From: Bacteroidota bacterium | Lineage (GTDB): Bacteria > Bacteroidota > Bacteroidia > Sphingobacteriales > Sphingobacteriaceae | DNA: 60,544 nucleotides | Direction of reading: 5' to 3' | Assembly: GCA_013286565.1 (NCBI GenBank) | Contig: JABDFM010000012.1 | Coordinates: 1 to 60,544, forward strand | Shown here: positions 1 through 60,544 of the stretch, piece after piece | Layout: every line of letters starts with the position of its first letter | Position numbering within the stretch: the stretch's first letter is position 1 | Translations under genes and position numbers: made by a program | Notes under the pieces: generated by a model | The model's input: only the letters and a program-made list of their open reading frames with translations | Databases searched by the model: none | What the model was told of the DNA's origin: nothing

Positions 1-1
1 C

Positions 2-3000
2 GACGAAAAAGGGCAACCGCTTCCCGGAGTAAGTATCTCCATAAAGGGAACCACCAGGGGCGCAAATTCAGATGCCAACGGGAAATACGTCCTTACGGCG
101 AGCAGCAATGATGTGCTTGTATTTTCAATGGTGGGATTTTTAAAGCAAGAAGCCAGGATAAATGGTCAGAATGTGATCAATATCATCCTGACCGAAGAAT
201 CGCAGGCATTGAATGAAGTGGTGGTGATTGGTTATGGTACCCAGAAAAGGAAAGACTTGACTGGTTCCGTAGCAACGGTAAAAGGCGATACATTTAAGGA
301 TCAGCCTATAAGCGACCCTATATCGGCATTACAGGGAAGAATTGCAGGTGTAAATGTAATTGAAAGCTCTGGTCAGCCAGGAGCTACTGCCAGCATTGTG
401 ATAAGGGGTTTGGAATCTCTGAGCCAACCAGCGCCGTTATATATTGTTGATGGGGTAAGGTTACCAGATATCACCAACCTCAACGTGCAGGATATAGCCA
501 GTATTGATGTTTTAAAAGATGCTGCTGCTGCATCAATATACGGATCGGCAGCTGCAGGCGGCGTTTTGCTGATCACCACTAAAAAAGGGACTATCGGTGA
601 CGCACCTGTGATAAACTTTAGCGCCAGGTATGGTGTAACCAAGCCAAAATTAGTGGACCTGCTTGATAGGAATGATTTTGTTAAGTTACAGGACTTAGTT
701 AATCCATCTTTTTTTGGTGGTAAAACACAAACGGATACTTTGCCTGATGTAGATTGGGTGCATACCATATACCGCAATGCCATTGAGCAAAACTATAATC
801 TGTCTGTTGTAGGTGCATCACCGTCAGTGAATTACTTATTCTCGGTTTATGATAATGATGAAACCGGTTCCTTTATCAAAAACAATTCAAATATTACAGG
901 GTTGCGTGCTAATACAGATTATAAACTAAGTAAATTTATTACTATAGGTGAGCAAATTGGCCTGTCCCAACGCAAAACCGATCCGGTATTGGTCGATCTG
1001 CATAACGCACCATTCAGAACTCAACCTATTATCCCTATATATAACCACGATGGCTCTTATGGCAGCGACCCTAAAGGGTACAGTATATCATTCCAGGGGC
1101 CTAACCCTTATGGAGCGGTAAACACGGCTAATGCCCAGGACTATACCAACAATGTACAGGCTAATTTCTACGCAGATATCAAATTACCACTCCATCTTGA
1201 TTTCCGCAGCACATTTGGTTATACCTATAACGCTTATACTAGAGATTATTTCCAGGATTCATACAACTTCGGCGCTGTAGCGCTCGGAAACAATAGTCTT
1301 TATAAAAACTATATAGAGTACAATCAATTGTTGGCCAACTATGTATTAAGTTATAATCAAACTTTTGGCAAGCATAACATCAGCGCTTTGGCGGGTTTTG
1401 AGCAAATAACCGGTTCAAGCGATAACCTGATCACCAATCAGAGCTCAAATGCCCTCAATGGTTACACTTATGTTGCAACGTCAACATCTCAACCCGCGCT
1501 TTTGGGAACATACGATCCTAATACCCTCATTAAATCGCAATTCGGGAGGATAAACTATAACTATGCCGGCCGTTATTACTTGTCGGCTTCCATAAGGCAA
1601 GATGCCAACTTTACTGAGTTTGGCCCTGGTAAAGTAAGAGGGGTATTCCCCGGCGCTTCTGCAGGCTGGAATATAAGCGACGAGAGTTTTTTCAAAGGGT
1701 TAACCAATGTTATCAACTCCCTTAAATTACGTGGTAGCTATGGCTCACTGGGTAATAGCGCTATTCCTCAGTACAGGTATTCATCTAATTACCAGCAAAA
1801 TCAGCTTACCAGCGGTATTTCTGGTGGTGCACAGGGCTTTGCACCGGGGCAATCGTTCCAGATAGCTAACACACTTACTTTACTGGCCAACCCTAATGTA
1901 CACTGGGAAACTGTTACTGAAACCAATATTGGTTTAGATGGTGAAGCTTTACAAGGGCGTCTGTATTTTACGGTGGAATGGTATAATAAAAATACTAAAG
2001 ATATGTTGTACCCTTTGCAACTGCCAACCAGTACAGGTTTTACCCAGCCTTATTATGCCAACGTAGGCAAAGTGAATAACCGGGGATTCGACTTCTCGGC
2101 AGGGTTCCGTGATAAAATTGGAAAACTGGGGTATGATGTTAGTGTGAATGCCGGATTTAATAAAAATAAGGTAATTAGTTTAAGCGGTACAGCTACAGGA
2201 ACCTTATATGATGGATATAACTGGTACAACAATGGCGATCAGCAATATAACCAAATGTCGAATCAAACCATTACCATGACTAAAGCCGGTCAGCCTTTTG
2301 GCCAATTCTACGGATATAAAGTAATAGGCATATTCCAGACGGATGCACAGGCAGCCCACCAAAAGGTTAATGGGAATACAGCCCAGGCTGGTGACCTTGA
2401 ATATCAGGACGTGAATGGTGACGGGGTTATTGATCAGAACGACAAGCAGGTGATAGGCAATCCAAACCCTAAATTGATATACGGTATCAATATTCATTTG
2501 AATTACCAGGGATTTGACCTGGGCCTGTTATTCAACGGTGTACAGGGTGTGCAGTTATTTAACGGTGTAAAAGCTTATGAAGAATCTCTCTTCCAGGATG
2601 GTAACACTACCAGTAAAGTATTTGGTGATTCATTCCTTGGCAGCAATGGCCTCACTTCACAGCCCCGTTTATTGGGCTTAGCCGCAAATGGCTCACAGGC
2701 ATTGGATCCAAATCAGAACTACTCGTCAGTGAACAGCTACTTTGTTGAAAACGGCAGTTACCTGAAATTGAAGAATGCGCAACTTGGCTATACATTTTCC
2801 AGCAGCCTGTTACAGAAGCTATTTATTAAAAAGGCAAGGATATTTGTAATGGCAAATAATGTATTTACCATCACCAAATATAAAGGCCTCGATCCCGAAT
2901 TAGGTAGTTCATACACCACTTCAGGTTATGGTTCGGTTACTACCCAGGGGATAGACGCGGTTACTAATTATCCGCAAACAAAGATTTATTCAGCAGGTAT

Positions 3001-3016
3001 TGATCTTACTTTTTAA
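2..3016 (+). CDS. SusC/RagA-family TonB-dependent outer membrane receptor (5' end missing)
   Basis: Outer-membrane receptor that imports glycan oligomers using TonB energy, working with the SusD-like lipoprotein next door. The reading frame is already open at base 2, so the start and signal peptide lie left of the window. About 1004 residues are visible. They begin in a carboxypeptidase-regulatory-like domain (DEKGQPLPGVSISIKGT, first 70 residues or so), followed by a TonB-box-like EVVVIGYGTQ, a plug domain, and a long beta-barrel ending in an aromatic residue (GIDLTF), as expected for Bam-assembled barrels. An internal GTG at 113 could be mistaken for a start, but the conserved domain upstream rules this out. 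The substrate is not readable from this protein; the downstream enzymes suggest an alpha-glucan. Confidence 0.95.
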   Translation, partial: DEKGQPLPGVSISIKGTTRGANSDANGKYVLTASSNDVLVFSMVGFLKQEARINGQNVINIILTEESQALNEVVVIGYGTQKRKDLTGSVATVKGDTFKDQPISDPISALQGRIAGVNVIESSGQPGATASIVIRGLESLSQPAPLYIVDGVRLPDITNLNVQDIASIDVLKDAAAASIYGSAAAGGVLLITTKKGTIGDAPVINFSARYGVTKPKLVDLLDRNDFVKLQDLVNPSFFGGKTQTDTLPDVDWVHTIYRNAIEQNYNLSVVGASPSVNYLFSVYDNDETGSFIKNNSNITGLRANTDYKLSKFITIGEQIGLSQRKTDPVLVDLHNAPFRTQPIIPIYNHDGSYGSDPKGYSISFQGPNPYGAVNTANAQDYTNNVQANFYADIKLPLHLDFRSTFGYTYNAYTRDYFQDSYNFGAVALGNNSLYKNYIEYNQLLANYVLSYNQTFGKHNISALAGFEQITGSSDNLITNQSSNALNGYTYVATSTSQPALLGTYDPNTLIKSQFGRINYNYAGRYYLSASIRQDANFTEFGPGKVRGVFPGASAGWNISDESFFKGLTNVINSLKLRGSYGSLGNSAIPQYRYSSNYQQNQLTSGISGGAQGFAPGQSFQIANTLTLLANPNVHWETVTETNIGLDGEALQGRLYFTVEWYNKNTKDMLYPLQLPTSTGFTQPYYANVGKVNNRGFDFSAGFRDKIGKLGYDVSVNAGFNKNKVISLSGTATGTLYDGYNWYNNGDQQYNQMSNQTITMTKAGQPFGQFYGYKVIGIFQTDAQAAHQKVNGNTAQAGDLEYQDVNGDGVIDQNDKQVIGNPNPKLIYGINIHLNYQGFDLGLLFNGVQGVQLFNGVKAYEESLFQDGNTTSKVFGDSFLGSNGLTSQPRLLGLAANGSQALDPNQNYSSVNSYFVENGSYLKLKNAQLGYTFSSSLLQKLFIKKARIFVMANNVFTITKYKGLDPELGSSYTTSGYGSVTTQGIDAVTNYPQTKIYSAGIDLTF

Positions 3017-3040
3017 TATTCACTTTCAAAATTTATCAAG

Positions 3041-4906
3041 ATGTTAAAGAAAATATATATAGCAATACTGGCGGTTGTACTAATAACCGGCTGTAAAAAG
3101 GACCCGAAAAATGTTGGGCCCACCAACTCGTTCAGTACGAGCACTTATCCTAAAACCATCAATGATCTGCAAACCATATTGGTGTCTGCTTATGCTAACC
3201 TTCGCGATCCGGGCTTGTTTGGTTTCTGGTTTTTACCAAAGGCATTGTCCAATTCAATGCACACGGTAAACTCTGTATATGGTGGCGACCCTGCATGGAA
3301 TGAAATGGCTAATACCAACCTTACCGCCGGTAACAACTACGCCGGTGCAGCCTGGGCGGCATTGTATGTAGGCGTAAAGGATTGTAATGTTACAATATAT
3401 GCTGCAAATCAGTATATGACGCTAAACCCCAGTCTAAGCGCTGCTGATAAGCAAAACGTAAGCCTGATTCTGGGCCAGGCTTATTGCCTGCGCGGATGGT
3501 ATTATATGGAATTGGAATGCCTTTATGGCGCAAGCTACATGGGCTCGGGCGGAGCAAATGGCGATATGATGGGGGTGCCTATTTATAATGGCTTACCAAC
3601 CAACCTTGCAAGTACGCAGGTGGCGCGCTCGTCAGTAAAGGATACCTGGGCTTTTATCATCAATGATTTTAAACAAGCCCAGTTATTATTAAAGGGACAA
3701 GTTTGGGGCCCTGCCGACCTGGCACGTGTAACTGAATTTAGTGCCGAGGGTTTATTAGGGAAAGCTTATGTATATACCCAGGATTGGGCCAATGCAAAAA
3801 CAACGTTGCTGGATGTGATAACCAGGAGCGGAAAAATATTGATGCCTTATAGCACCTATCACGATGCGTTCAATGGTAAAAATAAATTCAATACGGAGTC
3901 ATTGTTTGAATTATATGTTGACCCCGATTCAAAAGGTGGTTACGGTGTTTATAGCGGTGCTGCGAATTCGGCCACTATTAACGGCTTGATCTGGTCACCA
4001 TTTACATTTGGTGGATTTAATAAATCACCAAGTGGGGCGCTTGTCCCTTTTGATGGAACGGTGGGCAATATACAGCCATTAGGATATGGTAATGAGTTTT
4101 TTCATGACATGAATGTGCTGCGTTTCGGATATTCAATCGGCAGCGCTTTCAGCCTTGTAAGTAATCCTAACTATAAACCAGCCATAGGGCCAACGTTTTA
4201 TAACCAGCAATTGATAATGGACCCTGTTTATCAGCAAAAGGCGTTGCAGGTGCGGGCCAATCAAACAGCCGATCCCCGTTTATATGTAAACGCTTTGCAA
4301 CCCTGGGTTGACTCGGTTCAATTTGATGGTGTAACATGGGCTAAGGTTGCTGAACCGGGACAATTTGCCGGAAATCCGAATGTTTACGGATGGGCAGTAA
4401 GAAAATACGCTCCGATAACTTATAACGAAGGCAACGGTACTGGTAATCCTTCAGGCACAGGTAGTGTAGCTGATGCATGTGATTATTACATGCTGCGCCT
4501 GGCTGATGTGTATTTGTTATATGCTGAAGCATCTATACAGGGTGGTGATGCTGCAACGGGCCTCGAGTATTTAAACAAAGTTAAACGCAGGGCCTACGGC
4601 TTAGCTATTAATGCCGCATCTCCAATTGATTATCAATCTGTTACAGATAATACTGTTGCTATAAATGATCCGGTTTTGGGTAAAAACCCGCTTTATTACG
4701 AGCGTTGGGCTGAGTTGTTTAACGAAGGATCATGGTGGTTTGATGTATGCCGCTGGAAGATAGGCAAATCCGAAGCAGCATACTATGTAACGGCTGCTAA
4801 TCTTAACGGCCCGATAGCATGGGACGACAATAAATCTTATGTATGGCCTATCCCACTGAGTGAAATGAATTCAAACAGCAAGGCCAAACAGAACCCGGGT
4901 TATTAG
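3041..4906 (+). CDS. SusD/RagB-family nutrient-binding lipoprotein
   Basis: Surface glycan-binding lipoprotein that forms the lid of the SusC transporter. The 621-residue protein opens with a type II signal peptide and lipobox (LITGC, then KKDP), followed by the helical SusD fold. The C-terminal third has typical family text: YYMLRLADVYLLYAEA, then LNEVKRRA-like LNKVKRRAYG, then YYERWAELFNEGSWWFDVCRW and WPIPLSEMNSN near the end. It starts 24 bases after the SusC stop, the usual operon spacing. A strong intrinsic terminator follows directly, so SusC-SusD can be a transcription unit separate from the enzymes downstream. Confidence 0.96.
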   Translation: MLKKIYIAILAVVLITGCKKDPKNVGPTNSFSTSTYPKTINDLQTILVSAYANLRDPGLFGFWFLPKALSNSMHTVNSVYGGDPAWNEMANTNLTAGNNYAGAAWAALYVGVKDCNVTIYAANQYMTLNPSLSAADKQNVSLILGQAYCLRGWYYMELECLYGASYMGSGGANGDMMGVPIYNGLPTNLASTQVARSSVKDTWAFIINDFKQAQLLLKGQVWGPADLARVTEFSAEGLLGKAYVYTQDWANAKTTLLDVITRSGKILMPYSTYHDAFNGKNKFNTESLFELYVDPDSKGGYGVYSGAANSATINGLIWSPFTFGGFNKSPSGALVPFDGTVGNIQPLGYGNEFFHDMNVLRFGYSIGSAFSLVSNPNYKPAIGPTFYNQQLIMDPVYQQKALQVRANQTADPRLYVNALQPWVDSVQFDGVTWAKVAEPGQFAGNPNVYGWAVRKYAPITYNEGNGTGNPSGTGSVADACDYYMLRLADVYLLYAEASIQGGDAATGLEYLNKVKRRAYGLAINAASPIDYQSVTDNTVAINDPVLGKNPLYYERWAELFNEGSWWFDVCRWKIGKSEAAYYVTAANLNGPIAWDDNKSYVWPIPLSEMNSNSKAKQNPGY

Positions 4907-4925
4907 TATATAGTTGATTAATTAA

Positions 4926-4959
4926 GTGTAAAGCAGGTGAGATGGCTTTACACTTTTTT
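4926..4959 (+). terminator. Rho-independent terminator after susD-like gene
   Basis: Perfect 9-bp stem GTGTAAAGC / GCTTTACAC with a 10-base loop and a run of six T. It lies 20 bases after the SusD stop. It covers the GTG at 4937, so that GTG cannot sensibly start the next gene; the ATG at 4991 is preferred. Confidence 0.85.
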
Positions 4960-4990
4960 GTTATGCCTTTGCATATTTAAAACCCGCGCT

Positions 4991-6631
4991 ATGCACCAGA
5001 TTTTTGATCTTCTGAAAAGACGTTGCCTTTTTTTGTCCGCCATGGGTATGCTGTTATGCAGCACTACCTATGCGCAGGATTCATTGAAGGATCTTCCGGA
5101 ATACAGTTTGCCCCTTACTGGTCAAAAAATGGTTATTGCGCATTGCATGACCAATATCATCCGCTATAAAGGACATCCACTTGAGGATAGTTGCAATCCT
5201 GACTATTATTCCGCTAAAGGAAATAGCTCATCAGGTTTAGGTGGACTCACACAGGTAAAACCGATGGAAGACAGTTTATTGGCAAATGCTTCCCTTGACG
5301 AAACGGTTGAATTTGAAATGCGTGCTGCGATCAGGTCGGGGATCGATGGTTTCCAGTTTTATTATATTTTACATAACCCTAAATGGGATGATATTATTAA
5401 AGCGTATTTCAGGGTAGCCGATAAAAAGCAGATCAATTTTAAATTCACATTCTGTATATCACATCCAGACGGAGGTACCGAAGCTTTAAAGATCGAAGAG
5501 TTTTCAAAGCGGATAAACAGTATCATGGATGAGGTTGGCCGCAATAATTCGCATTGGTTGCGCACACCGGACGGCAGGTTGGTGATTTACCAATGGGATG
5601 GTGAGCATTTGGCAGATATCCCGGCAGACAAACAAGGCTTACCCGATCAGTTTTATATTGCCCGCGCATACAAACGGCTTGCCAATGCAGTACACGAACG
5701 CTTTGCCTGTGTTTTTACTATTAATAAAGAGATCAGCAAGGAAGAACTTGATCATTTCCTGGATTACTTCCCTGCAACCTGGATATGGACCTTGCCTTAT
5801 GATAATAATTATTTGGGCAACATGGTGGCAGCGGAATGTAAGCTGCGTCATCGCACTTTTACGGCTTCTGTTTTCAGCGATTTTTATACCTCAAAATTGC
5901 TTAAAAAAGGCACCTGGAATATGTATCACCAGGTAGGTGACGCGGTAAGTGCCGGGATATCAAATGTGGAGCGTAAATACATCACCACCGGGTTATCCTA
6001 TAATTTTCGCAAACTATTTGAATTTGGTATCAAACAAGATGCACCGATCATTAATGTGATCACCTGGAATGATTATCCCGAGGGTCATCACCTGGCGCCG
6101 GAGATCAATCATAATGAAGGCTTTTCTATATTGCTCAATTATTACAAAAGCGTATGGAAATCCTTACCGTCGCCCTATGCTGACCGGGATGTGGCGATCG
6201 TGTTTTTTAAAAAGTACAAACACAATGTAAAGCCTTATCCCTATAATATCCCGGTGGTGAGTTTTCAAAAGGAAGTGATTCCCCAATCCTGGGAAGATTC
6301 CATTGAAGTGGTGACAATGCTTCCGGTAAAAGGGAAGCTGAGGGTGAATGACAAAGTAAAAGATGTTGCTGCCGGGTTTGTTTCTACAAAGTTTCCAATG
6401 CAGCCTGGGCCTGTACAGGTAGCCGTCATTCGTGGTGGACGCACATCCCTTCAATTTAGCACGCCTGAAGGGATCACCGATAAGCCTTACAGGTCAGACC
6501 GGCTCACTTATACCTTCAGCAGTGAATTTTATAGATTTTATGATGATCTGTTTAAAGGTTTTACGCCGGAGTATTCACATGAATATAATCCGCGATTTAT
6601 TAATGAACGAAAGATTATTACAACACAATAA
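4991..6631 (+). CDS. Secreted GH71-like glycoside hydrolase (putative alpha-1,3-glucan-acting enzyme)
   Basis: Probable secreted or periplasmic glycosidase with the GH71/GH99-like TIM-barrel fold, 546 residues. A signal peptide is visible (STTYAQ cleavage region, about residues 24-29). Family-like segments are MVIAHCMTNIIRY near the start of the mature protein, a GIDGFQFYY strand, and ITWNDYPEGHHLAPE around residues 355-370, which matches the conserved ITWNDY(G/P)E segment of this clan. GH71 members characterised in fungi are alpha-1,3-glucanases; assigning that substrate here is inference. The ATG at 4991 is chosen because the longer frame begins inside the terminator hairpin. Its stop overlaps the next start (TAATG), implying translational coupling with the GH97 gene. 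Confidence 0.75.
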   Translation: MHQIFDLLKRRCLFLSAMGMLLCSTTYAQDSLKDLPEYSLPLTGQKMVIAHCMTNIIRYKGHPLEDSCNPDYYSAKGNSSSGLGGLTQVKPMEDSLLANASLDETVEFEMRAAIRSGIDGFQFYYILHNPKWDDIIKAYFRVADKKQINFKFTFCISHPDGGTEALKIEEFSKRINSIMDEVGRNNSHWLRTPDGRLVIYQWDGEHLADIPADKQGLPDQFYIARAYKRLANAVHERFACVFTINKEISKEELDHFLDYFPATWIWTLPYDNNYLGNMVAAECKLRHRTFTASVFSDFYTSKLLKKGTWNMYHQVGDAVSAGISNVERKYITTGLSYNFRKLFEFGIKQDAPIINVITWNDYPEGHHLAPEINHNEGFSILLNYYKSVWKSLPSPYADRDVAIVFFKKYKHNVKPYPYNIPVVSFQKEVIPQSWEDSIEVVTMLPVKGKLRVNDKVKDVAAGFVSTKFPMQPGPVQVAVIRGGRTSLQFSTPEGITDKPYRSDRLTYTFSSEFYRFYDDLFKGFTPEYSHEYNPRFINERKIITTQ

Positions 6632-8769
6632 TGAAAAAAATATTTATCTGTTTATTTAGCCTGTTAATATTTAGTCATGTAAGGGCCCAAAACGACCAAC
6701 CCATTCGTGCAGGCATGAATAGGGTGAAGCTTGAATTTATGCTTGATGGGGAAGGAAAACCTGTTTATGCCGTTTATTATGGAGATAAGGCTGTTATTAA
6801 ACCATCGGCTATGGGTTTTACGCTGGCTAACGACAGTGCTTTTGATAAACACTTTATCTTAATCAGTTCTGAACACAGTTCAGTTGATGAGATTTGGAAA
6901 CCTGTTTGGGGCGAAGTGAGCAGTATCCGTAATCGTTACGAGCAAGTGATCGTTCACCTTAAACAAAAAAATAGCCCTAACCGGTTGTTGAATATCATTT
7001 TCAGGGTTTTTGAAGATGGGGTAGGGTTTCGTTATGAATTCCCCAAACAACCCGGTTTAAAATACTTTGTGGTTTCAAATGAGCTGACCAGCTTTAGCCT
7101 TGCCGGCGATCACAAGACTTTCTGGATACCGGGGGATTATGATACCAATGAATACCAATATACAACGTCAAAGATAAGTGAGATCGATAATCTGCCGATG
7201 GTGAATGCGTCCACAGATATTGCCGTAAGGGTAGCACCCGACCGCTATGCGGTGCAAACACCATTGATGATGAAAACAGCGGATGGCCTGTATATCAATA
7301 TACACGAGGCTGCATTGGTGAATTTCCCTGCTATGCAACTGCACGTTGACAACAGTACCTATAAGCTTACGGCCAATTTGGTGCCGGATGCGGTGGGCAA
7401 TAAAGCTTACGTTCATGCACCGTTTAAAACCCCCTGGCGCACCATTATCGTGAGCGATAAAGCAACAGATATTTTGGCTTCAAAAATGATACTGAACCTG
7501 AATGATCCTTCAAAAATACAGGACCCTTCATGGATAAAGCCGATGAAATTTGTGGGTGTTTGGTGGGAAATGCAGACCGGTAAAAGTACCTGGAGCTATT
7601 CAAACGACCCGGATACTCTTTCGGCAGATGGAAAATTGATCCCCAATGGTACGCATGGCGCTAATACAGCCAATGTGAAAAAGTATATCGATTTTGCTTC
7701 CGCTAATGGCATACAAGGAGTTTTGGTTGAAGGATGGAACGTAGGCTGGGAAGATTGGTTTGGCAACTGGAAGGAGAACGTATTCAGCTTTGTTACGCCA
7801 TACCCTGATTTTGATGTGAAAGAGCTGACTACTTATGCAGTATCTAAAGGCGTCCATCTTATTATGCATAATGAAACATCCGCCTCTGCTACAGATTATG
7901 AGCGCCAGATGGATACTTCCTATCGTTTTATGAATAAGTATGGCTATACCTCAGTAAAAACAGGGTATGTAGGCAAAATCATTCCCCGCGGTGAACATCA
8001 CGACGGACAATGGATGGTAAACCACTACATAAGGGTAGTGCAAAAAACAGCCGACTACCATATCATGCTTGATTCGCATGAGCCTGTAAGGCCCACTGGT
8101 TTGCAGCGCACCTATCCAAACTGGATGGCTTGCGAATCGGGGAGGGGTAACGAGTATAACGCTTTCGGACAGGGTAATAAACCTGAACATGAAACTATTA
8201 TGCCTTTTACCAGGCTGATGGGTGGCCCAATGGACTATACTCCAGGCATATTTAAAATAAAAAACTACACATCAGACCCTGACAGACAGGTGCATACTAC
8301 GTTGGTTAAGCAATTGGCTTTGTATATCACCATGTACAGTCCGGTGGAAATGGCTGCTGATCTGCCCGAGAATTATGAGAAACACATGGATGCTTTTCAA
8401 TTCATCAAGGATGTAGCTACCGATTGGGATGATACTAAAGTACTGGAAGCAGAGCCCGGAGATTATATCACTATTGCCCGCAAGGCAAAAGGTACATCGG
8501 ATTGGTTCATCGGTGCGATAACGGATGAAAATAACCGTAATACAAGTGTATCTTTAAGCTTTTTAGACAAGGATAAAAAATACGTGGCTACCATTTATGC
8601 GGATGCGGACGATGCGGATTGGAAACAAAACCCTGAAGCGTACAAGATCACCAAATACCTGGTGAATGAAGGAACAAAATTAAACCTGAAATTAGCCAAA
8701 GGCGGCGGCGCGGCCATCAGCATAAAACCTGCTACTGCGGAGGATAAGGGGTTGAAGTTTTATAAATAG
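6631..8769 (+). CDS. GH97-family glycoside hydrolase (SusB-like, probably alpha-glucosidase)
   Basis: Releases terminal sugars from alpha-linked oligosaccharides in the periplasm. The 712-residue protein has a signal peptide (MKKIFICLFSLLIF, then SHVRAQ) and the GH97 order: N-terminal beta-sandwich (about 25-280), TIM barrel (about 290-600), C-terminal beta-sandwich. Calcium/catalytic glutamate segments are visible at IMHNETSAS (about residue 413) and ACESGRGNEYNAF (about 502-514). Retaining alpha-galactosidases of GH97 have an Asp on the strand that here reads SVKTGYVG, so the protein looks like the inverting, SusB-type alpha-glucosidase branch; this is inference from remembered family rules. 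Its ATG overlaps the stop of the GH71-like gene by one base. Confidence 0.9.
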   Translation: MKKIFICLFSLLIFSHVRAQNDQPIRAGMNRVKLEFMLDGEGKPVYAVYYGDKAVIKPSAMGFTLANDSAFDKHFILISSEHSSVDEIWKPVWGEVSSIRNRYEQVIVHLKQKNSPNRLLNIIFRVFEDGVGFRYEFPKQPGLKYFVVSNELTSFSLAGDHKTFWIPGDYDTNEYQYTTSKISEIDNLPMVNASTDIAVRVAPDRYAVQTPLMMKTADGLYINIHEAALVNFPAMQLHVDNSTYKLTANLVPDAVGNKAYVHAPFKTPWRTIIVSDKATDILASKMILNLNDPSKIQDPSWIKPMKFVGVWWEMQTGKSTWSYSNDPDTLSADGKLIPNGTHGANTANVKKYIDFASANGIQGVLVEGWNVGWEDWFGNWKENVFSFVTPYPDFDVKELTTYAVSKGVHLIMHNETSASATDYERQMDTSYRFMNKYGYTSVKTGYVGKIIPRGEHHDGQWMVNHYIRVVQKTADYHIMLDSHEPVRPTGLQRTYPNWMACESGRGNEYNAFGQGNKPEHETIMPFTRLMGGPMDYTPGIFKIKNYTSDPDRQVHTTLVKQLALYITMYSPVEMAADLPENYEKHMDAFQFIKDVATDWDDTKVLEAEPGDYITIARKAKGTSDWFIGAITDENNRNTSVSLSFLDKDKKYVATIYADADDADWKQNPEAYKITKYLVNEGTKLNLKLAKGGGAAISIKPATAEDKGLKFYK

Positions 8770-8774
8770 AAACA

Positions 8775-8847
8775 GCCCCACCCAAACCCTCCCCGGAAGG
8801 GAGGGCTTTAAAAAGTCTCCCCAACAGGGGGAGATTTAGAGGGGGCT
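8775..8847. repeat. GC-rich palindromic intergenic repeat, copy 1
   Basis: Three nested stems in the gap between the GH97 gene and the next lipoprotein gene: an outer AGCCCC / GGGGCT pair, CCCTCCC / GGGAGGG, and TCTCCCC / GGGGAGA, separated by TTTAAAAAG. The layout would fold as a three-way junction. A decayed, inverted relative lies at 16813-16907. Confidence 0.75.
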
Positions 8848-8860
8848 AAAATTTTAATTA

Positions 8861-10117
8861 ATGAACAAATTATACCCGATACTCGTCATATCCCTTGTAT
8901 TTTTCGGTTGCTCAAAAAGTGGTAACTCGCCTGCACCTGTAGTAACTAAAAAGCCTGTGGATACAACCGTTGTTGTGGTAACTACCGGGGCTAAACCAGT
9001 TGTTAAAACCAATGCCCAAAAGGTATTTGTACACTATATGGCCTGGTTCGAGGATAAAACTACTTCGGGCACGGGCAACTGGGGGCAACACTGGACGATG
9101 GCTAATGAAAACCCGGATATTATATTACCCAACGGGCGCCGCCAGATCGCATCGTGGTTTTACCCGATGATAGGGCCTTATGCAAGTTCGGACAGGGATG
9201 TGATCGATTATCATTTATTGCTGATGAAATATGCGGGTATTGATGGCGTGATCGTAGATTGGTATGGTACGCATAATGTACTTGACTATCCCCTTGTTAA
9301 ACGTAATACCGATTCGCTGTTTAACAGGATGCCCTATGCCGGTTTGCAGTTTGGCATTTGTTATGAAGATCAAACGTTGGGCCACGTAAAATCAATAGCG
9401 AACATTGATACCGTAACCGCGGCGCAGCAGGATTTTGCTTACCTGCAATCGCAATATTTTAATAGCAGCAGCTATATTAAAGTGAATAGTCAGCCCTTGC
9501 TGCTTTGCTTCGGTCCGCAGGGAATGAAAACAACCAACGACTGGCAACAAGCATTTTCCGGTTTGAGTACAAAACCACGTTTATTATCGCTTGAGTACCA
9601 GGGCAACGTCCCGGGCAGCAGTAGCAGCGGAGAGTTTGCATGGGTAAATTCGGGTAACCTGACCGATCTGCAAAATTTTTACCAAAACCGTGCGCCGGGT
9701 TTAGGGACAGCCTTTGCCGGTACATACCCCGGTTTTAAGGATTTTTATATGCAGGGCGGATGGGGCAATACCCTTTTTGTGATCGATCATAACGGTACCA
9801 CTACTTTGCAAAGTACGCTCAGCCTGGCTAAAAGCAGTAACCTGCCTTACCTGCAACTAATCACCTGGAATGACTATGGTGAGGGGACTATGATCGAACC
9901 GACGCTTGATTTTAATTTTGATTTCCTGGTAACCATACAGCAATATACGGGCGTCAGTTATACCCAAACCGAGCTGCAACTAATTTATAAATGGTTCACC
10001 CTGCGCAAAAAATATAAAGCAGATGCCGCAACCGAACTAAAATTGACCAACGCTTATAATAGTTTGGCTGCGCTTGATGTCACAAATGCGACTAATATTT
10101 TATCAGGCATCAATTAG
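8861..10117 (+). CDS. GH71/GH99-like domain lipoprotein
   Basis: Probable cell-surface glycosidase of the GH71/GH99-like TIM-barrel clan, 418 residues. A lipobox is clear (LVFFGC, Cys17 region) followed by a Pro/Val/Thr-rich linker of about 40 residues that would hold the domain off the membrane. Domain segments include FVHYMAWFEDK, a GQHWTMANENPD block, YAGIDGVIVDWYG and LQLITWNDYGEGTMIEPT near residues 330-350. It shares the WNDY-E signature with the enzyme at 4991 but is otherwise diverged, so the locus has two members of the clan. It sits 91 bases downstream of the GH97 gene across a repeat, and probably belongs to the same locus. Exact activity (endo-alpha-mannosidase or alpha-glucanase) cannot be told. 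Confidence 0.78.
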   Translation: MNKLYPILVISLVFFGCSKSGNSPAPVVTKKPVDTTVVVVTTGAKPVVKTNAQKVFVHYMAWFEDKTTSGTGNWGQHWTMANENPDIILPNGRRQIASWFYPMIGPYASSDRDVIDYHLLLMKYAGIDGVIVDWYGTHNVLDYPLVKRNTDSLFNRMPYAGLQFGICYEDQTLGHVKSIANIDTVTAAQQDFAYLQSQYFNSSSYIKVNSQPLLLCFGPQGMKTTNDWQQAFSGLSTKPRLLSLEYQGNVPGSSSSGEFAWVNSGNLTDLQNFYQNRAPGLGTAFAGTYPGFKDFYMQGGWGNTLFVIDHNGTTTLQSTLSLAKSSNLPYLQLITWNDYGEGTMIEPTLDFNFDFLVTIQQYTGVSYTQTELQLIYKWFTLRKKYKADAATELKLTNAYNSLAALDVTNATNILSGIN

Positions 10118-10156
10118 GCTGTCATAATTACCCTTCTTTAATGTCGCATACACACC

Positions 10157-10187
10157 TTTATAATGTTGATTTCTCATGGTATGTTTG
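10157..10187 (+). promoter_or_regulatory. Bacteroidota-type promoter for the VOC gene
   Basis: A -7 element TATGTTTG at 10180-10187 fits TAnnTTTG exactly, with TTTA 19 bases upstream in the -33 position. Transcription would begin about 15 bases before the ATG at 10209 and excludes the upstream in-frame start at 10176. Confidence 0.55.
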
Positions 10188-10208
10188 TTCTATAAAACTA
10201 AACTACCT

Positions 10209-10679
10209 ATGCAGAAAATAACCCCATTCCTTTGGTTTGATAGTCAGGCTGAAGAAGCAATGAATTTTTATATATCTATTTTTAAGGACTCAAAGGTTAT
10301 AAACGTAACGCGTTATGGAGAGGCAGGGCCAGGCCCTAATGGATCTGTGATGTCAGCTACATTCGAACTTAACGGACAAGAATTCTATGCCTTAAACGGC
10401 GGCCCGGTATTCAGTTTCACACCGGCTGTGTCGTTTTTTATTCATTGTAAAACGCAGAAAGAAGTGGATCATTTTTGGGATAAACTATCTGAAGGCGGAA
10501 GAACAGACCGTTGCGGCTGGTTGCAGGATAAATACGGTTTGTCGTGGCAGGTTGTTCCCAATATTTTAGGCGAATTATTACAGGGTAAGGATGCTGCAAA
10601 ATCAAAAAGGGTAATGGAAGCCATGCTTAAAATGGCTAAGCTGGATATTGCGATTTTAGAAGAGGCTGCGAGAGGCTAA
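10209..10679 (+). CDS. VOC-superfamily protein (PhnB / 3-demethylubiquinone methyltransferase-like fold)
   Basis: Small cytosolic protein of 156 residues with the vicinal-oxygen-chelate fold. The opening ITPFLWFDSQAEEAMNFY, the ELNGQEFYALNGGP strand and DKYGLSWQVVP are typical of the PhnB-like group often annotated as 3-demethylubiquinone-9 3-methyltransferase domain. No methyltransferase motif is present, so that name should not be taken as function. The ATG at 10209 gives the standard N-terminus; the longer frame from 10176 runs through the promoter. Its stop codon overlaps the stop of the convergent GNAT gene. Confidence 0.85.
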   Translation: MQKITPFLWFDSQAEEAMNFYISIFKDSKVINVTRYGEAGPGPNGSVMSATFELNGQEFYALNGGPVFSFTPAVSFFIHCKTQKEVDHFWDKLSEGGRTDRCGWLQDKYGLSWQVVPNILGELLQGKDAAKSKRVMEAMLKMAKLDIAILEEAARG

Positions 10680-11194
10680 GCCCCTTCACTGATCTTGTTT
10701 TGCAACAAGGGCAGATCGTCCCAAAATATCCAATGCGGGTTGAGGTATGCGCCGCCGTATTTAAGGTAAAATGCCTGGTAAGGATTTTCGGGGAATATAC
10801 CCACGCAGAGGCTTTTTGCACCATGACTGATCAGCCAGGGGATCAGGCTTTTTAAAAGATTACTGCCGATACCTTTGCGTTGGTCTTCTTTTAATAGGTA
10901 GAAGTTCTGTATCTCGCTATCTTTATGACGATTGGTGAGGTGGCCCGCAATAAACCCAACTATCTGCCCATCCTTTACAACTTTAAAAACTATACGCTCC
11001 GGTTTAGAACTGGCGGGGCTTTCGCCATTAAAGTAGGTTTGCCATCGGTACAGGCGGGTAGCATAGTCTATTGCAACCTCGTCCATGTGCTCGGGGAACG
11101 ATTGCAGTTTGCTTGCAATTTCAACACGGGTCAATTCCTCAATGTCTGCTACGGAAGCTATTTCGATGCTGATCATTTCCTTTTTGATCAACAA
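10676..11194 (-). CDS. GNAT-family N-acetyltransferase
   Basis: Acetyl-CoA-dependent acetyltransferase of unknown substrate, 172 residues. The core shows VGFIAGHLTNRH (strand beta-4), LLKEDQRKGIGSNLLKSLIPWLISHG (the acetyl-CoA pyrophosphate loop, Q/R-x-x-G-x-G/A) and YLKYGGAY near the end, where family members place the active-site Tyr. A second Met at residue 7 (11176) is an equally good start. Convergent with the VOC gene, the two stop codons overlapping by two to four bases. Confidence 0.88.
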   Translation of the reverse strand: MLIKKEMISIEIASVADIEELTRVEIASKLQSFPEHMDEVAIDYATRLYRWQTYFNGESPASSKPERIVFKVVKDGQIVGFIAGHLTNRHKDSEIQNFYLLKEDQRKGIGSNLLKSLIPWLISHGAKSLCVGIFPENPYQAFYLKYGGAYLNPHWIFWDDLPLLQNKISEGA

Positions 11195-11216
11195 TATTAG
11201 GTAATAAGTTTATGAT

Positions 11217-11585
11217 TTATCTGCCGTTTGGTGGGGTGTGGCCTTTTTTCATCATCATTTGCACGGCCTCGGCTATAAATCTTTTGCCTTCATCATTCAT
11301 GCTCAATCTTTCGCCGTTATCATATAGTTCATACGTTACGCCGCCCTGGTTATTATTTTCAGCTTCCAGTTTGCGGTCGTTATGTTCAAATTTTACATAC
11401 CCGCCGGGCGAAATACTGCTAATGGCGGTGCCGTCGTGGTTAAAATATACACGACCTGAATATTCTATTCTTACATAATTGTTATTGCTGTTTTCAACAA
11501 TGATCGTATGACGCCTTCCGAAGTGGCAGGCCGTAAATGATACTGCCAGTACCATAAGCAGGAGTAAAGTTTTTATTTGTTTCAT
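11217..11585 (-). CDS. Hypothetical small lipoprotein
   Basis: Unrecognised envelope protein of 122 residues. A lipobox is visible (VSFTAC, then HFGRR), followed by a short beta-rich domain (HTIIVENSNNNYVRIEYSG, YVKFEHNDRKLEAE, YELYDNGERLSM) and a C-terminal helix (FIAEAVQMMMKKG). The start at 11585 is chosen because the upstream Met codons precede no signal sequence. About 35 bases before the start lies a perfect 13-bp inverted repeat built on TAGTACTA, a candidate operator shared with the divergent kinase gene. Function unknown. Confidence 0.7.
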   Translation of the reverse strand: MKQIKTLLLLMVLAVSFTACHFGRRHTIIVENSNNNYVRIEYSGRVYFNHDGTAISSISPGGYVKFEHNDRKLEAENNNQGGVTYELYDNGERLSMNDEGKRFIAEAVQMMMKKGHTPPNGR

Positions 11586-11619
11586 TTGAGTGTTGTTTAA
11601 TGAAACAAACATATGTAAA

Positions 11620-11652
11620 ATAATAGTACTATCCAATACATAGTACTATTAT
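11620..11652. promoter_or_regulatory. 13-bp inverted repeat (candidate operator)
   Basis: ATAATAGTACTAT (11620-11632), spacer CCAATAC, ATAGTACTATTAT (11640-11652): a perfect dyad in the divergent gap between the lipoprotein (11585) and the HipA-like kinase gene (11722). Each arm contains the palindrome TAGTACTA, which recurs at 13467. Confidence 0.5.
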
Positions 11653-11721
11653 AATTAAAAAATATCTCAGAGTTCCTCATATCCCGAAAATTTGCCCTAA
11701 TTTCAAGCCATCACTAATTCA

Positions 11722-12513
11722 ATGAATAATACGCGCCAGCTTCGTACCGTAAATGTGATCCGCTATGTAACACCATTGCGCGAGGGCGGCTCACTGCCTG
11801 CTATTGCCGGGGCGGATGACGACTTTTTATATGTGATCAAATTTCGCGGAGCGGGACAGGGCGTTAAGGCGCTGATAGCAGAGCTGATTGGTGGCGAGAT
11901 AGCCAGGACATTGGGACTAAAAATACCCGAGATCGTATTTGCCAATTTGGATACCGCATTTGGCCGTACGGAACCCGATGAGGAAATACAGGACCTGTTA
12001 AAAGCAAGTGTAGGGCTTAATTTAGGGCTGCATTATCTTTCGGGCGCTATCACTTTTGACCAGTCGGTTACGCCTGTCGACCCAAAATTGGCCTCGCGAA
12101 TCGTTTGGCTCGATTGCCTGCTGACAAATGTTGACCGCACGCCGCGTAATACCAATATGCTCACCTGGAACAAAGAATTATGGCTAATTGACCATGGCGC
12201 GGCATTATATTTTCATCATAGTTGGGACAATTGGGAAGAACAGGCTAAAAGGCCATTTGTACAGGTAAAAGATCATGTATTATTATCAAAGGCATCTGAG
12301 TTGGATGAGGTTGATGCAGAGTTCAGGTCGATATTAAGTTCTGATTGTATCCGTTCCATTGTTTCGGTGATACCTGATGAATGGATCAGCGGCGAGTGGC
12401 ATGATTCGCCCGACCTTGTACGCGAGATATACGCGCAATTTTTAGAGACGAGGTTAAGCAATTCGCATATTTTTGTAAAAGAAGCACAAGATGCAAGAGA
12501 AGCACTTATTTGA
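11722..12513 (+). CDS. HipA-like kinase family protein
   Basis: Stand-alone kinase-fold protein of 263 residues related to the HipA Ser/Thr kinase but lacking HipA's N-terminal subdomain. Visible kinase elements are a phosphate-binding Lys strand (LYVIKFRGAGQG, residues 36-47), LDCLLTNVDRTPRNTNML, which carries the catalytic D and metal-binding N of HipA-type loops (about 135-150), and LIDHGAALYF, the DFG-like metal site (about 157-166). Substrate unknown. It overlaps the DUF3037 gene by 23 bases, so the two are almost certainly co-translated. No HTH antitoxin (HipB) is adjacent, which argues against a classical hipBA module. Confidence 0.8.
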   Translation: MNNTRQLRTVNVIRYVTPLREGGSLPAIAGADDDFLYVIKFRGAGQGVKALIAELIGGEIARTLGLKIPEIVFANLDTAFGRTEPDEEIQDLLKASVGLNLGLHYLSGAITFDQSVTPVDPKLASRIVWLDCLLTNVDRTPRNTNMLTWNKELWLIDHGAALYFHHSWDNWEEQAKRPFVQVKDHVLLSKASELDEVDAEFRSILSSDCIRSIVSVIPDEWISGEWHDSPDLVREIYAQFLETRLSNSHIFVKEAQDAREALI

Positions 12514-12874
12514 GTATGCCGTAATTCGCGTGGTGCCGCAGGTAGAGCGCGAGGAGTTCCTCAATGTAGGGGTGATACTGTATTGCGCTAAAATGAAGTT
12601 CCTGCAATGTATGTGCGCGGTTAATGACGAGCGATTGTGCTCATTCTCGAACCGGATAGATATTGTTGACCTGAAAAATCACTTACATTCATTCGGCGAA
12701 ATTTGCCACGGCAGTAAAGAAGGCGGTCCAATAGCTCAACTGGATATGCCATCGCGTTTCCGTTGGCTTACGGCTACACGGAGTACGGTGGTGCAAACCT
12801 CGAAAGTGCATCCGGGGTTAAGTGTTGATCCTGCGGAGACTTTGGAGAAGTTGTATGGGGAGTTGGTGCTGTAA
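12491..12874 (+). CDS. DUF3037 family protein
   Basis: 127-residue protein of unknown function. The opening FEYAVIRVVPQVEREEFLNVGVILYC is the signature of DUF3037, and the C-terminus has DMPSRFRWLTATRSTVVQTSKVHPG in short conserved blocks. From family knowledge, DUF3037 genes frequently follow HipA-like kinase genes, as here with a 23-base overlap. The partnership suggests that it modulates, or is a substrate of, the kinase; this is inference. No signal peptide or membrane segment. Confidence 0.82.
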   Translation: MQEKHLFEYAVIRVVPQVEREEFLNVGVILYCAKMKFLQCMCAVNDERLCSFSNRIDIVDLKNHLHSFGEICHGSKEGGPIAQLDMPSRFRWLTATRSTVVQTSKVHPGLSVDPAETLEKLYGELVL

Positions 12875-12876
12875 AA

Positions 12877-12945
12877 TTGTCTGAACCTTGATTTTTAGGA
12901 TGTAAGGATTTGCTTGATTTTGGGATTCATCCACATTCGAAATAA
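12877..12945 (+). repeat. Degenerate intergenic repeat (TCTGAACCTTGATTTTTAGG type)
   Basis: The gap holds TCTGAACCTTGATTTTTAGG followed by GATGTAAGGATTTGCTTGAT and a GATT(C/T)-rich tail. I recall this wording as a widespread single-armed intergenic repeat in sphingobacterial genomes. No second copy was seen in this window, so the call rests on memory and compositional oddity. Confidence 0.4.
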
Positions 12946-12978
12946 CGACTGAGTTTATTACTTTTAGATTAGTTTATA

Positions 12979-13452
12979 TTGATCTATAACCCCTTGGCAA
13001 AAAACAGGCAAATCATTATTTATGGTGTGGCGCTGGCTTTTTTAATATTCCTATTAAAATGGCTGGAGATGCGTTTTATTATTATCGATAACCAACTGGA
13101 ATTATATGCGGGCTTGATTGCGGTGATCTTTACTGCCCTTGGTATTTGGCTGGCCCTGAAACTTCGTAAGCCAAAAATTCATACCGTTATTGTTGAGAAG
13201 GAAGTATTTGCATCCCCCAATGGCGATTTTACCATCAACCAGGATGAACTTCGCAAGCTGAACCTCAGCAAGCGCGAGTTGGAGGTGCTGCAATTAATGG
13301 CCGAAGGCCTGAGTAACCAGGAGATCGCTGAAAAATTATTTGTATCACTCAATACCATCAAAACCCATTCGGCACAAATATTTGAGAAAATGGAAGTGAA
13401 AAGGCGGACACAAGCGGTCGAGATGGCCAAACGGTTGAGCCTGATTCCTTAA
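12979..13452 (+). CDS. Membrane-anchored LuxR-type HTH transcriptional regulator
   Basis: 157-residue regulator with two N-terminal membrane helices (about residues 11-27 and 40-62) and a C-terminal GerE/LuxR helix-turn-helix (LSKRELEVLQLMAEGLSNQEIAEKLFVSLNTIKTH, in segments from about residue 97 to 132). There is no receiver domain, so it probably senses something at the membrane. The start codon is a TTG at 12979; another TTG lies five codons in, and no ATG fits before the first helix. It lies 111 bases upstream of a DUF4199 gene; I recall this pair as common in Bacteroidota, so the regulator probably controls it. Confidence 0.8.
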   Translation: MIYNPLAKNRQIIIYGVALAFLIFLLKWLEMRFIIIDNQLELYAGLIAVIFTALGIWLALKLRKPKIHTVIVEKEVFASPNGDFTINQDELRKLNLSKRELEVLQLMAEGLSNQEIAEKLFVSLNTIKTHSAQIFEKMEVKRRTQAVEMAKRLSLIP

Positions 13453-13466
13453 ATTTACTCATACTA

Positions 13467-13474
13467 TAGTACTA
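13467..13474. promoter_or_regulatory. TAGTACTA palindrome upstream of the DUF4199 gene
   Basis: Third copy of the 8-bp palindrome found twice at 11620-11652, about 90 bases before the DUF4199 start. Possibly one operator class for this small region; the binding protein is unknown. Confidence 0.3.
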
Positions 13475-13563
13475 AAATGCTGGCTTTAGGATAAAATCAC
13501 CCTAAAGTATGACTGTAAATAAATTCCTGTTCATCAATTTTGAGCAAACAAAAACATTAAACA

Positions 13564-14097
13564 ATGAAAAAGATCATTATTATTTGCGGACTGATCGCCG
13601 GCATAATAGTTACCTCGTGGATGTGGGTCGCTATGTTCGGCATTTTTAAAGCTGAGGGAAGTTTACTGCTGGGATATACCACCATGCTGGTAGCTTTTTC
13701 CATGGTATTCGTTGGTGTAAAAAATTACCGGGATAAGCAAAATGATGGTATTATCACTTTTGGCAAAGCCTTTAAGATCGGGTTGATGATCACCTTGATC
13801 GCATCTACCATTTATGTGCTGGTGTGGATGGTTGATTATTATTACTTCGTCCCTGATTATATTGATAAATATGCAGCGGCAATGCTTGTTAAACTAAAAG
13901 CCAGCGGCGCCAGCCAGGCCGAGATACAAAAACAGGCTGCTGATATGCGGCATTACAGCCAGCTCTATAAAAATCCGTTTTATAATGCGATGTTTACTTA
14001 TGGGGAAATACTACCGGTGGGGTTGATCGTGACTATTATCTGTGCGTTGGTCTTGAAACGGAAGCAAAAGGAAGACAGCGTAATACTGGCAGCGTAA
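13564..14097 (+). CDS. DUF4199 integral membrane protein
   Basis: 177-residue inner-membrane protein of unknown function. Four hydrophobic helices are visible at about residues 3-27, 34-52, 68-92 and 148-166. A charged helical stretch (MLVKLKASGASQAEIQKQAADMRHYS) sits between the third and fourth. The segment YRDKQNDGIITFGKAFKIG matches the DUF4199 signature. Located just behind the membrane LuxR-type regulator, which is the likely controller. Convergent with a GNAT gene, eight bases apart. Confidence 0.82.
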   Translation: MKKIIIICGLIAGIIVTSWMWVAMFGIFKAEGSLLLGYTTMLVAFSMVFVGVKNYRDKQNDGIITFGKAFKIGLMITLIASTIYVLVWMVDYYYFVPDYIDKYAAAMLVKLKASGASQAEIQKQAADMRHYSQLYKNPFYNAMFTYGEILPVGLIVTIICALVLKRKQKEDSVILAA

Positions 14098-14105
14098 ACA
14101 GGGTA

Positions 14106-14531
14106 TTACTCTTTTTTCATAGGGTAATGCCTTATACCGGCTTCAACAAATTCGGGGCCGGTTTTTACAAAGCCAAACCGCTCATATAAAGTAACGGCAT
14201 CTATTTGGGCATGCAGGTATATATAATCAGCATTTGCGGGTAGGTCATTCAGAACAGTTCTTACCAGTTCCTGTCCTATACCATTGCCCCTGAATTTTTT
14301 TAGCACAGCAAAACGCTCCAGTTTATAACCTTTATCCGTTTTGCGCCAGCGGGATGCCCCGGCAGGTACACCATCAACCGTCGCTAAAAAATGATTGGAT
14401 ACATCTTCATTTTCCCACTCCAGTTCGGGCGGGCAATTTTGTTCGCCTACAAAAACCTCGCGCCTGATGGCGAACACTATTTCAAGATCGGCAGGGGCAG
14501 TTACTTTGCTTACTTGTACCTTTTGAGACAT
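14106..14531 (-). CDS. GNAT-family N-acetyltransferase (ElaA/YjcF-like)
   Basis: 141-residue acetyltransferase of unknown substrate. The opening IVFAIRREVFVGEQNCPPELEWE is the R-x-x-V-F-v-x-E-Q start of the ElaA/YjcF-like group. The acetyl-CoA loop is RFAVLKKFRGNGIGQELV (R-x-x-G-x-G), followed by YLHAQIDAVTLYERFGF with the late Tyr. No operon partner: a repeat cassette separates it from the aldolase gene upstream on the same strand. Confidence 0.88.
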   Translation of the reverse strand: MSQKVQVSKVTAPADLEIVFAIRREVFVGEQNCPPELEWENEDVSNHFLATVDGVPAGASRWRKTDKGYKLERFAVLKKFRGNGIGQELVRTVLNDLPANADYIYLHAQIDAVTLYERFGFVKTGPEFVEAGIRHYPMKKE

Positions 14532-14540
14532 ACTTTTATT

Positions 14541-14619
14541 GGTGAAAGGTAAAAGGCGAAAGGTAAAAAACGAAAGGCGAAAGACAAAAGCAAAAAGATG
14601 ACCTTTCGCCTTTAACCTT
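14541..14619. repeat. Purine-rich GGTGAAAGGTAAAAGG intergenic inverted repeat, copy 1
   Basis: Left arm is a run of AAAGG(T/C)(A/G)-type units (14541-14595); right arm CCTTTCGCCTTTAACCTT (14602-14619) pairs with GGTAAAAGGCGAAAGG in the left arm at 15 of 16 positions. The aldolase stop (TAA, 14618-14620) overlaps the arm's outer edge. Relatives at 25307 and 28674. Confidence 0.7.
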
Positions 14620-15697
14620 ATAATTTGCTGTTCACATCAATACAATTCAGATCCTCGAAAGCTGAGGTCAAGCGTTTAACAAAGGTATCCTCACCTTTAC
14701 GCAGCCATACACGCGGATCGTAGTATTTTTTGTTTGGTGAATCTTCTCCATCCGGGCTGCCGATCTGTGTTTGCAGGTAGCCTTCTTTTGACTGGTAATA
14801 ATCTTTAATACCTTCCCAGAAAGCCCATTGCATATCAGTGTCGATATTCATTTTGATAGCCCCATAAGATATTGCTTCGCGTATCTCGGCCTGGCTAGAA
14901 CCTGATCCACCATGGAATACGAAGTTGATCGGTTTTTCAGCAGCAAGGCTGTATTTGTTTTTTACATACTCCTGGGAGTTATGCAGAATAACCGGCTGTA
15001 ATTTTACATTACCTGGTTTATAAACGCCATGCACGTTACCAAATGCCGCAGCAACGGTAAAGCGCGGGCTTACTTTTGAAAGTTCTTCGTAAGAGTAAGC
15101 TACGTCTTCTGGCTGGGTATATAGGCGTGAGCTATCTACATCACTGTTATCAACACCATCTTCTTCGCCGCCGGTTACACCAAGCTCAATTTCGAGGGTC
15201 ATGCCCATTTTAGCCATACGGGCTAAATATTTGGCCGATATTTCGATATTTTCATGCAAAGGCTCTTCTGAAAGATCAAGCATGTGCGATGAAAACAGTG
15301 GTTTGCCAGTTTCGGCAAAGAATTTTTCGCCGTAATCCAGCAACCCGTCTATCCAGGGTAGTAATTTTTTAGCGCAATGATCGGTATGCATGATCACGGC
15401 CACGCCATAATGCTCAGCCAACAAATGCACGTGCCTTGCAGCAGAAACACCACCTAAAATGCAAGCCTGCAGCTTAGAATTATCCAGTGATTTACCGGCA
15501 TAAAACTGTGCACCTCCGTGTGATACCTGTATGATTACAGGTGAATTGACCGCTTTCGCTGTTTCCATAACAGCGTTTATTGAATTGGTGCCTATTACAT
15601 TTACCGCAGGTAATGCAAACTGATGCTTTTTAGCAATTTCAAACAGTTCCTGCACCTGGTCGCCGTGCAGAACACCTTTATAATTTTTTAAATCCAT
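14618..15697 (-). CDS. fbaA: Class II fructose-bisphosphate aldolase
   Basis: Glycolytic/gluconeogenic enzyme that cleaves fructose 1,6-bisphosphate to glyceraldehyde 3-phosphate and dihydroxyacetone phosphate, using Zn. The 359-residue length and motifs match class IIA enzymes: VIMHTDHCAKKLLPW (Zn-binding His and catalytic Asp, about residues 105-120), LEIELGVTGGEEDGVDN, AAAFGNVHGVYKPGNVKL (Zn His), FVFHGGSGSS and GAIKMNIDTDMQWAF (phosphate binding). Monocistronic by layout, between two intergenic gaps. Confidence 0.97.
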   Translation of the reverse strand: MDLKNYKGVLHGDQVQELFEIAKKHQFALPAVNVIGTNSINAVMETAKAVNSPVIIQVSHGGAQFYAGKSLDNSKLQACILGGVSAARHVHLLAEHYGVAVIMHTDHCAKKLLPWIDGLLDYGEKFFAETGKPLFSSHMLDLSEEPLHENIEISAKYLARMAKMGMTLEIELGVTGGEEDGVDNSDVDSSRLYTQPEDVAYSYEELSKVSPRFTVAAAFGNVHGVYKPGNVKLQPVILHNSQEYVKNKYSLAAEKPINFVFHGGSGSSQAEIREAISYGAIKMNIDTDMQWAFWEGIKDYYQSKEGYLQTQIGSPDGEDSPNKKYYDPRVWLRKGEDTFVKRLTSAFEDLNCIDVNSKL

Positions 15698-15913
15698 AGC
15701 GTTTATTTGGGCCTCGAAGTTATAAAATTTCCTGATTTAAGCCATTAAGTATCTAATAATTACTGATCAGTAAGTTTATTTAGCATTTTCCCATTAAAGC
15801 CCGGTTAGATTAAACTTATTGTAAAATATCGATATTCAAAAAGCTGTATTTTAATATTTTACTAACGGGTTAAAATATTTGAGAGTTTTGCAATCGTCAT
15901 AACCTTTAATTGC

Positions 15914-15946
15914 TTGACAAGTTGTGTAATATTTTTCGTTCCTTTG
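15914..15946 (+). promoter_or_regulatory. Possible promoter of accD
   Basis: TTG at 15914 and TTCCTTTG at 15939-15946 resemble the -33 and -7 elements, with one mismatch in TAnnTTTG and a slightly long 22-base spacer. The gap 15698-15974 otherwise shows only AT-rich sequence. Confidence 0.35.
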
Positions 15947-15974
15947 TGCTAAATTGGAAGATACAGATAACGAA

Positions 15975-16823
15975 ATGACCTGGTTTAAACGAGAATTAAA
16001 AGGGATAATTACGACCACTGAGGAGAAGAAGGAAACCCCCGATGGTATCTGGAACAAGTGCCCGAATTGTAAAAAACCACTGCACTACTCTGAACAGGTT
16101 GAAAACCAATATGTTTGCCACTATTGCGGCTATCATATCCGAATTGGATCGAAGGAATATTTTTCTATTCTTTTTGACGATAACGAGTTTGTTGAGCTTG
16201 ACCCCAATATGCGTTCAGGCGATCCGCTGCATTTTGAGGATACCAAGAAATATGTTGACAGGCTTGCCGAAACCATTACCAAAACCGGCCTTAATGATGC
16301 CCTGCGCGCAGGTGTAGGCAGAATTGACGGGCAGGACCTGGTGATAGCCTGTATGGATTTTAATTTTATTGGCGGTTCTATGGGGTCTGTTGTCGGCGAA
16401 AAAATCGCCCGCTCTATTGATTATTGTTTAGAACATAAGGTGCCGCTTTTGGTAATCTCTAAATCAGGTGGCGCTCGTATGATGGAGGCCGCATTTTCAT
16501 TGATGCAGATGGCTAAAACATCGGCTAAGCTGGCTTTACTTGCTAAAGCTAAAATACCTTACATATCCCTGCTTACCGACCCCACCACAGGTGGTGTAAC
16601 CGCATCTTATGCGATGCTGGGCGATATTAATATTGCTGAACCCGGTTCACTAATAGGTTTTGCAGGGCCAAGGGTTATTAAAGAGACGATAAAGAAAGAC
16701 TTACCAAAAGGTTTCCAAACTGCTGAATTTGTATTGGAGCATGGTTTCCTTGATTTTATAGTTGACCGAAGGGAGATGAAAGAGAAATTAGCGACTTTTT
16801 TGAAAATGATGGGCCCCCTCTAA
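15975..16823 (+). CDS. accD: Acetyl-CoA carboxylase carboxyltransferase subunit beta
   Basis: Beta half of the carboxyltransferase that makes malonyl-CoA for fatty acid synthesis. The 282-residue protein has the N-terminal zinc ribbon (Cys29, Cys32, Cys48, Cys51) and crotonase-fold segments such as [38 protein letters not shown] and [11 protein letters not shown] (oxyanion/CoA site). The ATG at 15975 ([10 protein letters not shown]) is the normal accD N-terminus; a TTG seven codons upstream only extends the frame. The last residues and stop (GPL, TAA) fall inside an intergenic repeat element. Confidence 0.97.
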
Positions 16824-16907
16824 ACGGCGAAGCCCCTCATGAACACCTATGAAAATCAAATAACTTGTGAATAATCTCCTCCGCTGGTTAGCGGAGAGAC
16901 TTTAAAA
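16813..16907. repeat. GC-rich palindromic intergenic repeat, copy 2 (inverted, decayed)
   Basis: GCCCCCTCTAAA at the left edge and GGAGAGACTTTAAAAA at the right edge match the reverse complement of the repeat at 8775-8847, with an inner CTCCGCT / AGCGGAG stem. About 45 unrelated bases sit in the middle. The left edge supplies the accD stop codon. Confidence 0.6.
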
Positions 16908-16909
16908 AT

Positions 16910-16947
16910 AAGAAACGGGCTGTCTTTCAAAAGGCAGCCCGTTTCTT
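16910..16947. terminator. Bidirectional terminator between accD and the tricorn-like gene
   Basis: AAGAAACGGGCTG / CAGCCCGTTTCTT, a perfect 13-bp stem whose loop (TCTTTCAAAAGG) can extend the pairing further. T-rich on the plus strand and A-rich on the left, so it can serve both convergent genes. Confidence 0.85.
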
Positions 16948-17026
16948 TTGTATGTATCCTTGCTTTACTATATTGATTTCAGCATCAATTCTTTGGTTTA
17001 TTTAGGACTATATATTAATACTTTCT

Positions 17027-20000
17027 TTAATTTTTTACTTTAACCGGGAACGGCGGCCTTACCGGCTCTGTCTGCGGATTTTGCTGTAACTCTTTCAAAG
17101 CAACTTCTATTGCTTTTTCCAGTTGCGGATCTTTGCCGTTGATTACATCAGAAGGTGTTTGCTCCACTTCGATATCCGGTGGAATACCCACATTTTCAAC
17201 GATAAAGCCGTCTTTTGTCCAGATGCCCAGGTTTGGCGCTGTTACGTCGCCGCCATCAATAAACTCAGGGTAGCCTAATATGCCAACTAACCCGCCCCAG
17301 GTGCGTTTACCCACTAAGGTACCCACTTTAAATTTCCTGAACATCCAGGGCAGCATATCGCCGCCCGAGCCTGCTGTTTCATCCGTGATCATCACTTTTG
17401 GACCTTGTATGGATGCGGATGGTGTTTTCAGGTCCTTGCCATAGCGCATGTGCCAATAGGACTGGTAAGGGTTCAATAATAAATTGATGTAATAATCGGC
17501 AAGCAGCCCGCCGCCATTAAAACGTTCATCCACTATGATGGCCTTGCGATTGGCCTGCGGATAAAAATAGCGTTTAAAATATTCGTGCCCTTCTCCGGCA
17601 GTGTTAGGTACATAAACATAAGCTACCTGTCCATGCGTTGCCTCTGTAACCTTGCGCATATTGTTTTCAACCCAATCACGATTTCTAAGGGCATATTCAT
17701 TGGCAACCGGTACTACTTTAACCACTCTCGAGCCTTCGTAATTTGGGTTAGGGCCAATGGTCAATTCAACAATTTTATCCGCTGTATCCTCAAAGTATTG
17801 ATAAATATTATCGGTGGCGGATACATTTGTTCCGTTAACCGCTAATAAATAATCGCCCTCTTTTGCATTAACGCCGGGCTCTGTTAAAGGTGATCGAAGA
17901 TCGGGTGTCCAGTTTAGTCCGCCGTATATTTTTTTGAAGCGAAAGCGATTGTTTGCCAATTCATAATCCACCCCTAATAAACCCCCGTGTATCATTTTAG
18001 CGTTGTATAAACGGTCTCCAAAATTTTCTACCCGGTGATGGCCAACCGATAATTCACTGCACATCCATTGTATCAGCAGGTTAAGATCACTACGGCAAGA
18101 AAGGTCGGGAAGAAAAACCGCGTACTTCTTTTTCATAGCGGCCCAGTTAACGCCGTGCATACCCGGATCATAAAAATAATCGCGGTTAACCCTCCAGGCT
18201 TCATCAAACATATTGGCCCACTCAACCGGCGGATCAATTTTTACTTCTATGGCCTCTGTATTGACCATGCCCTTGCCGGGTTCAGGTTTATCACCAGCAG
18301 ATGAGACGATCCATTTACCACCACTTGAGAATAACATCTTTTTACCATCGGCTGTAAGCACATAACCATTCATGTCGGTTACTTCGCTATCTGCGCGTTT
18401 TTTAAAGCTGTATTTATGCATCACCTGGGGGCCATCACTACTAACAATATAAAGCAGGTCGCCGTTATTATCAACGCCTAACTGGGTGTAATTACCCGCC
18501 TTAACCGGGATATTTATGATTCTGTCACGTATGTCATCCCAATCAATTTTAAGGTCTTTGTCTTCAGCAGCCTCTTTTTTATCGGCAGGTTTTTGTGGGG
18601 CTTCCGTTTTAGCTGCTTCTTCATCATTTTCTTTAGCAAACGGCGAGATGGTATTTTTTTGAAGCGTGACCAGGTAGATAGAATTGGTTTTCCTGTAATC
18701 AATGCTCGACTGATCAAACCAGTTAATTACCGGCCCCGCATCGGTTGACGCAAAGAAGTAGAGAAATTTACCATCGCGGTCAAATTTTGGTTCGGAAGCA
18801 TCACTTAGCCCATCTGTAACCGGGAATGATCTGTGTTGCGCCAGCGAGTAAAGATAAACCTGCTGAAATTGCGTGTTCAACACTTTTGTGTAAGCGACCC
18901 ATTTGCTATCACCCGACCAATCGTTCGCAATATCGCGGAATGGGCCCGGCGTATAGATCTCGTCCGCGTCAACTTTGGTAATAGCGCCGGAGGCTACATC
19001 CAATACGTACAATGTACGACCGTTGTCAACAAAATTGACCTTTTTGCCATCAGGCGACCATTTGATATAGGCATAAAAGCCAGAACCGTTCAAGCTGAAT
19101 ATTTTAGGTTCGCCCTTGCCATCCTGTGATTTAATGTATAACTGGTACTCGCCGGAGGCATCAGAAAAATAGGCGATGGATTTACCGTCAGGCGACCATG
19201 CAGGAAATTTTTCATGCGCACCGGTTGTCTGGGTCAGGTTGCGGGGATCACCTTTTTCGGCGGGTGACGTGATGATATCGCCCCTGAAATCAAATACCAC
19301 GCGCGACCCTGAGGGCGAAATGTCTGCCCAGCGGATATAATTAGCGCCTTTTACAAATCGCGGTCTTAGTTCGAGCAGATCGGCTGCTATCCCTATGGTT
19401 AATTTTTTAGCTGAACCTGTAGCCGGATCAAAAATATGCAGGTACCCGGCCTGTTCAAATGCGATCTTACCATCGCCGCCGGTTGCATACAGCACCGGGA
19501 AATCTTTAAAATCAGTTAATTGTTTTATCTCTTTGGAGGCGACGTCATAGCTGAATAAATTAAACTCGCCGTTCCTATCGCTCCTGAAATATACTTTGTT
19601 GCCCATCCAGATAGGTTGGGTATCGTTGCAGCCGCCCTCGGGTTGGGTGATCTTCGTTACTGATTTATCAGCAAATGAAAAAAGCAGGATATTGGTAATC
19701 ATACCGCCCCGGTAATGTTTCCATTCCTTAAACGCTTCTGGCAGTGGGGTGTAGGCCATCCATTTACCATCAGGCGAGTAGGTTGCATGGTAGGCATTGG
19801 GTATCTCCAGCCTGGTTTCATTCCCTCCGGTAACAGGCACGGTAAATAGCTGGGCATAACGGTTGGTAAAAACTGTTCGTTGTGAAGCAAACAGTACCGA
19901 TTTGCCATCAGGTGTAAAACCCCTTACCCCATCAGCTGCAGGGTGCCAGGTGAGCCTTTTTGGGATGCCCCCTTCAACAGGGATCACATATACATCTACG

Positions 20001-20275
20001 TTGCCGTCATACTGGGCGCTAAAAGCAATCAGCTTTCCATCAGGGGAAAAGAAAGGACTTGATTCGATCCCTTCATCAACGGTAAGTCTGCGTGGCTGTG
20101 AACCATCGGTATTGGCAACCCATAGGTCTTCGGCATAAATAAATGCGATGCGCCCATTGCTGATAGCAGGCTGCGACAGCATACGGGTATCTTTTGTATC
20201 AATTGAAAATGCTGCAAAAGGCAATACTAATAGCGCAGCCAGTAGTATTTTAAACGATAAGTTTAAATTCTTCAT
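17027..20275 (-). CDS. Tricorn-like S41-family protease
   Basis: Large exported protease related to archaeal tricorn, 1082 residues. A signal peptide is visible (LLAALLVLPFAAFS). Residues about 30-330 and 335-680 are two beta-propellers with repeated SPDGK(L/W/S)-type WD40/TolB-like blades (for example FSPDGKLIAFSAQ, WSPDGKSIAYFSD). Next come a charged linker (TEAPQKPADKKEAAEDKD), the C1 helical region, a PDZ domain (GDYLLAVNGTNVSATDN) and the S41 catalytic domain with DETAGSGGDMLPWMFRK, whose Ser is the likely nucleophile near residue 965. Members trim peptides; the periplasmic role here is inferred from the signal peptide. Confidence 0.93.
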   Translation of the reverse strand: MKNLNLSFKILLAALLVLPFAAFSIDTKDTRMLSQPAISNGRIAFIYAEDLWVANTDGSQPRRLTVDEGIESSPFFSPDGKLIAFSAQYDGNVDVYVIPVEGGIPKRLTWHPAADGVRGFTPDGKSVLFASQRTVFTNRYAQLFTVPVTGGNETRLEIPNAYHATYSPDGKWMAYTPLPEAFKEWKHYRGGMITNILLFSFADKSVTKITQPEGGCNDTQPIWMGNKVYFRSDRNGEFNLFSYDVASKEIKQLTDFKDFPVLYATGGDGKIAFEQAGYLHIFDPATGSAKKLTIGIAADLLELRPRFVKGANYIRWADISPSGSRVVFDFRGDIITSPAEKGDPRNLTQTTGAHEKFPAWSPDGKSIAYFSDASGEYQLYIKSQDGKGEPKIFSLNGSGFYAYIKWSPDGKKVNFVDNGRTLYVLDVASGAITKVDADEIYTPGPFRDIANDWSGDSKWVAYTKVLNTQFQQVYLYSLAQHRSFPVTDGLSDASEPKFDRDGKFLYFFASTDAGPVINWFDQSSIDYRKTNSIYLVTLQKNTISPFAKENDEEAAKTEAPQKPADKKEAAEDKDLKIDWDDIRDRIINIPVKAGNYTQLGVDNNGDLLYIVSSDGPQVMHKYSFKKRADSEVTDMNGYVLTADGKKMLFSSGGKWIVSSAGDKPEPGKGMVNTEAIEVKIDPPVEWANMFDEAWRVNRDYFYDPGMHGVNWAAMKKKYAVFLPDLSCRSDLNLLIQWMCSELSVGHHRVENFGDRLYNAKMIHGGLLGVDYELANNRFRFKKIYGGLNWTPDLRSPLTEPGVNAKEGDYLLAVNGTNVSATDNIYQYFEDTADKIVELTIGPNPNYEGSRVVKVVPVANEYALRNRDWVENNMRKVTEATHGQVAYVYVPNTAGEGHEYFKRYFYPQANRKAIIVDERFNGGGLLADYYINLLLNPYQSYWHMRYGKDLKTPSASIQGPKVMITDETAGSGGDMLPWMFRKFKVGTLVGKRTWGGLVGILGYPEFIDGGDVTAPNLGIWTKDGFIVENVGIPPDIEVEQTPSDVINGKDPQLEKAIEVALKELQQNPQTEPVRPPFPVKVKN

Positions 20276-20437
20276 GATGGTTTAGTTATGAACAGCTAAA
20301 TATTGAAATCGGGATTGAAATTAGAAATTTTTACGGGCAACAATGAAGAGCCGGGTAAATAAATTTCACATCAAAACAATTTGACCTGACAGTGATCAAG
20401 GTTTATATACAAATTTACGAAAAGGGATTGAGTAAAG

Positions 20438-20459
20438 TACTGACACCGTTTTGTCAGTA
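20438..20459. promoter_or_regulatory. 8-bp inverted repeat upstream of the toxin-antitoxin operon
   Basis: TACTGACA CCGTTT TGTCAGTA, a perfect dyad about 90 bases before the antitoxin start and 58 bases before its -33 box. It could be an operator or a small terminator of an unannotated upstream transcript. No T-run follows, so an operator is more likely. Confidence 0.35.
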
Positions 20460-20515
20460 ATATTAAACGGTATCTGGAACACAATAACAGAAGGACTTTC
20501 CGGTTTTCTGTATAA

Positions 20516-20544
20516 TTGTTATTAAAGAATATTTTGTAATTTTG
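20516..20544 (+). promoter_or_regulatory. Promoter of the toxin-antitoxin operon
   Basis: TTG at 20516-20518, an 18-base spacer, and TAATTTTG (exact TAnnTTTG) at 20537-20544. The ATG follows only five bases later, so the transcript would be leaderless or nearly so. Confidence 0.55.
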
Positions 20545-20549
20545 ATATT

Positions 20550-20798
20550 ATGACGAGGCTAACAGTAGATATCGATAACAGCAGATCAGAAAAGGTAGTT
20601 TTAGAAGTATTTAAAGCTTTGGGACTTAACTATGAAGTTGAATATACCGGGAACACGACCGGCACTGAAAAACCTTTGAATAAAGCTGAACTGGCAATGT
20701 ATAAGCGGTTAAAAAAATCTTTTGAACAAATTAAACTGCACCAGGAAGGCAAAATCAAACTCAAAACTATCGAGGAAGTTTTAGCCGAATTATCTTAA
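20550..20798 (+). CDS. Putative antitoxin of a RelE/ParE-type module
   Basis: 82-residue protein that I do not recognise by sequence; the role comes from context. It sits one base ahead of a RelE/ParE-like toxin gene, the usual antitoxin-first order. The C-terminus is strongly charged and helical (LAMYKRLKKSFEQIKLHQEG, then LKTIEEVLAEL), typical of the toxin-wrapping part of antitoxins. The N-terminus (TRLTVDIDNSRSEKVVLEVF) is beta-like and may be the dimer or DNA-binding part. Confidence 0.72.
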   Translation: MTRLTVDIDNSRSEKVVLEVFKALGLNYEVEYTGNTTGTEKPLNKAELAMYKRLKKSFEQIKLHQEGKIKLKTIEEVLAELS

Positions 20799-20799
20799 C

Positions 20800-21132
20800 G
20801 TGGCGATTACAGTTATACCCACAGATGGCTTTATCAAAGAGCTAAAGCGCATTTCTAAAAAACATCCAGGCATTTTATCTGACATTACTAAACTATCAGC
20901 AAAGCTTAAGGAAAATCCGGCAACAGGTACCGACCTGGGACATAATGTTTACAAAATCAGGTTAGCTATTTCAGGAACAAATAAAGGAAAATCTGGCGGG
21001 GCAAGAATTATCACCTGTGTTGTATTGGTACGTGAAATTATTTTCCTTGCGGAAATCTATTTGAAAAATGAAAATGATACGGTTGATGTAAACCTTGTTG
21101 TTCAACGATTGAAAGATTCGGGATTAATTTGA
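20800..21132 (+). CDS. RelE/ParE-family toxin
   Basis: 110-residue protein with the RelE/ParE fold: an N-terminal helical pair (FIKELKRISKKHPGILSDITKLS), then the strands NVYKIRLAI, GKSGGARIITCVV and IIFLAEIYLKNEND. The K-S-G-G-A-R-(I/V) and (L)-x-x-I-Y-x-K/D patterns are standard for this family, whose members cleave ribosome-bound mRNA or block gyrase; which one applies cannot be told. GTG start at 20800, one base after the antitoxin stop. Followed by 125 bases without a gene, containing only weak dyads. Confidence 0.82.
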   Translation: MAITVIPTDGFIKELKRISKKHPGILSDITKLSAKLKENPATGTDLGHNVYKIRLAISGTNKGKSGGARIITCVVLVREIIFLAEIYLKNENDTVDVNLVVQRLKDSGLI

Positions 21133-21257
21133 AATAAAATCAGGCTTAGAAGTTTATACAAATAACTACACCACTATTAGTAGTTGATGTTTATTAACTA
21201 TAGTGACGTTCTCCATCTTTTCTCAAAAAGAAAAAAAATTGCCATGAATGATTGCCG

Positions 21258-22394
21258 TTAAGCACTTACCAAACACAATTCTTTAAGCTTAGCAACAGTA
21301 TAATCTACTTCCTGTTTTGTGTTATATTTTGAGAATGAGAAGCGTACGGATGGGCGTGTCGGATCGCCGCCAATTGCGGTGAGCACATGCGAACCAATAT
21401 CTGTACCCGAACTGCAGGCACTGCCGCCCGATGCAGATATCCCGGCAATATCCAGGTTAAATAATAGCATATCGGCCATGTCGCTGCATGGGAAGGATGC
21501 GTTCAACACGGTGTACAAACTTTTAGCCGGATCGGTCTCACCATTAAAATCAATTCCATAGATATTTTCTTTCAGTTGATCGATCATATAGGATTTTAAG
21601 CCTTGTATGTGAGTATGGGTTTGCTCCATGTTAGCATAAGCTATTTCAAGTGCTTTTGCTAAACCTACAATGCCATAAATATTTTCGGTACCGCCGCGCA
21701 TATTGCGCTCCTGCGCGCCGCCATAAATAAATGGCTTAATTTTCATACGATGATTTACGTGCAAAAAACCGATACCCTTTGGGCCGTGGAACTTGTGGGC
21801 GGCACAGGCTATAAAATGCACTTTCAGTTTACTCAGATCATGCTGATAGTGCCCGATGGTTTGCACTGTATCAGAATGGTAAATGGCATTATAATGCTCG
21901 CAAAGCTCGCCGATACGTTCTATGTCGCTAATGGTGCCCAACTCATTATTGGCGTGCATCAACGATACAAAACTGCGCTCATTGCTTTTTAAAAGATCTT
22001 CCAGGTGATTGTGATCAACGTTACCTTTCGTATCAACATCAACAAAGCTTAATTTGATCAATCCTGCTTTTTGCATCGACTCCAGGGTATGAATAACCGC
22101 ATGGTGCTCCAAACGACTGGTAATGGCGTGTTTTACCTGGTTATCGATTATACCGCACCTGATGGCTGTATTATCAGCCTCAGTACCACCCGAAGTAAAG
22201 AACAACTCAGAAGGGGAGGTGTGCAGCAGATTAGCGATCGTTTTACGGGATCTTTCAATCAGCGCCCTTGCCTCGCGACCGTGCGCATGTATAGACGAAG
22301 GATTACCATATTGGTTCTCCATCACTTTATACATTTCTTTTAAAACCTCCGGGTCAATAGGGGTGGTGGCAGCATTATCTAAGTAAACACGCAT
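21258..22394 (-). CDS. Cysteine desulfurase (NifS/IscS family)
   Basis: PLP enzyme that takes sulfur from cysteine for Fe-S clusters or thio-modification. The 378-residue protein has LDNAATTP at the start, the nucleotide-cofactor-facing TSGGTEADN, the PLP Lys in CAAHKFHGPKGIGF (about residue 200), RGGTEN, and the sulfur-carrying Cys in SGGSACSSGTDIGSHVL (about residue 325). The short Cys loop with SGSAC-like text is of the NifS/IscS class. The GlmM-type gene lies 56 bases upstream on the same strand. No iscU or other suf/isc genes are nearby, so tRNA thiolation is as possible as cluster assembly. Confidence 0.93.
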   Translation of the reverse strand: MRVYLDNAATTPIDPEVLKEMYKVMENQYGNPSSIHAHGREARALIERSRKTIANLLHTSPSELFFTSGGTEADNTAIRCGIIDNQVKHAITSRLEHHAVIHTLESMQKAGLIKLSFVDVDTKGNVDHNHLEDLLKSNERSFVSLMHANNELGTISDIERIGELCEHYNAIYHSDTVQTIGHYQHDLSKLKVHFIACAAHKFHGPKGIGFLHVNHRMKIKPFIYGGAQERNMRGGTENIYGIVGLAKALEIAYANMEQTHTHIQGLKSYMIDQLKENIYGIDFNGETDPAKSLYTVLNASFPCSDMADMLLFNLDIAGISASGGSACSSGTDIGSHVLTAIGGDPTRPSVRFSFSKYNTKQEVDYTVAKLKELCLVSA

Positions 22395-22400
22395 GTTGAT

Positions 22401-22438
22401 ATAGTTAGTGAATGAGTGAATTAGTGAGTTATTGAATT
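22401..22438 (-). repeat. Single-armed GTTCATTAGT-type repeat
   Basis: AGTTAGTGAATGAGTGAATT followed by AGTGAGTTATTGAATTAAG is made of the same short words (TTAGTGA, GTGAATT) as the paired repeat at 27025-27149, but without a second arm. It fills most of the gap between the cysteine desulfurase and GlmM-type genes. Confidence 0.4.
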
Positions 22439-22450
22439 AAGACCAATAAA

Positions 22451-23842
22451 TCAATCGTTTAAATTTAAAATTTCCTTTATATCAGATATGATCTTATTAG
22501 CCAAATTATCCGCAACAGTTTCTGAATTTCCTTCGGAATAAATGCGGATAATAGGCTCGGTGTTTGAACGGCGCAAATGTACCCATTCTTTATCAAACTC
22601 TATTTTAAGGCCATCGATAGTTGAATGGGGCTGATTTTTATATTTTTCTTCCACCTTAAGCAGCAAAGCATCGATATCCATTTCAGGTGTTAGCGTAATT
22701 TTATTTTTTGATATAAAATAGCCCGGATAACTGCTTCTCAAATTAGAAATAGATTTGCCGTATTTAGCCAGGTGGGTCAAAAACAAAGCAATACCAACCA
22801 GTGCGTCACGACCATAGTGCAACTCGGGGTAGATCACTCCGCCATTGCCCTCGCCGCCTATAATGGCGTTGGTTTCTTTCATTTTGTTCACCACATTCAC
22901 TTCGCCAACAGCAGCTGCGAAATATTCGCCACCGGCACTTTCAGTCACATCGCGCAAGGCACGGGTTGATGACAGGTTGGAAACCGTATTGCCTTTTTTA
23001 TTTTTCAAAACATAGTCGGCAACAGCAACCAGGGTATATTCCTCACCGAACATATTGCCATCTTCGCAAACAAAACATAGGCGGTCAACATCCGGGTCGA
23101 CAGCTATACCGAGGTCGGCCCTGTTTTTTATCACTTCCTGTGATAAGGCGACCAGATTCTCGGGTAATGGTTCCGGGTTATGCGGAAAATTACCATCAGG
23201 CTCACAATAAAGCTGATGCACTGTTTTTACACCCAATGCTTCCAGTAAAGCAGGTACAAATATGCCCCCAGTTGAATTAACGCAATCAATTACCACATTA
23301 AAATTTGCTTTGGTAATGGCCGCAACATCCACCAGCGGCAATGCCAATACCTGGTCGATATGCTTTTGCAGATAAGTGTTATCAAGTGTAACACTACCCA
23401 GATCATTTACATCGGCATATTTAAAAGCGCTGTTTTCGGCAATTTCAAGTACTTCCTTGCCATCGGCATCATTGATGAACTCCCCTTTATGGTTAAGTAA
23501 TTTTAACGCGTTCCATTGCTTGGGGTTGTGGCTGGCAGTCAGTATGATACCGCCCGCAGCTTGTTCGCCGGTAACAGCTACTTCGACAGTTGGAGTGGTG
23601 GATAGGCCGAGGTCGATCACATCAATACCTAATCCCTGCAAAGTTCCGATCACCAGGTTGTTTACCATAGCGCCCGATACGCGTGCATCACGCCCGATCA
23701 CGATCTTTTTAATACCTGAATTTTTGATTGCCCATGTACCATAGGCTGAAGTGAATTTTACGATATCCAATGGCGTTAAGCCATCACCAACAGCACCGCC
23801 GATGGTGCCCCTTATCCCGGAAATTGATTTTATTAGCGTCAA
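22451..23842 (-). CDS. glmM: Phosphoglucosamine mutase-type hexose phosphomutase
   Basis: Alpha-D-phosphohexomutase, probably converting glucosamine 6-phosphate to glucosamine 1-phosphate for cell-wall precursors. The 463-residue protein opens with SISGIRGTIGG (phosphate contact) and has IILTASHNPKQWNALKLLN with the phosphorylated Ser (about residue 103), the metal loop DPDVDRLCF, the sugar loop GEGNGGVIYPELHYGRDA and RRSNTEPIIRIYSE, which binds phosphate. Family members with other hexose preferences exist, so the symbol is probable rather than certain. The start is a TTG; MTLIKSISG is the standard N-terminus and no ATG fits. Confidence 0.88.
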   Translation of the reverse strand: MTLIKSISGIRGTIGGAVGDGLTPLDIVKFTSAYGTWAIKNSGIKKIVIGRDARVSGAMVNNLVIGTLQGLGIDVIDLGLSTTPTVEVAVTGEQAAGGIILTASHNPKQWNALKLLNHKGEFINDADGKEVLEIAENSAFKYADVNDLGSVTLDNTYLQKHIDQVLALPLVDVAAITKANFNVVIDCVNSTGGIFVPALLEALGVKTVHQLYCEPDGNFPHNPEPLPENLVALSQEVIKNRADLGIAVDPDVDRLCFVCEDGNMFGEEYTLVAVADYVLKNKKGNTVSNLSSTRALRDVTESAGGEYFAAAVGEVNVVNKMKETNAIIGGEGNGGVIYPELHYGRDALVGIALFLTHLAKYGKSISNLRSSYPGYFISKNKITLTPEMDIDALLLKVEEKYKNQPHSTIDGLKIEFDKEWVHLRRSNTEPIIRIYSEGNSETVADNLANKIISDIKEILNLND

Positions 23843-23862
23843 AATGTTTAATTATTTGTGGG

Positions 23863-23870
23863 CAAAATTA
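23863..23870 (-). promoter_or_regulatory. -7 element of the glmM-type gene
   Basis: TAATTTTG on the minus strand, an exact TAnnTTTG about 20 bases before the TTG start. No clear -33 TTG at the usual distance. Confidence 0.4.
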
Positions 23871-24018
23871 AGAATATTTGACTGATTGCCGAATAAAATC
23901 ACATTGTTTAAGCGTCATTTTATTGGCTATATTTACAGCTTCTGTATTAAACACGATTGTTGCAGGAATGGTTTTATAATCGGCGTATCCTTCTCCATGT
24001 TTAATATTTTATTGCGAA

Positions 24019-24588
24019 ATGCCCATGCTTGAACACCTGGTAGAGCTTGACCGCCATTTATTCTATTTTATTAACCACGATCTCAGCAATCCGTTTTTTG
24101 ATTGGCTGATGCCAATATTACGCAATGCCAGATTCTGGATTCCTTTGTATGTAATTATCCTGATCTTTTGCCTGTGGCGATATAAAAAGCAGGGCATCAT
24201 CATCATCGTATTGCTTGCCTTGTCTGCCGGATTTGCTGATTTTACCAGCGTTCATTTGGGAAAAAACACGTTTAAAAGGCTAAGGCCATGCCATGATCCC
24301 GTTGTCTCGCGAACGGAGGTTATCCGTGTACCCTGCGGCGGGATGTACAGCTTTCCATCCACCCATGCCTCCGATCATTTTGCTGCGGCTGCTTTTTTAA
24401 GCTTTGTATTTTTTAGAAAATGGCGATGGATATGGCTGGTGGCTTTTTTATGGGCAGGGTCAATTTGTTTTGCGCAGGTATATGTTGGTGTCCACTTTCC
24501 TTTTGATGTCACGGCAGGGGCCTTGTATGGTATCCTGGTGGGCTACTTATTCTATTTATTATTTAAAAAATTACAACCCGCTTTTTAA
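24019..24588 (+). CDS. PAP2-family membrane phosphatase
   Basis: Integral membrane acid phosphatase of 189 residues, likely acting on a lipid phosphate (undecaprenyl diphosphate or phosphatidylglycerol phosphate). The three-part PAP2 signature is present: KNTFKRLRPC (motif 1), PSTHASDHFAAAAF (motif 2, catalytic His), and VYVGVHFPFDVTAG (motif 3, nucleophile His). Five to six hydrophobic helices surround these. The PAP2 stop overlaps the next ATG (TAATG), so it is coupled to the ZIP transporter gene. Confidence 0.93.
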   Translation: MPMLEHLVELDRHLFYFINHDLSNPFFDWLMPILRNARFWIPLYVIILIFCLWRYKKQGIIIIVLLALSAGFADFTSVHLGKNTFKRLRPCHDPVVSRTEVIRVPCGGMYSFPSTHASDHFAAAAFLSFVFFRKWRWIWLVAFLWAGSICFAQVYVGVHFPFDVTAGALYGILVGYLFYLLFKKLQPAF

Positions 24589-25304
24589 TGGCACTCTGGA
24601 AAGTTATTGTATTATTCTTAGGCGCGTTTTCGGGCGGGATGTCTGTGTTTTTATTTAAGGGCGATAATCATAAAAATTTAAAGCTGGTATTGTCGTTCAG
24701 CGGGGCTTACCTGTTTGGCATTACGGTTTTGCATTTGATACCCGATGCTTATCACGGCAATGATAATTATGTGGGTGTGTTTATCCTGGCCGGTTTCCTG
24801 TTCCAGATCGTACTGGAACAATTTTCAGAAGGTATTGAGCATGGCCACATGCATAAGCCTGATCACGACCATATTGCTTTTCCCCTGGGTATCCTGGTGA
24901 GTTTGTGTATCCATGCCTTTTTAGAAGGTATGCCATTGGCAGAAGGGGGGCAAAATCAATTGGTCTGGGGAATTGCCCTTCACCACGTGCCTGCGGCATT
25001 TGCGCTGGCTACCGTGCTGCTTGCCAATAAGCAGACAAAAAGCAGAACCATATTTTTTGTCGTTCTATTTGCGATCATGGCGCCTGCCGGATATTTTTTC
25101 AGCAATACCCTGAGTACCGGTGGCATCGGCAATTTACAACAATACTACAGCCGGATAATGGGCGTAGTGATCGGGATATTCCTGCATATATCCACTACGA
25201 TCTTATTTGAATCAAGCTCAGATCATAAGTTTACCGTTCGTAAAATGGTAGCAGTGTTGATGGGGGTGGGGATCGCGTTACTGGCGTTTGTGAGTGAATT
25301 GTAG
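24588..25304 (+). CDS. ZIP-family divalent metal transporter
   Basis: Inner-membrane importer of Zn or other divalent metal, 238 residues. Helix IV/V metal residues are visible in SLCIHAFLEGMPLAEG (H-x-x-x-E-G) and GIALHHVPAAFALA (H-x-x-P), which define the ZIP binuclear site. A His-rich cytosolic loop (EGIEHGHMHKPDHDH) sits before them and probably handles metal. Translationally coupled to the PAP2 gene. No Zur-type box was recognised upstream. Confidence 0.92.
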   Translation: MALWKVIVLFLGAFSGGMSVFLFKGDNHKNLKLVLSFSGAYLFGITVLHLIPDAYHGNDNYVGVFILAGFLFQIVLEQFSEGIEHGHMHKPDHDHIAFPLGILVSLCIHAFLEGMPLAEGGQNQLVWGIALHHVPAAFALATVLLANKQTKSRTIFFVVLFAIMAPAGYFFSNTLSTGGIGNLQQYYSRIMGVVIGIFLHISTTILFESSSDHKFTVRKMVAVLMGVGIALLAFVSEL

Positions 25305-25306
25305 AG

Positions 25307-25437
25307 AGAAGGTGAAAGGGTAAAGGTTTTAAAACAGGCGTAAAGGTAAAAGGTAAAAGGCTTTTTTGAATTGAGGTGAAATTTTTTCTTGGATTTTAAT
25401 GGACAGTCACTGTTCTCCTTTTACCTCAAAATTACCC
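25307..25437. repeat. Purine-rich GGTAAAAGG intergenic inverted repeat, copy 2
   Basis: Left side AAGGTGAAAGGGTAAAGG and GTAAAGGTAAAAGGTAAAAG; right side TTCTCCTTTTACCTCAAAAT pairs with GGTAAAAGG on the left. It spans the whole gap between the convergent ZIP and MarR genes. Confidence 0.65.
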
Positions 25438-25881
25438 CCTCAACTTATCCAGCAGATCGCTCAAATTTTCGGCTTCTTCTTCGGTGAGGTGATCTTTAAA
25501 GATATCTTTGGCTTTAAATTCAGCATCTATTTTTGCAAGGATACTTAATCCCGTGTCGCTGATACGGATATCAACCGCACGGCGGTCCTGGTTATTGGTG
25601 CAGCGCGAAACCAATCCTTTCTGAACCAACCTGTCAACAATACGCGAAGCATCTGACATTTTATCAAGCATCCGTTCTTTTATCAAATTTACTGTGGCAG
25701 GCTTAGGATATTGCCCCCTTAATATACGAAGCGCATTAAATTGCTGCGATGTAAGGTTATGCTTTTCGAACTCGGCACGTAAAATGTTATTTAACCAGCC
25801 ATAGGTGTAATTAAGATTAATTACAGCCTTATGATAATTATCGTCAAATTTTGTGCTTTGTATTTCCTCTTCGATACGCAT
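25432..25881 (-). CDS. MarR-family transcriptional regulator
   Basis: 149-residue winged-helix regulator. The recognition region is KHNLTSQQFNALRILRGQYP, then ATVNLIKERMLDKMSDASRIVDRLVQKGLVSR, and the wing DRRAVDIRISDTGLSILA. These fit the MarR pattern with D-x-R in the wing. C-terminal helix EEEAENLSDLLDKLRG closes the dimer. The target is unknown; no divergent partner gene exists, and the upstream neighbours on the same strand are a DUF5522 protein and an MBL exonuclease. Confidence 0.93.
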   Translation of the reverse strand: MRIEEEIQSTKFDDNYHKAVINLNYTYGWLNNILRAEFEKHNLTSQQFNALRILRGQYPKPATVNLIKERMLDKMSDASRIVDRLVQKGLVSRCTNNQDRRAVDIRISDTGLSILAKIDAEFKAKDIFKDHLTEEEAENLSDLLDKLRG

Positions 25882-25920
25882 GTGCTTAGGAGCATTGGTG
25901 CTAAATGCAAATATGCTTAA

Positions 25921-26079
25921 TTATTTTTTAACCTGCTTTGTTTCTTTGGGTTTTCCAAAATCCCAGGGGCAATGCAGGCATTTGTTTTTGCAGCAGAAAC
26001 CTCTCTTCAGGTGATATTCCCTGGTAAAAACAAAATTGCCATCCTCGTTAATGTAATAGTCGATATTCTCTTGTAGCAT
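25921..26079 (-). CDS. DUF5522-type small cysteine-rich protein
   Basis: 52-residue protein. The translation is MLQENIDYYINEDGNFVF, then TREYHLKRGFCCKNKC, then LHCPWDFGKP and a Lys-rich end. CC-x3-C-x2-C is a likely small metal-binding knuckle (Cys29, Cys30, Cys34, Cys37). Wording H-L-K-R-G-x-C-C-x-x-x-C-x-H-C-P is the DUF5522 signature as I remember it. It begins three bases after the exonuclease stop, so they form an operon. Function unknown. Confidence 0.8.
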   Translation of the reverse strand: MLQENIDYYINEDGNFVFTREYHLKRGFCCKNKCLHCPWDFGKPKETKQVKK

Positions 26080-26082
26080 ACC

Positions 26083-27021
26083 CTAATTTAACAGTTTTAC
26101 AATGATGGCATCGCCAAAGTGTTTTCTTAAATAGCTCCCATCCCCATGCAGCGTCCATACCTGCTGGGGTTGGGTATATTCAATGGCTTGCAGGATATCA
26201 TTCCAGTCGGCATGGTCTGAAATATAGAGGGTATCATTTTGATTCACCTGTAAATTTTTCCAACCCGAAGCAAACAGGCGCTTCACACCTGTAGCCCCTA
26301 TATAACTATCAAAAGTAAAAGGCGGAACGATATACACATACTCCAGTTGGTTTTTCATCAATTTGCGGCCATAGACCTGGTACTTACCTGGCGAAAAGCC
26401 CATCTTCTCATAAATGGCATTTATCGGCATAATGCGATGATGAACCAGTATAGTTTTTTGCGGTGCATGTTCATTGATGAGCTTAATTAACCGCTGACTT
26501 TTCCCCAGGCTATAAGCGCCCAAAAGTATATTGATTTTAATATCATTCAGCTTTTGTATTTCAGTAACAGGATCGGGATGTGTAATGCCCGGGTTAGCGA
26601 AGGTGCTTTCTGTTATTAATACATCAGTCTTCACCCATTCTGTAGGTTCGCAGGTATTGTCTAATTGAAGCTTGTAATCACCTGTATATAAATATTTTAT
26701 GTCATTGTATTCCATTAATATTTGAGCGGAGCCGAGTATATGGCCCGCGGATATAAAAGTGATCTTCACTCCGCCTAAATCAAAAGCCTGGTGATAGGCT
26801 GAAATATTAAGAGCTTTTGCCGCGTTTTTCCCATAACGTAATTTCATAAAAGCAGCAGTGGCTTCGGTACAATACACCTCATTATTACCGGCAACCGAAT
26901 GATCGGCATGGGCGTGGGATATTACCGCTGTTTTAACCGGTTGCTGGGGATCGATGTAAAAATCACCGTATTTGCAGTAAAGGCCAATTTCATTGAAATA
27001 TAAAAAATCATCGAGTATCAT
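26083..27021 (-). CDS. MBL-fold, ligase-associated-type DNA exonuclease
   Basis: 312-residue metallo-beta-lactamase-fold protein resembling the exonuclease usually found beside ATP-dependent DNA ligase and Lhr-type helicase genes. Opening text GLYCKYGDFYIDPQQPVKTAVISHAHADHSVAG contains the HxHxDH metal motif (in two segments). Further metal residues are in FISAGHILGSAQ, YTGDYKLQ and ISDHADWND, with a late LHGDGSY. The role would be trimming DNA ends in repair, which is inference from family association. No ligase gene is in this window; it is followed directly by the DUF5522 gene instead. Its ATG abuts a repeat arm. Confidence 0.8.
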   Translation of the reverse strand: MILDDFLYFNEIGLYCKYGDFYIDPQQPVKTAVISHAHADHSVAGNNEVYCTEATAAFMKLRYGKNAAKALNISAYHQAFDLGGVKITFISAGHILGSAQILMEYNDIKYLYTGDYKLQLDNTCEPTEWVKTDVLITESTFANPGITHPDPVTEIQKLNDIKINILLGAYSLGKSQRLIKLINEHAPQKTILVHHRIMPINAIYEKMGFSPGKYQVYGRKLMKNQLEYVYIVPPFTFDSYIGATGVKRLFASGWKNLQVNQNDTLYISDHADWNDILQAIEYTQPQQVWTLHGDGSYLRKHFGDAIIVKLLN

Positions 27022-27024
27022 GTT

Positions 27025-27149
27025 AGTTCACTGGTTCATTAGTGTCATTAGTTCATTGGTATTTGGTGGTGAGGGATTATAGGCAATTAATTATTTTATA
27101 TCGATCTACAGAACAATACACAAGTGAACTAATGAGCTAATGAACTGAA
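27025..27149. repeat. GTTCATTAGT-type paired inverted repeat
   Basis: Left arm AGTTCACTGGTTCATTAGTG and CATTAGTTCATTGG (27025-27059); right arm AGTGAACTAATGAGC and TAATGAACTGAA (27123-27149) are inverse complements apart from short differences, with internal direct repetition of the word TTCATTAG. The right arm encodes the last residues and stop of coaE. Confidence 0.7.
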
Positions 27150-27722
27150 TTTTTGGTGTAGTTTCAAAACCTGCGGGATAACCAGTTCTGTATCATCGTT
27201 CAGGATCACAAAATCGGCCAGTTTGGTTTTCTTTTCTTCGGAGAACTGTTTGGCATCGCGGCTTTCGATCTCGGCACGCGATAGCCCATCGCGCTGCATT
27301 ACCCGCTGTATCCTTAACTCAAGCGGGGCGGTTACCATGATGGAATAGTCGCACATTTTATAGGAGGTGCTTTCGAATAATAAAGCGGCTTCCTTTGCCA
27401 CATAAGGTACGTTTTTAGTTTGTGCTAACCAGGCATCAAAAGCCCTGAATGTGGCGGGATGTACCAGTGCATTCAATTTAGTCAATTCGGCCTCATCATT
27501 AAATACGATACCGGCTATATGCTTGCGGTTCAATGCGCCATCATCAAAATAAGCCCCTTTACCGAAAGCGGCCTTTATACCTTTAATCAATTCAGGATCG
27601 GATGTCATCATATTTTTGGCGGCATCATCGGCATAAAAAACAGGGATACCTAATACCTCAAATATCTTGCTTACGGTGGTTTTGCCACCGCCAATGTTAC
27701 CGGTTATACCTATTTTAATCAT
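27129..27722 (-). CDS. coaE: Dephospho-CoA kinase
   Basis: Last enzyme of CoA synthesis; phosphorylates the ribose 3' hydroxyl of dephospho-CoA. The 197-residue length is normal. The P-loop is GITGNIGGGKTTVSKIF (residues 4-20; G-N-I-G-G-G-K-T in place of the more common GGIGSGKS), followed by FYADDAAKNMM, KEAALLFES (the CoA-binding lid) and RVMQRDGLSRAEIESRDA. The C-terminal tail (FSSLAH and stop) is encoded by the arm of an intergenic repeat, so the native end has been replaced. Directly abuts the YbbR-like gene with no spacer. Confidence 0.95.
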   Translation of the reverse strand: MIKIGITGNIGGGKTTVSKIFEVLGIPVFYADDAAKNMMTSDPELIKGIKAAFGKGAYFDDGALNRKHIAGIVFNDEAELTKLNALVHPATFRAFDAWLAQTKNVPYVAKEAALLFESTSYKMCDYSIMVTAPLELRIQRVMQRDGLSRAEIESRDAKQFSEEKKTKLADFVILNDDTELVIPQVLKLHQKFSSLAH

Positions 27723-28670
27723 TTATTTCCTGATGATAAAATCAATATTTTGCGGTTCGATCTTCACTATTTTACAATATGCCGGAAAACGTGTCAACTT
27801 TACGGGCAAGGTATTATAACCATGATCGCGCCAAAGGCTAAGATCGGCAGTGGCTTCAAAAAAGTCATCGTCCGTTACCGCATATCTCTTCAATGAAGTG
27901 GTAAAAGTAACTTTAACTTTTTGCGGGAATACTTTTACGTTATCGTAATTAAGGTTATTGAGCAACTTTACCGGGATAAGTACCGTTTTTTCAGTAAACT
28001 CATCAACCGGGATAGTAACTTCGACAGATTTGGGGTACATACTTATATTGGCTTCCTTTACCAGTTGAAGGTTTAAGCGCGTTTTGACGGTTTCGTTGAT
28101 GCTATCCAATATCAATGTATCGGTATTCCATTCTTTTATCTTGTCTAATACGCTACGCGGACCGCTTAATGTAATGTAGGAAGGATTAATAGAGACATCT
28201 TCAGATTGCGAAAACTGGTGCTGATATTTGATATCGGTCAACAATTTTACAGGAATTTTTTTAACAGCCTTGTCTGAAAAATCAAAATATAAAGTATCCG
28301 GACTAAAGGATATAATTTGCTGGTCAAATTCCTTACGGTCGTTAATTTGCTTTAACTGGGAACTCAGTACTATGTAATTTTTATTTTCAAGCGGGTGCAG
28401 GTCCACATCAATGATCTTGTTCTCATTATTCATTTTTGAGAAGATCATTTGCCAGCCGGTACCCTGCATCATAGCATTCACGGTATCGGATTGCAGGGAA
28501 TGAAAGGCGCGTTTTTGAGGGGTGTTTTTATAAGATAACACCTCTTTGACTGTAAAACTGGAAGTGTTGGACATGGTTGTAAATAGCCAGGCAAAAACAG
28601 CCAATACCAGGCAGGTGAAAAATGCCGATAATCGCCGCCTTTCTGTCGCTGATAATTTTACAATGGCCAT
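27723..28670 (-). CDS. YbbR-like domain protein (CdaR-type)
   Basis: 315-residue inner-membrane-anchored protein. One helix near the N-terminus (LSAFFTCLVLAVFAWLF, about residues 14-31) precedes an extracytoplasmic region of repeated YbbR-like beta domains (for example KKIPVKLLTDIKYQHQF, ITLSGPRSVLDKIKEW, VTIPVDEFTEKTVLIPVKL). Related Firmicutes CdaR proteins regulate c-di-AMP cyclase; no cyclase gene is near here, so that role is not assumed. Set in the conserved order nusB-DUF1573-yajC-ybbR-coaE. Confidence 0.85.
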   Translation of the reverse strand: MAIVKLSATERRRLSAFFTCLVLAVFAWLFTTMSNTSSFTVKEVLSYKNTPQKRAFHSLQSDTVNAMMQGTGWQMIFSKMNNENKIIDVDLHPLENKNYIVLSSQLKQINDRKEFDQQIISFSPDTLYFDFSDKAVKKIPVKLLTDIKYQHQFSQSEDVSINPSYITLSGPRSVLDKIKEWNTDTLILDSINETVKTRLNLQLVKEANISMYPKSVEVTIPVDEFTEKTVLIPVKLLNNLNYDNVKVFPQKVKVTFTTSLKRYAVTDDDFFEATADLSLWRDHGYNTLPVKLTRFPAYCKIVKIEPQNIDFIIRK

Positions 28671-28673
28671 TTT

Positions 28674-28740
28674 AAAGGTTAAAAAAGACGAAAGGTAAAA
28701 GAATAAAGGTAGTGCTTAAAACCTTTGCCCTTTTACCTTC
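28674..28740. repeat. Purine-rich AAAGGTAAAAG intergenic inverted repeat, copy 3
   Basis: Left AAAGGTTAAAAAAGACGAAA and GGTAAAAGAATAAAGGTA; right AAACCTTTGCCCTTTTACCT is complementary to it. Lies between yajC and ybbR inside an otherwise tight operon. Confidence 0.6.
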
Positions 28741-28746
28741 AAATTA

Positions 28747-29079
28747 CTATTTAGCAACTACAGGAGGCGTATTAAGCGCTTTTGAAGCTTCTAAAGAAAT
28801 TGAAGATTTTTCAAAGCGAACTTTATGGCCGCCTTCTGTTTCAATTAAAAAAGTAGTTTCGGCAACATCAATAATTTTCCCATGCATACCGGAAGTTGTG
28901 ATCACCTTATCGCCTTTTTTAAGCTCGTTAACGTATTTTTTCTGATCTTTTTGCTTCTTGATCTGCGGACGTATCATAAAGAAGTAAAATACCACCACGA
29001 TCAATATCATGGGTAAAAAAGATCCGAAACCACCAAAAGCACCAGCTCCGCCGGCCTGTAATAAAATTGTTGTTATCAT
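28747..29079 (-). CDS. yajC: Preprotein translocase subunit YajC
   Basis: Small accessory membrane protein of the Sec translocon that works with SecDF. The 110 residues comprise one N-terminal helix (FLPMILIVVVFYFFMIRPQIKK, in two segments from about residue 22) with the hallmark FFMIRPQ, then a short cytosolic SH3-like domain (LKKGDKVITTSGMHGKIIDV). The first 20 residues are Gly/Ala-rich, as often in Bacteroidota. Confidence 0.96.
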   Translation of the reverse strand: MITTILLQAGGAGAFGGFGSFLPMILIVVVFYFFMIRPQIKKQKDQKKYVNELKKGDKVITTSGMHGKIIDVAETTFLIETEGGHKVRFEKSSISLEASKALNTPPVVAK

Positions 29080-29101
29080 GTTTAATATAAAAAAGTATAA
29101 A

Positions 29102-29536
29102 TTATTTAGTCATGGATACTTCGCCAATTAAGTGTACCAGGTTTTGTGCCGGGTTGGTATTGGCTGTTATTGTGATCTGTTTATCCTGCAATCCGATTTT
29201 TCCTTTGCTGTTAAAAGTAACCGTAATGGCTGAACTTTGACCAGGCAGAATGGGCGTTTTTGGCCACTCAGGTTTTGTGCAACCGCAAGATGCCACCGCG
29301 TCTGTAATGATCAGAGGTGATTTGCCTGCATTAGTAAATTTAAACTCGTAGGTTACTTTCTCGCCTGCCAGGATCTTGCCAAAATCATGCGTGTCTTTTT
29401 CGAATTTCATTACCGGGCCGTTACCGGAAGCAGCATTAGTTGTATTTGCTGCTGTTGCGTTACTGTTAGCTTGATTTGAGTTATTGCAGGCCATTAGCAT
29501 ACAAACTGCCATAATGCCTAAAAACAGCTTTTTCAT
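29102..29536 (-). CDS. DUF1573 lipoprotein
   Basis: 144-residue lipoprotein. A lipobox is visible (CMLMAC, then NNSNQ), then an Asn/Ala/Thr-rich linker, then the DUF1573 Ig-like beta-sandwich (KFEKDTHDFGKILAGEKVTY, TNAGKSPLIITDAVASCGC, PILPGQSSAITVTFNSKGK). Two adjacent Cys in SCGC are conserved in the family. Function unknown in general; its place between nusB and yajC is conserved across Bacteroidota, from memory. Confidence 0.92.
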   Translation of the reverse strand: MKKLFLGIMAVCMLMACNNSNQANSNATAANTTNAASGNGPVMKFEKDTHDFGKILAGEKVTYEFKFTNAGKSPLIITDAVASCGCTKPEWPKTPILPGQSSAITVTFNSKGKIGLQDKQITITANTNPAQNLVHLIGEVSMTK

Positions 29537-29585
29537 TTTTGTAAAATTATTTTTTTAGTGTGTTGATTTTTATGGTTTTGATCTG

Positions 29586-30536
29586 TTATTCTTCTATCAA
29601 TCCCCTGCCCACTTTTTTTATTATGTTCCCCGCTTTTAATTCGTATAAAATCTTGTCTAAGATACCGTTTATAAATGAATTACTTTTAGGGGTGCTAAAC
29701 TCCTTGGATATTTCCAAATATTCATTAATAGTTACCTTGACAGGGATGGATGTAAAATTAATAAATTCGGCAATAGCCATTTTCATTAATAAAGTATCCA
29801 TCATGGCAATACGTTCGGGCTCCCAGTTCTGTGTTTTTTTGCTGATCATCTCCTGGTAATCCGCATCATGCCTGATACTTTTCTGAAAAAGATCAATGAT
29901 GAACTCCCTGTCGTCAACCCAGTTACCGGTAACTTCGGCCAGTTTGTTCAGTTTATAATCATCATTAGCAAAGTTTTTAAACGTTTTTGCTATCAATGCC
30001 TGTAACACGTCTTTGTCAACCGGCCAGAAGATAAACATATCCTCAAAAACCTGTTCGGCCAGCAACGATTTTAAAATTACCTTTTTGAAAATAAATTTAA
30101 TGATATCCTTGTCTGTCTGGATGGTATCGCCTGTTTTTTGAAGGTACTCGGTATATTCAGCCGAGTTTTTTAGGATAATGAACAGCGACTTTGCCAGTTC
30201 GGGTTCAAACGTCCATGAAACTTTATATTTTTTTACCGACTCTAAAAACTCTGCGTTCTTGTTCAATGACAAAATAAACCTGTTTTCGAGTATTTTGAGT
30301 TGAGGCACCAGGTCCTCAGCGGTGGGCAGGTGCTTATGCGCCCGTTCATCCGCGTCATTTGCTGCATAATGTACCACTTCCGAAATAAGCGAAAGCATCC
30401 AGATATACATTTCATATACCTTGTCAATGCTTTGCAGCAGATTTTTTTCGTGTGGCTTAATTTCTTTACTGTCCGATTGGTGGTAAGCGTATAGCGCTTG
30501 CAATACTTTTACCCGTAAATGTCTTCTGTTTAACAT
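29586..30536 (-). CDS. nusB: Transcription antitermination factor NusB (long Bacteroidota form)
   Basis: RNA-binding antitermination factor for rRNA operons. At 316 residues it is about twice the proteobacterial length, which is normal for this phylum. The start reads MLNRRHLRVKVLQALYAYHQ, the NusB R-x-x-x-x-x-L-Q-x-L-Y opening, and the second half holds the classical C-terminal part (DTLLMKMAIAEFINFTSIPVKVTINEYLEISKEFSTPKSNSFINGILDKI, in segments). The inserted middle (about 60-200) is helical. A hairpin at 30555-30573 sits between it and the leucine dehydrogenase gene. Confidence 0.93.
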   Translation of the reverse strand: MLNRRHLRVKVLQALYAYHQSDSKEIKPHEKNLLQSIDKVYEMYIWMLSLISEVVHYAANDADERAHKHLPTAEDLVPQLKILENRFILSLNKNAEFLESVKKYKVSWTFEPELAKSLFIILKNSAEYTEYLQKTGDTIQTDKDIIKFIFKKVILKSLLAEQVFEDMFIFWPVDKDVLQALIAKTFKNFANDDYKLNKLAEVTGNWVDDREFIIDLFQKSIRHDADYQEMISKKTQNWEPERIAMMDTLLMKMAIAEFINFTSIPVKVTINEYLEISKEFSTPKSNSFINGILDKILYELKAGNIIKKVGRGLIEE

Positions 30537-30554
30537 GTGATAAAGAACGATTGT

Positions 30555-30573
30555 GGTTTGCCAAAGGCAAACC
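30555..30573. other. Intercistronic hairpin GGTTTGCC-AAA-GGCAAACC
   Basis: Perfect 8-bp stem with a 3-base loop in the 48-base gap between leucine dehydrogenase and nusB. The T-rich side faces the plus strand, where no gene ends, so it is more likely a processing or stability element than a terminator of the operon. Confidence 0.45.
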
Positions 30574-30584
30574 TTGTTTACTTA

Positions 30585-31670
30585 TTAATAGGTTGATTTA
30601 ACTTTTCTTATGTCTGATATCCGTTTTTCGGCGATTTTGTTAGCAGCTTCAATGGTCGAAATATTTTCGGTCTTTGATAGCTTTAACACATTACGCGTTG
30701 CTTCATAAATATTCTCTGTGAGCTGCAGGGTGCGTTTTTTACTAAAGCCCATCAGCTCTGAATAACAATTGATCACCCCACCGGCGTTGATCACATAATC
30801 GGGTGCAAATAATATCCCTTTTTCAAGCAGCATCCGTCCATGTATATACTCATCTTCCAGCTGATTGTTTGCAGAACCTGCTATAATTGAGCATTTTAAT
30901 TTATTTATGGTTTGTGTGTTAATAGTTGCGCCTAATGCACATGGCGAATAGATATCTGCATCCAGATCAAAAATGGTGTTATTGGATACTGCCTGTGCGC
31001 CATATTTTTTAGCCACCTGCCCGGTACGCTCTTCATTGATGTCGCTTACATACACCATAGTGTTCTCATCGCGCAGCAATCGCACCAAGTTTTCGCCCAC
31101 ATGGCCAATACCCTGCACTACAACGGTTCTGCCTGCCAGGTTATCATTGCCATAAAGTTCCTTTACAGCCGCTTTGATCCCCATAAAAACCCCCAAAGCG
31201 GTAATTGGCGATGGATCGCCGCTGCCGCCTATGCTTTCTGGTACGCCCATCACATGCTGGGTTTCCATCCGGATATATTCCATATCCTTTGGATTGGTTC
31301 CCACATCTTCGGCAGTGATAAACTCCCCGTTAAGGTTTTTGATGAAACGGCCAAATTTGCGCAGCAATGCTTCTGTTTTATCCAGGTGAGAATTGCCAAT
31401 GATCACCGCTTTGCCACCACCCAGGTTAAGACCGGCTATGGAAGCTTTGTAGGTCATGCTTTTTGATAAACGCAGCACATCGTTCAAAGCCTCGGCTTCG
31501 GTTTTGTAGGCCCACATACGTGTTCCGCCCAGGGCCGGGCCTAAAGTAGTATCGTGAATGGCGATGATGGCTTTCAGCCCTGTGTCGGGATCGTTACAGA
31601 AAACTATTTTCTGATGTCCAAAGGAGTTCATTTGGTCAAACAACGATTCGTTTGTGTTTTGAGCTGACAT
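30585..31670 (-). CDS. Leucine dehydrogenase-type Glu/Leu/Phe/Val dehydrogenase
   Basis: NAD-dependent branched-chain amino acid dehydrogenase, 361 residues. The substrate domain has LGPALGGTRMWAY, MTYKASIAGLNLGGGKAVIIG (catalytic Lys in GGGKA-type segment) and FITAEDVGTNPKDM; the Rossmann domain has TVVVQGIGHVGENLVRLL and the adenine-side Asp in YVSDINEER. The end has YVINAGGVINCYSE, typical of leucine/valine dehydrogenases and unlike glutamate dehydrogenases. First gene of the minus-strand run to coaE, read from a well-formed promoter at 31704-31734. Confidence 0.93.
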   Translation of the reverse strand: MSAQNTNESLFDQMNSFGHQKIVFCNDPDTGLKAIIAIHDTTLGPALGGTRMWAYKTEAEALNDVLRLSKSMTYKASIAGLNLGGGKAVIIGNSHLDKTEALLRKFGRFIKNLNGEFITAEDVGTNPKDMEYIRMETQHVMGVPESIGGSGDPSPITALGVFMGIKAAVKELYGNDNLAGRTVVVQGIGHVGENLVRLLRDENTMVYVSDINEERTGQVAKKYGAQAVSNNTIFDLDADIYSPCALGATINTQTINKLKCSIIAGSANNQLEDEYIHGRMLLEKGILFAPDYVINAGGVINCYSELMGFSKKRTLQLTENIYEATRNVLKLSKTENISTIEAANKIAEKRISDIRKVKSTY

Positions 31671-31703
31671 TATTAGGTACTAATGCCTGTTTAGGGCCTG
31701 CGA

Positions 31704-31734
31704 CAAAAGTATGGGTTTTTTTTATTGTGGCAAA
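31704..31734 (-). promoter_or_regulatory. Promoter of the leucine dehydrogenase-nusB-yajC-coaE run
   Basis: On the minus strand TTTG (31734-31731), a 19-base spacer, and TACTTTTG (31711-31704): an exact match to the Bacteroidota -33/-7 consensus and its spacing. The transcript would begin about 28 bases before the start codon. Confidence 0.72.
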
Positions 31735-31750
31735 CTTTAATTAGCCAATT

Positions 31751-31856
31751 AGTCAATAGATGATAGTCGATAGTCCATAGTAGTTAAATAGTGAGCTCAT
31801 ATGCGACAGAGAAACTCCTGTTAAACCGTGGTCTATCGTCTATTGACTATGGACTT
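31751..31856. repeat. GTCAATAG/ATAGTCCATAG paired inverted repeat, copy 1
   Basis: Left arm AGTCAATAGATGATAGTCGA and TAGTCCATAG (31751-31780); right arm GGTCTATCGTCTATTGACTA and TGGACTT (31830-31856). The arms are approximate inverse complements built of the words ATAGTC and GTCTAT. Lies between divergent genes. Second copy at 43117. Confidence 0.7.
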
Positions 31857-31870
31857 CCTCGCAAAAAACA

Positions 31871-31878
31871 TACCTTTG
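31871..31878 (+). promoter_or_regulatory. -7 element of the ABC exporter gene
   Basis: TACCTTTG, an exact TAnnTTTG ending 11 bases before the ATG at 31889. No -33 at ideal distance, because the upstream side is occupied by a repeat arm. Confidence 0.4.
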
Positions 31879-31888
31879 TTAAAGAATA

Positions 31889-33676
31889 ATGAAGAGTCTC
31901 GCTTACTTAAATAAATTCCTTTATAAATATCGCTGGCGGCTTATTCCGGGGGTATTGTTTGTTGCTATTTCTAATGTATTCGGGGTATTAACAGCTTCAG
32001 TTATCCGTATCGCATTTAACCTGGTGACGGAAAATATATCCTTATACCATCTATTTTCGGGGTTCGACAGACAAACCGTAATTTATAACATATTTGGCTA
32101 TAGTATGCTGCTTTTTGGCGGCATAGTGCTTGCATTGGCATTGATCAGGGGCTTATTCCTGTTTTTGATGCGGCAAACCATCATCCTGATGTCGCGGCAT
32201 ATTGAATATGATGTTAAAAATGAGATATATGATCATTATCAATTGCTGTCGCTTGCTTTTTATCGTCGCCATAATACCGGGGATTTGATGAACCGGGTGA
32301 CGGAGGATGTAAGCCGTGTACGCATGTACCTGGGGCCAGGCATCATGTACACCATCAATACAGTTACGCTTTTCATCATCGCTATCTGCTTTATGCTTAC
32401 GGTTGATGTACGGTTAACCTTATTTTCTATTATGCCACTACCACTGCTGGTGGTTACTATTTATTATGTCAATAATATCATCCATTTCAGGAGTGAAAAA
32501 ATACAACAGCGTTTATCATCCCTGTCGAGCTTTGTGCAGGAAAATTTTTCGGGTATAAGGGTGATCAAATCTTATGTGAGGGAAGATACCATCCGCGATA
32601 GTTTTGCTGGCGAAAGTGAGAACTACAAAACCCATTCGATGGCGCTGGTAAGGGTGCAGGCCCTGTTTTTCCCGGTCATGCTTCTATTGGTAGGTCTAAG
32701 TAATGTGATCATCATGTATGTGGGTGGTATAGAAGTAATGAAAGGTACCATTACACCAGGTAATATTGCCGAGTTTATCGTGTATCTTAATATGTTGACC
32801 TTCCCTGTAATGTCGCTTGGGTGGGTTACCTCACTGATCCAGCGCGCAGCGGCATCCCAAAAAAGGATCAATGAGTTTTTACAGGAGCAGCCCGAAATCG
32901 TATCGTCAAATGTTGCGCCACATTTGGTGAAGGGTAGGCTCAGTTTTGACAAGGTATCATTCATATACCCCGATACCGGCATACAGGCTTTGAGGGACGT
33001 GTCATTTACCGCGGAGCCGGGGCAAATGATCGCGATTATCGGGCGAACTGGTTCGGGGAAGTCAACCATAGCTAACCTGATCATGCGAATGTATGATAGT
33101 ACTGAAGGTAGTATAATGGTGGATAACCACCAGTTGCAACGACTGAACCTGGAGAATTACCGTTCGCAAGTCGGTTTTGTACCGCAGGAAGTTTTCCTGT
33201 TCTCGGATACCATCGCCAATAATATAGCCTTCAGCGCCGATGTACTTGACATGCCCCGTGTTGAGCAGGCCGCCAGGGACGCGGCAGTATATCATAACAT
33301 TAAAGAATTAGAGAAGGGCTTTGAAACGCTGATAGGTGAACGTGGCGTTACCCTATCAGGCGGCCAGAAGCAAAGGGTATCTATTGCCAGGGCGATAGTA
33401 AAACAGCCCCAGATACTGATATTTGATGATTGTCTTTCGGCGGTTGATACCCGTACTGAGGAGGAGATATTAAACAACCTGGGTAATATTATGCAGGGTA
33501 AAACAAGTATCATCATATCTCACCGTATATCGACCATAAAAAACGCCGATAAAATATTGGTGATGGACAATGGCAGTATTGTGGAGCAGGGAACACACGA
33601 TGAACTGATGCAATTAAGGCACGTTTATTTTGAGTTATACGAAAAGCAGCTGCTTGAAGAAGAAGAAAATGCCTGA
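31889..33676 (+). CDS. ABC exporter, fused membrane and ATPase half-transporter
   Basis: MsbA/MdlB-type half-transporter of 595 residues that would export lipid, peptide or drug as a dimer. Six hydrophobic helices occupy residues about 15-320. The ATPase domain has the Walker A IIGRTGSGKST (about 385-396), Q-loop GFVPQEVFLFSD, signature TLSGGQKQRVSIARA, and Walker B ILIFDDCLSAVD. The residue after the Walker B Asp is Asp instead of the catalytic Glu, as in the degenerate site of heterodimeric exporters, yet no second half-transporter gene is adjacent. C-terminus is acidic (LLEEEENA). Confidence 0.94.
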   Translation: MKSLAYLNKFLYKYRWRLIPGVLFVAISNVFGVLTASVIRIAFNLVTENISLYHLFSGFDRQTVIYNIFGYSMLLFGGIVLALALIRGLFLFLMRQTIILMSRHIEYDVKNEIYDHYQLLSLAFYRRHNTGDLMNRVTEDVSRVRMYLGPGIMYTINTVTLFIIAICFMLTVDVRLTLFSIMPLPLLVVTIYYVNNIIHFRSEKIQQRLSSLSSFVQENFSGIRVIKSYVREDTIRDSFAGESENYKTHSMALVRVQALFFPVMLLLVGLSNVIIMYVGGIEVMKGTITPGNIAEFIVYLNMLTFPVMSLGWVTSLIQRAAASQKRINEFLQEQPEIVSSNVAPHLVKGRLSFDKVSFIYPDTGIQALRDVSFTAEPGQMIAIIGRTGSGKSTIANLIMRMYDSTEGSIMVDNHQLQRLNLENYRSQVGFVPQEVFLFSDTIANNIAFSADVLDMPRVEQAARDAAVYHNIKELEKGFETLIGERGVTLSGGQKQRVSIARAIVKQPQILIFDDCLSAVDTRTEEEILNNLGNIMQGKTSIIISHRISTIKNADKILVMDNGSIVEQGTHDELMQLRHVYFELYEKQLLEEEENA

Positions 33677-33804
33677 AAAACCCACAGAAAACATAAATTC
33701 TAACTTATTGTTTGAAAAAAATACAACAATATTGTTTTTAATACTTACACTTTGAAAATTTATTTATATTTATGCCGATCAAAAACTAATTACAATTATT
33801 TAAC

Positions 33805-34134
33805 ATGAGTGATTTTGAAAACAGAGAACGTGAAGAGGTTTTCTCAAAGAAGGTAAGAGCAGGGAAAAGAACTTATTTTTTTGATGTAAAGGCTACACGC
33901 TCAAACGATTATTACGTTACCATTACGGAAAGTAAAAAGCGTTTGGAAGATGGTGTATTTATTAAACATAAGATATTTTTATACAAAGAGGATTTTGAAA
34001 AATTTGCCGAAGGTTTAAAAGATACTGTGGATTACATTAAAGCTAATCAGGAAGTTACTGAAAAACGGTACGAATTTACCGAGGCTCCAGAAGTAGCTAA
34101 AACCGCTGATGAGGATTTCTCTTTCGATATTTAA
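33805..34134 (+). CDS. DUF3276 (PUR-alpha-like) nucleic-acid-binding protein
   Basis: 109-residue cytosolic protein of the bacterial PUR family. Segments EEVFSKKVRAGKRTYFFDVK, DYYVTITESKKR, FIKHKIFLYKEDFEKFAEGL form one PUR repeat, a Whirly-like sheet that binds single-stranded DNA or RNA. C-terminal tail is acidic. Members are small and probably abundant; the cellular role is unsettled. Followed by a very strong terminator. Confidence 0.93.
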   Translation: MSDFENREREEVFSKKVRAGKRTYFFDVKATRSNDYYVTITESKKRLEDGVFIKHKIFLYKEDFEKFAEGLKDTVDYIKANQEVTEKRYEFTEAPEVAKTADEDFSFDI

Positions 34135-34165
34135 TATTTAGCCTGCTAAAAAAATATGATGCCAT

Positions 34166-34194
34166 AAAAAACCCTGCCAAAAGCAGGGTTTTTT
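34166..34194 (+). terminator. Rho-independent terminator after the DUF3276 gene
   Basis: CCCTGC / GCAGGG stem extended by A6/T6, loop CAAAA. The A-run upstream could also make it work for a minus-strand transcript. Confidence 0.88.
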
Positions 34195-34252
34195 GTTGTA
34201 TCAAAATATCTATCCAGAAAGGTTTTACACTTTCTTTTTGGCAGTCTCGTTA

Positions 34253-35107
34253 TCAGGGGGCGCTTAATATATTGTCAAGAGATACGAGGAATACCGAAAT
34301 GGTCCTTTCTCTCTGGAATTTTTCATTACTGCTATATGTTTTGCCACCGGCAGTAACGAAGCAGGAGTTGATACTTGCATCAAACTTTGCTTCGGTATAT
34401 TTTCTATTATCGATCAGCGTTAATGTTACTGATTTTATATAAAAGTAATTTTTACGATCTTCTTCGGGGATACTTGCAGCAACCTGTTTAACTACATTTA
34501 CATCTATCAAACTATCGGGAACCATTGATTTGGCTGCATCCTGGATGTTTAATTCCATGATCTCATTTGCCGCCACATTCAGTCCGCCAATTAAATAGGA
34601 GCCATTAAAACTGGTATTGGAGTTTATTTTTGCACTGTATAGCATACCATCATTAATGGTAACCGCAACTGGGGGTTTGTTACCTAATATGATTGCTTTT
34701 AATGTTTTAAATTCGTAAGAAGAATCCTTGGGATTATATTTTACAATGTTTCCGGGTATCATAAACAGGTCGTACGAAATTTCTGATACGTTATTTATAA
34801 ATTTCCGTTGTTTATATGACCTGGGCAGATCTTCTACAGTTACCGGCATCTCCAATTTTTTACTCATTGCTGATGCCGAGCTTGCTGTGCCTGCCAGGGT
34901 TAACGGACCATTTAAAGATCCAGCAGCGCCATTATTGCCGTTTGCACCTGCCGCTGCGCCATTGTTAGGGTCGCTAAAATCGACAACTTCTTTTTTTCCT
35001 TTATTAACGGAGAACTTGGGCCCGTCTTCGAGCAGTTTTACTTTATTGCTCTGGCACGAATAAAGTACAAATATTACAAGAACCGGGATAAGGTAAGGCC
35101 TTTTCAT
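34253..35107 (-). CDS. Hypothetical lipoprotein
   Basis: 284-residue envelope protein that I do not recognise. A lipobox is visible (FVLYSC, then QSNKVKLLED). Residues about 45-85 are a low-complexity Asn/Gly/Ala/Ser linker. The rest is a beta-rich domain (DLPRSYKQRKFINNVSEISY, YEFKTLKAIILGNKPPVAV, NYFYIKSVTLTLIDNRKYTEAKFD) with one Cys (SINSCFVTAGG). No operon partner; divergent from the FAH-family gene. Confidence 0.75.
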   Translation of the reverse strand: MKRPYLIPVLVIFVLYSCQSNKVKLLEDGPKFSVNKGKKEVVDFSDPNNGAAAGANGNNGAAGSLNGPLTLAGTASSASAMSKKLEMPVTVEDLPRSYKQRKFINNVSEISYDLFMIPGNIVKYNPKDSSYEFKTLKAIILGNKPPVAVTINDGMLYSAKINSNTSFNGSYLIGGLNVAANEIMELNIQDAAKSMVPDSLIDVNVVKQVAASIPEEDRKNYFYIKSVTLTLIDNRKYTEAKFDASINSCFVTAGGKTYSSNEKFQRERTISVFLVSLDNILSAP

Positions 35108-35279
35108 TTTTGTAAATCTTTTATTTATAGATACTTTGTTATTAATAAAGTTTAATCCTGATAAAAATATTAAAATTTCAACGGAAACAGAAATGTTAAA
35201 AATGCTTGCGTTGTTATGTTTATAAAAGTAGGTAATAAAAGGAAAGGTTACTATATTGTAGTGCCAATTGCAAAACAGC

Positions 35280-36134
35280 GTGAAAATATTTAAGCTATCG
35301 GATGGAGTATTGCTGCAGCACCAAAATGCAAGCTATACGCTGCGATATGAATGGAACGCACTGATCAACCGGGATAGATTGTTTAACTATTTAACCGGGA
35401 TATTATCCGTCTTAGATGTAATTAGCGAGGACAAGGCCACAACACTGATCAATAAAAGTTTGTTGCCGCCTATCGGCAGGCAGGAGGTATGGGCCGCAGG
35501 GGTTACTTACTTGAGGAGCATGGAAGCTCGAATGGAGGAATCTGCTGATTCGGGCGGTGCGGATCTGTATGACAAAGTGTATGCTGCCGAAAGGCCCGAA
35601 CTCTTCTTTAAATCGATGCCGCACCGTGTTGCAGGCCATGGGCAAAAGGTTTATATCAGGCGTGATTCTGCCTGGAATGTGCCTGAACCTGAACTGACAC
35701 TGTTTATTAACGCCAAAGGCAATATCCAGGCTTATACCATTGGTAACGACATGAGCTCGCGCAGTATTGAAGGTGAAAATGCCTTATATCTGCCGCAGGC
35801 GAAAATTTTTGAAAGAAGCGCCGCGCTCGGGCCATGTCTATTTGTTCCGCCTGACCAGGTTATTGCTAAGGATACCGCTATAAAAATGACCATCCACCGT
35901 AATAATACGCTGATCTATAATGATGAAACAAGTATCAACAGGATGAAACGGTCATTTACAGAACTGGCCGGTTACCTGTATCGCGAATGTAATTTCCCCG
36001 ATGGTAGTTTTTTAATGACCGGCACTTGCCTTGTACCACCTAATGATTTTACTTTACATGAAGGAGATGTGATATCTATCAATATTGACGGCATTGGCAG
36101 CCTGGTAAATACAGTAAGCTATAAGCCGTTATAA
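35280..36134 (+). CDS. Fumarylacetoacetate hydrolase (FAH) family protein
   Basis: 284-residue enzyme of the FAH superfamily, which cleaves or dehydrates 2-keto acids using a divalent metal. Metal ligands are visible in [13 protein letters not shown] (E-x-E, about residue 135), [15 protein letters not shown] (D) and the middle [16 protein letters not shown]. The end has [18 protein letters not shown], where related 2-keto-3-deoxy-arabinonate dehydratases read similarly, so sugar-acid catabolism is a guess. Start: GTG at 35280 gives the usual MKIFKL opening; a TTG at 35268 is also in frame. Confidence 0.85.
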
Positions 36135-36182
36135 ATCCACATAAAATATTAGATGGTATTCAATCAGCATTAAATAAAAAAA

Positions 36183-36208
36183 GCCGGGTTATGAGGCCCG
36201 GCGTTTGT
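36183..36208. terminator. Terminator between the FAH gene and the response regulator
   Basis: GCCGGG / CCCGGC stem, loop TTATGAGG, T-rich GTTTGTTT on the right and A-run AAAAAA on the left, so it suits both convergent genes. Confidence 0.78.
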
Positions 36209-36256
36209 TTAGGTAACACTATAAACTATATAATCACAATTCTACATTGATTTAGA

Positions 36257-36652
36257 TCAGGCGGCAGGATGCTCGCAAATATGATCTAATACTTGTCTTG
36301 ACAGGGGTTTGCTGAGAAACGAATTGACACAATCATATTTACTGGAGCGCTCCCTGTCAGATTCTCTTACCGATGATGTCATCACATATAATTCAACCGG
36401 CTTATCTAAGTTGCCTTTTAGTTTTTCAAACCTCTCCAGGAACTCCCAACCGCTAAAGTCGGGCATCGTCAGGTCAAGAAAAATAACATCCGGTAATAAA
36501 CTTTTATCGGCTTTGTTTTCTTCCATAAACTCAAGGATCATATTGCCATCAAAAGTATAAGTAGCTTGCTGGCAGGCGTCATTATTATGCAGCATTGAGC
36601 GCATTATATAATGATCTATCGGGTTATCATCGATTAATACAAGTTTACACAT
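36257..36652 (-). CDS. Stand-alone response regulator (receiver domain only)
   Basis: 131-residue CheY-like protein. Acidic pocket Asp8-Asp9, phospho-acceptor Asp60 in VIFLDLTMPDFSGW, switch residue in YVMTSS and the conserved Lys in FLSKPLS are all present. There is no output domain, so it would act through protein contact or in a phosphorelay. No sensor kinase gene is adjacent. Members like this are often partners of hybrid PAS kinases in Bacteroidota, which is inference here. Confidence 0.93.
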   Translation of the reverse strand: MCKLVLIDDNPIDHYIMRSMLHNNDACQQATYTFDGNMILEFMEENKADKSLLPDVIFLDLTMPDFSGWEFLERFEKLKGNLDKPVELYVMTSSVRESDRERSSKYDCVNSFLSKPLSRQVLDHICEHPAA

Positions 36653-36807
36653 GGCGATATTTTTAACAGGTTTAAAGCTTACTATCTGGTTAAAGAGATA
36701 AGTATTAATCTATAGGCAAACTCTGTACCACTAAATAAAATACTCGAACCTATTAAGCAGGCTGCCGTATAAAAGAAAGCTTAACCATTATTTTGCCTAT
36801 TTATACA

Positions 36808-37128
36808 ATGCATCCACAGATTATAGCTGCTTTAACAACAGCCAGTCCTTACTGTCCAAAACCTAATAATATAGCCCAGGATAATGCTGAGCGGGTTTTA
36901 AATTATATTGAAGACATTAACCTGGAGAGAAATGTGCGGTTCAGACCAACGCAATCAGGGAGCCTTTATATAGCCTGGAAAATAGGAGATTGGGAATACC
37001 AGATGGAATGTGCAAAAAATGGCTATATCATTTATGCCTTCACCAAATATGGGTACCAAAAAATTAGCGGGTGCGAATTGTTTGATGATTTTATTCCCCA
37101 ATTTGAGAAATATTTGCTGATGCTTTAA
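36808..37128 (+). CDS. Hypothetical protein
   Basis: 106-residue cytosolic protein with no recognised family. It shows a helical N-terminus (HPQIIAALTTASPY) and a compact beta part (NVRFRPTQSGSLYIAWKIGD, WEYQMECAKNGYIIYAFTKY, EKYLLML). No signal peptide or membrane helix. The ATG at 36808 is preferred over a TTG five codons upstream. It converges on another unknown gene with one base between stops. Confidence 0.6.
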   Translation: MHPQIIAALTTASPYCPKPNNIAQDNAERVLNYIEDINLERNVRFRPTQSGSLYIAWKIGDWEYQMECAKNGYIIYAFTKYGYQKISGCELFDDFIPQFEKYLLML

Positions 37129-37129
37129 A

Positions 37130-37429
37130 CTATCCCGCCATCAATCCTGGATGTGGATATTCGCTGCTGATATTCATCTCAGGATACCCCAGGTGCTGTG
37201 CATACCATAACAAGGCCGAAGCTACCAATGGCCTTAAATAATCCTTTATATTAACTGTTTCGAAGGCCAAACACACCCCTTCATACATGCTGTAAAATTG
37301 CAGCTCGGCAGGGTTAGGCATGAAGGTTTTATTCTGTAACAAGTGAATATTTATCCTTAACATGGACTTTACATCGCGGATCATATCTCCGCTCTCGGTT
37401 TGGATCAGGTAGAAATTAGTGGATATCAT
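37130..37429 (-). CDS. Hypothetical protein
   Basis: 99-residue protein of unknown family. Mixed alpha/beta appearance (MISTNFYLIQTESGDMIRDV, MLRINIHLLQNKTFMP, YSMYEGVCLAFETVNIKDYL, SALLWYAQHLGYPE); no signal peptide. Codon use resembles its neighbours, which supports a real gene. Convergent with the unknown gene at 36808. Confidence 0.55.
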   Translation of the reverse strand: MISTNFYLIQTESGDMIRDVKSMLRINIHLLQNKTFMPNPAELQFYSMYEGVCLAFETVNIKDYLRPLVASALLWYAQHLGYPEMNISSEYPHPGLMAG

Positions 37430-37964
37430 CTATACTTAGGTTCTTCTTGTTAATACTTGTCAAAAAATGTACCAGTTCGGGGCTGATTTATTAACAAATT
37501 AACAATGTAAGCAATTTTACATAAAGTTCTGTTAGTAAGCCACAAACTCTAATTAATTAAAGCGAAAAAGAGCCCTTGAATTAACCCCATCATACAATTG
37601 CCGCAAATTGATAACTGGTAGTATTTATCGTGAAAAAATGCGCTAAACGGGTACGCGTATTTTTGATCCATAAAAAGGCAAATAATTATTATAAAATGTT
37701 GATAAACAATTTCTTTAATATTTGGAAATAAGCAATTAAAGTAATATGTTTAAGTGTAAATTCCTTGGTCAGTATAAGGAATGTAGTGCTATCCTTTTAA
37801 AACATCAACCAATTAGCCGCAATGTTATTAGCAGAGCGCCTTAACTTAAACAATAACAATTGATTTATTGACGTATATAAGCAGTGTAAGTACTGCGAAA
37901 AAATATTTTAGATAATGAAACAAATTAAAATTTGACGCGTCTTAACTACTTAATCACATCGGTT
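37430..37964. other. 535-base stretch without a recognisable gene
   Basis: AT-rich gap between an unknown minus-strand gene and an unknown plus-strand gene. It holds an exact TAnnTTTG (TATTTTTG, 37658-37665, plus strand) without a good -33, and a perfect ATTCCTT / AAGGAAT dyad at 37760-37782. The only open frames are a few codons long. It could carry a small RNA or a large regulatory region; I see nothing decisive. Confidence 0.4.
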
Positions 37965-38243
37965 ATGGTAAACCCGGTTCAATATCATTTAGACACACAG
38001 AACGGCACGCGCTTAATTTATATTGAGCCTGTATATGAAGAGATTGCAGGCGGCGATCTGTTTGCTACTGGCCGCTACATTTTAAGCGAACAAAATGCTG
38101 TTAGGGGCGAGATCAGGTTTGATGGCGAATTATTTGAGTGGGAGTGGGTTGGTAATAATTCGCTTGGAGATGAAAATATGTTTCAAATTGTAAAATTTAT
38201 CCGGGAATATAATGAGCCGGAATTGGAGCTATACTTAGATTGA
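37965..38243 (+). CDS. Hypothetical protein
   Basis: 92-residue protein, family not recognised. Predominantly beta by appearance (NGTRLIYIEPVYEEIAGGD, GRYILSEQNAVRGEIRFDGE, LFEWEWVGNNSLGDENMF) with an acidic C-terminus (REYNEPELELYLD). The ATG at 37965 is used; a TTG eleven codons upstream is in frame but gives no better N-terminus. No operon partner. Confidence 0.55.
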   Translation: MVNPVQYHLDTQNGTRLIYIEPVYEEIAGGDLFATGRYILSEQNAVRGEIRFDGELFEWEWVGNNSLGDENMFQIVKFIREYNEPELELYLD

Positions 38244-38439
38244 AAAGGCCCGCCAGGGCATATTTCTTTATTAACTACCCCATTTTACCTTCTTAGTTCA
38301 TAGTTAGCGGTTTACTTTTTAATTAAATTTAAAAAGTTTTTAAACTATTTAACAATTTTTCTTTTGAATTTAGATTACTTATTGTACATTGGACACATAA
38401 TTATTCCAATTAATTAAACCTAAGTAATAGATCTAAATT

Positions 38440-39588
38440 ATGGCCGAAACCTCGCCGAGATTTTTGTCGCTTGACGTATTTCGTGGAATGACTCTTTGTT
38501 TCATGATCATTGTGAACAACCCCGGCAGTGACCTCGCTTTCTGGCCGCTCAATCATGCAGCATGGAATGGCTTTACACCAACCGACCTGGTTTTCCCTTC
38601 ATTTTTATTCGCTGTGGGTAACGCGATGAGTTTTACCATGAAACGTTACCAGCAAATGGGCACCAGTGCGGTATTAACTAAAATTTTTAAACGTACGCTG
38701 CTTATTTTTATAATAGGCTACCTGATGTACTGGTTTCCGTTCTTCAGGGTTAGCGATGGGCATTGGTCCTTATCGCCGATCGGCAATACCCGTATAATGG
38801 GAGTTTTACAGCGTATAGCGCTATGTTATTGCTTTGCTTCCTTAATGATCCATTTTCTTTCAACCCGCACGGTGTATATATTATCCGCTTTGTTTTTAGT
38901 AGGTTACTGGGTTATCCTGCTTGCTTTTGGATGGGTAAACCTGCATCATTTTGGTAATGATGTTGATCCCCTTAGTATGACCGGCAATGCAGGTATTTAT
39001 CTTGATAAATGGCTGTTTGGCGATGCACACCTTTATCATGGCGAAGGGATCGCATTTGATCCCGAAGGCGTGCTAAGTACCATACCCGCTATTGTTAATG
39101 TGGTGATCGGTTATTATGCAGGTAAGTACATACAGGAAAAAGGGAAAAGCTATACCACCATATCAAAATTATTGCTTACCGGCTGCCTCTTTATATTTAT
39201 AGCCATTTGCTGGGATTCCGTATTCCCAATGAATAAAAAATTGTGGACAAGCTCATTCGTATTTGTTACTACCGGTTTAGACCTGGTTATTATCTCGTTC
39301 CTGCTCTATGCGCTCGAGATCAATAACTGGAATAAAGGTAACTGGGCCAGGTTCTTTACCATATTCGGCAAAAACCCCTTGTTTATTTACATCGTATCCG
39401 AAGTGCTGTTAACCATACTTGCATGGATAGTGATAAGCAGTAAAGGTTTACCAGAATGGGGCATGTCACTTTACCAGGATATTGCTCCGGGGAAAGTCGG
39501 CTCGCTGCTATTTGCTATAAGTTTTATGCTGGTCTGCTGGCTGGTAGCTTACATACTTGACAAAAGAAAAATATACATCAGGGTATAA
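38440..39588 (+). CDS. NagX/HGSNAT-like membrane acyltransferase (DUF1624/DUF5009 type)
   Basis: 382-residue inner-membrane protein related to heparan-alpha-glucosaminide N-acetyltransferase and to NagX. The signature RFLSLDVFRGMTLCFMIIVN at the N-terminus, then WNGFTPTDLVFPSFLFAVGNAM and RIMGVLQRIALCYCFASLM, match the family; about ten hydrophobic helices follow. The eukaryotic relative transfers acetyl from cytosolic acetyl-CoA to a luminal amino sugar; here the acceptor is unknown, perhaps glucosamine of wall or glycan turnover. Stand-alone gene ended by a strong terminator. Confidence 0.87.
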   Translation: MAETSPRFLSLDVFRGMTLCFMIIVNNPGSDLAFWPLNHAAWNGFTPTDLVFPSFLFAVGNAMSFTMKRYQQMGTSAVLTKIFKRTLLIFIIGYLMYWFPFFRVSDGHWSLSPIGNTRIMGVLQRIALCYCFASLMIHFLSTRTVYILSALFLVGYWVILLAFGWVNLHHFGNDVDPLSMTGNAGIYLDKWLFGDAHLYHGEGIAFDPEGVLSTIPAIVNVVIGYYAGKYIQEKGKSYTTISKLLLTGCLFIFIAICWDSVFPMNKKLWTSSFVFVTTGLDLVIISFLLYALEINNWNKGNWARFFTIFGKNPLFIYIVSEVLLTILAWIVISSKGLPEWGMSLYQDIAPGKVGSLLFAISFMLVCWLVAYILDKRKIYIRV

Positions 39589-39632
39589 TTAAGATCTTCT
39601 ACAAATCAACTAAATCTCAATCTCACGAGAGG

Positions 39633-39659
39633 GCCGCCATTTATGGCGGCTTTTTTTTT
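39633..39659 (+). terminator. Rho-independent terminator after the NagX-like gene
   Basis: GCCGCCAT / ATGGCGGC with the centre TT (effectively a 7-bp stem and 4-base loop) followed by nine T. Confidence 0.9.
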
Positions 39660-39768
39660 GGCAACCAACATCAGTTTTAAAACGTACTTATAATAAATGC
39701 TTCATATAAGTAAAACCAAATGGATATTTGTTTACTTATATTTAATATATCATCTACCCTAAAAAATT

Positions 39769-40824
39769 ATGCCCTTTATAGCATCAGTATCAAAAATAGA
39801 CCTGCCTTACAAAACCGCCCAGCAGGAAGCAAAAGAACAAGCCCGTTTAATGTTTGCAGAGAATTTCCCCCAGGTGGATAGACTGATACATGCTTTTGAC
39901 AATACGGAGATCATTACCCGCAATTTTTGTGAGCCGATGAGTTATTATAAGGTTCCCAATACTTTTGAGGAACGTAATGACGAATATCTGAAAATGGCTT
40001 TAACCTGGTCGGTAAAAGCTATTGAGGATTGTATCGCGCAAGCAAACATTGATAAAAAGGATATTACTGATATTCTCTTCGTTTCAACCACAGGGCTTGC
40101 CACGCCAAGTATGGATGCCCTGATCATAAACCAGATGAGGCTTAACCCACATATTAACCGGATGCCGATCTTCGGGCTGGGATGCGGTGGTGGTGTATCG
40201 GGGATGGCCAAAGCAAACGCTTTAGCGAAGGCAAACCCCGATGCGGTGGTGTTGCTGGTGGCCGTAGAGTTATGTTCGTTAACCCTGCTTAGAAGCGATT
40301 ATAGCAAGAGTAACTTTATAGGTTCGAGTTTATTTTCGGACGGAATAGCAGCTTGTATCGTTATGGGCGATCATCATACGAATAATACCGAGGTTAAATA
40401 TCATGCCTCAAGCAGTAAATTATATTATGATTCGTTGGAAGTAATGGGCTGGGATTTTAAGGATACTGGTTTTAAGGTTCTGTTTTCAAAAGATATCCCG
40501 ACGTTCATCAATGAGCATGTAAGAGAGGATATTGATAAATTCTTGGCGACACAGGGACTTGGATTAAATGACATTAAAAACTTTATTTTTCATCCCGGGG
40601 GTAAAAAAGTACTGGATGCCTACACAGATGCTTTAGGAGTAGAGGGCGACTTTTTACAAAAGACCCGTGAGGTGATGAATAATTATGGTAATATGTCGAG
40701 CGTTACGGTGCTGTATGTGCTTGAAAAGTTTATGAATGAAGGTTTCGAAGATGGTTATGGCCTGATGTTGGCCATGGGGCCGGGTTTTTCGAGCGAAATG
40801 GTATTGTTGGATATGAAAAATTAA
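39769..40824 (+). CDS. Type III polyketide synthase (chalcone/stilbene synthase family)
   Basis: Homodimeric ketosynthase that extends an acyl-CoA with malonyl-CoA to make pyrones or resorcinols. The 351-residue protein carries the full catalytic triad: Cys139 in FGLGCGGGVSG, His275 in FIFHPGGKKV, Asn308 in NYGNMSSVTV, and the C-terminal GPGFSSEMVLL. The gene is followed two bases later by an ICMT-type methyltransferase, the same pairing as bpsA-bpsB of Bacillus subtilis, which make alkylpyrones and their methyl ethers. By that parallel the product is an alkylpyrone; this is inference. Confidence 0.93.
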   Translation: MPFIASVSKIDLPYKTAQQEAKEQARLMFAENFPQVDRLIHAFDNTEIITRNFCEPMSYYKVPNTFEERNDEYLKMALTWSVKAIEDCIAQANIDKKDITDILFVSTTGLATPSMDALIINQMRLNPHINRMPIFGLGCGGGVSGMAKANALAKANPDAVVLLVAVELCSLTLLRSDYSKSNFIGSSLFSDGIAACIVMGDHHTNNTEVKYHASSSKLYYDSLEVMGWDFKDTGFKVLFSKDIPTFINEHVREDIDKFLATQGLGLNDIKNFIFHPGGKKVLDAYTDALGVEGDFLQKTREVMNNYGNMSSVTVLYVLEKFMNEGFEDGYGLMLAMGPGFSSEMVLLDMKN

Positions 40825-40826
40825 GA

Positions 40827-41321
40827 ATGATGTATTTTATCATCTTTATTTTATTTCTCATCACTCAGCGCCTTACCGAGTTATATATCTCCAAAAAAAA
40901 TGAGAAATGGCTGCTTTCGCAGGGTGCAGTGGAGTATGGCCGCGAACATTACCCTTATATCGTAGCCTTACATACGCTGTTTATCGTTTCGCTGATAGGT
41001 GAATATTATTGGACCGGAGGTCATCCAATAAATTATATTTTTTTGGCGCTGTTTATCCTGCTGCTTGTTTTTAAATATTGGGTGCTTAGTTCGCTGGGTA
41101 CGTATTGGAACACCCGTATTTACCGTGTGCCAGGAGTAGTAGCAGTAAGAAAAGGCCCTTACAAACTATTTAAACATCCTAATTATGTTGATGTAGTGCT
41201 GGAGATAGCGATTATCCCGCTGGTATTCCATTTGTATTATACAGCGGTCATCTTTACCATACTCAATGCTATCGTTCTGACTATCAGGATAAAAGTGGAG
41301 AGCCGTGTTTGGGAAGAGTAG
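40827..41321 (+). CDS. ICMT-type membrane methyltransferase (BpsB/YpbQ-like)
   Basis: 164-residue integral membrane SAM-dependent methyltransferase of the isoprenylcysteine carboxyl methyltransferase family. Helices are at about residues 1-17, 44-62, 69-88 and 125-150. The SAM-site text GPYKLFKHPNYVDVVLEIAIIPLVF (H-P-N-Y, then E) is the family hallmark. Two bases after the polyketide synthase stop, so it most likely O-methylates the polyketide product, as BpsB does. No prenyl-protein pathway exists in bacteria to suggest the eukaryotic role. Confidence 0.9.
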   Translation: MMYFIIFILFLITQRLTELYISKKNEKWLLSQGAVEYGREHYPYIVALHTLFIVSLIGEYYWTGGHPINYIFLALFILLLVFKYWVLSSLGTYWNTRIYRVPGVVAVRKGPYKLFKHPNYVDVVLEIAIIPLVFHLYYTAVIFTILNAIVLTIRIKVESRVWEE

Positions 41322-41360
41322 GGGCTAATTATGGTTGCGGGAGAAAATCAGGAACAAAAA

Positions 41361-41390
41361 AAATCCCCAGCCATTCACAACCGGGGATTT
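41361..41390 (+). terminator. Hairpin after the polyketide operon
   Basis: AAATCCCC / GGGGATTT perfect 8-bp stem with a 14-base loop, 40 bases after the methyltransferase stop. No T-run follows, but A-rich sequence precedes it; probably an intrinsic terminator of moderate strength. Confidence 0.6.
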
Positions 41391-41576
41391 AACCATTCTT
41401 CAAACCAATTAAATATTAATCTCTTATTATTAACCGTGTACTTCTACGGAATAAAATACTGGTAGGTTACAATAATTTAAAAGTATTTTCAAATTGATAT
41501 TCAGCCCTTTAAAAGTGTTATTTAAATAGTAAAATGGCTTTTTTATTTTTTACTTTTCAATTTTGATTTTTAATGA

Positions 41577-41584
41577 TATATTTG
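41577..41584 (+). promoter_or_regulatory. -7 element of the L31 gene
   Basis: TATATTTG, an exact TAnnTTTG, 24 bases before the L31 ATG. The -33 region is T-rich without a clear TTG. It lies inside the upstream extension of the reading frame, supporting the ATG at 41608. Confidence 0.5.
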
Positions 41585-41607
41585 CGCCTCTTTTAGAAGG
41601 ATTAAAA

Positions 41608-41856
41608 ATGAAGAAAGATCTGCATCCAAAAAATTATAGGTTAGTTGTTTTCAAGGATATGTCAAATGACTATGCTTTTATAACAAAATCATGCATCGAC
41701 TCCCGCGAAACAGTTAAATGGGAAGATGGTAATGAGTACCCTTTAGTGAAATTAGAAATTTCACACACCTCGCATCCATTCTATACCGGTAAAATGAAGC
41801 TGGTTGACACTGCAGGACGTATTGATAAATTCCGTACCCGTTACAACAAAAAGTAA
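41608..41856 (+). CDS. rpmE2: 50S ribosomal protein L31 type B
   Basis: Large-subunit ribosomal protein, 82 residues. It opens [20 protein letters not shown] and continues with [21 protein letters not shown], the type B form. The four zinc-binding Cys of type A are absent; only one Cys (TKSCID) is present, so it is the zinc-independent form. In bacteria with both types, B is made when zinc is scarce; whether a type A copy exists here cannot be seen. Start chosen at 41608 from the conserved N-terminus. Confidence 0.96.
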
Positions 41857-41885
41857 TTTGGGTTTATTGATAAATTAATTTACAG

Positions 41886-41914
41886 GTCTCCCGGTACATC
41901 GGGGGACTTTTTTT
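41886..41914 (+). terminator. Terminator after rpmE2
   Basis: GTCTCCCG / CGGGGGAC stem (one G-T pair), loop GTACAT, then a run of seven T. It ends 11 bases before the next ATG. Confidence 0.8.
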
Positions 41915-41925
41915 ATTTTTGCGCC

Positions 41926-43110
41926 ATGGCAATCATCTTATTTGACGGAAATACACATCAAACATTACTGCCGTTAACCTTTACGCGCCCCGTGGCCGAT
42001 TTGCGCGTTGGTATTTTAACCATTGCCGAAAAGTGGGGCAAGTATCTTAAAAGCGACTTTTCTTTCCATACGCAGCCTTATTTAAGCGTAAAGTTCCCCA
42101 TAAAAATTGAAACAGAAAATCTATTTATTAACGGCGCCGTTTGTCCGGATGAGGAATTGCTGGAAGCCATTGATAAATTGCGCACAGGCGAAGCATTAAA
42201 ATATAACGAAGAATTAATTGCCGTTAAACTGCCTGCAAGCGATGCCAAAAGTTTTGACCCAAAAGCAACATTTGGTAATACCGTCAATTATGGGGCTGAA
42301 CCGGTGATGATCAAATTCCCTGAAGATATTTTCAGAAGGAATGACATAGAGCTTCGTAAAGACTATAAACTGATTACCAAAGGGCGCAGCAGTGCATCTA
42401 TCAGTTCAACCAATACCATCATCGGGAAGGATTTTTTTGCGGAAGAAGGTGCCATTGCCGACTGTTCTACTTTTAATACCACAAACGGCCCAATTTATCT
42501 CGATACAAAAACCGAGGTGTGGGAAGGTACAAACATAAGGGGCGCATTTGCACTGCACAGTAATTCGCAGGTGAAGATGGGTACCAAAATATATGGCGCT
42601 ACCACCATTGGTCCATATTGCAGGGTTGGCGGTGAGGTGAATAACGCTGTGCTTTGGGGATATTCAAACAAGGGGCATGAAGGATATTTAGGCAATGCTG
42701 TTCTAGGAGAATGGTGTAATATTGGCGCCGACAGCAACAATTCGAACCTCAAAAATAACTATGCGGAAGTGAAGCTTTGGGATTATACCACGCAACGTTT
42801 TCGTAAAACTGGCCTGCAATTTTGCGGTTTAATTATGGCCGATCATTCCAAATGCGCCATTAATACCATGTTTAATACAGGTACAGTAGTAGGGGTGAGC
42901 GCTAATATTTTTGGTGCAGGGTTTCCGAGAAATTTTATTCCTGATTTTTCATGGGGCGGACCACAAGGATATGAAGAATATTCACTGAAAAGAATGTTTG
43001 AAACCACAGAAAAGGTGTTTGCCCGCCGCGATCACCGGGTATTTGATAAAACGGAACAGGATATACTGAAGGAGATATTTAAGTTAACAGAGGAACATAG
43101 AAGGTTTTGA
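41926..43110 (+). CDS. GlmU-family sugar nucleotidyltransferase (alternative Bacteroidota type)
   Basis: 394-residue protein of the diverged GlmU-like family of Bacteroidota, thought to make UDP-GlcNAc. The N-terminal part has an altered nucleotidyltransferase start (ILFDGNTHQTLLPLTFTRPV in place of the LAAGxGTRM loop). From about residue 165 a left-handed beta-helix of hexapeptide repeats is visible (IIGKDFFAEEGAIADCS, VKMGTKIYGATTIGPYCRVG, VVGVSANIFGAGFPRNFIPDFSWGG in segments). The symbol is withheld because the pyrophosphorylase loop is non-canonical. Followed by tpiA across a repeat. Confidence 0.88.
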   Translation: MAIILFDGNTHQTLLPLTFTRPVADLRVGILTIAEKWGKYLKSDFSFHTQPYLSVKFPIKIETENLFINGAVCPDEELLEAIDKLRTGEALKYNEELIAVKLPASDAKSFDPKATFGNTVNYGAEPVMIKFPEDIFRRNDIELRKDYKLITKGRSSASISSTNTIIGKDFFAEEGAIADCSTFNTTNGPIYLDTKTEVWEGTNIRGAFALHSNSQVKMGTKIYGATTIGPYCRVGGEVNNAVLWGYSNKGHEGYLGNAVLGEWCNIGADSNNSNLKNNYAEVKLWDYTTQRFRKTGLQFCGLIMADHSKCAINTMFNTGTVVGVSANIFGAGFPRNFIPDFSWGGPQGYEEYSLKRMFETTEKVFARRDHRVFDKTEQDILKEIFKLTEEHRRF

Positions 43111-43116
43111 TGTAAA

Positions 43117-43211
43117 GACCATAGTTCATGGTCGATAGTCAATAGCCTTGAAATATTTAACATTATCATATATAAAATCACCATAGACTATTGACCATCG
43201 TCTATGGACTT
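43117..43211. repeat. GTCAATAG/ATAGTCCATAG-type paired inverted repeat, copy 2
   Basis: Left arm GACCATAGTTCATGGTCGAT and AGTCAATAG (43117-43145), right arm CCATAGACTATTGACCATCG and TCTATGGACTT (43181-43211). Same word set as 31751-31856. It fills the gap between the GlmU-like gene and tpiA, and the upstream frame extension of tpiA runs through it. Confidence 0.7.
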
Positions 43212-43223
43212 AAAAATCCAACC

Positions 43224-43988
43224 ATGAGAAAAAAAATTGTTGCCGGAAACTGGAAAATGAACCTGGATTACCAGGATGGTTTATCGTTATTTTCAGAAGT
43301 TATCAATATGGTACATGATGAGGTAACCGGCAAGCAGCAGGCTGTAGTGTGCAGCCCATTTATACACTTACATAGCCTGGCGCAACTGGCAAAAGGATAT
43401 GCTAAAGTTTCAGTGGGTGCGCAGAACGCGCACCAGGCAGAATCAGGCGCCTACACCGGCGAGGTATCTGCAAAAATGATCCATTCCACAGGTGCCGAAT
43501 ATGTTATTTTAGGTCACTCGGAACGCCGCCAGTATTTTGGTGAGACTAATGAGCTGTTAGCCAAAAAAACCGATACAGCTCTAAAAAACTCCTTAAAACC
43601 AATTTTCTGCATAGGCGAAACCTTGCAGCAACGCGAAGCTAATGAGCATTTTGATATTATTAAGCAGCAATTGGTAGAAGGCATATTCCATTTGGATGCG
43701 ACTGAATTTGCTAAATTGGTTTTGGCTTACGAGCCGGTTTGGGCCATCGGTACGGGTGTGACCGCGACATCAGCGCAGGCGCAGGAGATACACCAATTTA
43801 TCCGCAAAGAGATCGCTGCAAAATATAACCAGGAAGTAGCAGATAACACCACTATTTTATACGGCGGAAGCTGCACCCCTAAAAATGCAGGCGATCTGTT
43901 CGCCCAACCTGATATTGACGGCGGCTTGATTGGGGGTGCATCCCTAAAATCCCGCGACTTTGTGGATATCATAAAGACGTTCAATTAA
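43224..43988 (+). CDS. tpiA: Triosephosphate isomerase
   Basis: Glycolytic enzyme interconverting dihydroxyacetone phosphate and glyceraldehyde 3-phosphate; 254 residues. All catalytic marks are present: IVAGNWKMN (Lys), VILGHSERRQYFGE (His), VLAYEPVWAIGTG (Glu), and the phosphate loop ILYGGSCTPKNAGDL with GGLIGGASL. The ATG at 43224 gives the standard MRKKIVAGNWKMN start; eleven upstream codons belong to a repeat arm. Confidence 0.97.
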   Translation: MRKKIVAGNWKMNLDYQDGLSLFSEVINMVHDEVTGKQQAVVCSPFIHLHSLAQLAKGYAKVSVGAQNAHQAESGAYTGEVSAKMIHSTGAEYVILGHSERRQYFGETNELLAKKTDTALKNSLKPIFCIGETLQQREANEHFDIIKQQLVEGIFHLDATEFAKLVLAYEPVWAIGTGVTATSAQAQEIHQFIRKEIAAKYNQEVADNTTILYGGSCTPKNAGDLFAQPDIDGGLIGGASLKSRDFVDIIKTFN

Positions 43989-44004
43989 GATTTTGAGAAT
44001 CGGG

Positions 44005-44051
44005 AACCAAGAATCAAGAGCCACGAAACAATCGTCTTGATTCTTGGTTCT
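44005..44051. repeat. Paired inverted repeat GAACCAAGAATCAAGA
   Basis: GAACCAAGAATCAAGA (44005-44020) and TCTTGATTCTTGGTTC (44036-44051), a perfect 16-bp inverted pair with a 15-base loop, between tpiA and a membrane protein gene. It could act as a weak terminator, but no T-run follows. Confidence 0.7.
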
Positions 44052-44062
44052 ATTCCACAAAA

Positions 44063-44527
44063 ATGAGAAAGCTATTAAAAGTGCTCTTGCCACCCTTTGT
44101 TGGTTTTGCGGTATATTTTCTTACCATCAGGTATAGCTCGGTTTATTTTACGCTGAGGATAGATGAAATGGGAGAAGGCACGATAGAGGCTTTTATGGCT
44201 TATTTTCGATACTTTTTGCCCTTATTGTTTACAGTCGCGGTGTTAACGCAATTGCTGATCGTTGTCCCGGTTTGGGATAGGGTATTCTTAAAATCGAAAA
44301 GGGGCAAACTTACTTCTTTGTTTATTCTCCTGTTTATTTGCCTGTTATTTGCAGCAGGTATAAGCTACCCTATTTGGGACACAGCATCCGGTGTGCGACA
44401 TCTGATCAGAGTTTTTTTATTTATGACTGCAGTGCAGTTGTTATACTGGGCAGTGAACTTATTTGTGTTGTATTTTTTAACAAAAAAGCCCGAACCAGCT
44501 CTTGAAGCTCCGGATGCAGCTGAGTAA
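44063..44527 (+). CDS. Hypothetical four-helix membrane protein
   Basis: 154-residue inner-membrane protein, family not recognised. Hydrophobic helices at about residues 6-24, 50-70, 83-101 and 113-138, with a short charged loop (RVFLKSKRGK) and a Pro/Ala-rich cytosolic tail (KKPEPALEAPDAAE). It sits 19 bases before prmA, so they are likely co-transcribed; the pairing gives no clear hint of function. Confidence 0.72.
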   Translation: MRKLLKVLLPPFVGFAVYFLTIRYSSVYFTLRIDEMGEGTIEAFMAYFRYFLPLLFTVAVLTQLLIVVPVWDRVFLKSKRGKLTSLFILLFICLLFAAGISYPIWDTASGVRHLIRVFLFMTAVQLLYWAVNLFVLYFLTKKPEPALEAPDAAE

Positions 44528-44546
44528 TTACCTCAAATCTCAAAAA

Positions 44547-45383
44547 ATGAATTACTACGAATTGCTTTTTACGACCACCCCAACCGAAGACTATCAACAG
44601 GATCTGCTGATTAATGAACTGGCTGAGATCGGTTTTGATACTTTTGAGGAAATGGAGACTGGGTTTAAAGCCTATATACCGGTATTTGATTTTAACCAGC
44701 AATTGTTGGATGAATGTTTAGAACCTTATCATCAGTTGTTCAGTTTTACTTATGAGATCAACCTGATACCGCAAAAGAACTGGAACGAGGTATGGGAAAG
44801 CAATTTTGAGCCGATACAGATCAGGGATCAGGTTTGGGTAAGGGCGACTTTCCATCAACACAGGCCCGAGTTTCCTTATGAGATAGTGATAGACCCCAAA
44901 ATGGCGTTCGGAACCGGGCACCACGAAACTACATCCATGGTGATGGATATGATGCTGGATGCCGATCTCTCCGGCAAAAAGGTATTGGATATGGGTTGCG
45001 GTACGGGCATATTAGCCATACTGGCCAATAAATTAGGCGCAAGAGATATCACAGCGATAGATTATGACCCCGTTTGCTATGAAAGCACCATAGAAAACGC
45101 GGAACTAAATGGTATCAGCAATATCAAAGCGATCTGTGGTTCGAAAGAAGTGATACCTGATGAGCAATTCGACATCATATTGGCCAACATCAACCGTAAT
45201 ATCCTGCTTGATCAGATTGCATGCTACAGCGAGGTATTAAAATCTGGCGGAGAGATATATTTCAGTGGGTTTTATGAAAACCCTGATTTGGATATTATTA
45301 AAGAGGAAGCCGATAAATACGGCTTAAAATACCTTAGCCATAAAAAAACAAAGGAATGGGTGGCTGCAAGATTTAAAATGTAG
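44547..45383 (+). CDS. prmA: Ribosomal protein L11 methyltransferase
   Basis: Class I SAM methyltransferase that trimethylates ribosomal protein L11; 278 residues. The substrate-binding N-terminal domain includes MNYYELLFTTTPTEDY and QKNWNEVWESNFEPIQI; the catalytic part has FGTGHHETTSMVMDMML, VLDMGCGTGILAILANKLG (SAM motif I), AIDYDPVC and DIILANINRNILLD (motif IV). The ATG at 44547 is chosen since the N-terminus then matches the family; an in-frame codon upstream overlaps the previous gene. The stop TAG is the first triplet of a repeat arm. Confidence 0.95.
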   Translation: MNYYELLFTTTPTEDYQQDLLINELAEIGFDTFEEMETGFKAYIPVFDFNQQLLDECLEPYHQLFSFTYEINLIPQKNWNEVWESNFEPIQIRDQVWVRATFHQHRPEFPYEIVIDPKMAFGTGHHETTSMVMDMMLDADLSGKKVLDMGCGTGILAILANKLGARDITAIDYDPVCYESTIENAELNGISNIKAICGSKEVIPDEQFDIILANINRNILLDQIACYSEVLKSGGEIYFSGFYENPDLDIIKEEADKYGLKYLSHKKTKEWVAARFKM

Positions 45384-45446
45384 AGACGCAATACTTTGCG
45401 TCTCTTTAATAATTCAAATGAGACGCAAAGTATTGCGTCTCTACAT
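45378..45446. repeat. GTAGAGACGCAATACTTTGCGTCTC paired inverted repeat, copy 1
   Basis: A 27-bp arm at 45378-45404 beginning ATGTAGAGACGCAATACTTT and its perfect inverse complement at 45420-45446, 15 bases apart. Each arm is itself a near-palindrome (GAGACGCAA / TTGCGTCTC). The arm provides the prmA stop codon. Confidence 0.85.
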
Positions 45447-45455
45447 AACAAATAA

Positions 45456-46100
45456 TTAATACCCTACAGTAAAGCGCTTTTTGATAAAACGGTTGGTTTC
45501 CAGTTCATCTATTATAGCCACAGCCAGGTCTTCTACAGATATCTCACATTTGCCATTTGCATCAAACACAGGTTGATCGGTACCCAAACGGAATGTTGCA
45601 GTACGCTTCCCCGGATGCAGGTTAATAGCCGGGCTCAGGAAGGTCCAATCCAGGTCAGTTTCTTTTTTTAAGGTATTCAGATAATCGCGGGCTGCGGTTG
45701 CGCCACTTTTCCATTGTTCAGGAAATTCAGGTGTATCAACCAGTTGTACACCTGGTGCAACTTCCAGACTTCCTGCACCGCCGACAACTAATAGGCGTTT
45801 AACCCCGGAATCTTTTACCGCTTTCTGAATGGTCTCTGAACCTTTAATAAAATCAGCATAAAGATTAGGGTTTGTCCAGCCTGCATTAAATGCATTTACA
45901 ACAGCATCATGGCCTGCTAATATTTTAGCCAGGTTTGCGCTGTCGTCAATATCAGCAATTACTTTATTTAATTTCTCATCGCTTTTAGTGATCTTATCAG
46001 TGTTGCGGGCGATGGCAGTTACTTCGTGGCCACGGTGCAGGGCCTCATTTAGTACAGTTGAGCCAACAAATCCAGTGGCTCCGATTATTGCTATTTTCAT
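45456..46100 (-). CDS. NAD(P)-binding oxidoreductase (YwnB-like, atypical SDR)
   Basis: 214-residue Rossmann-fold protein. The dinucleotide loop IGATGFVGSTVLNEALHRGHEVTAIAR is at the N-terminus (G-x-x-G-x-x-G), and the domain continues with HDAVVNAFNAG and LLVVGGAGSLEVAPG, typical of the NAD(P)H-binding family that includes YwnB. Catalytic YxxxK is absent, so the reaction is uncertain. It forms a two-gene unit with the Rrf2-type regulator upstream, as ywnB and ywnA do in Bacillus, and has a candidate operator directly before its start. Confidence 0.87.
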   Translation of the reverse strand: MKIAIIGATGFVGSTVLNEALHRGHEVTAIARNTDKITKSDEKLNKVIADIDDSANLAKILAGHDAVVNAFNAGWTNPNLYADFIKGSETIQKAVKDSGVKRLLVVGGAGSLEVAPGVQLVDTPEFPEQWKSGATAARDYLNTLKKETDLDWTFLSPAINLHPGKRTATFRLGTDQPVFDANGKCEISVEDLAVAIIDELETNRFIKKRFTVGY

Positions 46101-46118
46101 ATCATTTGTTTATTTAAT

Positions 46119-46137
46119 TGTAAGTAATTATGTTACA
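46119..46137 (-). promoter_or_regulatory. Rrf2 operator candidate 2: TGTAA-N9-TTACA
   Basis: TGTAAGTAATTATGTTACA, the same half-sites and the same 9-base spacing as the dyad in front of the regulator gene. It sits 18 bases before the reductase start. Confidence 0.6.
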
Positions 46138-46154
46138 GTTTTGTTTAAATTTTT

Positions 46155-46562
46155 TTAATCGAATTGTTTGCTGAAATCAGCCAGGCTCATATTACCTAAT
46201 TTTTCCAGTAGGGTTTTATCCAGGTCGGCATATATCAGGTCGATATTTTTGTTGATCTGCTTACCCACCGGACAGTCGGGGTTAGGCATATTCTTCGCCG
46301 AACCCAATACAGGCTGGGTTTTTACTGCCTGGTAGATATCCGCAAGGCTAATCTGCCCGGAGGGCTTACTCAAGCTATAACCACCATTTTTCCCTTCCTT
46401 GCTGCTTATTAACCCATGATTACGCAGGTTGCTGATCTCTTTACGGGCCAATGCCGGGTTGATATTAATGCTGCCTGCTATATAATCAGATGATAACAAT
46501 TCGTCATTGGCTCTGCTTAGTAAAGTGAGGATATGCAGCGCTATTTGAAATTGTCCATTCAT
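46155..46562 (-). CDS. Rrf2-family transcriptional regulator (YwnA-like)
   Basis: 135-residue winged-helix regulator. N-terminal HTH text is QIALHILTLLSRANDELLSS, INPALARKEISNLRNHGLIS and the wing KEGKNGGYSLSKPSGQISLADIYQAV, all typical of Rrf2. The three clustered Cys of the Fe-S sensors are missing; only one Cys remains (NPDCPVGKQI), placing it with the YwnA/one-Cys group, which may sense thiol stress or electrophiles. It precedes its likely target, the reductase gene, and both carry the same dyad in their upstream DNA. Confidence 0.9.
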   Translation of the reverse strand: MNGQFQIALHILTLLSRANDELLSSDYIAGSININPALARKEISNLRNHGLISSKEGKNGGYSLSKPSGQISLADIYQAVKTQPVLGSAKNMPNPDCPVGKQINKNIDLIYADLDKTLLEKLGNMSLADFSKQFD

Positions 46563-46563
46563 C

Positions 46564-46582
46564 TGTAATAAAAAATATTACA
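46564..46582 (-). promoter_or_regulatory. Rrf2 operator candidate 1: TGTAA-N9-TTACA
   Basis: Inside the perfect dyad CTGTAATA AAAAA TATTACAG (46563-46583), immediately upstream of the regulator start, as expected for autorepression. Confidence 0.65.
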
Positions 46583-46759
46583 GTAAAGTTATAACAATTT
46601 TTTCATTTGCTATATTTCTTTCGGATAAATGATATATCCTGACTTTCAGTCGACATTTCATGGCGTCTTCATAAAAATTTAGTATTTTGGTGTTACAAAA
46701 TTTACATTCAAACGTTGTTAAGATGTTCCCTTACTGACAATCCTAAAAGTAAACCTTGT

Positions 46760-46767
46760 TAACTTTG
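46760..46767 (+). promoter_or_regulatory. -7 element of the usp gene
   Basis: TAACTTTG, exact TAnnTTTG, 59 bases before the ATG at 46827. No clear -33. Confidence 0.4.
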
Positions 46768-46826
46768 TATTGCGTTTAACTATTTAACCAAAATGGTCAA
46801 ATGTAAAATACCTAAATACGCATATT

Positions 46827-47675
46827 ATGAAAACTTACCTTATACCTGTTGATTTTTCAGAAACTTCCGTTCACGCTGCCGAATTCGCTGCGCAGTTGAG
46901 TAAGCAAACAGCTGTTGAACACCTGGTTCTGCTTCATTCCTATCATGTATCTATTTATGAAAGCGTGTTACCAACGCCGGATATGATCATTCCGAGCGAA
47001 GAGGAGATAGATGAGCATACCAGGAAAAAGTTAAATCAACTGGAATCTATAAGAACCAAACTGCATAAATTGGTCAGGGAGAACGTTACTATTCATATAC
47101 GTATCAGCAGATCAACTTTGGTGCGTGCAATTATTGAGACCGTAAGTAAGGAAAATGTTGACCTGGTTATCCTGGGCAGTAACGGAACGAATAGCGACGA
47201 TATAAGCCATGTGGGCAGCAATGTTGTCAATATATCAAAGCTGAGTCCTGTGCCGGTTATTGTGGTTCCACCGGCCTGTCATTACGAGTTGATCAAAAAA
47301 GTAGTGATGGCTTGTGATTTCCAAAAGGTAAAAGATACTATCCCGCTTGAATCATTGAAAAAATTGTTAAGCAGGCATGATGTAGAATTATTGGTTGTGA
47401 ATGTTGATCCCTCGGACAAACTTAGACATGCGAACCCTGAACAATTAGCAGAAAAAACGGCTTTATATAAAATGCTGAAAGAGTACCATCCTAAATATTA
47501 TTATAATAGCAGTGCCGACGTCATAAACGGCATTATAAAATTTGCAGATAATCACCATTCGCAATTGGTAATAGCCTTGCCACATAAATACAGTTTTTTC
47601 CAATCCTTGTTACATACCAGTGTATCACAAGGGCTTACCTTACAGTCAGCCGTGCCGGTATTGTTATTAAAATGA
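46827..47675 (+). CDS. Universal stress protein (two UspA domains)
   Basis: 282-residue tandem UspA protein of the cytosol. Domain 1 starts TYLIPVDFSETSVHAAEFAAQL and has the nucleotide-binding pattern LGSNGTNSDDISHVGSNVVN (G-x2-G-x9-GS-like) followed by SPVPVIVVPP. Domain 2 starts KKVVMACDFQKVKDTIPLESL and ends in a degenerate LQSAVPVLLL strand without the glycine pattern, so only the first domain is likely to bind ATP. Role in stress is general; no partner gene. Confidence 0.92.
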   Translation: MKTYLIPVDFSETSVHAAEFAAQLSKQTAVEHLVLLHSYHVSIYESVLPTPDMIIPSEEEIDEHTRKKLNQLESIRTKLHKLVRENVTIHIRISRSTLVRAIIETVSKENVDLVILGSNGTNSDDISHVGSNVVNISKLSPVPVIVVPPACHYELIKKVVMACDFQKVKDTIPLESLKKLLSRHDVELLVVNVDPSDKLRHANPEQLAEKTALYKMLKEYHPKYYYNSSADVINGIIKFADNHHSQLVIALPHKYSFFQSLLHTSVSQGLTLQSAVPVLLLK

Positions 47676-47680
47676 TACTG

Positions 47681-47743
47681 TAGAGACGCAATACTTTGCG
47701 TCTCTTATGCAATAGCCTAGAGACGCAAAGTGTTGCGTCTCTA
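47681..47743. repeat. GTAGAGACGCAATACTTTGCGTCTC paired inverted repeat, copy 2
   Basis: Arms at 47681-47704 and 47720-47743, the second with one change (TGTTGCG for TATTGCG). Same family as 45378-45446; sits between usp and mpl. Confidence 0.85.
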
Positions 47744-47813
47744 CGAAAAGGTTTTAATGGGAAAGGTATTTTATGTTTATTTGCATGACTTTCTTTACAG
47801 CTAATCTTTTTAA

Positions 47814-49169
47814 ATGAGAATACACTTTATAGCCATTGGCGGTAGCGCTATGCATAATATGGCTATTGCCTTGCACAAAAAAGGGTTTAACATAACAGGA
47901 TCTGATGATGTTATTTTTGAACCATCCATATCCCGTCTTGCCAAATATGGTTTACTACCCGAAAAAGAAGGATGGTACCCTGAAAATATCACTGCCGACC
48001 TTGATGCGGTTATACTTGGGATGCATGCCCGGGCCGATAATCCGGAATTACTAAGAGCACAGGAATTGGGAATAAAAATATATTCGTACCCCGAATATAT
48101 TTATGAACACTCAAAAAATAAGTTAAGGGTGGTAATAGGAGGGAGCCATGGTAAAACTACCATCACTTCTATGATATTGCATGTGCTGAAAAGTACGGGA
48201 AAGGACTTTGATTACCTGGTAGGAGCCCAATTAGAGGGTTTTGATACCATGGTAAAGTTAACTGATGAAGCGCCGGTGATCGTGATCGAAGGTGATGAAT
48301 ATCTATCCTCCGCCATTGACAGGCGCCCCAAGTTTCATTTATACAAAGCTAATATTGGCGTTATCAGCGGTATTGCCTGGGATCATATCAATGTTTTCCC
48401 AACATTTGATAATTATATCGACCAGTTCAGGCTATTTATTGAAACCATACAGCCCGGCGGCAAACTGATTTATTGCCAGTCTGATGCCGTTTTGAATGCG
48501 GTGGTAACTACTGACCATTCGTCAATAGAAAAGCTGCCTTATGGTTTGCCCAACCATAATATTAAATATGGTATTACAAATATTATAGCAGACTCAAAAG
48601 AATACCCATTACAGGTTTTTGGTGATCATAACCTGCTGAACATGGAAGCGGCGCGTTTGGTATGTGAAAGTTTGGGTGTAAAGGCTGATGATTTTTACAA
48701 GAGTATCAGCACGTTTAAAGGTGCCGCGCGAAGGCTTGAGCTGATTGGTACGACTGAAAACGCGAGTTTTTTTAAGGATTTTGCACATTCGCCGTCAAAA
48801 TTAAAGGCAACTATACATGCCGTTAAGACACAATTCCCTGATAGAAAATTAATAGCCTGTATCGAATTGCATACTTTCAGCAGCCTGAATAAAGACTTTT
48901 TGAGTGAATATGCCGGTGCGATGGACGAGGCCGATATCGCCCTTGTTTTTATAGATAAGAAAACGTTTGAGCAAAAGAAAATGACCCCGTATGCTGCTGA
49001 AACAGTGAAAGATGCATTTTTAAGAAACGATTTGACGTTTTATAATGACCCTGCTGATCTGCTGAAATACCTGGAAAAAATAGAAATGACCGGCAAAAAT
49101 TTACTGATGATGAGCTCAGGGAATTTTGGCGGAATAAACCTGCCTGATCTCTCCAAAAAAATATTCTAA
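47814..49169 (+). CDS. mpl: UDP-N-acetylmuramate:tripeptide ligase Mpl
   Basis: Peptidoglycan recycling ligase that reattaches recovered L-Ala-D-Glu-meso-DAP to UDP-MurNAc. The 451-residue Mur-ligase fold shows HFIAIGGSAMHNMAIAL (UDP site), VVIGGSHGKTTITSMI (ATP P-loop), VIEGDEYLSSAIDRRPKF and GIAWDHINVFPT. The EGDEY and HxxVFPT wordings separate Mpl from MurC. The C-terminal domain has FKDFAHSPSKLKATI and ACIELHTFSSLNKDFL. Stand-alone gene. Confidence 0.94.
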   Translation: MRIHFIAIGGSAMHNMAIALHKKGFNITGSDDVIFEPSISRLAKYGLLPEKEGWYPENITADLDAVILGMHARADNPELLRAQELGIKIYSYPEYIYEHSKNKLRVVIGGSHGKTTITSMILHVLKSTGKDFDYLVGAQLEGFDTMVKLTDEAPVIVIEGDEYLSSAIDRRPKFHLYKANIGVISGIAWDHINVFPTFDNYIDQFRLFIETIQPGGKLIYCQSDAVLNAVVTTDHSSIEKLPYGLPNHNIKYGITNIIADSKEYPLQVFGDHNLLNMEAARLVCESLGVKADDFYKSISTFKGAARRLELIGTTENASFFKDFAHSPSKLKATIHAVKTQFPDRKLIACIELHTFSSLNKDFLSEYAGAMDEADIALVFIDKKTFEQKKMTPYAAETVKDAFLRNDLTFYNDPADLLKYLEKIEMTGKNLLMMSSGNFGGINLPDLSKKIF

Positions 49170-49256
49170 AAATTGTTAATAATAAATTTTGATATTGATA
49201 TTTTATTGTAACTTTATTAACTACAGCGAAAACCTTTATCATCATCAAAAACAACA

Positions 49257-49595
49257 ATGAAAACACTTGGGAAAAAAATCAGGTTACTACGTCATCAGAA
49301 AGGATGGAGCCAGGAAGATGTCGCAAAAAAATTAGATATCTCCATTCCAGCTTTCTCTAAAATTGAAACCGGTATAACAGACATTAATTTATCGCGATTG
49401 GAACAGATCTCCATTTTGTTTGATATGACTGTAGTACAGCTCCTTACTTTTAATGATTTTGAACAGGATCAAAAATTCATAAATGAACTGGAGGTAGTAA
49501 ATAAAAAACTAATGGACCGGGAGACGGAAGTGATCGATCTGCAAAAGAAAGTGATCGAATTATTTGAAGAGCTCCGTCATTCTAAAACTGCGTAA
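49257..49595 (+). CDS. XRE-family HTH regulator with C-terminal coiled coil
   Basis: 112-residue DNA-binding protein. Residues 1-65 form the XRE/Cro helix-turn-helix (KKIRLLRHQKGWSQEDVAKK, LDISIPAFSKIETGITDINL). Residues about 72-108 are a leucine/charge-rich helix (INELEVVNKKLMDRETEVID, LQKKVIELFEEL) probably a dimeric coiled coil. No toxin gene is adjacent, so it is not an obvious antitoxin. Target unknown. Confidence 0.9.
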   Translation: MKTLGKKIRLLRHQKGWSQEDVAKKLDISIPAFSKIETGITDINLSRLEQISILFDMTVVQLLTFNDFEQDQKFINELEVVNKKLMDRETEVIDLQKKVIELFEELRHSKTA

Positions 49596-49615
49596 TAACT
49601 AAAGATTTGTCAGAT

Positions 49616-49631
49616 CCCGATAATTATCGGG
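49616..49631. repeat. CCCGATAATTATCGGG palindrome
   Basis: Perfect 16-bp palindrome in the 48-base gap between the convergent XRE and GNAT genes. I recall CCCGATA(N)TATCGGG-type palindromes as common in Bacteroidota intergenic DNA. It may act as a weak bidirectional terminator. Confidence 0.6.
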
Positions 49632-49643
49632 GCCACCTGGCAC

Positions 49644-50771
49644 CTAATCAAAAATATAACGCATTGTTAAATGTTTCTTGCCAAAAACTGCTCCTGTGCT
49701 ATGATGGATTGCTATCATTTTATCATTAAAATCTCCCACCCAGGATAGCTCCAGTTCTTCATATTGCTTTAAAGGCAACACATATTCTTTTAGTTTGATA
49801 AATAATGCGGATTCAAGGCCATGTTTCTGGAATTTTTGCTTGGTACCCATTACTATCGCCCTCATTCGCGAAACACCTTTCCACCTGTGATATAAGAATT
49901 TGAGTTTGCCAATAAGGTTAAGTTTGCCATTTATTGATTTGATCATCTGGTTTGCATCAGGTAAGATGATGACAAACGAAGCTGGTTCGCCATTTACATA
50001 AGCAAACCATATTAGCTTCTCGTCCATCAGGGGTTTCATTTTTTCGAAACTTTCTAATATGGTAGCATGGGTTATAGGTACAAAATTTTCGAAATCTTGC
50101 CAGCCATCATTATAGATCTCTATAAAATCTGCCGCAAAGCTTTCTATTTCTTTTGCTTTCAAATGCTTGAACTCATACCCAGGTTTTTGTGCAACCCATT
50201 GCGCTATTTTTGTGAATCTTTCAGGGAATGGTTTATTGACGTCTAAGTGATTGGTGATCTGTTCGTATATTTTTTTAAAGCCGTAATGCTCAAAAAATGC
50301 CTGGTAATAGGGATGGTTATAATTCATTCCGTAGGATGGGGGCGTAAATCCCTCTACTAACAGGCCCCAGAAATTATCATTTTCTCCAAAGTTGATCGGA
50401 CCGTCCATCGCCTGCATGCCATTAGCTTTGAGCCATTCCTTTGCGGTATCGAAGAGTAAAAATGCGGCATTTTCATCATCAATACATTCAAAAAAGCCCA
50501 TGCCACCAGTTGGCTGTTCGTAATTGTAAGCTTTTTCGTTATTAATAAAGGCAGCGATGCGGCCAATGGTTTGCCCCTTTTCATCGCTTAATATCCAGCG
50601 GGTGCATTTGCCATGCTGATGAAAATTATTTTTAAGCGGGTCAAATACTGCTTCAATATCGTTGTCCAGCGGGCAGATCCAATTTTTATCATTACCGTAG
50701 ATCACCCTGGCTACGTCTAAAAATTCTTTCTGAGTGACTTTATTATTTACCGCGGTAATCTTCATCATCAT
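49644..50771 (-). CDS. GNAT-like N-acetyltransferase domain protein
   Basis: 375-residue cytosolic protein. The N-terminal half resembles a GNAT module (KEFLDVARVIYGNDKNWICP, GQTIGRIAAFINNEKAYNYE, GGMGFFECIDDENAAFLLFD), and the C-terminal half has a second, weaker one (ASFVIILPDANQMIKSINGK, KFQKHGLESALFIKLKEYVL). In between is GPINFGENDNFWGLLVEGF, a family-specific block. I recall the family as common in Bacteroidota but uncharacterised. Substrate unknown. Three Met codons begin the frame; any could serve. Confidence 0.75.
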   Translation of the reverse strand: MMMKITAVNNKVTQKEFLDVARVIYGNDKNWICPLDNDIEAVFDPLKNNFHQHGKCTRWILSDEKGQTIGRIAAFINNEKAYNYEQPTGGMGFFECIDDENAAFLLFDTAKEWLKANGMQAMDGPINFGENDNFWGLLVEGFTPPSYGMNYNHPYYQAFFEHYGFKKIYEQITNHLDVNKPFPERFTKIAQWVAQKPGYEFKHLKAKEIESFAADFIEIYNDGWQDFENFVPITHATILESFEKMKPLMDEKLIWFAYVNGEPASFVIILPDANQMIKSINGKLNLIGKLKFLYHRWKGVSRMRAIVMGTKQKFQKHGLESALFIKLKEYVLPLKQYEELELSWVGDFNDKMIAIHHSTGAVFGKKHLTMRYIFD

Positions 50772-50794
50772 TAGTTATAAAAGCTAAATATAAA

Positions 50795-50825
50795 AAAGCA
50801 TTCAGACTCATCATCTGAATGCTTT
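50795..50825 (-). terminator. Terminator of the small acidic protein gene
   Basis: AAAGCATTCAGA / TCTGAATGCTTT, perfect 12-bp stem and 7-base loop. Read on the minus strand it is followed by TTTT, so it ends the transcript of the gene at 50859-51059. Confidence 0.82.
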
Positions 50826-50858
50826 AAAATAGTATTCCGGTTTATTAACTATAAATAA

Positions 50859-51059
50859 TTAATAATCGTCATCGTCCTCGTATCCGTCAAATGGTTCATA
50901 CCTGCCCAGGTCATCTAAAGGAATATCAAAATCCTCATCTTCATCCTCATCAATGATCTTTTTTTTCACAGGTAAATCATCAGAATCTTCCTCCGATTTT
51001 TTTGCGCCCTTGCTTTTAGAAGCATCGCTTTTTTTAACAGGTTTTTTTGGCGTTTCCAT
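50859..51059 (-). CDS. Small highly charged protein (Lys-rich then Asp/Glu-rich)
   Basis: 66-residue low-complexity protein. The first 25 residues are Lys/Ser-rich (TPKKPVKKSDASKSKGAKKS); the rest is Asp/Glu-rich (EDSDDLPVKKKIIDEDEDED, then YEPFDGYEDDDDY). No fold is expected. Its own terminator and clean coding region support expression. I recall similar short acidic proteins in Sphingobacteriaceae, function unknown. Confidence 0.7.
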   Translation of the reverse strand: METPKKPVKKSDASKSKGAKKSEEDSDDLPVKKKIIDEDEDEDFDIPLDDLGRYEPFDGYEDDDDY

Positions 51060-51193
51060 TGCGACGATTTGTTTGTAATAATATACTTCAAGTTAAACTT
51101 AAATCAATTCAAATACAAATTATCTTTTTTGTGATGTTGAATTGCTATTCCAAAAATAATTAAAATCATTTTTATTGAAAATACATTTGAAAA

Positions 51194-51754
51194 TTATTCT
51201 GCCTGCTCACCGATCGAGACCGAATTATCTGCAAGTTCTTTTATTTGAGGTAATTCGCTTAAGTCATTTATACCAAAATAGTCCATAAATAGTTCGCTTG
51301 TGCTGTATAATATTGGCCTGCCAACCGTTTCAGACTTCCCAATGATCGTGATCAGCTCTTTTTCCAGCAGTTTTTGTATGGAATATTCGCTATTTACACC
51401 GCGTATTTGCTCTATCTCTAATTTAGTTACCGAATGCTTGTAAGCGATTATAGCTAACGTTTCCAAAGCAGCCTGACCCAACTTCTTTTTTGAACGCTGC
51501 AACTGGAGCAAACTTATAACCTGGTGATAATTTTTTTTGGTAAGGAATTGGTAACCATTAGCCACATTCACCAATTCGATGGCAAAATTCTCGTCCTGGT
51601 ATTTGTGTCGGATAGTGTCAAGGCAACTGGTTATTTCTTCCTTGCTAAAATCCCGTTCAAATACAGCTTGGATGCAATACAATATTTCCTCTATCCGGAT
51701 GCTTTGCTCGGATGAAAAGATGAGGGCCTCTATATAAAGTTCCGGGTTCTCCAT
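51194..51754 (-). CDS. scpB: SMC-ScpAB complex subunit ScpB
   Basis: Chromosome-segregation protein that, with kleisin ScpA, regulates SMC. 186 residues of two winged-helix domains. Text: YIEALIFSSEQSIRIEEILY at the N-terminus and LGQAALETLAIIAYKHSVTKLEIEQIRGVNSEYSIQKLLEKELI (in segments), a ScpB hallmark, then VGRPILYSTSELFMDYFGI. scpA is not in the window. Confidence 0.94.
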   Translation of the reverse strand: MENPELYIEALIFSSEQSIRIEEILYCIQAVFERDFSKEEITSCLDTIRHKYQDENFAIELVNVANGYQFLTKKNYHQVISLLQLQRSKKKLGQAALETLAIIAYKHSVTKLEIEQIRGVNSEYSIQKLLEKELITIIGKSETVGRPILYSTSELFMDYFGINDLSELPQIKELADNSVSIGEQAE

Positions 51755-52090
51755 TTATAAAAATGATAGCTTGTTATCAAAATCCAAATTATATAAAAAG
51801 AAGTAATTAAAGCCAAATGTTAAAAAATTATTACCTGTGGATATGATCAATAAAATGAGGCAATTATAATTTGTGATGTAAAAAACGGGAAAAAATGCAA
51901 CACATTCCCGGAAAAAACTTCCACGTATAAATTAATTTATAGGTAATAATAGTTAAAATTTAGTATGATCAAACTTAGGTTCAACAATGGCACGGGAATT
52001 GGATATACAATATGACCCCCATAAAGGGCTGTTTTTCATAGGTAGATGTAGAGGCCGGAAACTGCGAGAGTAACCGGCCTTTCCTTTTGG
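51755..52090. other. 336-base gap with a plus-strand hairpin and a 28-codon frame
   Basis: No recognisable gene. A plus-strand frame of 28 codons (51987-52073, MARELDIQYDPHKGLFFIGR and eight more residues) runs straight into a hairpin at 52052-52080. No gene of the plus strand ends here, so the hairpin may end a small RNA or this mini-gene. The rest is AT-rich with no promoter I would call. Confidence 0.35.
52052..52088 (+). terminator. Orphan plus-strand terminator-like hairpin
   Basis: AGGCCGG / CCGGCCT stem with a small internal loop and an inner ACT / AGT pair, then TTTCCTTTT. Both flanking genes are on the minus strand and read the other way, with no T-run on their side. Confidence 0.55.
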
Positions 52091-53215
52091 TTAATAATTG
52101 ATCACTTGTTCTTCGATCTGCGCCGGGATATCGCGCCACTCATATTTCTGATTTCGTAATTGCGGTTCAAAACCGGCTTCGGCAATGGAGTCCTGTATGC
52201 CCTTTGCTGTAAAGCGGTGTGGGGCACCTGCAGCCGATACCACATTTTCTTCTATCATAATGGAGCCGAAATCATTGGCACCTGCATAAAGGCAGATCTG
52301 TGCTACTTGCTTACCCACTGTTAACCAGGAAGCCTGTATATTTTTAATATTCGGCAACATGATACGGCTGAGTGCGATCATGCGGATATATTCATCACCC
52401 GAAACATTATTGGTGATACCACGAACTTTGCGGAGTAAAGTGCCATCATCCTGGAATGGCCAGGGTATAAACGCCATAAAACCATAATGCCCTTCAGGCT
52501 TCTCGGATTGTACCTCACGTATCCAAACCAGGTGTTCAAAGCGTTCCTCAATAGTTTCTACATGGCCAAACATCATTGTAGCCGAACTTGGCAGGTTTAG
52601 TTTATGAGCCGCGCGCATCACATCCAGCCATTCCTTTCCGCCGCATTTTCCTTTAGAGATTAGCCTGCGTACACGGTCGTTCAATATTTCGGCACCTGCA
52701 CCGGGCAGCGAATCAAGCCCGGCAGCCTTCAATTCTTTTAATACATCATAATGACTCATACCCTCCAATTTAGCTACGTGAGCGATCTCGGGCGGGCCTA
52801 AAGAGTGAAGCTTTAGTGTGGGATATAATTCCTTTAATTGTTTAAACAGGTCGGCATAAAATTTGATGCCGAGATCGGGGTGGTGGCCACCTTGTAACAA
52901 TAGCTGGTCACCGCCATAACGGAAAGTTTCCTCTATCTTCTGCTTATAAGTTTCAATATCAGTGATATAGCTATCCTCATGTCCCGGTCTGCGGAAGAAA
53001 TTGCAGAACTTGCAATTAGCAATACAAACATTGGTAGTGTTTACATTGCGGTCTATCTGCCAGGTTACTTTACCATGCGGAACCTGTTTTTTGCGCAGCT
53101 CGTTGGCTACATACATCAGATCAGCAGTAGGCGCATGGTGGTAAAGGTGCACACCTTCATCTATGCTCAGGAAATCAAAATGTAAAGCGCGCTGCAACAG
53201 ATCGGCTGTGTTCAT
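52091..53215 (-). CDS. mqnC: Cyclic dehypoxanthinyl futalosine synthase MqnC
   Basis: Radical-SAM enzyme of the futalosine route to menaquinone; cyclises dehypoxanthine futalosine. 374 residues. The [4Fe-4S] motif is CIANCKFCNFF (C-x3-C-x2-C), followed by LLQGGHHPDLGIKFYADLF, LDSLPGAGAEILNDRVRRLI, and SSATMMFGHVETIEERFEHL. The SLPGAGAEIL text fits MqnC better than the MqnE aminofutalosine synthase. It implies that the cell makes menaquinone by this route instead of the Men pathway. A -7 element lies four bases before the ATG. Confidence 0.92.
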   Translation of the reverse strand: MNTADLLQRALHFDFLSIDEGVHLYHHAPTADLMYVANELRKKQVPHGKVTWQIDRNVNTTNVCIANCKFCNFFRRPGHEDSYITDIETYKQKIEETFRYGGDQLLLQGGHHPDLGIKFYADLFKQLKELYPTLKLHSLGPPEIAHVAKLEGMSHYDVLKELKAAGLDSLPGAGAEILNDRVRRLISKGKCGGKEWLDVMRAAHKLNLPSSATMMFGHVETIEERFEHLVWIREVQSEKPEGHYGFMAFIPWPFQDDGTLLRKVRGITNNVSGDEYIRMIALSRIMLPNIKNIQASWLTVGKQVAQICLYAGANDFGSIMIEENVVSAAGAPHRFTAKGIQDSIAEAGFEPQLRNQKYEWRDIPAQIEEQVINY

Positions 53216-53219
53216 TCAG

Positions 53220-53227
53220 CAAAGATA
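53220..53227 (-). promoter_or_regulatory. -7 element of mqnC, four bases from the start codon
   Basis: TATCTTTG, exact TAnnTTTG on the minus strand, followed by CTGA and then ATG. If used, the mRNA would be leaderless. No -33 TTG at standard distance. Confidence 0.4.
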
Positions 53228-53374
53228 CGGAGTTGTCGGATTGGTTGTATCTTAAGTATTGATGCAAAACCAAATCTGACATAAAAAACATGATCTAACA
53301 TCATATTGCTATGGTATTTATTAAAACCGCGGAAAATATACCTGCATTTTTTCTTTAGTTTTATCGAAAATAAA

Positions 53375-54511
53375 ATGATGATATTTTTTTACTGCAGTTT
53401 AGCCATAAGCATAATTACCATAGCGCTTACTATTTACCTGTTCCTCGGTTTTAAAAAAATTAAGCAGTTAAGCGCGCAACCCATCATTGAAATTCAGCCA
53501 TCTGTCGCCATTATTATTGCAGTGCGGAATGAAGAGGAGGAACTTGCAAAAGCTTTACAAAGCGTTTGCAATATTAAGTATAGTAATTGCCGGATCATTG
53601 TAGTGAACGACCGATCCACCGACCGTACCGCAGAAATTTTGCTGGATTTTAAGGCTCATTACCCTAATCTTATGGTTACAACCATTACTACGCTGCCTGA
53701 TGGCTGGCTTGGTAAAAACAACGCCTTGTACCAGGGATATACCAGCAGCGCAGAAGAATGGCTGCTTTTTACCGATGCAGATGTCCTGTTTCACCTGGAT
53801 ACTTTGAGCAAGGCTTTGGCATATTCAGTTGCCAACGAATTGGATCATTTAACGGTATTGCCCCGCGTCATATCACCATCACCTATTTTAAACAGCGTGC
53901 TGGCAACCTTTACTATTATGCTGATGCTGCACCTGCGGCCATGGGATGCCAAAAATCCCAGGTCAAAAGCATATGTGGGTATTGGTGCATTTAACCTGGT
54001 AAGGCGTGCGGCTTATGAAAAAGCAGGCACACATGTCCGTATCAAATTAAGGCCTGATGATGACCTGCAACTGGGTTTCAAAATCAAAACGACAGGCTTA
54101 CGCCAGGATGTGTTAGTAGGCAATGAATACGTGAGTCTGGCTTGGTACAAAAATCTACGACAGTTTATGGATGGCTTATTAAAAAACTCATTTGCAGTGG
54201 CTAATTATAGTACCATTAGGGCCATTGCAAACATCATACTGATATTGATAGTCGTGGCATTACCTATGCCGGTGATGCTAATTTTCGGCTCAACCGCTAT
54301 CCGTTTAATGGCCTGTGCCATGCTTCTTGCCCATGTGGTTTATATGACGGTTATACCGCCCTATAAATGGTGGTATGCTTTTATGATCCCTTTTGCCGGT
54401 TTTGTTATGGCTTATACCACCTTAAGGGCTACATGGATCACCCTAAAGCAAGGCGGTATTTACTGGCGCGACAGTTTCTATTCTTTAGCGATGCTGAAAG
54501 GGAAGGATTGA
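53375..54511 (+). CDS. Membrane glycosyltransferase family 2
   Basis: 378-residue inner-membrane enzyme. One N-terminal helix (about 4-24), then the GT-A domain: VAIIIAVRNEEEELAKALQS, VVNDRSTDRTAEIL, DGWLGKNNALYQGY, LFTDADVLF (DxD-type) and RPDDDLQLGFKIK. Three C-terminal helices follow (about 285-355). The GWLGKNNAL and DADV text resembles the transferases of carotenoid or hopanoid loci, but no such genes are near, so acceptor and donor are unknown. ATG at 53375 is chosen (MMIFFYC opening the helix). Confidence 0.87.
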   Translation: MMIFFYCSLAISIITIALTIYLFLGFKKIKQLSAQPIIEIQPSVAIIIAVRNEEEELAKALQSVCNIKYSNCRIIVVNDRSTDRTAEILLDFKAHYPNLMVTTITTLPDGWLGKNNALYQGYTSSAEEWLLFTDADVLFHLDTLSKALAYSVANELDHLTVLPRVISPSPILNSVLATFTIMLMLHLRPWDAKNPRSKAYVGIGAFNLVRRAAYEKAGTHVRIKLRPDDDLQLGFKIKTTGLRQDVLVGNEYVSLAWYKNLRQFMDGLLKNSFAVANYSTIRAIANIILILIVVALPMPVMLIFGSTAIRLMACAMLLAHVVYMTVIPPYKWWYAFMIPFAGFVMAYTTLRATWITLKQGGIYWRDSFYSLAMLKGKD

Positions 54512-54577
54512 ATTTAGGAGGCATGACAGTTCATTATAAATTTTTGGATGTCTTATATATTTTTTAATTTTATAAAA

Positions 54578-54805
54578 ATGGAAGCTAAACGGGTATTTAA
54601 TAAAAAAAATGAGCCGATAATCTTTATCATACTATGGCCTTGTATATTTTACTATTGTTATTTCCCCCATCCTTTTTTTTACGGCCAAACAACAGGGACG
54701 TCTTTTGATAAGATTTTTTTTAGCGTATTTTCTTTTATACAAATCTCCAAAAGTGTTATTACCTTGATCGAAAACTATAGTCACCCAAAAACTATTGATA
54801 AATAG
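54578..54805 (+). CDS. Hypothetical short membrane protein (doubtful)
   Basis: 75-residue frame with one or two hydrophobic segments (PIIFIILWPCIFYYCYF, about residues 14-30). It has no recognised family and no operon partner beyond the GT2 gene 66 bases upstream. Composition is AT-rich, so it may be chance. Confidence 0.35.
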   Translation: MEAKRVFNKKNEPIIFIILWPCIFYYCYFPHPFFYGQTTGTSFDKIFFSVFSFIQISKSVITLIENYSHPKTIDK

Positions 54806-54823
54806 TGACTGCTCTAATATATT

Positions 54824-56326
54824 CTACAATACAACTTCTCCCTTATCCAGCCTCAGAACCTTATCAACACTATCCGGTATCTCATGCAGATAATGCGTTA
54901 CATAGATGAGGGTAACATTACTTAATTTACAAATCGTATCGATCAGCATTTTGAAATGCTGCTGCTGGTGCAGGTCGAGGCCCTGGCAGGGTTCATCAAA
55001 AATCAATAATGCTGGGTTTTTAATGAGCGCCCTTGCCAGCAGGCACAGGCGCTGGGCGCTTGCCGGGATGTTTTTTAATAGTACCCTGGCGTACCGATCT
55101 ATCTCTAATGCCTTCATCCAGCGCAAAGCGGTAGCTGCCTTTTTAGGATCACTGGGCCGGAATAAGCCCATCGTATCATAAAAACCGGATTCTATCACTT
55201 GCAGACAGCTGTTATCCGTAGGGAAATACTGATATAATTCGGGCGATACAAAGCCGGTTTTGCTTTTGATATCCCAGATACTTTCGCCGGTACCACGTTT
55301 TCGGTCGAATAAAATAATATCGTTCGCGTAAGCTTGCGGATTATCGCCATTGATCAAACTCAATAAAGTTGATTTTCCTGCACCATTGGGGCCAAGCAGC
55401 GCCCAACGCTCGCCCTGTTTGAGTTGCCAGTTCACGTTTTTTAAGATCGCTTTATCGCCATAAGTGATGTTCACTTTAATCATTTTGACTATCCACTCAT
55501 AAATAGGGGTGTTGTGGATATTAAGTAGGGCGGTCAATTCATCTCTATCCACTTTTTCCTTATCGGTCAGGCTAAAGGCCGAAGGATCAAATTGATTTGC
55601 AGGTATTTGCTGAACTATTGCCCCTTTTTGCAAAACAGCCACATGAGTGATCGCTGCAGGGATCTCAAAAGGGGAGGTAGCCATGATGATGGTGATCCCC
55701 GACGCAATAATATCGCTGATGATCGAAGTAAATTCCGCCCTCGTCTGTATATCAAGCCCGGATAAAGGGTTGTCCAATAAAAGCAGTACCGGGTTTTTCA
55801 GCAAAGCAGCCGCTATCATCAAGCGTTTGGTTTCGCCGTTGGATAGTTTGATCAGTTGCTTGTTCCGTAAACTGTCCAGATTAAGCCTCTGCAGGGTTTT
55901 CCCCAAAGTCCAGTAAGGCGTGTCAGTTGTGAACGGTTTTATTGATAACAGGTATTCTTCAACCGTTAAAGCATCTTCGGAATCTGAAGAGTTATAACGT
56001 TGCTGATAATAAAAATCGCTGGTATTGGATAGATTGCGGAAATGGTGTTTTGATTCTACCAATCCTATCAAACGATGAAAAGTAAGGTGTGCATCATCAA
56101 CGTGGCCTTTTTGAAGAAACTCCTCGTGGAAATGATACCGGATACTGCCCGCCGATAAATGGAATTTACCTGCAATAATTTGAAGCAATGCGCTTTTACC
56201 TGAACCACTTTCACCAATCAACGCCCAGTTCTCACCTTTATCGATCTGGAAATTTAGATCATTAAAAATTGAGGTATTGCCTAATTTCAGAACCGCATTA
56301 TTGATCGACAATATAGATGTATCCAT
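54824..56326 (-). CDS. Double-ATPase ABC protein, ModF-like
   Basis: 500-residue cytosolic protein of two fused ABC ATPase domains without membrane part. Domain 1: Walker A ALIGESGSGKSALLQII, signature LSNGETKRLMIAAALL, Walker B LLLLDNPLSGLD. Domain 2: ALLGPNGAGKSTLLSLI, LLARALIKNPALLIFDEPCQGLD, with a degenerate signature (IPASAQRLCLL). ModF/PhrA proteins have this pattern; no molybdate genes are nearby, so the role is open. Domain 1 has Asn where the catalytic Glu would be (LLDNP), so domain 2 is probably the active site. The start at 56326 is chosen over one five codons upstream. Confidence 0.87.
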   Translation of the reverse strand: MDTSILSINNAVLKLGNTSIFNDLNFQIDKGENWALIGESGSGKSALLQIIAGKFHLSAGSIRYHFHEEFLQKGHVDDAHLTFHRLIGLVESKHHFRNLSNTSDFYYQQRYNSSDSEDALTVEEYLLSIKPFTTDTPYWTLGKTLQRLNLDSLRNKQLIKLSNGETKRLMIAAALLKNPVLLLLDNPLSGLDIQTRAEFTSIISDIIASGITIIMATSPFEIPAAITHVAVLQKGAIVQQIPANQFDPSAFSLTDKEKVDRDELTALLNIHNTPIYEWIVKMIKVNITYGDKAILKNVNWQLKQGERWALLGPNGAGKSTLLSLINGDNPQAYANDIILFDRKRGTGESIWDIKSKTGFVSPELYQYFPTDNSCLQVIESGFYDTMGLFRPSDPKKAATALRWMKALEIDRYARVLLKNIPASAQRLCLLARALIKNPALLIFDEPCQGLDLHQQQHFKMLIDTICKLSNVTLIYVTHYLHEIPDSVDKVLRLDKGEVVL

Positions 56327-56501
56327 AATTGGAGTGCGCATAAAGTATCGGGCCGAAAATAGAAATTCTTTATCAGAAGCATCCTGATTAAATTGTTTTC
56401 GTCACCATCGCCTGTGCTATGAAACTTTACTATTAATTTTTTGTAATAGAATAATAGCAAACCTGAATCTCAATAGATCAGGCAATCAAACCAATTAAGA
56501 A

Positions 56502-56666
56502 ATGAAAAAATTAAACTTGTTATTATTCCTGCTGACAATGGTTGCGTTAAGCGGATGCTCTGTTATTGCAGGGATATTTAAAGCTGGTGCCGTTGTTGGT
56601 GTGATCTCAGTAATTGTTGTGATCATCATCATCATTTGGCTGGTATCGCTGTTCAGGGGTAAATAA
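56502..56666 (+). CDS. Small lipoprotein/membrane peptide
   Basis: 54-residue protein. Lipobox ALSGC (Cys19), then SVIAGIFKAGAVVGVI and a second hydrophobic stretch VVIIIIIWLVSLF. It would be a lipoprotein with an additional membrane helix. Short proteins like this appear in Bacteroidota databases under the misleading name phosphatidate cytidylyltransferase, as I recall; nothing here supports an enzyme. A strong terminator follows ten bases later. Confidence 0.78.
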   Translation: MKKLNLLLFLLTMVALSGCSVIAGIFKAGAVVGVISVIVVIIIIIWLVSLFRGK

Positions 56667-56675
56667 ACAAAAAAA

Positions 56676-56704
56676 GCCCCTGGTGAAATACCGGGGGCTT
56701 TTTT
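56676..56704. terminator. Bidirectional terminator between two lipoprotein genes
   Basis: GCCCCTGGT / ACCGGGGGC (one G-T pair), 5-base loop, A6 on the left and T6 on the right. Serves the plus-strand gene at 56502 and the minus-strand gene at 56724. Confidence 0.9.
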
Positions 56705-56723
56705 GTTACACTTAAAAGAGAAA

Positions 56724-56951
56724 TTACTTTTTCTTAGTAGTATCTTTTTTAGTTGTGTCAGTGGCCATTTTCATTTTGCCAGTGTCTTTTTTCATTTTAG
56801 CTGAGTCAGCCATTTTAGTTGAGTCAGCAGCTTTAGCTGAATCAGCAGCTTTAGTTGAATCAGCAGCTGAAGTACCAGTTTTACCTTTGCAAGCAGCAGC
56901 AGAAACAGCGATAGCTAAAGCTAAGAATGCGATTTTGAATGAATTTTTCAT
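56724..56951 (-). CDS. Tandem small Lys/Asp/Thr-repeat lipoprotein A
   Basis: 75-residue lipoprotein, first of four related genes. Signal peptide MKNSFKIAFLALAIAVSAAA with lipid Cys21. The mature part is built of A-D-S-(T/A)-K units (AADSTKAADSAKAADSTKMA) and ends DTTKKDTTKKK. Strongly charged, probably unfolded. The DNA of the repeat part has an 18-bp tandem period. The gene has the shared ECF-type promoter 36 bases upstream. Function unknown; as a lipoprotein with a long charged tail it could bind peptidoglycan or polyanions, which is a guess. Confidence 0.82.
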   Translation of the reverse strand: MKNSFKIAFLALAIAVSAAACKGKTGTSAADSTKAADSAKAADSTKMADSAKMKKDTGKMKMATDTTKKDTTKKK

Positions 56952-56987
56952 TTTTAGTTTTTTAAAAAGTGATTAATAGTTTTGCCA

Positions 56988-57016
56988 TTAATACCACAAA
57001 TAACAAAAGGTAACCC
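56988..57016 (-). promoter_or_regulatory. ECF-type promoter of lipoprotein A
   Basis: On the minus strand GGGTTAC (57016-57010), 15 bases, GTATTAA (56994-56988). Same motif and spacing in front of lipoproteins B and C and of the sigma gene. Confidence 0.72.
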
Positions 57017-57047
57017 ATATTTTTTAAAAAAAATACAGGTTACCTTT
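57006..57047 (-). terminator. Hairpin after lipoprotein B, overlapping promoter A
   Basis: AAAGGTAACC / GGTTACCTTT, 10-bp perfect stem with an AT-rich inner stem (TATTTTTT / AAAAAATA). Read on the minus strand, the 3' arm is also the -35 box of the lipoprotein A promoter. Confidence 0.65.
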
Positions 57048-57109
57048 AAAAAAGTGTAAAAAACTAAAAATCAGTATAAAAACTAAAGTGAATTAGTCCC
57101 GTAACGTGA

Positions 57110-57328
57110 TTATTTCTTTTTAGTAGTGTCTTTTTTAGTTGTGTCAGTAGCAGCAACAGCTTTCTTAGAAGTGTCTTTCTTAGTTGTGTCAGCAGGAGCA
57201 GCAGCTTTAGCAGCAGAATCAGCTTTAGCAGCAGAGTCAGCAGATGAAGTAGTAGCTTTACCTTTGCAGGCAGCAGCAGAAACAGCGATAGCAAGAGCTA
57301 AGAAACCAATTTTGAATGAATTTTTCAT
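57110..57328 (-). CDS. Tandem small Lys/Asp/Thr-repeat lipoprotein B
   Basis: 72-residue paralogue of lipoprotein A. Signal peptide MKNSFKIGFLALAIAVSAAA is nearly identical to that of A, with lipid Cys21; the mature part has ADSAAKADSAAKAAAPADTT and ends ATDTTKKDTTKKK. Start at 57328 is fixed by homology and because the longer frame (to 57355) runs into the promoter. Leu-rich and Ala/Val-rich open frames over the same DNA are shadows of the repeats. Confidence 0.82.
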   Translation of the reverse strand: MKNSFKIGFLALAIAVSAAACKGKATTSSADSAAKADSAAKAAAPADTTKKDTSKKAVAATDTTKKDTTKKK

Positions 57329-57354
57329 GTTATATATTTTGTTTATGTTTTGCA

Positions 57355-57383
57355 TTAATACTGCAAATCAAAAAAGGTAACCC
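57355..57383 (-). promoter_or_regulatory. ECF-type promoter of lipoprotein B
   Basis: GGGTTAC (57383-57377), 15 bases, GTATTAA (57361-57355) on the minus strand, 26 bases before the start codon. Confidence 0.75.
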
Positions 57384-57497
57384 AACTTTTTTTAAATATT
57401 ATATAACGTCTATGTAATTAGTCGATTATAATAAACTCTACCTAAAGAAATCACACATTTTCCTGAACACTTTTAAATAATTCACAGCTTAAAAGAA

Positions 57498-57698
57498 TCA
57501 TGATTTTTTAGTCGTGTCTTTTTTACCAGTATCAACTGTTGCTTTCTTAGTGGTATCCACAATTTTCTTTGAGGTATCAATAGCAGTTTTTCCGGTATCA
57601 ATTTTTGAACCGGATGCAGCTTTATCCCCATCGCCGCAAGATGAAACTGAAATAGTAATTACCAGGGCCAATAGGCCGATTTTGAATGAATTTTTCAT
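57498..57698 (-). CDS. Tandem small Lys/Asp/Thr-repeat lipoprotein C
   Basis: 66-residue paralogue. Signal peptide MKNSFKIGLLALVITISVSS, then Cys21; mature part GDGDKAASGSKIDTGKTAID and TSKKIVDTTKKATVDTGKKD, ending TTKKS. More diverged than A and B but with the same MKNSFKI opening and D-T-(T/S/G)-K-K units. Own ECF-type promoter. Confidence 0.82.
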   Translation of the reverse strand: MKNSFKIGLLALVITISVSSCGDGDKAASGSKIDTGKTAIDTSKKIVDTTKKATVDTGKKDTTKKS

Positions 57699-57723
57699 AT
57701 TGTTTGTTGTTAAATGTTTTGCA

Positions 57724-57752
57724 TTGATACAACAAATTTTAAAAGGTAACCC
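57724..57752 (-). promoter_or_regulatory. ECF-type promoter of lipoprotein C
   Basis: GGGTTAC (57752-57746), 15 bases, GTATCAA (57730-57724) on the minus strand; one base differs from the other copies. 25 bases before the start codon. Confidence 0.72.
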
Positions 57753-57766
57753 GGTTTAAAAAACAT

Positions 57767-57797
57767 AAAAAAAGGCAACCTGATAATGGGTTACCTT
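57767..57797 (-). terminator. Terminator of lipoprotein D
   Basis: On the minus strand GGTAACC, loop CATTATCA, GGTTGCC, then seven T. It reuses the GGTAACC/GGTTACC words of the promoter boxes. Confidence 0.78.
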
Positions 57798-57820
57798 ATT
57801 GAATTACCGGGAATTAAGGG

Positions 57821-58000
57821 TTACATTTTTTTGGTTGTATCCTTTTTAGTAGTGTCTTTTTGCACAGTGTCAACCACGGTGGTTTTTGTAGAGTCGACCA
57901 CTTTTGTTGTGTCAGAAGTGCTGGTTGATTTTGCTCCTTTACAAGCTGCAAAAGATATTGCAAGCAGTGTGATCAAGCTTAATTTGATGATGTTTTTCAT
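57821..58000 (-). CDS. Small Lys/Asp/Thr-repeat lipoprotein D
   Basis: 59-residue fourth member, read directly from the sequence. Signal peptide MKNIIKLSLITLLAISFAA with lipid Cys20, then KGAKSTSTSDTTKVVDSTKT, TVVDTVQKDTTKKDTTKKM. Same C-terminal DTTKKDTTKK as A and B. It lies head-to-head with the sigma gene. Only a weak version of the promoter is seen (GTTAC at 58072-58068 without a good -10), so its control may differ. Confidence 0.78.
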   Translation of the reverse strand: MKNIIKLSLITLLAISFAACKGAKSTSTSDTTKVVDSTKTTVVDTVQKDTTKKDTTKKM

Positions 58001-58113
58001 TTTAATAGATTGGTTTTGATGAATTAGTTAATAATTGTCTTAAAATTGGCGAACGGAATGCAAGTAGGTAACTTCTATACCCTTAATTTTGTTTAGTTAT
58101 TTTTTAAATAAAT

Positions 58114-58142
58114 GGGTTACAATTTCGCATAAATGGTATTAA
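58114..58142 (+). promoter_or_regulatory. ECF-type promoter of the sigma gene (autoregulation)
   Basis: GGGTTAC (58114-58120), 15 bases, GTATTAA (58136-58142), on the plus strand and identical in both boxes to promoters A and B. Only three bases separate it from the GTG start at 58146. Confidence 0.7.
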
Positions 58143-58145
58143 GTA

Positions 58146-58715
58146 GTGAGTAAAGACCTAAAGAGTTCAACGCCAACGGATAGCGAAATTGTTTTTGGTA
58201 TCCTTAATAATTCAGAAAGTGCCATTAAACGCTTGTACGTGGCATATTTCCCGATGGTGTTGCAGCTGATCATTAATAATAATGGTACAGCAGACGACGC
58301 TAAGGATATTTACCAGGAAGCGATAATTGTTCTTTATAACAAAATAAAAAAGGGTGATTTTGAGCTGAACAGCAAACTGAAAACATTTATTTACTCAGTT
58401 TGCAGAAGATTATGGCTCAAAAGGCTGAGCCAGATGAACCGATATGGCGGCGATATCCGGGATTTCCAGGAATATTCGCCTGTTGAGGATGAAGTGGAGC
58501 AACATGCTGAAAGGGATATACAATTTAGCAAAATGCAAAGCGCCCTGCAATTGCTGGGAGAGCCCTGCAAAACTATAATTGAGGATTTTTATATCAATAA
58601 CAGATCGATGCAGGAGATCTGCGAAAATTTTGGCTATACCAACGCGGATAATGCCAAAACACAAAAATATAAATGCCTGCAACGACTGAAAAAACTATTT
58701 TTTCAGCAAAAATAG
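58146..58715 (+). CDS. ECF-family RNA polymerase sigma factor
   Basis: 189-residue sigma-70-family factor of the extracytoplasmic-function class. Region 2: SAIKRLYVAYFPMVLQLI, DDAKDIYQEAIIVLYNKI and KLKTFIYSVCRRLWLKRL. Region 4: LQLLGEPCKTIIEDFYINNR, SMQEICENFGYTNADNAKTQ and KYKCLQRLKKLF, the DNA-binding helix-turn-helix. GTG start; no other start in frame keeps region 2 intact. Twelve bases before the anti-sigma/protease gene, so one operon. Likely binds GGGTTAC-N15-GTAT(T/C)AA, found before itself and three lipoproteins. Confidence 0.92.
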   Translation: MSKDLKSSTPTDSEIVFGILNNSESAIKRLYVAYFPMVLQLIINNNGTADDAKDIYQEAIIVLYNKIKKGDFELNSKLKTFIYSVCRRLWLKRLSQMNRYGGDIRDFQEYSPVEDEVEQHAERDIQFSKMQSALQLLGEPCKTIIEDFYINNRSMQEICENFGYTNADNAKTQKYKCLQRLKKLFFQQK

Positions 58716-58727
58716 AGGAGTAAAGAC

Positions 58728-59819
58728 ATGAGAGACGAGCAACTGTTAGAAGTAATTGAACGCTACCTTAACGGCGACATGGGTGCCGATGAGCGCAGGG
58801 CTTTTGAGCAGCTTCGTATAGAAAATGCGGATATCGACAGCCGTGTGATTGAACACCAGCAGTTTACCGGCTTGCTAAAGCAATATGGCGAACGTGTGGA
58901 ACTGGAGAACAGGCTGAACGCTATTCATCACGAGATAGATGTGTATGCTTTGGTGGAAGAAGTAACAGTACACCCCGTATGGATTGTGCAGTTATGGCGC
59001 CATCATCATTCCAAAATATCGGTTGCGGCATCAATAGCAATTTTTGCTGTGTTGGCCATTTTGTTTATTTCGGGTAACCTGAATAATAATTCATCCTATA
59101 CTGAATTAAGGCGCGAGGTAGATAAGTTGCGACAGTATAATAAGAGCCACGTCACAACTACGGGTGGTGCGCAATCACTCCCCAGTAATAAGATACAAAC
59201 CGACAAATACCGTGGTACAGGTTTTGCCCTTACTTCAAATGGCTTGATCGTAACTAATTATCACGTAGTTAGCGGGGCGGATTCTGTTTATGTTCAAGAC
59301 GTTGCCGGGAGATCATTTAAGGTTAAAGTGTTATATACTGAGCCGCAAAACGATATCGCTATTTTAAAAATTACAGATACGGCATTCAAAGGTTTGGGTA
59401 CTATTCCATACACCTTCAAACGTTCTGAAAGTGATTTAGCCGAGAATGTGTTTACCTATGGTTATCCGCAGGATTCACCGGTTTATGGTGATGGCAGGTT
59501 GACATCCTCAAATGGCCTCAATGGTGATACTATTGATTACGAGATATCTGTTCCCATTAATCCTGGAAATAGTGGCGGTCCGTTACTGGATAGTAAGGGT
59601 AACATAATAGGTATTGTTAAAGCGAAAGAAACTCATCTTGAAGGCGTACATTTTGCCTTGAAATCCGGCTACCTTTTAGATGCGATACAAAATATCCCAA
59701 CTGATTCATTAACTCATAAACCTGTTCTGAATACCAAAAATACATTGGCAGGATTAAGCCGTGAGCAGCAGATCAAAAAGCTGAAGAACTATGTGTTTAT
59801 GGTAAAGGTGTATAATTGA
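58728..59819 (+). CDS. Anti-sigma-like domain fused to a membrane-anchored trypsin/HtrA-like protease
   Basis: 363-residue protein with three parts. Residues 1-90: cytosolic helical domain (LLEVIERYLNGDMGADERRA, FEQLRIENADIDSRV) like the N-terminus of Bacteroidota anti-sigma factors; no zinc motif. Residues about 98-116: one membrane helix (VAASIAIFAVLAILFISG). Residues 125-140: short coiled coil; 158-330: S1C protease domain with His179 (TNYHVV), Asp209 (NDIAIL) and Ser282 (NPGNSGGPLL), and GTGFALTSNGLIVTN as the opening. No PDZ domain is visible. The design suggests that the sigma inhibitor itself carries the periplasmic protease that would sense or relay stress; this is inference. Its stop abuts a repeat arm. 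Confidence 0.88.
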   Translation: MRDEQLLEVIERYLNGDMGADERRAFEQLRIENADIDSRVIEHQQFTGLLKQYGERVELENRLNAIHHEIDVYALVEEVTVHPVWIVQLWRHHHSKISVAASIAIFAVLAILFISGNLNNNSSYTELRREVDKLRQYNKSHVTTTGGAQSLPSNKIQTDKYRGTGFALTSNGLIVTNYHVVSGADSVYVQDVAGRSFKVKVLYTEPQNDIAILKITDTAFKGLGTIPYTFKRSESDLAENVFTYGYPQDSPVYGDGRLTSSNGLNGDTIDYEISVPINPGNSGGPLLDSKGNIIGIVKAKETHLEGVHFALKSGYLLDAIQNIPTDSLTHKPVLNTKNTLAGLSREQQIKKLKNYVFMVKVYN

Positions 59820-59955
59820 TTTGAAAATTTGAGGATGTGATAATTTGAAAATCCCCAATAATAATAGATAGATAAAGAAAATGCCCTGGTCACAGGGCAT
59901 TTTCTATTTAGCGTATATTTTCAAATCTTCAAATCAAATAATCTTCAAATCAACG
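59817..59955. repeat. GATTTGAAAATTTGA paired inverted repeat with central terminator
   Basis: Left side GATTTGAAAATTTGAGG and GTGATAATTTGAAAAT; right side ATTTTCAAATCTTCAAATCA and AATAATCTTCAAATCAAC. The arms begin at the stop codons of the two convergent genes, so the whole gap is the cassette. Confidence 0.7.
59877..59904. terminator. Terminator between the protease gene and nuoD
   Basis: GAAAATGCCCTG / CAGGGCATTTTC, perfect 12-bp stem with loop GTCA, T-rich on both strands' 3' sides. Sits in the middle of the repeat cassette. Confidence 0.88.
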
Positions 59956-60544
59956 GTCCACTTCCCCCAGCACAAAATCGATCGATCCAACAATAGCGAT
60001 CAGGTCGGCTATCATCACACCTTTGGCGATGGCTGGTAATACAGACAAGTTGGTAAAGCTTGGCCCGCGTGATTTTACCCTGAAAGGTATTTCTGACCGG
60101 CCATCAGGATCAGCTACAAAGTAAAAACCTAATTCACCCTTCGCGCCTTCGCCCCTTACATAATAGTCTTGTGCTTTTGGTGTTATTTTACGTGGTAACT
60201 TAGCCCGTGGATCAAAATCCGGGGTGCGTTTCAATTCTTTTTGCAAGCGATCAAGACATTGCTCCACTATTCTAAGTGATTGTTCTATCTCATCCACCCG
60301 AACTTTGTACCGGTCCCAGCAATCGCCTACAGTTCCCATTTCGCCCTTGCCGATTGGTATTTCAAAATCTAGTTCGGGATAAACAGAATAACCATCAATG
60401 CGCCGCAGATCCCATTTAAGGCCGGAACCGCGCAGCATAGGGCCGGAGCAGCCATAATTAATAGCCACATCCATCGGCAACACACCCACGTTAGCCGTGC
60501 GCTGTATAAATATCTGGTTATCGGTTAATAGCTGGTTCAGCTCA
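59950..60544 (-). CDS. nuoD: NADH-quinone oxidoreductase subunit D (partial, C-terminal part)
   Basis: 49-kDa subunit of respiratory complex I that helps form the quinone site. The frame is open to the right edge (ELNQLLTDNQIFIQRTANVG), so the N-terminal half lies outside. About 198 residues are visible: GVLPMDVAINYGCSGPMLRG, SGLKWDLRRIDGYSVYPELD, VGDCWDRYKVRVDEIEQSLR, and the end SRGPSFTNLSVLPAIAKGVM, IADLIAIVGSIDFVLGEVDR, all typical of NuoD. With futalosine-route menaquinone, complex I would reduce menaquinone. Its stop codon overlaps a repeat arm. Confidence 0.96.
   Translation of the reverse strand, partial: ELNQLLTDNQIFIQRTANVGVLPMDVAINYGCSGPMLRGSGLKWDLRRIDGYSVYPELDFEIPIGKGEMGTVGDCWDRYKVRVDEIEQSLRIVEQCLDRLQKELKRTPDFDPRAKLPRKITPKAQDYYVRGEGAKGELGFYFVADPDGRSEIPFRVKSRGPSFTNLSVLPAIAKGVMIADLIAIVGSIDFVLGEVDR

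Follow-up and report, generated by a model that had tools for sequence, protein, structure and literature searches.

The sigma-E/RseA/DegS system of Escherichia coli comprises an ECF sigma factor, an anti-sigma factor in the inner membrane and a periplasmic protease of the HtrA family, and it has an autoregulated promoter and envelope targets (described in part in PMC8103513). The locus analysed here appears to be alike in these respects; it differs from sigma-E in that its protease domain is carried on the chain of the probable anti-sigma factor, in which no PDZ domain was matched by Pfam at E 0.1, in its boxes (GGGTTAC and GTATTAA), in its putative core targets, which are neighbouring small lipoproteins, and in a sigma message that is probably leaderless. 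The spacing between the boxes of sigma-E promoters is similar to that of the motif found here. RsiW of Bacillus subtilis, unlike the downstream protein of this locus, is not known to have a protease domain. The SigW/RsiW complex (PDB 5wuq) holds the only solved sigma factor retrieved by sequence below E 0.001 (E 3.7e-4), and in fold the N-terminal domain of the probable anti-sigma factor is also closest to this entry, the similarity being distant.

Among the Bacteroidota, the Dma/Das (ECF21) systems of Bacteroides thetaiotaomicron, as presented in PMC13088901, include ECF factors confined to this phylum alongside unusual membrane anti-sigma factors, and das2 and its neighbours rise on loss of the anti-sigma factor. 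Dma proteins are described there as ending in a beta-barrel after a long tether; the downstream protein of the present locus has an HtrA-like protease at its C-terminal end instead, and no C-terminal beta-barrel of the Dma type was found in it. In Flavobacterium psychrophilum, the SM6 promoters have been mapped and ascribed to ECF factors, one of them preceding a sigma/anti-sigma pair (PMC9723704); as given there, they differ from the motif described here in a CGT -10 box and in type IX secretion targets. The literature search yielded no paper on the motif or on an HtrA-fused anti-sigma factor of this group, which the ECF classification may already have numbered. To our knowledge, a promoter is known for few of the ECF circuits of environmental Bacteroidota.

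The window, i.e. the whole stretch of DNA that was analysed (60,544 nucleotides), belongs to a member of the Sphingobacteriaceae described as a soil bacterium, with a Mucilaginibacter-like genome. The features of the locus are collected in Table 1. The four sites are best read as promoters of the ECF sigma factor encoded beside them, which would drive its own operon and the divergent lipoprotein genes; a probability of about 85% is assigned to this reading. An autoregulated ECF sigma factor is ordinary regulation, and the present locus is a widely conserved variant of it, made unusual by the probable fusion of anti-sigma factor and protease, the divergent lipoprotein battery and the apparently leaderless start.

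Table 1. Positions of the predicted features of the sigma/lipoprotein locus, numbered from the first letter of the window
Feature	Position	Strand	Description
Small lipoprotein A, 75 aa	56724..56951	-	lipobox-like AVSAAAC, read from sequence
Putative promoter A	56988..57016	-	-35 GGGTTAC 57010-57016; -10 GTATTAA 56988-56994; 36 nt upstream of lipoprotein A
Terminator-like hairpin after lipoprotein B	57006..57047	-	19 bp, z -5.4; listed by terminator scan
Small lipoprotein B, 72 aa	57110..57328	-	family match below cut-off
Putative promoter B	57355..57383	-	-35 GGGTTAC 57377-57383; -10 GTATTAA 57355-57361; 26 nt upstream of lipoprotein B
Small lipoprotein C, 66 aa	57498..57698	-	family match below cut-off
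Putative promoter C	57724..57752	-	-35 GGGTTAC 57746-57752; -10 GTATCAA 57724-57730; 25 nt upstream of lipoprotein C
Terminator-like hairpin after lipoprotein D	57772..57797	-	AAGGTAACC...GGTTGCCTT then T run; z -3.5
Small lipoprotein D, 59 aa	57821..58000	-	absent from the earlier note's list; without good promoter copy
Putative sigma promoter	58114..58142	+	-35 GGGTTAC 58114-58120; -10 GTATTAA 58136-58142; 3 nt from GTG at 58146
ECF sigma factor gene, 189 aa, GTG start	58146..58715	+	TIGR02937 sigma70-ECF; Pfam Sigma70_r2
Probable anti-sigma factor, 363 aa	58728..59819	+	helical N-terminal domain, hydrophobic helix, HtrA/DegS-like protease domain

A pattern scan for GGGTTAC-N15-GTATYAA returned exactly four exact matches in the window, at the very places where the earlier note had put four copies of the same architecture, and its remark that one box position varies in one copy was likewise correct, the sole variant being that of promoter C. 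When up to two mismatches were allowed, six matches were recorded in the window against a mean of 0.96 and a maximum of 4 in the shuffles; the two additional ones (at 11948 and 26591) are at chance level. A scan of the region with the sigma-70-type consensus found 7, below the 12.9 expected, and an Rfam search of 54000-60544 gave no match. The likeness to sigma-E promoters that had been claimed holds for the layout and not for the bases, as evident from TAC in place of AAC in the -35 box and from the lack of a conserved C before the GTA of the -10 box.

The sigma protein matches TIGR02937 over residues 26-183 with 68.6 bits (cut-off 42.9), and the only sigma region detected in it by Pfam is region 2. 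The hallmarks first named for ECF promoters were an AAC in the -35 element and a CGT in the -10 element, the defining features of the group having later been narrowed to the sigma2 and sigma4 domains (PMC8103513). Neither hallmark is seen here, the -35 box being GGGTTAC and the base before the GTA being variable; ECF membership nevertheless stands, because the definition was later restricted to those domains.

Eighty relative loci, those of Mucilaginibacter, Pedobacter and Desertivirga among them, were chosen by similarity to the sigma protein alone; that of the window is 95% identical to the protein of a Mucilaginibacter sp. assembly. Exact boxes are located directly upstream of the sigma gene in all 80 loci, with a spacing of 15 in 79 and of 16 in one. 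When every copy in these 780,779 bases was counted, a spacing of 15 was recorded 222 times and of 16 13 times, the rest of the range 5-25 together accounting for 3. In 130 divergent copies, the information content is 0.0-0.3 bits at spacer positions 12-15 and 19-21 and about 1 bit in a T-rich stretch, whereas the boxes are fixed, which is by construction as these copies were found by exact boxes; the sigma-locus count of 80/80 is not subject to this. In the 79 orthologous sigma copies the spacer is partly conserved too. The divergent copies continue as CCTTTT, most of the sigma copies as AATTT, and copies of either type have an A/T-rich tract in front of them. The spacers had been held to be less conserved than the boxes apart from T-rich stretches, and selection rather than duplication had been argued from this, at least for the sigma-gene copy. 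Both statements apply to the divergent copies, in which the duplication worry is answered since the spacers vary apart from the T-rich stretches; the sigma copies, on the other hand, are orthologues with a partly conserved spacer. A primary-sigma promoter of the type TAnnTTTG upstream of the sigma promoter was also considered and found unconvincing (17 of the 80 loci; shuffles mean 8.4, maximum 17).

Most of the non-sigma copies in the 80 loci precede small divergent lipoprotein genes. Among 184 lipoprotein-like ORFs of the MKN, MKS or MKT type located within 2.5 kb in the 80 loci and the window, 131 have an exact copy within 90 nt upstream and 153 have one with at most two mismatches; at the latter tolerance, the shuffled upstream regions of all 201 lipoprotein-like ORFs gave a copy in 4 of 4,020 trials. 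Lipoprotein B of the window was read from an upstream false ATG in this count and is a miss among the 201, not among the 184. The lipoprotein genes at the locus look like paralogues, and lipoprotein A has a weak match to the PG1828 family, below cut-off. Upstream of lipoprotein D the best motif match has 5 mismatches; the window copy looks decayed here, because the close relative L009 keeps a copy with two mismatches at its lipoprotein D gene. A promoter remnant can be read from the sequence at 58049-58076 (minus strand) upstream of lipoprotein D, with GTTACC kept and the -10 box gone.

The start codon of the sigma gene follows the -10 box by 2-3 nt in 66 of the 80 loci (GTG in 63, TTG in 3); ten loci have a GTG at 13-17 nt, which leaves room for a short leader, and four have no close start codon, with one at 13-17 nt. 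Within the first 15 sigma codons there is a single ATG, GTG or TTG in 74 loci, and in 75 a stop precedes any further-upstream in-frame start. As the promoter copy of the window is so close to its GTG, the simplest reading is that the sigma mRNA is probably leaderless, starting at the G of GTG. Typical ECF transcription starts lie several nucleotides further on than this. The earlier note had expected a start 5-8 nt beyond the -10 box, which would fall inside the sigma ORF in most loci; the promoter would then drive only the anti-sigma/protease, and the feedback would be negative rather than positive. The short distance to the start codon, the upstream stops and the usual position of ECF starts all favour such an arrangement, which is nevertheless unlikely: the constant 2-3 nt is most easily understood if transcription has to begin at the start codon, the loci with 13-17 nt allow a short leader, and two remote targets (L212 and L236) have their copy 4 nt from an ATG. 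Leaderless mRNAs make up 5.5% of the mRNAs of the mapped relative Flavobacterium psychrophilum, according to PMC9723704.

The distribution of the motif was examined in samples of 60 genomes (genus), 201 genomes (order) and 235 genomes (class outside the order), the second box being searched as GTATTAA. In the genus sample the motif is present in 58 of 60 genomes and the reversed control in 2. It is missing from two Mucilaginibacter genomes, both of them fragmented assemblies in which no intact close sigma orthologue is present; one (G005) has a 43-residue sigma piece and two distant paralogues, the other (G042) one distant paralogue. In the order sample, the sigma gene was found in 200 of 201 genomes, the motif in 188 and the reversed control in 11; all 13 genomes without the exact motif have a relaxed GGTTAC-N15/16-GTAT at the sigma gene, and this relaxed form is present in 31/31 divergent loci examined. 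One order genome (G148, 620 contigs) has a motif copy, the close sigma orthologue being absent from the assembly.

Outside the order, the exact motif was recorded in 13 of the 34 genomes that have a close sigma orthologue and in 3 of the 201 that do not (Fisher p 5e-10, only a guide since the genomes are related and the orthologue threshold, E <= 1e-50, was set after the list was seen). The reversed control displays no association with sigma (2/34 against 11/201, p 0.59). The copy is at the sigma locus in 9 of these 13 genomes and only elsewhere in 4; in G438, one of the three genomes with the motif and without a close orthologue, it adjoins a more distant sigma homologue. Nineteen class-level loci from 7 other families, out of the 34 genomes, were analysed. 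The relaxed motif faces sigma in 13 of them (shuffles 7/3800) and is divergent in 13 (shuffles 5/3800), with both in 10; six loci lack the copy toward sigma and six the divergent one. A divergent small lipoprotein-like ORF is present in 16 of the 19 and a downstream ORF with a protease motif in 18. The recurrence of the arrangement in class-level loci of other families suggests that the back-to-back sigma/lipoprotein module is probably older than the order, and with its presence in distant relatives it looks like an old, little-studied circuit of cell-envelope control.

These distributions also bear on the proposal that the boxes are read by another regulator, be it a different sigma factor or some transcription factor, and that the ECF gene is merely one of its targets. 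In its favour, the sigma model gave 13 first-look candidates in the own genome, of which one passed, so other ECF-like genes may exist, and G148 combines a motif copy with the lack of a close orthologue. Two 7-base boxes at a fixed spacing of 15 or 16 are, however, the layout of a promoter, the co-occurrence is with this very sigma orthologue, and the two motif-less Mucilaginibacter genomes are those whose assemblies lack the sigma gene or contain it in broken form; another regulator is thus quite improbable.

The own assembly (3.2 Mb, 131 contigs) is 72% complete, and its genome-wide counts are lower bounds. The genome scan that the earlier note had recommended, with the reversed pattern as control, gave at least 5 exact matches and none for the reversed pattern, and with one mismatch at least 8 matches against 2 control matches. 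The fifth exact match, in addition to the four of the window, is at G000:C28:31561-31589 (L005, L227), 15 nt upstream of a membrane-protein-like ORF of 109 aa. A homologue of this ORF in another genome (L222) has a motif copy of its own. At least 35 out-of-locus sites occur among the matches listed, of which 34 were taken (33 from relatives and that on C28), G063:C96:895179 being left out. Among these listed sites, 22 of 34 are 4-42 nt upstream of a same-direction ORF of at least 61 residues, and 4 are inside long ORFs and look like chance.

Remote copies precede homologous genes in different genomes, encoding DUF2459 (4) and DUF4294 (5, of which one is at a distance of 88 nt and hence not among the 22), and four further small families, mostly membrane-protein-like, also stand behind remote copies among the matches listed; the Pfam names were checked on one member each, 7 of the 22 extracted proteins having been scanned. 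DUF4294 was rejected as a general target. Its gene is present in 61/61 genomes, yet the motif is upstream with at most two mismatches in only 7/50 (shuffles 9/2500) and with at most three in 8/50, and not in the own genome; this target is therefore lineage-specific. The core regulon would then be local, with a few lineage-specific remote targets. The claim of a local regulon is borne out in that it is mainly local, and not in that it is exclusively so, given the remote copies before genes.

The proposal that these promoters are recognized by the ECF factor encoded next to them, the promoter of its own gene included, is well supported at the level of sequence comparison. The motif precedes sigma in every locus selected by protein, its spacing is nearly always 15 and sometimes 16, it co-occurs with the sigma orthologue at class level where the reversed control does not, the spacers of the divergent copies vary outside T-rich stretches, and the majority of the listed remote copies immediately precede genes, several of them homologous between genomes.

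Stem-loops overlap with some of the copies. The 3' arm of the hairpin after lipoprotein B contains the -35 box of promoter A, the -10 box being outside; a stable stem followed by a T run, as in an intrinsic terminator, is thus found at the -35 region of promoter A, and a single sequence apparently terminates one gene and initiates the next. Promoter B has no hairpin above chance (z 0.02), and neither has the sigma copy of the window. In the 80 loci and the window, a GGTAAC arm lies within 60 nt upstream of 28 of the 140 divergent copies, in many cases as part of such a hairpin, and a GGTAAC-type arm within the same distance of 13 of 81 sigma copies; the other 112 divergent and 68 sigma copies are without it. 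Promoter C is among the 28, its GGTAACC arm belonging to the hairpin after lipoprotein D. Part of the -35 conservation in arm-bearing divergent copies may be due to the hairpins. That the repeats are only by-products, i.e. terminator arms along with copies spread by duplication of lipoprotein genes, and no promoters at all, would agree with the hairpin at promoter A, the arms at a minority of copies and the paralogous look of the lipoprotein genes, but it is scarcely tenable when most copies of both types have no arm, copy B and the window sigma copy fold no better than chance, the -10 box outside the copy A hairpin is equally constant, spacers vary between constant boxes, and copies are found repeatedly in front of remote genes that are unrelated.

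In 77 of the 80 loci sigma is followed, usually within 20 nt, by an ORF of the type seen in the window; of the remaining three, two were read from a wrong codon and one locus is too short. The N-terminal 81 residues of the window protein, folded alone, gave a confident four-helix model (pLDDT 88.5), for which Pfam returned nothing significant. The first nine Foldseek matches of this domain are anti-sigma complexes (RslA, RsiW and MucA), all at E 0.9 or worse. The best Z value, 6.1 with an RsiW entry (70 aligned, rmsd 4.9), is only suggestive for a small helical bundle, an unrelated kinetochore protein reaching 5.1. A hydrophobic helix at about residues 97-116 was read from the sequence, model confidence being low there. 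It is followed by a protease domain (about 160-325), as evident from Pfam Trypsin_2 (1.1e-23), a DegP-like chain (6.7e-25) and fold matches including DegP and DegS chains; PADLOC matches of the domain look like generic trypsin-fold matches and were set aside. Residues H179, D209 and S282, which we take from the usual motifs to be the catalytic triad, are invariant in 15 aligned rows, so the triad is intact. The protein ends about 40 residues past the matched protease stretch. Gene position, layout and fold match combined point to a likely anti-sigma factor, which would carry a DegS/HtrA-like protease on the same chain; self-cleavage by the protease domain is a conjecture.

On the preferred reading, the ECF sigma factor would transcribe its own operon (sigma and the membrane anti-sigma/protease) as well as the divergent small lipoprotein genes, and sigma would be held at the inner membrane by the helices at the N-terminal end of the downstream protein. 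More speculatively, the HtrA-like domain of the same chain may sense envelope trouble and start the cleavage that frees sigma, and the freed sigma would give positive feedback and more lipoprotein. A wider interpretation, tentative and rather doubtful, is that the class has an ancient, self-contained envelope circuit, with a one-chain anti-sigma/site-1 (HtrA-type) protease, a leaderless GTG sigma message set by the promoter of sigma itself and an output made up chiefly of divergently encoded, tiny surface or periplasmic lipoproteins, which are maybe co-sensed. Promoter, sigma factor, probable anti-sigma factor with built-in protease and targets come as one package, and the presence of sigma in nearly all sampled genomes of the order makes it testable in any tractable laboratory strain. 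From the package one would gain a candidate promoter with its sigma factor, a system in which to test anti-sigma proteolysis within one chain, and a conserved instance of leaderless translation.

Two further groups of motif copies were observed. In four genomes (L208, L211, L218 and L224) a near-identical exact copy has no clear long ORF close behind it, and it possibly marks a small RNA. In 18 of the 80 loci (e.g. L015, L018, L022, L038, L063 and L079) a tandem second motif faces sigma on the plus strand about 73-198 nt upstream of it, in some cases followed by nothing more than a very short ORF; this copy may be a second sigma promoter or the start of a small RNA.
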